Of a stretch of DNA of 23,389 bases, positions 1-23,389 are shown in pieces. The stretch is from IMG/VR virus record IMGVR_UViG_3300028377_000058, positions 1-23,389 of that record, one strand, 5' to 3'. How positions within the stretch are numbered: the stretch's first letter is position 1; the number at the start of each line of letters is the position of its first letter. The notes beneath the pieces are model-generated. The model ran no database searches. It was given only the letters and a program-made list of their open reading frames with translations, and was not told the DNA's origin. A program made the position numbers and the translations under genes. This DNA is from a virus.

Positions 1-1
1 A

Positions 2-79
2 CCATCTTGTGGTTCATCTAAACAATATTGTGATGCGTATAGTGACAATTCCACATATAAAAACCACCAAGAGAGCTAA
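2..79 (+). CDS. C-terminal end of an unidentified gene (partial)
   Basis: This reading frame is open from the window edge to a TAA at 77-79 and would encode the last 25 residues of a protein beginning upstream. The visible tail is polar, with two cysteines and several Ser, Tyr and Asn, and uses the A/T-ending codons typical of the window. It ends 4 bases inside the convergent AlkB-like gene, a tight packing common in phage genomes. A second forward frame is also open to base 86, so the choice of frame is not secure. No function can be assigned. Confidence 0.3.
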   Translation, partial: PSCGSSKQYCDAYSDNSTYKNHQES

Positions 80-657
80 GTTATAAGAACGTTTCTAAAT
101 GTCATTAATATTATTTCTTTATCTCTTGTAATTACTCTATTATTAAACTTATCAGTTTTTGTATAGGTTATACCATGTTCCCATTCAGTTAATGATTTAC
201 CGGATAGAACTAAAACAGCTCTTCTTTTGACTAGAACTTTTTTTATAATATCCCCTTTTTTAAACCTTATAACACAATCTGAATTCAAAGGACATATTAT
301 CATATTATCATCAAAAATACTACTCTTTTTGTGATATCTCATACCTTGATTTGAAATATATTTATCAATAACTAATTGGTTATAATTAATTCCTATATTA
401 CTTTTTATAAAATTTAAATTAATTGGTATTGATCCCATATAATCTTTTATGGATGATTTCTTTTTCTTATAGTTATACCCAAATCCATAATATTGTACAT
501 TATGTTTAAGTTCTTCTCTCCATGGTAAACCATCTATTATATTAAATAAGACATCTTCTTCTGACTGCTCTAAAAAATTATAATGGATATTCAGCCCTTC
601 TACTTCACTTAATGATAACTCGTTATATTTCTTATCACTTATTTTCCCAAATATCAT
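76..657 (-). CDS. AlkB-like 2-oxoglutarate/Fe(II) dioxygenase-fold protein, probably with altered or lost catalysis
   Basis: The 193-aa product has the order of elements seen in AlkB-family nucleic-acid demethylases: an N-terminal nucleotide-recognition part (PWR at 45-47), a core strand NQLVIDKY (93-100), the first metal His (H109) followed by the F-D-D segment, the second metal His in W-E-H-G (H161), and the C-terminal T-F-R (R188). In the family the first motif is HxD and the last is RxxxxxR. Here the HxD aspartate is a lysine (HKK, 109-111) and the first arginine of the last motif is an isoleucine (182). Functional AlkB enzymes use these residues to bind iron and 2-oxoglutarate to repair alkylated bases. 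The fold call is fairly secure. Activity is doubtful, and the protein may be a binding-only relative. It is transcribed opposite to most of the window and diverges from the endonuclease gene. Confidence 0.7.
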   Translation of the reverse strand: MIFGKISDKKYNELSLSEVEGLNIHYNFLEQSEEDVLFNIIDGLPWREELKHNVQYYGFGYNYKKKKSSIKDYMGSIPINLNFIKSNIGINYNQLVIDKYISNQGMRYHKKSSIFDDNMIICPLNSDCVIRFKKGDIIKKVLVKRRAVLVLSGKSLTEWEHGITYTKTDKFNNRVITRDKEIILMTFRNVLIT

Positions 658-676
658 ATGATTATATATCTTTTAT

Positions 677-707
677 TGAACTCTTGATTTTAAGCCTGTG
701 GAGTTCA
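677..707. other. Hairpin in the divergent intergenic region
   Basis: Perfect 7-bp inverted repeat TGAACTC (677-683) / GAGTTCA (701-707) with a 17-nt loop, in the 96-bp gap between the divergent AlkB-like and endonuclease genes. A second AT-only inverted repeat (ATATATTTT / AAAATATAT) lies at about 730-748, just before the endonuclease start. These could be operators or RNA structures. No promoter consensus is obvious. Confidence 0.25.
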
Positions 708-753
708 GTCCTTTTATTGGATGGTAGAGATATATTTTAAAAATATATACTAA

Positions 754-1848
754 GTGAGAAATATTCAAGAAAGATCTAATGAAATTCATAACAATGAATA
801 TGAAATAATTAGCGAAGAAATAAATTTAAAGTGTCTTACCATACATAAAATATGTGGGCATAAATGGTTGATGAATGTAAACAATCACATATATAAGAAA
901 AACGGATGCCCTAAATGTAATAAAAGATTAGTATTGAATATTAGTGATGTTCAAGAAAGATCTAATGAAATTCATAATAATGGGTATAAAATAATCGAAA
1001 TTTACATATATAAAAATAAGAAATATATTAGATATATTCATAAAAAGTGTGGTTTTGAATTTAATATATTGATTTCCAACCACTTAACATTAAAACAAGG
1101 ATGTTCAAAATGTTATAAAAAAGAGAAATTAAGTATCCAAATAATAAAAGATAGAATTTACAATCTATATAAAGATGAATATGTTTTAATGGGTAATAAG
1201 TATATAAATTCAACATCTAAAGTTACAATTTTACATAAAGTATGTAATCATAAATGGGATATAACTACAAATAATTTTTTAAATAAGGGAAGAAAATGTC
1301 CTAATTGTTATAAAAATGATAAATTAACAATTAAATCTATTCAAGAAAAATCTAATAAAATTCATAATAATGAATATAAGATATTATCAAAAAATTATAT
1401 TGACTCTAATAATAGAATTTCAATTAAACATAAAAAATGTAACCATAAATGGGAAGTCTATATTTTAAATCATTTAAATAAAGGAACTGGATGTCCTAAA
1501 TGCTCATCAAGTAAAGGAGAAAATTCCATATCTAATTTTTTATATGAGAATAATATAAGATATTTATCAGAATATAAATTCGAAAATTGCAAATCATCAT
1601 ATAATAACTATCCTTTAAGGTTCGACTTCTATTGCCCTGATTATAATTTATGTATTGAGTATGATGGGATTCAACATTATAAGGTAATTGATCATTTTGG
1701 TGGAGAGTCTAAATTGGAAATCACCAAAGAATACGATACTATAAAAAACAACTATTGCTTAAATAATAATATAAATATAATTAGAATACCTTATACGAAA
1801 TTTAAATATATTAACAAAATTTTATTTTATATTTTTATAAACAATTAA
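754..1848 (+). CDS. Free-standing homing-type endonuclease: four zinc-finger repeats plus a Vsr/PD-(D/E)XK-like nuclease domain
   Basis: The 364-aa product has two parts. Residues 1 to about 250 hold four diverged copies of a 62-65 residue unit, each with an I-Q-E-R-S-N-E-I-H-N-N-type helix, an H-x-x-C-x-H-K-W segment and a G-C-P-K-C knuckle. This is a treble-clef zinc-finger pattern expected to bind DNA. Residues about 255-364 resemble Vsr/very-short-patch-like nucleases: F-D-F-Y (290-293), I-E-Y-D-G (301-305), Q-H-Y (307-309), then N-I-I-R-I-P-Y. Such proteins in large phages act as homing or mobile endonucleases. The GTG start at 754 directly follows an in-frame TAA, so no longer start exists, and the first repeat is a few residues shorter than the others. 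An ATG at 721 precedes that stop in the same frame, so the N-terminus may have been shortened. The gene abuts the gene 32 homologue. Confidence 0.75.
   Translation: MRNIQERSNEIHNNEYEIISEEINLKCLTIHKICGHKWLMNVNNHIYKKNGCPKCNKRLVLNISDVQERSNEIHNNGYKIIEIYIYKNKKYIRYIHKKCGFEFNILISNHLTLKQGCSKCYKKEKLSIQIIKDRIYNLYKDEYVLMGNKYINSTSKVTILHKVCNHKWDITTNNFLNKGRKCPNCYKNDKLTIKSIQEKSNKIHNNEYKILSKNYIDSNNRISIKHKKCNHKWEVYILNHLNKGTGCPKCSSSKGENSISNFLYENNIRYLSEYKFENCKSSYNNYPLRFDFYCPDYNLCIEYDGIQHYKVIDHFGGESKLEITKEYDTIKNNYCLNNNINIIRIPYTKFKYINKILFYIFINN
760..1510 (+). repeat. Four diverged direct repeats (about 186-195 bp) encoding zinc-finger units
   Basis: The copies are in phase within the endonuclease gene. The motif TTCAAGAAAGATCTAATG occurs at 764 and 950, with related copies near 1138 and 1340. 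Conservation between copies 1 and 2 is visible at the nucleotide level, which suggests duplication by recombination. Confidence 0.7.
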
Positions 1849-1871
1849 ATATATGGGGTCTATAATAAGTA

Positions 1872-1888
1872 ATCATTCTCAGAATGAT
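1872..1888. promoter_or_regulatory. Palindrome/hairpin in the leader of the gene 32 homologue
   Basis: ATCATTCT (1872-1879), a central C, then AGAATGAT (1881-1888) form a perfect inverted repeat 22 bp before the preferred ATG at 1911. As RNA it could fold as a 6-bp stem with a CTCAG loop. It contains the upstream alternative ATG (1884), which argues against that start. T4 gp32 controls its own translation through its leader RNA; a similar role here is inference. Confidence 0.35.
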
Positions 1889-1910
1889 ATATAAAAGAAA
1901 TACTGTAATA

Positions 1911-2906
1911 ATGAGCAATTTCGATGATCTGTTTAGTGATGAAGAACTAGACAAAAAAATGTCTTTTTTAGACGAACAAAAATCAACTGGTAAAGACGGA
2001 CTTTATAGGGTTGATCTATCCAAAGTAACGGATAAAAAAAGAGGTTATAGAGCAACCGTAAGGTTTCTACCTAACCTAACAAAAGATGGTGATATAGGAC
2101 CATCAGCTATTGAAAAAATATCACATTATGTTGATACAAAACAAGTTCCTGAATTAGCAGGGTATTATGATTCACCTAAAAACATAAACTCAGAAACAGG
2201 AGCACCATTTTCTAGTAAATGTCCACTTACTGAAACGTATTGGTCACTTAAAAATTCAAAATCTGCTATACTTCACGAGAAAGCAGATATGCTTAATTAC
2301 GCAAGGAAATATTTTTCTTATGTTTTAGTGATGGAAGATGAACAACAAAAAGAAAATGTTGGGAAAATAATGGTATTCCAATATGGAAAAACTATTAAAG
2401 ATAAAATAGGACAAGAAAGAAATGGTGATATCTCTGGAGAACCTTGTAATATTTTTAGTCTTAAAAATGGTAAAGATTTTAGACTAATCGTTAAAGAAGT
2501 ACAAGATGATAAAGGAAATACATTCCCTGATTATAGAATGTGTCAATTTATGTCAAATACTTCTTCGATCTCTTTACCGACAGGTGATGGTATTAAAAAT
2601 ATCCCATTGGGTGAAGATGGGTCTATTTCTTCTGAACACCAAGAGAAAATCAAAGAGTTTGTCCTTAACAGGGATACTGATATTGAAGATTTCTCACCAA
2701 AAGCTTTGACAGAAGAACAAGAGAGTAAGATAAGTGAAATTATCAACTACTTAACAGGCAGAACATCAGAAAAAGCTTCTGCTGCTGAACCAAGTTCAGA
2801 TGATTTTTCTTTTGATGATGCAAGTGAAACTGAGTCTAAGGATGAGTCTGTTGAGTCTGTTGAATCTGATAGTTCAGAGGATGATGATTTCGATTTTAAA
2901 TTCTAA
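1911..2906 (+). CDS. 32: Single-stranded-DNA-binding protein, T4 gp32 family
   Basis: The 331-aa protein (start at ATG 1911, giving M-S-N-F-D-D-L-F) matches the gp32 layout: a short N-terminal segment, a core with A-T-V-R-F-L-P (48-54), H72, S-K-C-P (102-105), T-Y-W (109-111), Y-V-L-V-M (137-141), G-K-I-M-V-F-Q-Y-G-K (151-160) and I-K-D-K-I, and a long Ser/Asp/Glu-rich tail ending D-D-D-F-D-F-K-F. In the T4 family the core coats ssDNA and the acidic tail recruits replication and recombination partners. T4 gp32 holds zinc with one His and three Cys; here H72 and C104 remain, but the CPxC second Cys is Thr107 and no Cys occupies the third position. A longer start at 1884 would add 9 residues, but it lies inside the leader hairpin and gives a non-typical N-terminus. 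The gene is followed by a terminator. Confidence 0.85.
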   Translation: MSNFDDLFSDEELDKKMSFLDEQKSTGKDGLYRVDLSKVTDKKRGYRATVRFLPNLTKDGDIGPSAIEKISHYVDTKQVPELAGYYDSPKNINSETGAPFSSKCPLTETYWSLKNSKSAILHEKADMLNYARKYFSYVLVMEDEQQKENVGKIMVFQYGKTIKDKIGQERNGDISGEPCNIFSLKNGKDFRLIVKEVQDDKGNTFPDYRMCQFMSNTSSISLPTGDGIKNIPLGEDGSISSEHQEKIKEFVLNRDTDIEDFSPKALTEEQESKISEIINYLTGRTSEKASAAEPSSDDFSFDDASETESKDESVESVESDSSEDDDFDFKF

Positions 2907-2924
2907 AAATACCATCTAAATCTT

Positions 2925-2962
2925 AAAATGGAGGTATCTATATATAGATACCTCCTATTTTA
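2925..2962 (+). terminator. Intrinsic terminator after the gene 32 homologue
   Basis: A perfect 26-bp palindrome (2930-2955, arms beginning GGAGGTATC) is flanked by AAAAT on the left and TATTTTA on the right, starting 23 bp after the stop codon. The T-tract is short, so termination may be partial. Confidence 0.75.
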
Positions 2963-2985
2963 GGTAAAAAATTTAAAAATAAAAT

Positions 2986-3957
2986 ATGGGTAATAATAAT
3001 TTAATAGGTAAAGTTTTTGAGGATACTAATGGAGAAGAAGTTAAAGTTAGTAATATTGAGGGTAACATAGCCCATTTGAATAATGGGAATAGAATAGCGG
3101 TTGAAAGATTGTTAGATAGTTCACATTATAATGAAAGTATAGATCCTGAGATATTTTCTAATAGAGAGTCAAATTTCTATTCATTTCTAGGTGATAAAAT
3201 AAGAAATATTGATACTAATTCTAATGGTGATGATGGTGGTGGATCAGAAATGAATAAAGATACTACTCCTGTAGTTGAATCACATCAATCAGCACAAGCA
3301 TCACTCATGGGTGAACATAGTCAATCTAGTGATAGTTATGATGATATAGAAAAAAGAAAAAGAGAAATAGCTGAAAACGCAGCTAATATATCTAAAAGTA
3401 TTAAAAATAATAATAATAAATTACAAGAATTAGCTGGAGATGAGGGTGATAATGGGGATTCTTTAATTGTTAATAGAAACCTTGAAGGAGTCACTTTTGA
3501 GGGGTCTAAAGAACCAGTTCAACCAACTGGACCAAGAGAAACTTCTGTTACAACGTATGATGAAAATAACCAAGTAAATGGTAAAATTGATAATGGTAAT
3601 GTAGGTGGCGAATCAACTTCAAATCGAATTGTTGAAAAACAAGATCCTATTTATGAAATGTTTTCACAAGTAAAAAGATCCACTAACTTTTCATTGAATG
3701 TTAAACTTAACGAAAAAATACCAGGGAAGGACTTCTTAAAAATGTGGGAAGAATCTTATAAAGTCAGTATAATTGATTATCTTGTAGATGAGTTTACTAA
3801 TAAACTTCTTAATGATCCAACAATGATTAGGGATCAACTTACAGAAGCTTTAACAGATCATGTATATGGTAAAAAACCAAAGAAAAGAACACCTGTTAAA
3901 AAGACAACAACTGCTAAAAAAACAGCACCAAAAAATCCAACTAAAAAAGATAATTAA
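2986..3957 (+). CDS. Unknown protein: compact N-terminal domain, disordered linker, helical domain and lysine-rich tail
   Basis: The 323-aa product shows three visible parts. Residues 1 to about 50 look like a small beta domain (G-K-V-F-E-D, then G-N-I-A-H-L-N-N-G-N-R-I-A-V-E-R-L-L-D), reminiscent of SH3/KOW-type folds. Residues about 60-220 are low-complexity, rich in Asn, Asp, Gly, Ser and Gln, and probably disordered. Residues about 225-295 are predicted helical (Y-E-M-F-S-Q-V onward). The last about 28 residues are a Lys/Pro/Thr-rich basic tail resembling histone-H1-like or DNA-binding tails. It starts 30 bp after the gene 32 terminator and ends 4 bp before the next gene. A DNA-, RNA- or virion-associated role is possible, but I do not recognise the family. 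Confidence 0.6.
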   Translation: MGNNNLIGKVFEDTNGEEVKVSNIEGNIAHLNNGNRIAVERLLDSSHYNESIDPEIFSNRESNFYSFLGDKIRNIDTNSNGDDGGGSEMNKDTTPVVESHQSAQASLMGEHSQSSDSYDDIEKRKREIAENAANISKSIKNNNNKLQELAGDEGDNGDSLIVNRNLEGVTFEGSKEPVQPTGPRETSVTTYDENNQVNGKIDNGNVGGESTSNRIVEKQDPIYEMFSQVKRSTNFSLNVKLNEKIPGKDFLKMWEESYKVSIIDYLVDEFTNKLLNDPTMIRDQLTEALTDHVYGKKPKKRTPVKKTTTAKKTAPKNPTKKDN

Positions 3958-3961
3958 AAAT

Positions 3962-4351
3962 ATGATATCAAAAAGGTTCTTAGATCAAGGTATAAAAATA
4001 AGAGAAGATTATATAAATATTAAATATAAGCTGAATGATATTTTAGAAGACATTCAAAAAACGGCTAATAAAATGGAAGAATATAAAAATGACTTCATTG
4101 AAATAAATGATAATATGGAAGACTTCACTGATTTAGAAAGTGTTAAAAAAACATTGATGGATAAATTAACACAAGCCGATGCTGAAGGTCAAAAGTTAGC
4201 TAAAGTATATGAGCCTATAAATAAAGAAATGGAGGGGTTGAAAAACCAAGAGGAAAGTTTATATAGAAATATTAAAGAAACTTATCCTGATTTATCTGAT
4301 GAAGATATTGTTAAAGAATTTGAACCCTATATAAAAAAATTAAATAAATGA
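3962..4351 (+). CDS. Small coiled-coil protein of unknown function
   Basis: The 129-aa protein starts at ATG 3962 (M-I-S-K-R-F-L-D-Q-G). A longer frame reaching back to 3860 lies entirely inside the preceding gene and encodes a lysine/glutamine-rich shadow of its tail, so it was not used. The sequence is almost entirely charged heptad-like helix (residues about 15-110), followed by a short P-D-L-S-D-E-D segment; it has no cysteines and no membrane segment. Its stop overlaps the thioredoxin start (ATGA), indicating translational coupling. Structural, assembly or scaffold-like roles are possible, but nothing specific can be said. Confidence 0.65.
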   Translation: MISKRFLDQGIKIREDYINIKYKLNDILEDIQKTANKMEEYKNDFIEINDNMEDFTDLESVKKTLMDKLTQADAEGQKLAKVYEPINKEMEGLKNQEESLYRNIKETYPDLSDEDIVKEFEPYIKKLNK

Positions 4352-4665
4352 TGATGATGATTGAAATAAATGATGAGAATTTTAAAGAAATTAGTGAAAG
4401 TGATCTTTCATTAATAAAAGTTGGAGCTGATTGGTGTGGACCATGTAGAATGATGAAGCCAACTATTATAGAAATATCTAATGATTACGAAGGAAGAGTT
4501 ATTGTTGGTGATATAAATGCTGATAATAAACTTGATAGTATATCCGAATTAAATATAAGAAGTATACCAACTTTACTTATGTTTAAAAAAGGAGAATTGG
4601 TAGAAAAAGTAACTGGTGTTGTTTCTAAATCTCAAATTGAGGATATGATTGAAACACATTTATAG
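4348..4665 (+). CDS. Thioredoxin
   Basis: The 105-aa product is a near-minimal thioredoxin fold with active site W-C-G-P-C (29-33), the buried-Asp equivalent region I-K-V-G-A-D before it, and the cis-proline loop S-I-P-T (72-75). It would reduce disulfides in the cytoplasm. Phages use thioredoxins for ribonucleotide reductase or, in T7, as a polymerase processivity factor, but no partner is visible here. The start is ambiguous because four successive ATG codons (4348, 4351, 4354, 4357) overlap the preceding stop. The gene sits in a tight operon with the coiled-coil protein upstream and the PTH2-like protein 3 bp downstream. Confidence 0.92.
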   Translation: MMMMIEINDENFKEISESDLSLIKVGADWCGPCRMMKPTIIEISNDYEGRVIVGDINADNKLDSISELNIRSIPTLLMFKKGELVEKVTGVVSKSQIEDMIETHL

Positions 4666-4668
4666 AAT

Positions 4669-5109
4669 ATGGGAAATTTAGAATTGAGGATGTATGGGCT
4701 TGTTCCATATAATATATCACCTATTCAACAAGGAATCCAATTTGGTCATGGTGTTGTCGAATATAGCCAAATGTTTAATAATGATAAGTATAACTATTGG
4801 GCTGTGAATTGGAAGACTTTTATAATATTAAATGGTGGTACAACCAATAGTAATGAAGAATCACTTGGTACTTTAAACCAACACTTATTAACACTAAAGG
4901 AAAATGATATTGATTTATCTACTTTCAATGAACCTGATTTAGGGGATCAATTAACGTCTATAAATTTCTTAGTTGATGAGCGAGTCTTTAATAAGGAAAA
5001 ATATCCTGATTTGAGGGAACAAGATACTTATCAGAATTGGGTTGATTTAATAGGTGGTGAGAAAAATGTTTTCCTTAGAGATTTCTTAAAGGATTTTAAT
5101 TTAGCTTAA
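4669..5109 (+). CDS. Peptidyl-tRNA hydrolase 2-like protein
   Basis: The 146-aa product begins with a beta strand (L-R-M-Y-G-L-V-P) followed by the helix S-P-I-Q-Q-G-I-Q-F-G-H-G-V-V-E-Y (17-32). This resembles the Q-x-x-H-A helix of PTH2-family proteins, here with H27. A second strand (W-K-T-F-I-I-L, 48-54) and a conserved-looking F-N-E-P-D-L-G-D-Q-L-T-S-I segment (86-98) follow, as in phage and bacterial proteins annotated as PTH2-like. PTH2 enzymes release peptides from peptidyl-tRNA. Whether this diverged member hydrolyses peptidyl-tRNA or binds another substrate cannot be told. It is co-directional with thioredoxin at 3-bp spacing. Confidence 0.5.
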   Translation: MGNLELRMYGLVPYNISPIQQGIQFGHGVVEYSQMFNNDKYNYWAVNWKTFIILNGGTTNSNEESLGTLNQHLLTLKENDIDLSTFNEPDLGDQLTSINFLVDERVFNKEKYPDLREQDTYQNWVDLIGGEKNVFLRDFLKDFNLA

Positions 5110-5123
5110 TTAACGGTGTATAG

Positions 5124-5151
5124 TTATATTTTATATATAATTAAAATATAA
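5124..5151 (+). other. AT-only inverted repeat upstream of the structural block
   Basis: Perfect 10-bp arms TTATATTTTA (5124-5133) and TAAAATATAA (5142-5151), separated by 8 nt, lie in the 50-bp gap just before the 617-aa structural gene. There is no GC in the stem, so a terminator is unlikely. It may be part of a late promoter or operator region. Confidence 0.3.
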
Positions 5152-5159
5152 ATTCATAG

Positions 5160-7013
5160 ATGAAGGTATCTAAGTTCATAAAGGTTGATAGGAACATTCT
5201 TGTAGAATATATCTATAACGACCAAAACCTAATAGGAGAATCATATAAAGTATTAGTTAATTCAGAAGATAATAAAATGGGGTTTATGTCTGGAGATATC
5301 TCAAGTACTAATAATACACAAGATAATTCTCTTTTTCTTTTAGATCTTATTGATAATAGGTGGGGTGAGGTAGATACTAATCAATATAACTTCCTTCAGA
5401 ATAAAGACTATTCGGGTGGATTACCTATTAGATATGATACTATCAAGGTACATTTCCCTATAAATTACACATTTAATGAATTCTTAGGGTTTAATTTGAA
5501 GGTCTATACACTAGATTTCAATAATAGAGATTTTTATGAATTATCAAATTACTTTTTTGATGTAACTGATACATCAAGAATGAATCAATTGGGTTTCTCT
5601 ACACCTCAGCTTCTATTTCAAGAGCAACTATGGGGTAAAAACATCGAAATACAAATACCCTCTCCATATACATTAGGATTACAAAGAGATGGTACTAATG
5701 CTACTTCAAATTCAATAAATTCAAATTTAACTAATGCTGTTGGTCTCAGTCAAAATTCACCAGTAATCATAGATTTCCATTTTCTAACAAAAAAGGATGT
5801 GATAAATAATATCACTACCTACCTTGCTAGTTCTACAAAAACTATATCGTTCCCTCAAGTCCCAGAGTTTGAAAATTTAGGAGTTATGATAGAGGATAGT
5901 CCAGAGGGTGATTTCTTTGAGATATATGGTATTTTTAATGGTACATCATCTGAATTTGGGAGATTTATTGAAAATTCAAGAAGGTTAGGTAAGAGGTATT
6001 ATGCTCAATATGAAGTAACTATGTTTGAGGAAAATTTAAGAGGTAAAAGTTCGGTCTATACTGTAACTGATAACTTTTCAGAAGCTATTGAATTTAGACC
6101 GATAATAAAATTTTCATCCACAACAGCAGTAATTGATGTGGAAATGAAATTAATAGATCAAGTAGATGACTCTCAAATTTCAAGAAAGGCAAGTTATGGT
6201 ATGTTATCTGATGAGGTTGCTAAATACTCACTTTCGTTATCTAGAATAAATGTTGAAGATGCATCAAAGCCGAAAATTTATAACTTAAAAAATAATATTG
6301 ATATTTCAAGTGGTGGTCTAAGTTTAGATGAATTGAATTCAATATTGGGTAATAGAGGTGGGTTAGAATTTCAACAGGTTAAAGTTCCATATCCTGTTAT
6401 AACAGATAGGGGAAATATTGTTGCAAAGTCTGATAATGTTAAATTAGGTAAAGATACTTGGTACGGAACCGGTAAGTTACAAATATTAGTATATCCATTT
6501 GATAATATATTTAAGTTTATATTAGCACGAGAAATTGATCAAGAATCAGCTAAAATAGAATATTTTGATTTATCAGGATCAAATAATATACAATTAGTAT
6601 TTAAGAATTCGCAATTAGAAGTTAAAGTTGATCTTTATACAGAATCTGGGGAAGTTGATTTAGAAAACGGTGTAATATTATTTAAAATAGGATCTAAGAA
6701 GATACCTGATTTAAGAAATATTTTCATATCTGGTATCAATGCTTTTTATTTAACAACATCATTTAATGATACTACAACTATCCTTTACTCAGGGACTTTT
6801 AAAATGTATGATAGTGCAAATAATCTAAACCAATTGAATGCTCAAAGAGAATTAGAGGAAGATCAGAATAATAATGTACCTACTGAACCAAGTATAATAC
6901 CAGATACATCAATTAGAGAGGAAGCTATAGTAACAAGGAGGAGAGTTCTTAAAAATAGTAAACTGAAAACAGCTATATCACCAAAAAATTTGGGGAAATT
7001 TTTCAGAAAATAG
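5160..7013 (+). CDS. Probable virion structural (tail/baseplate) protein, 617 aa
   Basis: The protein is large, beta-rich and cysteine-free, without signal peptide or membrane segment, as expected for an assembled phage tail component. Residues 1 to about 330 alternate strands with aromatic-rich loops. Residues about 400-560 again look beta-rich. The last about 60 residues form a charged, Asn/Pro-rich linker and a basic tail (R-R-R-V-L-K). It is followed 16 bp later by a tail-tube-like gene and then by the very large structural genes, which is the main support for a baseplate or tail role. No T4 gene number can be assigned from the sequence alone. Confidence 0.55.
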   Translation: MKVSKFIKVDRNILVEYIYNDQNLIGESYKVLVNSEDNKMGFMSGDISSTNNTQDNSLFLLDLIDNRWGEVDTNQYNFLQNKDYSGGLPIRYDTIKVHFPINYTFNEFLGFNLKVYTLDFNNRDFYELSNYFFDVTDTSRMNQLGFSTPQLLFQEQLWGKNIEIQIPSPYTLGLQRDGTNATSNSINSNLTNAVGLSQNSPVIIDFHFLTKKDVINNITTYLASSTKTISFPQVPEFENLGVMIEDSPEGDFFEIYGIFNGTSSEFGRFIENSRRLGKRYYAQYEVTMFEENLRGKSSVYTVTDNFSEAIEFRPIIKFSSTTAVIDVEMKLIDQVDDSQISRKASYGMLSDEVAKYSLSLSRINVEDASKPKIYNLKNNIDISSGGLSLDELNSILGNRGGLEFQQVKVPYPVITDRGNIVAKSDNVKLGKDTWYGTGKLQILVYPFDNIFKFILAREIDQESAKIEYFDLSGSNNIQLVFKNSQLEVKVDLYTESGEVDLENGVILFKIGSKKIPDLRNIFISGINAFYLTTSFNDTTTILYSGTFKMYDSANNLNQLNAQRELEEDQNNNVPTEPSIIPDTSIREEAIVTRRRVLKNSKLKTAISPKNLGKFFRK

Positions 7014-7029
7014 ATAAAATAAATAATAT

Positions 7030-7668
7030 ATGAGGTTAAATTCTAATTCATCGCAGTTTGTATTTTTACTACCAAGTGATTTCTTACCACAAGAAATACT
7101 GGAAACATACACTCCTATTTTAGAAAAAAATTGGGTTCAGTATGATAATGTAATTGATTACCTTTCTTCTACAATAAAGGAAATATCAGTACCTGGATTA
7201 TCAATTGAGTCTCCAACACAAATAAGAAAAAGAGGTAAAGAAATAAATTATAAACCAGCAACAAACGTTCAAGATATAGTAGCTACACGACAAATAGATA
7301 TTACATTTAGATCAGTGGATCAGGATCTTAACTATTGGTTACTGTGGGATATTTTCGTTAAACATTATTTAGATACAGAATTTGCTGAATATGTAGCTCC
7401 CTTTGTTGTTACGAGTCTTGATATACATAGGGATGCTATTTACCAAATAGTTTTTAGAGAAATTGTATTATTAACTGAATCTGAAAACAGATTATCTTAT
7501 TCTGATCAAGCATTTGGTGAGAAAACATTTACCTTGACTTTGAATTTTAACTGGATTGATATCAATTTCTTACTTAATGATTCTAAAGTTTTAGAATTAG
7601 ATAGGATAGATCCTATTATACAAAGTTTACCAGAGAATCCTGATGATTTTAGGAATCCACTTATGTAG
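7030..7668 (+). CDS. Tail-tube-fold protein (tube, tube-initiator or baseplate gp19/gp48/gp54-like)
   Basis: The 212-aa product has features of the T4-type tail tube fold: an N-terminal strand, I-K-E-I-S-V-P-G-L (56-64) where tube proteins carry a similar S-x-P-G turn, a basic K-R-G-K-E segment, a strand pair around I-D-I-T-F-R-S, a central helix (Y-W-L-L-W-D-I-F), and a C-terminal strand E-K-T-F-T-L-T-L-N-F-N-W. Tube-fold proteins stack as hexamers inside the contractile sheath. At 212 aa it is longer than T4 gp19 (163 aa) and shorter than gp48 and gp54, so it could be the tube or a tube initiator. It converges on the minus-strand ankyrin gene with only 7 bp between stops and no visible terminator. 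Confidence 0.55.
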   Translation: MRLNSNSSQFVFLLPSDFLPQEILETYTPILEKNWVQYDNVIDYLSSTIKEISVPGLSIESPTQIRKRGKEINYKPATNVQDIVATRQIDITFRSVDQDLNYWLLWDIFVKHYLDTEFAEYVAPFVVTSLDIHRDAIYQIVFREIVLLTESENRLSYSDQAFGEKTFTLTLNFNWIDINFLLNDSKVLELDRIDPIIQSLPENPDDFRNPLM

Positions 7669-7675
7669 TGGGTAT

Positions 7676-9130
7676 TTAGTTATCCAAGAACTTTTTAATT
7701 TGTTCCGCGGTTAATTTTTCTCTAACCCTTTCATCTTGAAGTAATAGTTTAACTATATCGGTATGTCCATTACCATAAGCCCATTTAATAGAATAATTTT
7801 TATTAGCACTTGGATCTACCCTCCCATCTTGAAGTAATAATTTGACTATCTCAGTATGTCCGTATTCAGAAGATCCTATAATAGATAAATTACTAGTAGT
7901 ACTAGGATCAACTCTTTGGTCTTGAAGTAATAATTTGACTACACCAATATGACCATTTTCAGAAGACATTCTAATAGCCCGACCATTATAAGCACTGGGA
8001 TCTACCCTTTCATCTTGAAGTAATAATTTGACTACTCCGGTATGACCATTTTCAGAAGACATTCTAATAGCATAGTTACTATCATCACTAGGATCTACTC
8101 TTTCATCTTGAAGTAATAATTTGACTACATCAGTATGTCCATTTTCGGAAGCCATTCTAATAGAATAATTATTATCAATAGTAGGATCTATCCCTTTATT
8201 TAATAGTCTTTTAACATCATCAATAAGACCATATTTACTCACTTCACTAATACTATAGTAATCTATTTTACTCCTAATATAATCTTTAGAATATGGTTTT
8301 AAATAATCCATATATGGTAATATATCTTCTTTTTTTCCTTCAGTATCATCCTTATAATGGATATCAGTAGGAAATCCATTTATACCAATAGTAGCTCCTA
8401 TCATAGATTTCTTATCAGATATATCTTTCGTAAAGTCATATATAAAATATTGTTTCTTGAAACCATCAGTATACTGTCCAAACATATTCTCACTTGTTGA
8501 TATACACCAGTGTTTAGATCCCAAATCACATGACCTATTATAATTATCTATCCATAAAATCAATGTATTACTATCTTTATAAACTAATTCCCTATCTCTA
8601 TATTTGATACTATCCGGATTCCATTTTCCTTGTAAATTAGTTATTAGTGATTTAGTATCTTTAATAAGGTCAGTAATATTCTTATACCTCCCACCCTTTT
8701 TAGAATAGAAATCTTTAATACTATCAATATTATCAATATTATTTTTAATGAGATCTTTTAATTCTTGATTTATAAGATTTCTAGATCTAGATGGAAGTGA
8801 TTTAATAACCTGGTTTATTTTAGTTTCATGTTTTTTATCAGTTAGATAATCATATAAACTTTCCGATGTTTTAAATGTGTTAATGTCTTTATCAAGTCCC
8901 ACATTTTTAATCATCTTATAAACATCTTCTAAGAAACCTATAGTAACTCCAGGGTGATGATCTTTATTATGAAACAACCATTCGGTAAATTTACCAAGGT
9001 ATCCTAAATTTTTTCTGAGTATATTTTTTAGCTCAAGATAAAACCTATCATTGGGTGGGATATCATTTTCATCCAAATATTTCTTAGCTTGTCTGACATT
9101 TTCGAATATTTCATACCTCTGAATATACAT
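7676..9130 (-). CDS. Ankyrin-repeat protein with an N-terminal W-C-I-S domain; cargo gene inside the structural block
   Basis: The 484-aa product has an N-terminal part of about 290 residues, mostly helical to about residue 170, then a beta-rich domain with L-I-L-W-I-D-N-Y (190-197), C-D-L-G-S-K-H-W-C-I-S (201-211) and Y-F-I-Y-D-F. A motif of this type (T/K-x-W-C-I-S) recurs in phage hypothetical proteins, but its function is unknown to me. Residues about 293-475 are six ankyrin-type repeats: one degenerate, then five regular 31-residue units of the form S-E-N-G-H-T-D-V-V-K-L-L-L-Q-D-E-R-V-D-P-S. Ankyrin repeats bind proteins. The gene lies on the opposite strand between late structural genes, with a 77-bp divergent gap before the 1063-aa gene, so it is likely a moron aimed at a host or virion protein. 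Confidence 0.75.
   Translation of the reverse strand: MYIQRYEIFENVRQAKKYLDENDIPPNDRFYLELKNILRKNLGYLGKFTEWLFHNKDHHPGVTIGFLEDVYKMIKNVGLDKDINTFKTSESLYDYLTDKKHETKINQVIKSLPSRSRNLINQELKDLIKNNIDNIDSIKDFYSKKGGRYKNITDLIKDTKSLITNLQGKWNPDSIKYRDRELVYKDSNTLILWIDNYNRSCDLGSKHWCISTSENMFGQYTDGFKKQYFIYDFTKDISDKKSMIGATIGINGFPTDIHYKDDTEGKKEDILPYMDYLKPYSKDYIRSKIDYYSISEVSKYGLIDDVKRLLNKGIDPTIDNNYSIRMASENGHTDVVKLLLQDERVDPSDDSNYAIRMSSENGHTGVVKLLLQDERVDPSAYNGRAIRMSSENGHIGVVKLLLQDQRVDPSTTSNLSIIGSSEYGHTEIVKLLLQDGRVDPSANKNYSIKWAYGNGHTDIVKLLLQDERVREKLTAEQIKKFLDN
7732..8196 (-). repeat. Five tandem 93-bp repeats encoding ankyrin units
   Basis: The string CTTGAAGTAATA recurs at an exact 93-bp period (unit anchors at 7732, 7825, 7918, 8011 and 8104). 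The left half of each unit is nearly identical and the right half is variable. One more degenerate unit follows to about 8260. The period is in frame (31 codons), pointing to expansion by recombination or slippage. Confidence 0.85.
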
Positions 9131-9207
9131 ACCTTTATATATTAAATTAAAAAACCACGCTGAAAGAACTACTTATTAATATATAACTAAAAATTACACC
9201 ACATAAT

Positions 9208-12200
9208 ATGCAAAAAAATTCATTTGCTACAGTAGCTTCGCAAGTAGTTAATTATAACTCAAATATTTTAGAACTTTTAAGTAAATTAGATAATGTATCT
9301 ACATCAAATGAAAGTTCAATTCCGATTAATTTTACTGATGATGGTGGAACTTTGAGTACGTATAATGTACCATCAATGGGATATTTACTTGGTGAGATAC
9401 AACGACTTAATAACAATATAAACACACTCTTCTCAATAGATACGAATGGTTCTCTTATACAACAGGCGGATAATAGATTTAAAAAAATAATAACTGTTGA
9501 TTTAAATGTCGAACCGAACACTATTAATAATTTAGATACGGTAAGTAGTTTTGTCTCTACTAATAATTGGTTTTTTGATTCACTTTTAAATCCTATGCTT
9601 TCTGTGGAAATAGATTTAAGTGATAGGGTTGAAAATAATGTTAGGAAATCTTTAGTTAGGAGATATATAGTAACTTTTGAGAAGGATTCGGAGGGGTCTC
9701 TTACTAATCTTGGTCAATCAGCCTTAAATAGTTTTAATAGTGACTTTAGAAACCAAGTTAATATTAGTTTAGACGAATTTGAATTTTGGCATGGATCAAC
9801 TCCTGGGGTTATAAGTCCCCTTAACCCTAATTATGATGAGCAAATGTTTGATTTAGAGCCAAATGAGGTTTTATATGATGGTATTTTTTCTGTATTGAAA
9901 ATTAAGGAAGATACACTTAATAGAAGATTGTGGTATCATTTAGATACACTTAATTACATTGTTACTGGTTCTGGAGAAGCATTAGAATTAAAGGATGGTG
10001 ATGAATTAATACTTAATCAGAATAATTCTACCACACGATATAAAATATTAGAAGTTTCTACAGCTTCAACCAATCCGAGAATTAGGTTAGAAAGGATAAC
10101 TGGTCTTGAACCAATTCCTGTGCTTGAGGGGAGTCTTAAAATATATTCTCCAATAGTTTTTAATAAGGTTATTAGAGTGTCAATAGGTTATAATGAAAGA
10201 AATGTTATTTTTGTTAAACCCATGAATGCTGATAACCATTTACTTGCAAAAGATTGGTCATTAGGGACAGGGTATTTTTCAAATGATTTGAATTTAACAT
10301 CAAATGATTCTGATAATGGTAAATCCATGGAACAGTTTTACCAAGAAAAAGTATTAGATTATGGTAAAGTTATTAAAGATTTAGTGAAAAAAAAGATACC
10401 AGAAGATTTAGGATCTATACCAAATATACCACTTTTAAATGAAAATAACTTCAGAGTGGTTCAGGTTAATAAACATTTAACTGATAATCCTAATAGAAGG
10501 TCAATTAGCCAAAAACATAATACTGGGGTTAAATTAAAATCCGAATTAACTCAAATTGATGAAGCTATAAAATCAAAATCAAAACAATTGAAAACAACTA
10601 AGTTTTCTTCTCCATCAACTAAGAAATCATTTGATAATGAAGTAAGACAACTAGTTAATAAAAAATCTTCTAAATCTAAGCAATTAAAAACAGCAGTTAA
10701 TGAAATATTAAGCTTATCATCAAATGCTGGTCTATCTAGAGTTAGAGCTAAATATAAAGTTAGAGGATTTTGGTTAATGCCTGACCCAAGAATAGTTAGG
10801 GGTAGTAGACCACAAGAAGTTATTCAGTTTAAAGTTCAATATAGATATATTTCACAAGATGGTCAAGAAAATCCAGTTCAAAGTTTTAAAATACAAAACA
10901 CAGATGGTGACTTATCAGAAAATGCAGCATATTCAAATTGGGAGGAAATAAGAACAGATGTTAGAAAAAGAATCAAAGATGAAAGTACCGGTGGGTATTA
11001 TTGGGAAATACAGGATGTTGCTGATTCTGATACACCAAATATTAATCAATTGGAAATACCTATTCAAGAAAATGAATCGGTAGAGATACGTATTAAATCG
11101 TTATCTGAAATAGGATATCCAGATTCACAATTAGAATCAGATTGGTCAGAGATTTTAACAATAGATTTTCCGGAAAACTTAACAGATGTTTTGGGTGATA
11201 ATGAATTTATCCTAAGAGAAGCTACTCAAGATGAATTGAAAGTTAGAATTGATACTGAGTTAGAAGCTAAGGGATTAGATGATCACCTTTCTAATATGGT
11301 AACCGTTGGTGATAAGGAATATATGCATACTGATGAAAAGATACTTACTAACATAAGAGATGATAATAGTGGGTTACAATTAAATTTATTTGAATATATA
11401 AATCGTTTAGAAAATAGACTTAAATCATTAGAAGAGGCTGTTAATAGAACTAAAGGTACTTTATCAGTGTCTATTATAAGAGATGAAGAGTATTTTTCAA
11501 TTAAAGGTAATGAAGAAATAACTTTCAATGTCGAGTGTGAAGATTACTTAAACGAATTCACAGGAAGCGGTGTTCCAACTGGAAGAGTTTATTCAAATGA
11601 TGTTTATATTATAAAAGACTTCCTACTAAAGGTAGAAAATACAGCATCAGAATCTATATTAGGATTATTATCTAATAGAAGTTATTATACTAATTCTGAT
11701 TTTTTAAGAACAGATGCTCCTCAAGTATTTTGGGTAAATGATAGAGATGAATTCACATATAATACATCAACTGGTAATACTCGAACTCAATTAAATAATC
11801 AATTCTTATATAACTCTAACTTTATTAGTGTTGATGATACAACAGTTGTTAAATTATCAGAAAATATAGGAAATGATTTCCAAATACAAAATTCTAATAG
11901 TTTAACTGGTATATTATCACAAACAGAATATAACGTTGGGTATTCAGAAAATAGTATTTTAGATTTTGTTAATAATAATAACTCTGTGGTAGAGAAATCT
12001 AAATGGGTAGATGATTCACCAACAGTTAGTTCAAATAGTAAATTACTAACTACTATACATCCTGTTGTTCAGAACTTAGAAAACTTAGTTGAAACTAATT
12101 CTGATAAAGTCAAAAGTGTTAACCCAGGTGATCAAGGATCAATACAGATCCCTATCAATATTTACTTTAAAATGAATAGTATTGATTTAAATTCGGGGAG

Positions 12201-12399
12201 TGGTAATAATTATGATTATATAAACTTGAATAATTCTTCTACTACAACACGACATATAAAAAGAGTTAGATTCTTTTTGGAGAATGAAGATGCTAATAGA
12301 CCATTTACTTTCACAGTTAAATTTAACATAAATAGAAATAAAGTAGGGATACAAAAAATAACACCAAATAAAAAGTTAGTTAAGTCTTCTAGGACTTAA
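9208..12399 (+). CDS. Large virion structural protein (probable baseplate/tail), 1063 aa, with an Fn3-like domain
   Basis: Residues 1 to about 80 are helical (L-L-S-K-L-D-N, then L-L-G-E-I-Q-R-L-N-N-N-I). Residues about 80-430 are beta-rich. A Lys/Ser-rich helical stretch covers about 440-495. Residues about 512-655 look like a fibronectin-III-type module (F-K-V-Q-Y-R-Y, then S-D-W-S-E-I-L-T-I-D-F-P). A short coiled coil, L-F-E-Y-I-N-R-L-E-N-R-L, follows near 725, and the rest is beta-rich with a basic C-terminus. Size, Fn3 content and position among tail genes suggest a baseplate-wedge or similar component; T4 gp7 is of comparable length, but no homology is claimed. The start at 9208 follows an AT-rich leader without a Shine-Dalgarno site. 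Confidence 0.6.
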   Translation: MQKNSFATVASQVVNYNSNILELLSKLDNVSTSNESSIPINFTDDGGTLSTYNVPSMGYLLGEIQRLNNNINTLFSIDTNGSLIQQADNRFKKIITVDLNVEPNTINNLDTVSSFVSTNNWFFDSLLNPMLSVEIDLSDRVENNVRKSLVRRYIVTFEKDSEGSLTNLGQSALNSFNSDFRNQVNISLDEFEFWHGSTPGVISPLNPNYDEQMFDLEPNEVLYDGIFSVLKIKEDTLNRRLWYHLDTLNYIVTGSGEALELKDGDELILNQNNSTTRYKILEVSTASTNPRIRLERITGLEPIPVLEGSLKIYSPIVFNKVIRVSIGYNERNVIFVKPMNADNHLLAKDWSLGTGYFSNDLNLTSNDSDNGKSMEQFYQEKVLDYGKVIKDLVKKKIPEDLGSIPNIPLLNENNFRVVQVNKHLTDNPNRRSISQKHNTGVKLKSELTQIDEAIKSKSKQLKTTKFSSPSTKKSFDNEVRQLVNKKSSKSKQLKTAVNEILSLSSNAGLSRVRAKYKVRGFWLMPDPRIVRGSRPQEVIQFKVQYRYISQDGQENPVQSFKIQNTDGDLSENAAYSNWEEIRTDVRKRIKDESTGGYYWEIQDVADSDTPNINQLEIPIQENESVEIRIKSLSEIGYPDSQLESDWSEILTIDFPENLTDVLGDNEFILREATQDELKVRIDTELEAKGLDDHLSNMVTVGDKEYMHTDEKILTNIRDDNSGLQLNLFEYINRLENRLKSLEEAVNRTKGTLSVSIIRDEEYFSIKGNEEITFNVECEDYLNEFTGSGVPTGRVYSNDVYIIKDFLLKVENTASESILGLLSNRSYYTNSDFLRTDAPQVFWVNDRDEFTYNTSTGNTRTQLNNQFLYNSNFISVDDTTVVKLSENIGNDFQIQNSNSLTGILSQTEYNVGYSENSILDFVNNNNSVVEKSKWVDDSPTVSSNSKLLTTIHPVVQNLENLVETNSDKVKSVNPGDQGSIQIPINIYFKMNSIDLNSGSGNNYDYINLNNSSTTTRHIKRVRFFLENEDANRPFTFTVKFNINRNKVGIQKITPNKKLVKSSRT

Positions 12400-12400
12400 C
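12379..12400 (+). other. Hairpin spanning the stop codon of the 1063-aa gene
   Basis: GTTAAGTC (12379-12386) and GACTTAAC (12393-12400) form a perfect 8-bp stem with a 6-nt loop. The TAA stop (12397-12399) lies in the right arm. No T-tract follows, so it may be an mRNA-processing or stability element rather than a terminator. Confidence 0.4.
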
Positions 12401-12427
12401 ACACTAAGAAATAAATAGTTATTAATT

Positions 12428-15400
12428 ATGAAAAGTTTCGGATTATTACATACAAATGTTGCTTTAACAACAAATTTACAGATAATGGTTTCTCCAGATG
12501 GTCACCTATATATGGAAAGTATAGATTCTAATGAAGAAATGTCTTCAGATAGGTTTAAAAAGGTTGAATTTAGAAAAGATGCAAATTTTGATAAATTAAT
12601 ACCCACATTTTATGAAGATTTACCAGCTAACTATGCTTTTGAAATAAGATATGATGAGGATAATGATGATATGTTTGATAGTTACTCTAAACAGTTTGAT
12701 GATCTTTACCAAATGGGGTGTAGTAATGTCGATAATGTAAATTATAATGAAGAATTTTCATGCTTTGCTCCATTACATTTTGAGAAAAATAGTTTCCCTA
12801 AAGGTTTTATGATATTTAGAGCTGATGGTCCAGGATTAATAGAAATAACAAATGGTAATTTCAGAGAACAAATATTAAATAAACTGAAATGTATTCAATA
12901 TTTTAATATGGATGGAGAATCACCCTTGGGTGAATGGATTAAAAACTCATTTAAAGAAGAAAAGGAATTTCCTGATTTTAAATTTAGTTTAGATGTTAGA
13001 AGTGATGAGTTTTCAGAATGGTCAGGGATAGACTATCTAACAGGTGGATATACAACAAAATCTTTATTTATGAAAGATTTGTTAGAAACAGAAAACACTT
13101 TCTTTGACTTAGAAAAAACTTTAACATCAGGATATCAAGAAAATAAAATAGTTTACCCAAATATAGTTAACTTCAATTTTCTATTTGATGATACACCAGC
13201 TACTAAAAAAACACTTAGGAAATGGTCAATAAATAGGTATTATGGGTTTTATATAGATATCTTAGAGAATGTTAAAAACATAACTCCATATTCACCATTT
13301 GAATTATACAGTGATGTTAAAATATTGGATAATATAATCATATCTTCACAAGTAGATCCGTTTGTTAGAGGATATAAAGATACTAAAACCTTTGTTGAAT
13401 ATAAAGGTGGATTCTACCAAGTTAGAATAGATAATTTAGGTAGGTATAAAATAATATCACCATTTGATTTAAGTGGTGAAGAAGGTTTGTTAAATAAAGA
13501 AGTCATTTCAATAAATGAGAATAATGAGATTTCTTATGATCCTAAATTTAATACTACTAATTTTGAAATAGATTCATTTGATACGGCTGATGTTTGGGTT
13601 ATACGAGTTGATGATAAATTCCATAGAATAGTTAAAGATGGTAATAAATATTCTATATTAACAGATTATGGGTTTTCTATAAATAATAACAAACTAGAGT
13701 ATTGGATAAATGAAACAGATGAATCTTTTAAAACCACTATTGACTTAAATAAAGTTGATGAAAATAACCCACCTATGAATTTCAATATTTATAGATTGAA
13801 TTTTAGTGATATTAAAGATTTTGATAGCGAATTGATAGAAACTGGATTTAATAGGTATGAATATGAAAAAAAGGATGTTATATCAAGTACATTAGAACCA
13901 AAATCATTTAAAATAAAACCATCTGAAAGTGATATAAATATAGAATTTAATGAATATATTTATGGTAATGAGCTTGTTAATATACCTACAAGTTCAGAAT
14001 ATATAGGTAATTCAGAGTTATTTGAAATAAATAACCCTAATAATACAGAAATATCTGATCTATCAAATATATGGAGAAAGAATCCAATATTTACCAAGTG
14101 GGGATATCAAGGATCATTAAACAATAGTGATTACCCATATAGGTTTAATAATTCGTTTTATGGGGAGAATTTAAATAAAAGCACAAATGTATATGAACAA
14201 TACCCTTCAAGAATTGAAAGAAATTTAGATTATTTCTACACAATAAATCCTGATAGTAATGACTATATTGATCACACATTACACATATCAGAGGTAGGTA
14301 TAAATGGTGATATTGATACTGATTTTGACTTTGGTATAGATAAATACTTAAATGTTGGTACAGTTAGTTGTGGAACTATTAGTACTACATATAGTAATGA
14401 TTATTTTAGTTACATTTTCTCTAAAAAGGAGAAATTAGATAATGGAGATCTTGTTAGAAATACTAATAAATATTCATATATTTTAAAAGGAGATGATGAT
14501 ATACCTAACATGACATTATTTAGAGGCATTAACTTTAAAATGTATAAAGTTGATAAGGTTAATACTAGTGTATCTCAAACAGGTAATAAAAGTATAGATG
14601 ATATCTCAATTTTAACATCTAATATGTTCGAAAATTGGAAGTTCTCTATAATATTATCTGATCTTAAATTTAACATTGATGATGATTTCACACCAATATC
14701 AAATACCTCATCTCAATGGGATATAATTGACACTTGGAAAACTAGCGAATCTTATGATGAGAATAGTCTTGTATTATATCAAGATGTTGTTTATATTTCT
14801 TCTACAAGTTCGGTTATTGAATCCACTATTAATAATCCAGGTAATTCTCCTGATTGGTCATTATACACTGGCGATACCCCATTTTGGAATCCGACTAATA
14901 CATATACAAATGATTGGGTGAGTATGTATGGTGAATATTATACTCATAATAATGGCAGTACTAGTTCAACAAATTTTTATAACCCATCATCTACATATTC
15001 AGAATTTGATCATGTTATTTATAATAATAAATATTATGAATCATCAAGTAATAGTAATGATTCTATTCCTAAATCAAATAATTGGATTGAAATTGATGAA
15101 TCAACAGCTCAGCCTTTATGGAATATTGTTAATCTTTGGTCATCCAATATAACATACCCTGTTAATAACTATGTTTATTATAAGGGAACAGTTTATAGGA
15201 ATTTAATCCCATCTAACTTAGATAATATACCTGATGAATCAACATCACAATGGGAAAGGAAACATTCATTCATACCAGAGAAAGATAGAGTTTATGGAAC
15301 ATCTAAAAATAATAATAATGTTATATTAATGAATAATAAATATTATTTAACCATACAAGAAGGTAACACATTAAATAATGGAATAAATATCTATGTAAAT

Positions 15401-16174
15401 AAAAAATGGAATAATATTCTGATTCAAATTTATATAGATGATAATACGGTTGGTAATATTAAAAATGCTAACAGGGATGAATTATATGATAATATTAGTG
15501 AGAAAATAACAGCCTATAATTTCATAGGTAGTTTAAATGATATTAGTGAAAAGAATGGGTTTCTAAATTACTTAAATTATTATATTATTGAAGAGGATTT
15601 AACATACAAAAAATATAATTTGAATAATATAGAAGAACTTCCGTATGTAATTTCAGCAGAAGATCCTGATAGTTTTGATTGTCTTATGGGGTCACTTAAA
15701 AGATCTACTATAAGATTAAGTGAGAATATATTAAAACCACAATTAAAATTAAAAAATAATGAAATTAATAATATTGGTGAATTGAACTATTATAATAATG
15801 AAGCTATATCAACATCTATTCGACAAGTAACTGATGATGAGAAAGATAATTTAACAACTAAAATTGCTCTATATAGGTTCAATGGTAATTATTCCCCTAT
15901 TTTTAAAGAAATAGAAATATTTAAAAGACCGACATTATGTTGTGAAATTAATGGTAATTATATATTTGATGAGGAACTAAGTTATTTTGGTATTATCAAA
16001 GAAAAAATTATTTCTAAAGTAAATTTAAGGGATAATGTTTTAAAGTTAAAGGATAAAAAATCCACAAGATCTATATACCCAAAGTTGGATGAATTTGGAT
16101 ACTATGTTACTGAACATAATATTTTTAAATCTACATGGGATGAAAAGTTCTATACTCGTGTTGAGAAAAAATAA
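12428..16174 (+). CDS. Very large virion protein, 1248 aa, with carbohydrate-binding (CBM5/12-like) modules
   Basis: This is the largest product in the window. It has no signal peptide or membrane segment and is rich in Asn, Asp, Tyr and Phe, as in tail and adhesion proteins. Residues about 764-945 contain four short tandem modules of the form W/Y...Y....-V-x-Y-x-x-x-x-Y...W, for example L-V-L-Y-Q-D-V-V-Y, V-S-M-Y-G-E-Y-Y, V-I-Y-N-N-K-Y-Y and Y-V-Y-Y-K-G-T-V-Y. This pattern is typical of CBM5/12 (chitin-binding-type) modules, which bind polysaccharides. A beta-rich N-terminal half and a C-terminal part with a single C-C (about residue 1173) surround them. A receptor-binding or baseplate-attached host-recognition role is inferred. 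It is followed 15 bp later by the 235-aa gene, probably co-transcribed. Confidence 0.6.
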   Translation: MKSFGLLHTNVALTTNLQIMVSPDGHLYMESIDSNEEMSSDRFKKVEFRKDANFDKLIPTFYEDLPANYAFEIRYDEDNDDMFDSYSKQFDDLYQMGCSNVDNVNYNEEFSCFAPLHFEKNSFPKGFMIFRADGPGLIEITNGNFREQILNKLKCIQYFNMDGESPLGEWIKNSFKEEKEFPDFKFSLDVRSDEFSEWSGIDYLTGGYTTKSLFMKDLLETENTFFDLEKTLTSGYQENKIVYPNIVNFNFLFDDTPATKKTLRKWSINRYYGFYIDILENVKNITPYSPFELYSDVKILDNIIISSQVDPFVRGYKDTKTFVEYKGGFYQVRIDNLGRYKIISPFDLSGEEGLLNKEVISINENNEISYDPKFNTTNFEIDSFDTADVWVIRVDDKFHRIVKDGNKYSILTDYGFSINNNKLEYWINETDESFKTTIDLNKVDENNPPMNFNIYRLNFSDIKDFDSELIETGFNRYEYEKKDVISSTLEPKSFKIKPSESDINIEFNEYIYGNELVNIPTSSEYIGNSELFEINNPNNTEISDLSNIWRKNPIFTKWGYQGSLNNSDYPYRFNNSFYGENLNKSTNVYEQYPSRIERNLDYFYTINPDSNDYIDHTLHISEVGINGDIDTDFDFGIDKYLNVGTVSCGTISTTYSNDYFSYIFSKKEKLDNGDLVRNTNKYSYILKGDDDIPNMTLFRGINFKMYKVDKVNTSVSQTGNKSIDDISILTSNMFENWKFSIILSDLKFNIDDDFTPISNTSSQWDIIDTWKTSESYDENSLVLYQDVVYISSTSSVIESTINNPGNSPDWSLYTGDTPFWNPTNTYTNDWVSMYGEYYTHNNGSTSSTNFYNPSSTYSEFDHVIYNNKYYESSSNSNDSIPKSNNWIEIDESTAQPLWNIVNLWSSNITYPVNNYVYYKGTVYRNLIPSNLDNIPDESTSQWERKHSFIPEKDRVYGTSKNNNNVILMNNKYYLTIQEGNTLNNGINIYVNKKWNNILIQIYIDDNTVGNIKNANRDELYDNISEKITAYNFIGSLNDISEKNGFLNYLNYYIIEEDLTYKKYNLNNIEELPYVISAEDPDSFDCLMGSLKRSTIRLSENILKPQLKLKNNEINNIGELNYYNNEAISTSIRQVTDDEKDNLTTKIALYRFNGNYSPIFKEIEIFKRPTLCCEINGNYIFDEELSYFGIIKEKIISKVNLRDNVLKLKDKKSTRSIYPKLDEFGYYVTEHNIFKSTWDEKFYTRVEKK

Positions 16175-16189
16175 TAATAATAATATATT

Positions 16190-16897
16190 ATGAAAAAGAG
16201 TTATATATCACCAGAATTTAAATATTCTAAAGTTGAGGGTTCTTTCAATATGTCTGAGCAAAAAAGTTTTTTTGGTTCTAAAATGCTAGATATAGAAGAT
16301 AGTATTAGTATTGAAGATACGGATATAATCTATTACCAAAATGATAATAGGGAACAAATAAACGAAACTCAGGAGGAACTATTAGACCCATATACATATT
16401 CACCAAGTGATGATAAGGAAGTCAACCACACGTTAATATATGATAAATCACAAACTGAATTTGATAAAATAAATAATACTAAGTGGATTTTAGATATAAA
16501 TTTGAGGGAAATTTTAAAAAATTACATTTTCATTCAATTAAAAAGGTCTAGAGCTTTTGAGGGTATTTTGAATGTTAAGACAAGGGATAGTAGTGTAAAC
16601 CAATCAATCTATGATTATATAGTTAGTAATTTATTAGATCGGTATAAATTTAATAAGATAGATTTATTCATTAAATATAAATCTCTTTTAGATGATAATA
16701 ACCTACAACCAAATATAGAAGATAGTAGTAATATAAATTACGATTCTAATATTTCTGATGTAAGTAATATAGAAAATAAGGTTGAGTATAATTTAGACTA
16801 TGATGAGAAGTTTTTAAAGGTAAATTTTAAACAAAGTAAGGTGAGATCAGAATTCAAATTCAATTATTACTTCAATATTAAATTCAAAAAAGCTTAG
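16190..16897 (+). CDS. Probable tail/baseplate-associated protein of unknown function, 235 aa
   Basis: The protein is acidic and Asn-rich, with an unstructured N-terminal about 90 residues (many Asp, Glu, Ser) followed by a helical-then-beta segment: W-I-L-D-I-N-L-R-E-I-L-K-N-Y-I-F-I-Q-L-K (98-117), then a C-terminal beta region ending F-K-F-N-Y-Y-F-N-I-K-F. It has no cysteines and no membrane segment. It lies 15 bp after the 1248-aa gene and 29 bp before the next small gene, on the same strand, so it is most likely a late protein partnering the large tail proteins. The family is not recognised. Confidence 0.55.
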   Translation: MKKSYISPEFKYSKVEGSFNMSEQKSFFGSKMLDIEDSISIEDTDIIYYQNDNREQINETQEELLDPYTYSPSDDKEVNHTLIYDKSQTEFDKINNTKWILDINLREILKNYIFIQLKRSRAFEGILNVKTRDSSVNQSIYDYIVSNLLDRYKFNKIDLFIKYKSLLDDNNLQPNIEDSSNINYDSNISDVSNIENKVEYNLDYDEKFLKVNFKQSKVRSEFKFNYYFNIKFKKA

Positions 16898-16926
16898 GAA
16901 AGGTTATCTATCTGAATATATAATGT

Positions 16927-17337
16927 ATGGAAAATAATAATGAGAAACTTTATCAAAATTTGGTCATACTTTTAAAAATATTCAGAAATAGACCAAACCA
17001 TCTTGCTAAATATCTAATTGATAATTTAGCATTTAATGATAATTTTATAGAAAGTATTATAAAATCAGAAAAATTAAATAAGATAGATCCTAATGAACCA
17101 TATAGTTATTTTTCTGATTCAGTGAAAATAGAAACCCCATATTTCTCAAATTATGAGGAAATGAATGATTATTATAACAATATGATGATCCAAGATTTAA
17201 AACATCTACAAGATCCCAAGAAAGTTAATGAAGAAATCAACAAAAAACTCAGTGATAGTATTGAGAATGAAAATTTCGAAGAATCTGCAAGAATAAGGGA
17301 TTATATGAAAAGAAACAAAATAAAAAGAATTATTTAA
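16927..17337 (+). CDS. Small protein with a C-terminal UVR-like helical motif
   Basis: The 136-aa product is helical throughout. The C-terminal segment (about 100-133) reads I-N-K-K-L-S-D-S-I-E-N-E-N-F-E-E-S-A-R-I-R-D, a good match to the UVR motif (L-x-x-x-L-x-x-A-I-x-x-E-x-F-E-x-A-A-x-x-R-D) through which UvrB and UvrC interact and which also ends many bacterial adaptor proteins. The ATG at 16927 is used because an overlapping ATG at 16923 opens a frame of only a few codons. It ends the structural block. It could be a tail assembly factor or an adaptor for a host protein. Confidence 0.6.
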   Translation: MENNNEKLYQNLVILLKIFRNRPNHLAKYLIDNLAFNDNFIESIIKSEKLNKIDPNEPYSYFSDSVKIETPYFSNYEEMNDYYNNMMIQDLKHLQDPKKVNEEINKKLSDSIENENFEESARIRDYMKRNKIKRII

Positions 17338-17421
17338 CAAAATTGTTAATTTTATTTAAATTTTTTAAAACTTACTTATAAAATCCACTTATAATAAGGA
17401 GTAACTTTAAAAATTAAAAGA

Positions 17422-18555
17422 ATGACAGAAAAAAAAGAAACAGTTGAGATCGGAGATCCATCATTAGCCTATTTATTTGATGATGATAGTACAGACCACT
17501 CACAAAGATTACAAAAAGGACTATTACCATCTGGAGTCACAGATGAAGAAAAGGAAATGTATAGGAGCTATGATATGAAGACTCCTGTACCAGGAAAAAC
17601 TATTGAAGCAACTTTAATAGGAGAATCTGATAGTGACTTCTTATTTGATGCTAATTGTAAGGATTATATAAGAGTAAGTAAAAACACTACTGAGTTTGCT
17701 TTCCTTGAGGGACATAAATATGGGGATATGTTTGAGGTAGCTATAATGAGTGTCTATAATGACCCATTTTGGATCAAAGGATCGATAGCAGCTTTATATG
17801 AAGCTCAAGTACATGAGGAACTTAAATCATTAGACTCCGAACAATATATAGATTCATATGTTAAAGAAATGACTCCAGCGGGATATAATATGACAATAAC
17901 TCATAACCATATAACATTAGAAGCATTTATGCCACATACACTTGCAGGTATAAATAAATTACATGATAATGCTAGAAAATTACTTGTGGGTCAAAGTCTA
18001 AAAGTTATGATAGAATCATACGCAGGTGATAAAGGAACATATATTATATCTAGACGTAAATACCTTAAATCACTAAAACCAAAAGAAATAAAGAAGTTAA
18101 ATTCAGAAGATGTTTATACAGGTCATGTAACTGGAACAACACCATTTGGTGTCTTTGTAGAGTTTAATGAATGTTTAACTGGAATGATACATAAATCTAA
18201 TATCCATCCTGAATGGCAAGATAAGATACAGTCAATAGACGCAGGAACAGAAATTGATTTCTATGTAAAAGAAATAATCAAGGATTCTAAAATTATCTTA
18301 ACACAGATTCAAAAGGAATCTTTATGGGATGATATCTCAGTAGGTGATATCATAGAAGGTGTTGTGAGAGATCATAAAAATTTCGGAGTTCTAGTTAATC
18401 TAGATGAAGAAACAGTAGGTCTTATACACACATCCGAAAAGGAGAAAATGAATAATGTAGATTATGACAGAGGTAGTGAAATTTTAGTTAAAGTATTAGC
18501 TGTTGATAGAATGAATCGTAAGATATTCTTGAAACCTACCACTTTAAGTACTTAA
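17422..18555 (+). CDS. Ribosomal protein S1-like RNA-binding protein with four S1 (OB-fold) domains
   Basis: The 377-aa product has an acidic N-terminal about 55 residues and four consecutive S1-type domains at about 57-120, 128-215, 228-297 and 303-375. The last two are canonical: Y-T-G-H-V-T-G-T-T-P-F-G-V-F-V-E-F with T-G-M-I-H-K-S, and G-V-V-R-D-H-K-N-F-G-V-L-V-N-L with V-G-L-I-H-T-S. The first two are diverged. S1 domains bind single-stranded RNA; in bacterial S1 they recruit mRNA to the 30S subunit. With four domains it is shorter than a typical six-domain S1. Its leader contains AAGGAG (17396-17401), but 20 nt before the ATG. It stands as a single gene with its own terminator. A role in favouring phage mRNAs is inference. 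Confidence 0.8.
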   Translation: MTEKKETVEIGDPSLAYLFDDDSTDHSQRLQKGLLPSGVTDEEKEMYRSYDMKTPVPGKTIEATLIGESDSDFLFDANCKDYIRVSKNTTEFAFLEGHKYGDMFEVAIMSVYNDPFWIKGSIAALYEAQVHEELKSLDSEQYIDSYVKEMTPAGYNMTITHNHITLEAFMPHTLAGINKLHDNARKLLVGQSLKVMIESYAGDKGTYIISRRKYLKSLKPKEIKKLNSEDVYTGHVTGTTPFGVFVEFNECLTGMIHKSNIHPEWQDKIQSIDAGTEIDFYVKEIIKDSKIILTQIQKESLWDDISVGDIIEGVVRDHKNFGVLVNLDEETVGLIHTSEKEKMNNVDYDRGSEILVKVLAVDRMNRKIFLKPTTLST

Positions 18556-18574
18556 ACATTAATTTCATTTCAAC

Positions 18575-18615
18575 AAAAAAGGGAATTCATTTATTTGGAT
18601 TCCCTTTTTTATTTT
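18575..18615 (+). terminator. Intrinsic terminator after the S1-like gene
   Basis: A perfect 12-bp stem (18575-18586 with 18599-18610; left arm ends GGGAAT, right arm starts ATTCCC) and a 12-nt loop, with A-tract/T-tract flanks. It lies 20 bp after the stop codon. Confidence 0.88.
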
Positions 18616-18651
18616 ATGATTTTTTATGATGCGCAATCGGAATAAAATGCT

Positions 18652-18659
18652 TATATTTG
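18652..18659 (+). promoter_or_regulatory. Bacteroidota-type -7 promoter box for the exported-protein gene
   Basis: TATATTTG matches the TAnnTTTG consensus. It lies after the S1 terminator and 42 bp before the preferred ATG at 18702. No clear TTTG -33 box is present at the expected distance, so the call is moderate. Confidence 0.4.
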
Positions 18660-18701
18660 AATAGATATAAAATTAAGAACTCACTAAAAAACACAAAAAA
18701 T

Positions 18702-19058
18702 ATGTTATTCAGAAAAATTAAATCACTTTTATTATTAGTAATTTTCACTTTACTTTCTATTATGGCTTTCACTCAAGTTGATCAAACCCACGAAAGAAAG
18801 GTTAAGAACGGTGAAGAGTTTATCGTTTTCACTTTTGAAAATACAACAGATGGATATGTCCAAAAAGATGTTACTATTTCTTATATGTATTATGATGGTA
18901 AATATTACCACCCATATAAGAAAGTCTTTAGTCTAAGTATGTCTCCAAATGAGGTTTATAAAGGAACATTATCTTATACTACACGAGATAATAATATGAT
19001 AATTAAAGTTAAAACTGATAGATTAAACCTTGAAAGGTTTGATGTTGAATTCGATTAA
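18702..19058 (+). CDS. Small exported (periplasmic or secreted) protein of unknown function
   Basis: The 118-aa product starts at ATG 18702. Residues 1-25 are a classic signal peptide: basic M-L-F-R-K-I-K, a hydrophobic L-L-L-L-V-I-F-T-L-L core, then M-A-F-T-Q before V-D-Q, with cleavage probably after A21 to Q25. Mature ends of this kind are typical of flavobacterial secreted proteins. The mature part (about 93 aa) is beta-rich and cysteine-free, suggesting a small beta-sandwich. A TTG 45 bases upstream would extend the frame, but it falls within the -7 promoter box and is rejected. The gene has its own promoter and terminator, the hallmark of a moron. Possible roles are superinfection exclusion or envelope modification, neither shown by sequence. 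Confidence 0.7.
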   Translation: MLFRKIKSLLLLVIFTLLSIMAFTQVDQTHERKVKNGEEFIVFTFENTTDGYVQKDVTISYMYYDGKYYHPYKKVFSLSMSPNEVYKGTLSYTTRDNNMIIKVKTDRLNLERFDVEFD

Positions 19059-19082
19059 TATCCCATTTTATAATAAAATATC

Positions 19083-19116
19083 AAAAAAGTCCTAATTCAA
19101 ATAAGGACTTTTTTTA
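19083..19116 (+). terminator. Intrinsic terminator after the exported-protein gene
   Basis: Perfect 11-bp stem (19083-19093 with 19104-19114; core AGTCCT / AGGACT) and a 10-nt loop, followed by a T-tract. Confidence 0.88.
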
Positions 19117-19226
19117 TTTCAGAAAGTTTTTATTTTTAATATTTTTTTACTTTATGTTAAACTTTTAGTATATTAGGTGTATATAACAATTGAATTAAAT
19201 TATAATTAATAACTAAAAATGTATTT

Positions 19227-19871
19227 ATGAATAGTATTAAAGTAACACAAGATGATGTACAAAATGATTACCCAGAGTTGTATGATGATTTTATTTCTGA
19301 TTTAAGAGATTCAAAATCTATATCTAGAAATAGAGATGAGGAAAAGATAAATTGGTTTTACTCTTGGGGGAATTTTGTCAAAAAAACTAATGGTCATGAT
19401 GAACAGGTATTAAGGGAACTTAAAAACCAGGAAAGTCTTGAAATGGGATTCTCCGACAGACTTGATTTCGAATTATCAAAAACCAGAGTTAATGTGACTA
19501 TGAGGGCTAATAATTATACTCGTGGAGATAGAGCAAAGAAAAGACTTAACCTTCCTCAACGGATAATCCAAATAGTTGGTGAAGAGGTTAAAGTTAAAAT
19601 GCTTGTAGAACAACATCAGTTAGAAAACCAAGAGGTTATAGACACTATACCACCTATTAACACAGATATAATTTCTTTGAAGTACTTAAAAATGGTATTA
19701 GGTGAAGATCACCCACATGCACAAGAAGAAAACTCTGAGGGTATAGGAGAAATTGATTACGATACAGAAGAAGAAGAAATATTGGATGTTGATATTATCT
19801 TAGAAAAGATAACATCAGAAGGTATGGAGGCTTTAAGTGATAAGGAATTGAAATTTTTAGAGAGTCAATAA
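19227..19871 (+). CDS. Unknown 214-aa protein with a Bacteroidota-style C-terminal helix motif
   Basis: Residues 1 to about 130 are mixed charged helix and strand, with W-F-Y-S-W-G-N-F-V (43-51) and a basic R-G-D-R-A-K-K-R-L (99-107) segment. An acidic linker (about 165-182) leads to the C-terminal I-L-E-K-I-T-S-E-G-M-E-A-L-S-D-K-E-L-K-F-L. Short segments of this form (I-L-x-K-I-x-x-x-G-x-x-x-L-x-x-x-E-x-x-F-L) are familiar at the C-termini of Bacteroidota rhomboid-type and other proteins; their role is not known to me. The gene has a 168-bp leader containing the previous terminator, and ends in its own terminator, so it is a separate transcription unit. Start at 19227; an ATG at 19219 opens only three codons. 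Confidence 0.6.
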   Translation: MNSIKVTQDDVQNDYPELYDDFISDLRDSKSISRNRDEEKINWFYSWGNFVKKTNGHDEQVLRELKNQESLEMGFSDRLDFELSKTRVNVTMRANNYTRGDRAKKRLNLPQRIIQIVGEEVKVKMLVEQHQLENQEVIDTIPPINTDIISLKYLKMVLGEDHPHAQEENSEGIGEIDYDTEEEEILDVDIILEKITSEGMEALSDKELKFLESQ

Positions 19872-19888
19872 AAATCTATCTAACATAA

Positions 19889-19926
19889 TAAAAAACTCGG
19901 TCAATTTTTATTAACCGAGTTTTTTA
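19889..19926 (+). terminator. Intrinsic terminator after the 214-aa gene
   Basis: Perfect 12-bp stem (19889-19900 with 19913-19924; core ACTCGGT / ACCGAGT) and a 12-nt loop with a T-tract, 17 bp after the stop codon. Confidence 0.88.
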
Positions 19927-19950
19927 TTATATTTATGTTAAATAAAATTT

Positions 19951-20304
19951 ATGGCAAGTTTAAAACATCATATTATTTTCCATAACTACTATAGTAGTTT
20001 AAATGATATCTTAGAAGAAAAGATACATAAAATTAGATTCTCTACTCTTTGTAAATTATATACCGATGAGGTTAGTGGATCTGAATCTAAAATGAGTGTT
20101 GTTGAATATAGACTAAGGATGCGTAAATTGGAAATTGAAGAAGAAATGGAATATCATGAAGAAATGTTCATTGATAATTTTGAAAGTGGTGAGGGAGAAG
20201 GATATAAAGAATATTCCAAAAAAGATATAATGGATTATGTTAAAATTTTCAAAGAGAAAGTATCATCTAAAATATATAACCATAATTATAAAATAAAGAA
20301 TTAA
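19951..20304 (+). CDS. Hypothetical protein, 117 aa, helical
   Basis: The product is a charged helical protein with one cysteine (C34). A short aromatic N-terminus (H-H-I-I-F-H-N-Y-Y) is followed by two long amphipathic helices separated by an acidic-glycine linker (about 83-88, G-E-G-E-G). A TATATTTATG-like AT-rich sequence lies 15-25 bp upstream. It ends 3 bp before the bifunctional-nuclease gene, so the two are probably translated from one mRNA. No family is recognised. Confidence 0.55.
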   Translation: MASLKHHIIFHNYYSSLNDILEEKIHKIRFSTLCKLYTDEVSGSESKMSVVEYRLRMRKLEIEEEMEYHEEMFIDNFESGEGEGYKEYSKKDIMDYVKIFKEKVSSKIYNHNYKIKN

Positions 20305-20307
20305 TTT

Positions 20308-20859
20308 ATGAAAATAAAAACCAAAATACTAGGGCTATCTTATACAGGTAATCATCACACTGTTGTTTTAGAAGACTTAACAAATAATAAAATAAAATTA
20401 CCCATTATCATTACAGATGATGCTGCTATTGAGATAGCAGCAATATCAAGTGAGAGTGGTGATGCATCTTTAATAGAAAAGTTTATAAGAGCATCTGAGG
20501 TTGATGTTAAAGAAATCTATATAAATGAATTAAATACTGGGGTATTTAATGTTAAAGTGACATTAGATACTGATAATAGTTTCATGTCTTCTGTTTCAGA
20601 ATCACTTATCATGGCTTACTCTTCAAAATGTGAAATTTATGTTTCTGATGAAATAATGAAATCCAGTGGAGTTAAATTAAATGATGATGAGACTGTAGAT
20701 TATACAGAAATAGAATATGGTGATGAAGAGGGTGAGACTGAGTTAACCACTTTAGATGAATTAAAACTGGATTTAGAGATAGCTATTGAGGAAGAAAATT
20801 ATGAATCAGCAGCAGAACTACAAAAGAAAATTAACAAAAGAGAAAACAATACTAAATAA
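20308..20859 (+). CDS. Bifunctional-nuclease (BFN/DUF151) domain protein with a C-terminal UVR motif
   Basis: The 183-aa product starts K-I-K-T-K-I-L-G-L-S-Y-T and runs through L-P-I-I-I-T-D-D-A-A-I-E-I-A-A (30-44), V-D-V-K-E-I-Y-I-N-E-L-N-T-G-V-F-N-V-K-V (70-89) and S-E-S-L-I-M-A-Y-S-S-K-C-E-I-Y-V (95-110). This is the strand-helix order of the BFN domain, whose characterised members show RNase/DNase activity. An acidic linker and a UVR motif (about 149-178, L-E-I-A-I-E-E-E-N-Y-E-S-A-A-E-L) follow, the same architecture as chromosomal Bacteroidota proteins. The usual G-x-x-E-A/D-x-A-I region is altered, so activity is uncertain. It is probably captured from a host. A UVR tail also occurs in the 136-aa protein at 16927. 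Confidence 0.75.
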   Translation: MKIKTKILGLSYTGNHHTVVLEDLTNNKIKLPIIITDDAAIEIAAISSESGDASLIEKFIRASEVDVKEIYINELNTGVFNVKVTLDTDNSFMSSVSESLIMAYSSKCEIYVSDEIMKSSGVKLNDDETVDYTEIEYGDEEGETELTTLDELKLDLEIAIEEENYESAAELQKKINKRENNTK

Positions 20860-20885
20860 TATTAAAAGTTAGAAGGATTTTAAGA

Positions 20886-21152
20886 ATGGATGTTAAACAA
20901 TTTTTTGAATCACAAAATGTAAAAATTGAGGATAATACCTTTGTTATGTGTGCTTGTGATACTTATACACGTACCTTTGAAAAGGGTAAATTCTATCCTA
21001 TAATAAAGGATTGTGTGCGGAGTGATAAAAGGGTAAATGTATATTCAATGCCTAAATTTTTAATGAATAAAACATTTATCCCATTACAAGGAACTCCTGA
21101 TGATTTAACGTTAAGAGATAGATTAATGATTTTAATTAGAGTAGGATCATAA
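20886..21152 (+). CDS. Hypothetical protein, 88 aa
   Basis: The product has three cysteines near the N-terminus and centre (V-M-C-A-C, residues 22-24, and D-C, 43) and an otherwise beta-rich, basic sequence. It is one of few genes here with a well-placed Shine-Dalgarno-like AGAAGGA (20871-20877), 8 nt before the ATG. Co-directional with neighbours and 2 bp from the next gene. No family recognised. Confidence 0.55.
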   Translation: MDVKQFFESQNVKIEDNTFVMCACDTYTRTFEKGKFYPIIKDCVRSDKRVNVYSMPKFLMNKTFIPLQGTPDDLTLRDRLMILIRVGS

Positions 21153-21154
21153 CA

Positions 21155-21526
21155 ATGAAATTAATTACAACTTCTTCATGTCAAAATTCTACATTTGGTA
21201 TTTTAATACCAACAAATACATATCCACATTGTATTCTTTTACCAAATAATAACAATATCCCAAACTATTCAGTAATGGTTCTCAATAGAATATTGGATGG
21301 TTGGATAAAAAAGAAAGTTAAATTAGTTTATTCAACAAAAAAAGTATCCATTGATAGTTCTTTCATACTTTCCAAAATGGGTAAGATTATCATACATCAT
21401 AAATTCGAAGATGAGGTTGTAATTGTATCAGAAGACTCATATCAAAAATGTAGTTTTAGTGATTTTAAATCACATTATGATAATAATAGTGATCAATACC
21501 AACACAATATTAAGTTAACTAATTAA
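21155..21526 (+). CDS. Hypothetical protein, 123 aa
   Basis: A beta-rich small protein with cysteines at 9, 26 and near 99 (K-C-S-F). It begins 2 bp after the previous stop and is probably translationally coupled to it. No motif indicates an enzyme or a membrane role. It and the preceding 88-aa product may work as a pair, given spacing and similar composition; that is inference. Confidence 0.55.
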   Translation: MKLITTSSCQNSTFGILIPTNTYPHCILLPNNNNIPNYSVMVLNRILDGWIKKKVKLVYSTKKVSIDSSFILSKMGKIIIHHKFEDEVVIVSEDSYQKCSFSDFKSHYDNNSDQYQHNIKLTN

Positions 21527-21550
21527 ACATAAATATCATAATATACTATA

Positions 21551-21643
21551 ATGTGTATGGAACAAGAAACTTATTATCTAATATCCTTAGTTGAACAATT
21601 AACTAATACTCCTGAATCAGGTATGGGATATCAAACTAAATAA
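21551..21643 (+). CDS. Small ORF, 30 aa
   Basis: ATG at 21551 (or the third codon ATG at 21557) opens a 30-residue frame (M-C-M-E-Q-E-T-Y-Y-L-I-S-L-V-E-Q) ending at TAA 21641-21643. It fills the gap between two genes in the same direction, with codon use like its neighbours and an AT-rich start region as seen elsewhere in the window. It could be a real microprotein, but no family is recognised. Confidence 0.4.
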   Translation: MCMEQETYYLISLVEQLTNTPESGMGYQTK

Positions 21644-21657
21644 ATACTAATATATAT

Positions 21658-21861
21658 ATGAGCAGAAAGAATAATTTAGAAAAAAATATTATTGTTTTAA
21701 CAAACAAACTCCGTAATGAAAAACCTGCGGTGTATGAACACTTGACTGAAAGTCCCCTAACGATCCCTGATAGGGAAAATGAAGAGGGATTTATCATATT
21801 ACTAGAAAAATACGAAAAATACCTAAAAAATTTATTAGAAGTTAGAGAAATAAAGTCATAA
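21658..21861 (+). CDS. Hypothetical protein, 67 aa, helical
   Basis: A small helical protein: N-terminal helix I-V-L-T-N-K-L-R-N-E, a proline-containing loop (T-E-S-P-L-T-I-P), and a C-terminal helix L-L-E-K-Y-E-K-Y-L. Similar short, two-helix proteins are common in phage early regions. It ends 5 bp before the next gene. Function unknown. Confidence 0.55.
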   Translation: MSRKNNLEKNIIVLTNKLRNEKPAVYEHLTESPLTIPDRENEEGFIILLEKYEKYLKNLLEVREIKS

Positions 21862-21866
21862 AATAT

Positions 21867-22163
21867 ATGATAACTAAATTAAAGAAATATTTAGAAGATA
21901 ATTTACCGAATAAAACATTTGAATATAAAAGTTCAGGTAATATGATTACTATATACATAAATGGTAAATTATGTACAGATGATTATTCTTTAAGTATTAA
22001 AATGATAGAAGATGGATTTGATTTAACTAATATACAGATTCATTATCCAGAAGTAATTATTGTAGGTGATGAAAAATATAATGTAAACGATAATATCTAT
22101 CCAGATAAAGATAAAATTGAATTTTTCACAATTCATGTCAAGAATCGAAAAAAATTTCGATAA
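21867..22163 (+). CDS. Hypothetical protein, 98 aa
   Basis: The product has an N-terminal amphipathic helix (M-I-T-K-L-K-K-Y-L) and then alternating strands (N-M-I-T-I-Y-I-N-G-K, V-I-I-V-G-D-E-K-Y-N-V), ending with a basic K-N-R-K-K-F-R. It is the last gene of the small-gene run before the metallophosphoesterase. No family recognised. Confidence 0.55.
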   Translation: MITKLKKYLEDNLPNKTFEYKSSGNMITIYINGKLCTDDYSLSIKMIEDGFDLTNIQIHYPEVIIVGDEKYNVNDNIYPDKDKIEFFTIHVKNRKKFR

Positions 22164-22193
22164 GAACCCTTTAAAATTATTTTTTAAAAGTTA

Positions 22194-22224
22194 TTGGATA
22201 ATTTAATTTTTTAGCCTATATTTA
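22194..22224 (+). promoter_or_regulatory. Weak Bacteroidota-type promoter for the metallophosphoesterase gene
   Basis: TTG (22194-22196) lies 20 bp before TATATTTA (22217-22224), close to the TTTG-N19/21-TAnnTTTG form but imperfect in both boxes. The -7 box ends just 7 bp before the ATG at 22232, leaving almost no leader, so this promoter may be wrong or give a near-leaderless mRNA. Confidence 0.25.
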
Positions 22225-22231
22225 CACTATT

Positions 22232-22948
22232 ATGTACGCACTAGGAGATTTACACAGAAATATTCATCATATGAAATTAGATATTGAAAGAAAAAAAATA
22301 TCTGATACTTCTATATTTCAAGTTGGTGACTTTGAAGTAGGGTTTATTAATCCTAAAAAAGAAGAAAAAAGGCTCCAAGATATAAATGATTTCCTTAAAG
22401 AGAAGAATATTATAATGTATGTTATAAGGGGTAATCATGATAACCCTAGTTATTTTAAAGGTGATCACATTTTCAGTAATTTACAATTTTTACCAGACTA
22501 TTCTATAATAGAAACAAAATATGATAAAGTTTTATGTGTAGGAGGAGCTATAAGTCCTGATCGGAAATATAGGAAAATGGAAAGTGATATGTTATCTAGA
22601 ATGGGTCAGTTACCAAATTGGTGGAATGATGAGGGGTTTATATTGAATGAAAACATAATTAAAGATATTAAAGGTATTGATGTTGTAATTACTCACACTG
22701 CTCCAAGTTACTGTAAACCCAATGGATCATTTCCAGAAATAATGGAACAATATTTCAAAAGTGATCCTGATTTAAAAGAAGATATACTATCAGAAAGGGC
22801 TGATATATCTAAACTATTCCATATATTAAGTAAGAATAATACTATTAAATATCATGTCCATGGGCATTTCCATAGATATGATATAACTGATAATTTATAT
22901 ACTCAACATATAAGCTTGGGTAAAAACGAATTTTATGAGATCAATTAA
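22232..22948 (+). CDS. Calcineurin-like metallophosphoesterase
   Basis: The 238-aa product carries the full set of dinuclear-metal motifs of the superfamily: G-D-L-H (5-8), V-G-D-F-E-V-G (31-37), G-N-H-D (67-70), I-T-H-T (153-156) and H-G-H-F-H (210-214). Such enzymes hydrolyse phosphomono- or diesters, including nucleotides, RNA ends and phosphoproteins; the substrate cannot be read from sequence. The usual G-D-x-H-G-N is G-D-L-H-R-N. Length and motif spacing are normal. No signal peptide, so cytoplasmic. It follows the run of small early-type genes and precedes the regulated tRNA unit. Confidence 0.88.
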   Translation: MYALGDLHRNIHHMKLDIERKKISDTSIFQVGDFEVGFINPKKEEKRLQDINDFLKEKNIIMYVIRGNHDNPSYFKGDHIFSNLQFLPDYSIIETKYDKVLCVGGAISPDRKYRKMESDMLSRMGQLPNWWNDEGFILNENIIKDIKGIDVVITHTAPSYCKPNGSFPEIMEQYFKSDPDLKEDILSERADISKLFHILSKNNTIKYHVHGHFHRYDITDNLYTQHISLGKNEFYEIN

Positions 22949-22965
22949 ATAAAAATAATAAAAAA

Positions 22966-22997
22966 TTTGGAGTATATCAAAACATTGCATATATTTG
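22966..22997 (+). promoter_or_regulatory. Consensus Bacteroidota promoter upstream of the leader/tRNA unit
   Basis: TTTG (22966-22969), a 20-bp spacer and TATATTTG (22990-22997) match both boxes of the Bacteroidota primary-sigma promoter (TTTG-N19/21-TAnnTTTG). A start site near 23004 is expected. It lies after the metallophosphoesterase gene and points at the leader ORF and tRNAs. Confidence 0.65.
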
Positions 22998-23006
22998 TTG
23001 ATATAC
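22972..23006. promoter_or_regulatory. Perfect inverted repeat around the promoter (candidate operator)
   Basis: GTATATCAA (22972-22980) and TTGATATAC (22998-23006) are perfect 9-bp arms separated by 17 bp. They bracket the -7 box, with the right arm covering the expected start site. The size and position fit a dimeric regulator. As RNA it would be a weak AT hairpin with no T-tract, so a terminator is unlikely. Confidence 0.5.
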
Positions 23007-23042
23007 AATAAAAGGAATAATAACAATTTAATATATAATAAA

Positions 23043-23120
23043 ATGAAAACTATTAACACACATACACATCCAAGAAACCCGAGAAGCTCGGCTGGGTCTG
23101 TAATGTCTATAGTTTTCTAA
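23043..23120 (+). CDS. 25-codon leader ORF of a candidate tRNA-operon attenuator
   Basis: ATG at 23043 opens a 25-residue frame ending at TAA 23118-23120 (M-K-T-I-N-T-H-T-H-P-R-N-P-R-S-S, then A-G-S-V-M-S-I-V-F). It has Pro codons at positions 10 (CCA) and 13 (CCG). CCG is unusual in this AT-rich genome, and lies exactly at the left arm of a hairpin (CCGAG 23079-23083 / CTCGG 23087-23091). The ORF sits between a consensus promoter and an intrinsic terminator, which is the layout of a leader peptide. There is no clear Shine-Dalgarno site, as in most genes here. It could also be a chance frame in a small RNA. Confidence 0.45.
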   Translation: MKTINTHTHPRNPRSSAGSVMSIVF

Positions 23121-23152
23121 CTAATTTAATTAAGTAAAAAACTATAAATAGT

Positions 23153-23187
23153 AAAACCCCAGTCAAGTAATTGACTGGGGTTTTTTT
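23153..23187 (+). terminator. Strong intrinsic terminator/attenuator just before the tRNA genes
   Basis: A perfect 14-bp stem (23153-23166 with 23171-23184; core CCCCAGTCAA / TTGACTGGGG), a GTAA loop and a 7-T tract to 23187. It is only 12 nt upstream of the first tRNA. Confidence 0.92.
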
Positions 23188-23198
23188 GTTTAAAATAA

Positions 23199-23272
23199 CG
23201 GGTAGTAGAGGAGCGGTTTATCTCGATACATTTGGAATGTATAGCACGTTGGTTCGAATCCAACCTACCCGA
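23199..23272 (+). tRNA. tRNA-Pro(UGG)
   Basis: A full cloverleaf: acceptor CGGGTAG / CTACCCG, T8-A9, D-stem GAGG / TCTC with GG in the loop, anticodon stem ATACA / TGTAT, loop TTTGGAA with anticodon TGG (23233-23235), 5-nt variable loop, T-stem GTTGG / CCAAC with TTCGAAT, discriminator A73. The C1-G72 pair and A73 fit bacterial proline identity. No CCA is encoded. Position 37 is A, whereas bacterial tRNA-Pro(UGG) normally has G37. Confidence 0.88.
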
Positions 23273-23287
23273 CAAATAAGAATAAAT

Positions 23288-23360
23288 AGCGAGTAAGTTG
23301 TAAGGGTTTGCATAGGGTGTTTGGATCACTCAGGATACAGTTCGAGTCTGTTACTTGCTA
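23288..23360 (+). tRNA. tRNA-like gene with anticodon TGG, atypical D-arm
   Basis: Acceptor AGCGAGT (23288-23294) pairs with ACTTGCT (23353-23359) with one G-U, discriminator A. Anticodon stem GGGTG / CACTC with loop TTTGGAT gives anticodon TGG (23322-23324). The T-arm is TACAG / CTGTT (first pair T-T) with TTCGAGT. The D-arm does not form a standard stem, position 8 is A instead of the near-universal U, and A1-U72 does not match proline identity. It may be a degenerate or specialised tRNA, or a different isotype misread by eye. Confidence 0.5.
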
Positions 23361-23389
23361 TAAGTGAAGAATAAAAAATGGTGTATGTG

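What the first reader, a model, noticed from the sequence alone, without database searches (positions are those of the whole stretch)
23043..23187. Candidate translation-sensed attenuator controlling a phage tRNA operon
Seen directly: a promoter-leader ORF-terminator unit stands immediately before tRNA-Pro(UGG), with only 12 nt between T-tract and tRNA, too little for a separate promoter. Leader codon 13 is CCG (Pro) and forms the left arm of hairpin CCGAG/CTCGG. The adjacent GGCTGGG (23090-23096) overlaps the right arm and can pair over 7 bp (one G-U) with CCCAGTC (23158-23164) of the terminator stem. An intervening hairpin (23108-23146) brings the two segments together. Inferred model: a ribosome stalled at the Pro codons blocks the first hairpin, the antiterminator forms, and RNA polymerase reads into the tRNA-Pro genes. 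The phage would sense charged tRNA-Pro shortage and make its own tRNA. I know of no described phage tRNA operon regulated this way.
Basis: partly seen in the sequence, partly recalled or inferred. Interest (0 to 1): 0.82.

Follow-up and report, generated by a model that had tools for sequence, protein, structure and literature searches.

The report
Ribosome-sensed switch controlling phage tRNA operon
Bacteroidota-type phages, including huge ones, appear to switch on their own transfer-RNA genes through a tiny leader gene that spells out the amino acids of the very tRNAs encoded behind it, so that a ribosome running short of those tRNAs would release the brake. The evidence is computational, and I found no earlier description of such control of a tRNA operon.

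Summary
At 22966-23273 there is a Bacteroidota-type promoter, a 25-codon ORF, a strong intrinsic terminator and then tRNA-Pro. The 23090-96:23158-64 antiterminator is better than chance (p=0.005). In folding simulations it forms only when a ribosome is stalled at codons 6-12 (P 0.81-0.99, against 0.016-0.09 with no ribosome).

Cellulophaga phages phi4:1 and phi17:2, the huge phages related to the window, and many IMG/VR contigs carry the same unit before their tRNA operons, mostly with unrelated sequence. Leader residues match the isotypes of the tRNAs in the same operon, for example MTTSFQQQQQQQINRTD before four tRNA-Gln. The match is 0.51 against 0.31 permuted (z 13.7, 58 leaders). It holds in loci fetched after the hypothesis was written down (z 11.2) and within single genomes (0/100,000 permutations). 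It is confined to codons -11 to -2 upstream of the antiterminator arm. Nine control phage regions gave no such unit.

Best reading: ribosome-mediated transcription attenuation, with leaders as composite sensors of the tRNAs they control. Its Pro-only sensing is too narrow: the window leader should also report His, Thr, Arg and Asn, uncheckable because the contig ends.

The parts
22966..22997 (+). Bacteroidota-type promoter: TTTG (22966-69), N20, TATATTTG (22990-97)
   Evidence: read; same -7 motif TAnnTTTG upstream of 57 of 106 related leaders, 7.7 expected
23043..23120 (+). leader ORF, 25 codons + TAA: MKTINTHTHPRNPRSSAGSVMSIVF
   Evidence: ORFs in the same position in over 100 related units
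23058..23081 (+). predicted sensor codons 6-13 (Thr His Thr His Pro Arg Asn Pro)
   Evidence: position equals the zone of isotype enrichment, codons -11 to -2 before the antiterminator arm; ribosome masked at codons 6-12 gives antiterminator P 0.81-0.99
23079..23091 (+). hairpin CCGAG-AAG-CTCGG that overlaps codon 13 and competes with the antiterminator arm
   Evidence: similar CCGAT/ATCGG in phi4:1; not general among leaders
23090..23096 (+). antiterminator arm GGCTGGG (segment 2)
   Evidence: pairs with 23158-23164; p=0.005
23046..23116 (+). long alternative stem AAAACTAT 23046-53 : ATAGTTTT 23109-16, formed without a ribosome
   Evidence: minimum-energy fold of the leader
23108..23146 (+). 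intervening hairpin TATAGTTTT/AAAACTATA, which brings segments 2 and 3 together when the ribosome blocks the long stem
23153..23186 (+). intrinsic terminator (14 pairs, 4-nt loop, T-tract); its 5' arm 23158-64 is segment 3
23199..23273 (+). tRNA-Pro(UGG), first gene of the regulated operon
23292..23360 (+). second tRNA-Pro(UGG); contig ends 29 nt later

Best explanation
A ribosome-mediated transcription attenuator controls a phage tRNA operon. Transcription starts at the Bacteroidota-type promoter and the leader ORF is translated. If all sensed tRNAs are charged, the ribosome runs to the stop codon, the antiterminator arm is masked or stays in the default leader stem, and the terminator stops transcription before the tRNA genes. 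If any sensed aminoacyl-tRNA is scarce, the ribosome stalls at codons 6-12. GGCTGGG then pairs with CCCAGTC in the 5' arm of the terminator, and the polymerase reads into the tRNA genes. In this phage group each leader carries codons for isotypes of its own downstream operon, so each operon would be induced by shortage of its own products (feedback control of tRNA supply). Shown by computation: anatomy, pairing, isotype match, geometry. Inferred: translation of the leader, stalling, the signal, and the benefit when host tRNAs run out or are cut.
For: Isotype match of leader residues 4-22 with the operon's tRNAs: 0.508 vs 0.306 permuted, z 13.7, 0/20,000, 58 nonredundant leaders. Loci fetched after the hypothesis was written down: 0.427 vs 0.186, z 11.2, 0/100,000. 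Within single genomes: 0.454 vs 0.220, z 7.1, 0/100,000, 50 leaders in 15 genomes. Striking cases: MTTSFQQQQQQQINRTD before Gln x4; SSRSRSSKS before Arg, Ser, Arg; IAIVEIAVIGGAEEGV before Glu, Ala, Ile, Val, Gly, Glu; KNLTNILPFMPTVEFQLKI before Gln, Phe, Met, Thr, Val, Leu, Glu, Leu, Pro, Ile, Lys. Antiterminator: mean z -2.7, 66% with p<0.05, cross-permutation z -15.6, 0/20,000. Geometry: enrichment at codons -11 to -2 before the antiterminator arm, background from -1 on. Ribosome-masking folds: window P 0.016-0.09 without a ribosome, 0.81-0.99 stalled at codons 6-12, 0 at codon 16; 43 leaders: stalled 0.88, none 0.72, at stop codon 0.48, stalled > stop p=7e-7. No unit in nine tRNA regions of other phages, 138 tRNAs.
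Against: No experiment. The window contig ends after two tRNA-Pro, so only Pro can be checked here, and no relative with the same leader was found. Codon-box agreement is seen only for Arg (14 of 18, p=0.03); Ser and Leu show none, so isoacceptor-level sensing is unproven. A protective 1:2 hairpin is not general, and many leaders fold into the antiterminator even without a ribosome. The automated run picked a different pairing run for the window and gave 0 there; the window figures come. Some tRNA clusters of the same phages lack a detected unit. Antiterminator support is weak (p>0.1) in about 11 of 58 leaders.
Confidence: 0.9

Rival explanations
1. The leader reports general slowing of translation (any stall) rather than specific tRNAs; its amino-acid content is incidental.
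For: Many leaders contain a wide mixture of residues and rare NCG codons, for example CCG is 0.64 of Pro codons in leaders against 0.06 in window genes. Leu and Ser codon boxes do not follow the anticodons.
Against: The residues follow the operon's isotypes at high significance, within genomes too, and only upstream of the antiterminator arm.
Confidence: 0.06
2. Ordinary arrangement: the hairpin is the terminator of the upstream gene or a processing element, and the ORF is chance; tRNAs are made from another promoter or by run-through.
For: The terminator hairpin is nearly symmetric, so it could serve either strand. There are no transcript data.
Against: Only 12 nt separate the T-tract and the tRNA. 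The unit of promoter motif, ORF, antiterminator and terminator recurs before tRNA operons with unrelated sequences, pairing beats cross-permutation by z -15.6, and the unit was absent in nine control phage regions.
Confidence: 0.02
3. Nascent-peptide arrest (as in erm, secM or tna leaders): the peptide itself stalls the ribosome in response to a small molecule.
For: Leaders in one family share N-terminal motifs (MKTLNLHT, MKNLVNI).
Against: No conserved peptide across families; composition tracks the operon isotypes, which arrest peptides would not do.
Confidence: 0.02

Closest known systems
Ribosome-mediated transcription attenuators of amino-acid operons (trp, his, leu, thr, ilvGMEDA, ilvBN, pheA)
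   Same: Promoter, short translated leader with regulatory codons, mutually exclusive antiterminator and terminator, stalling leads to read-through (mechanism and operon list as in PMC1183508).
   Different: The regulated genes are tRNA genes, not biosynthetic enzymes; they are in phages; leaders carry up to about ten isotypes, matching a multi-tRNA operon, often with one to three codons each; a protective 1:2 hairpin is not general.
Attenuators of aminoacyl-tRNA synthetase genes (E. coli pheST; hisS/hisZ leader peptides in bacilli, PMC2965389)
   Same: Leader-peptide control of a gene that supplies charged tRNA.
   Different: Here the tRNA itself is the product. pheST is recalled from general knowledge, not tested.
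T-box riboswitches
   Same: Respond to the charging state of a specific tRNA by choosing between antiterminator and terminator.
   Different: T-boxes bind the tRNA directly and need no leader translation; no T-box matched in Rfam, and here an ORF with matched codons is the sensor.
Phage tRNAs as answer to host tRNA loss (anticodon nucleases, retrons; PMC10264068, PMC11555353)
   Same: The phage supplies tRNAs when host tRNAs are depleted.
   Different: Those papers concern supply or resistance of the tRNA. In PMC10264068 the terms operon and terminator do not occur; PMC11555353 was seen only as an abstract.

Membership tests
Ribosome-mediated transcription attenuator (leader-peptide type) | short ORF between promoter and terminator | tested here: met
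Ribosome-mediated transcription attenuator (leader-peptide type) | intrinsic terminator before the first structural gene | tested here: met
Ribosome-mediated transcription attenuator (leader-peptide type) | antiterminator mutually exclusive with the terminator, beyond chance | tested here: met
   (window p=0.005; cross-permutation z -15.6)
Ribosome-mediated transcription attenuator (leader-peptide type) | regulatory codons matched to the product of the operon | tested here: met
   for the group; in the window only Pro can be checked, because the contig ends
Ribosome-mediated transcription attenuator (leader-peptide type) | a ribosome stalled at regulatory codons leaves the antiterminator free; one at the end of the ORF does not | tested here: met
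   by folding with masked footprints only; on average over the group, not in every leader
Ribosome-mediated transcription attenuator (leader-peptide type) | protective 1:2 hairpin (as in trp and his) | tested here: inconclusive
   present in the window, not general in the group
Ribosome-mediated transcription attenuator (leader-peptide type) | leader is translated and read-through rises on shortage of the cognate charged tRNA | not testable with these tools
   needs reporter assays, ribosome profiling and term-seq
T-box riboswitch | T-box match in Rfam | tested here: not met
   no T-box match among Rfam hits at relaxed threshold
Rfam His_leader (RF00514) | covariance-model score over the gathering cut-off | tested here: not met
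   31.6 bits against 49 needed; the leader has His codons but no His biosynthetic operon

The most novel reading that the evidence does not exclude
Phages of this group divide their tRNA genes into several operons, each governed by its own leader that encodes the isotypes of that operon. Together these form a multi-channel sensor that monitors the tRNA pool during infection and replaces only what is missing, for example after host tRNA cleavage by defence nucleases.
Probability: 0.7. Interest if true: 0.93.

Novelty: new variant of a known kind. Interest (0 to 1): 0.9.

Why it matters
Why phages carry tRNAs has been debated for decades (codon compensation or replacement of lost host tRNAs; PMC10264068). 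If these leaders work as read here, the phage states in its own sequence which signal turns its tRNA genes on: shortage of those same charged tRNAs. That favours supply on demand over constant codon compensation and makes the question directly testable in cultured phages (Cellulophaga phi4:1 and phi17:2). It also gives a new class of target for attenuation (tRNA genes), natural leaders that sense many amino acids at once, and a way to find phage tRNA operons and their missing members from the leader alone.

Tried and rejected
Relatives of the window by its metallophosphoesterase or by the exact leader start: none. The sensor pattern THTHPRNP hit only DNA without tRNA genes, GC-rich and unrelated, so the prediction for the window operon stays open. 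A leader-start pattern in cellular genomes hit only unrelated ORFs, with no tRNA operon behind them. Rfam matches below threshold (His_leader, PyrR, PyrG and others) were judged to be driven by the terminator. Codon-box test: only Arg agrees. General 1:2 hairpin: not found. tblastn of one leader in isolate phages and blastn of two tRNA clusters: no further isolate with a leader found, only tRNA or chance matches. T5 could not be fetched as a control. One rule-picked ORF (L179 MRMITVVKFSRDNIINR) is probably wrong and was left in the statistics.

Full report
Observation. The window is a 23,389-base virus record. Its proteins resemble those of the largest assembled phages: the 1248-aa protein is 42% identical to LR756502 (642 kb) and 41% to LR745206 (635 kb). 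The four records LR756502, LR745206, LR756504 and LR756501 have the sizes given for the four largest genomes in the huge-phage paper PMC7162821. At the right end lie, in order, a Bacteroidota-type promoter (TTTG-N20-TATATTTG, 22966-22997), a 25-codon ORF (23043-23120), a 14-pair terminator (23153-23184) and two tRNA-Pro(UGG) genes.

First comparison. The only database phages with similar tRNA-Pro DNA were Cellulophaga phages phi4:1 and phi17:2. Their clusters of over 20 tRNA genes begin with tRNA-Pro, and upstream lies a unit of different sequence but the same build: TATGTTTG promoter, unannotated ORF MKIQRLHLQELEQPIISGGTGV, hairpin CCGAT/ATCGG over a CCG codon, GGGAGG complementary to CCTCTC in a terminator just before the tRNA. 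A scan of IMG/VR for this type of tRNA-Pro gave more units, and listing all tRNAs in those loci gave units before tRNA-Asn, Thr, Gln, Phe, Ser, Ala and Tyr as well.

The isotype match. The phi4:1 leader spells Q R L H L Q E L E Q P; the first seven tRNAs behind it are Pro, Glu, Gln, His, Leu, Leu, Arg. The second phi4:1 leader spells N Y C T Y N N S N W S F S Y; behind it are Tyr, Ser, Asn, Trp, Phe. I wrote the hypothesis down before fetching tRNA regions of the huge phages and further contigs by leader-start patterns. These gave MTTSFQQQQQQQINRTD before four tRNA-Gln, MKTTIKNTSSRSRSSKS before Arg, Ser, Arg, MKTVNTNIAIVEIAVIGGAEEGV before Glu, Ala, Ile, Val, Gly, Glu, and MKNLVNIQPQPQQHPQ before Pro, Pro, His, Gln. 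Leaders were chosen by rule (longest ORF ending just before the terminator), without regard to the tRNAs.

Statistics. For 58 nonredundant leaders the fraction of residues 4-22 that are isotypes of the own operon is 0.508, against 0.306 when leaders are dealt to other operons (z 13.7; 0 of 20,000). In the loci fetched after it is 0.427 against 0.186 (z 11.2; 0 of 100,000). When leaders are swapped only among operons of the same genome, which removes effects of descent and base composition, it is 0.454 against 0.220 (z 7.1; 0 of 100,000). A later batch from eight more large contigs gave 13 further units; the fit is close in about eight of them and weak mostly where ARAGORN found one or two tRNAs.

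RNA switch. The 5' arm of each terminator is complementary to a stretch of its own leader: mean z -2.7, 66% of 58 at p<0.05, and -14.5 against -9.6 kcal when leaders and terminators are cross-paired (z -15.6). The window is among the clear cases (p=0.005). When leaders are aligned on the start of that stretch, the isotype match is high at codons -11 to -2 (about 0.7 at -10 to -4, against 0.29) and at background from codon -1 onward. This is the spacing at which a stalled ribosome leaves the stretch free. Related leaders show paired changes, for example CTCGAGT:ACTCGAG in L208 against CTCGGGT:ACCCGAG in its relatives.

Folding. For the window, RNA up to the 5' arm of the terminator forms the antiterminator with probability 0.016-0.09 without a ribosome, 0.81-0.99 with a ribosome at codons 6 to 12, 0.41 at codon 13 and 0 at codon 16. 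Over 43 leaders the mean is 0.88 for a stalled ribosome, 0.72 without one and 0.48 with a ribosome at the stop codon (stalled over stop, p=7e-7). In that automated run the window was scored on another pairing run and gave 0; one search treats the proper pair. In many leaders the running ribosome itself, not a protective hairpin, would impose termination; the window has a protective stem.

Controls and spread. tRNA regions of T4 and of eight phages of Bacillus (three), Streptomyces, Acinetobacter, Cronobacter, Mycobacterium and Proteus hold 138 tRNAs and no unit by the same rule. A leader-start pattern in 84,980 cellular genomes gave no tRNA operon. The system is thus seen so far in phages with Bacteroidota-type promoters. 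The cultured ones found are phi4:1 and phi17:2 and their lines on other host strains.

What is and is not shown. Shown by sequence: the anatomy, the isotype match, the mutually exclusive pairing and the geometry. Inferred: that the leader is translated, that stalling causes read-through, that shortage of charged tRNA is the signal, and that the phage gains by replacing tRNAs that the host loses. Codon-level agreement is seen only for Arg. In the window only Pro can be checked; from its sensor codons (Thr, His, Pro, Arg, Asn) I predict His, Thr, Arg and Asn genes beyond the contig end.

Literature. Full-text searches for phage tRNA regulation by attenuation or leader peptides found nothing of the kind. 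The huge-phage paper reports up to 67 tRNAs per genome and does not use the words attenuation, terminator or leader in its main text. The library holds only open-licence papers, so an unseen report remains possible.

Noticed in passing
leaders in loci: Sensor codons are strongly enriched for NCG and other codons rare in the window's genes: CCG is 64% of Pro codons in leaders and 6% in window genes, GCG 33% against 3%, TCG 26% against 3%. Whether this serves RNA pairing or slow decoding is unknown.
   Followed up: partly
L315 (large IMG/VR phage contig, 306 kb), operon behind leader MRTLTNIFDFAFFAAEEDYSFG: A tRNA with anticodon TCA (called SeC, possibly an opal suppressor) sits between tRNA-Phe and tRNA-Glu.
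   Followed up: no
L123, L133, L323: ARAGORN reports tRNA-like genes with four-letter anticodons (gtag, ttac, acat), that is with enlarged anticodon loops, inside tRNA operons.
   Followed up: no
L118, L123, L144, L324: A separate poly-Gln leader and its terminator lie before tRNA-Gln genes in phages that also have a Gln/Pro/Asp-type leader and operon; in L118, L123 and L324 it follows that operon directly, so attenuators can stand in series.
   Followed up: partly
L041, before tRNA-Gln: Two tandem terminators separate the leader from the tRNA genes.
   Followed up: no
L126, L318 (MTTIIRNMNNNINRTRTTLGL before Thr): ARAGORN found only one tRNA directly behind this leader although it is rich in Asn, Arg and Ile; tRNAs may be missed there.
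   Followed up: no
window 23292-23360: The second tRNA is again Pro(UGG) and only 69 bases long; duplicated isotypes are common in these operons.
   Followed up: no
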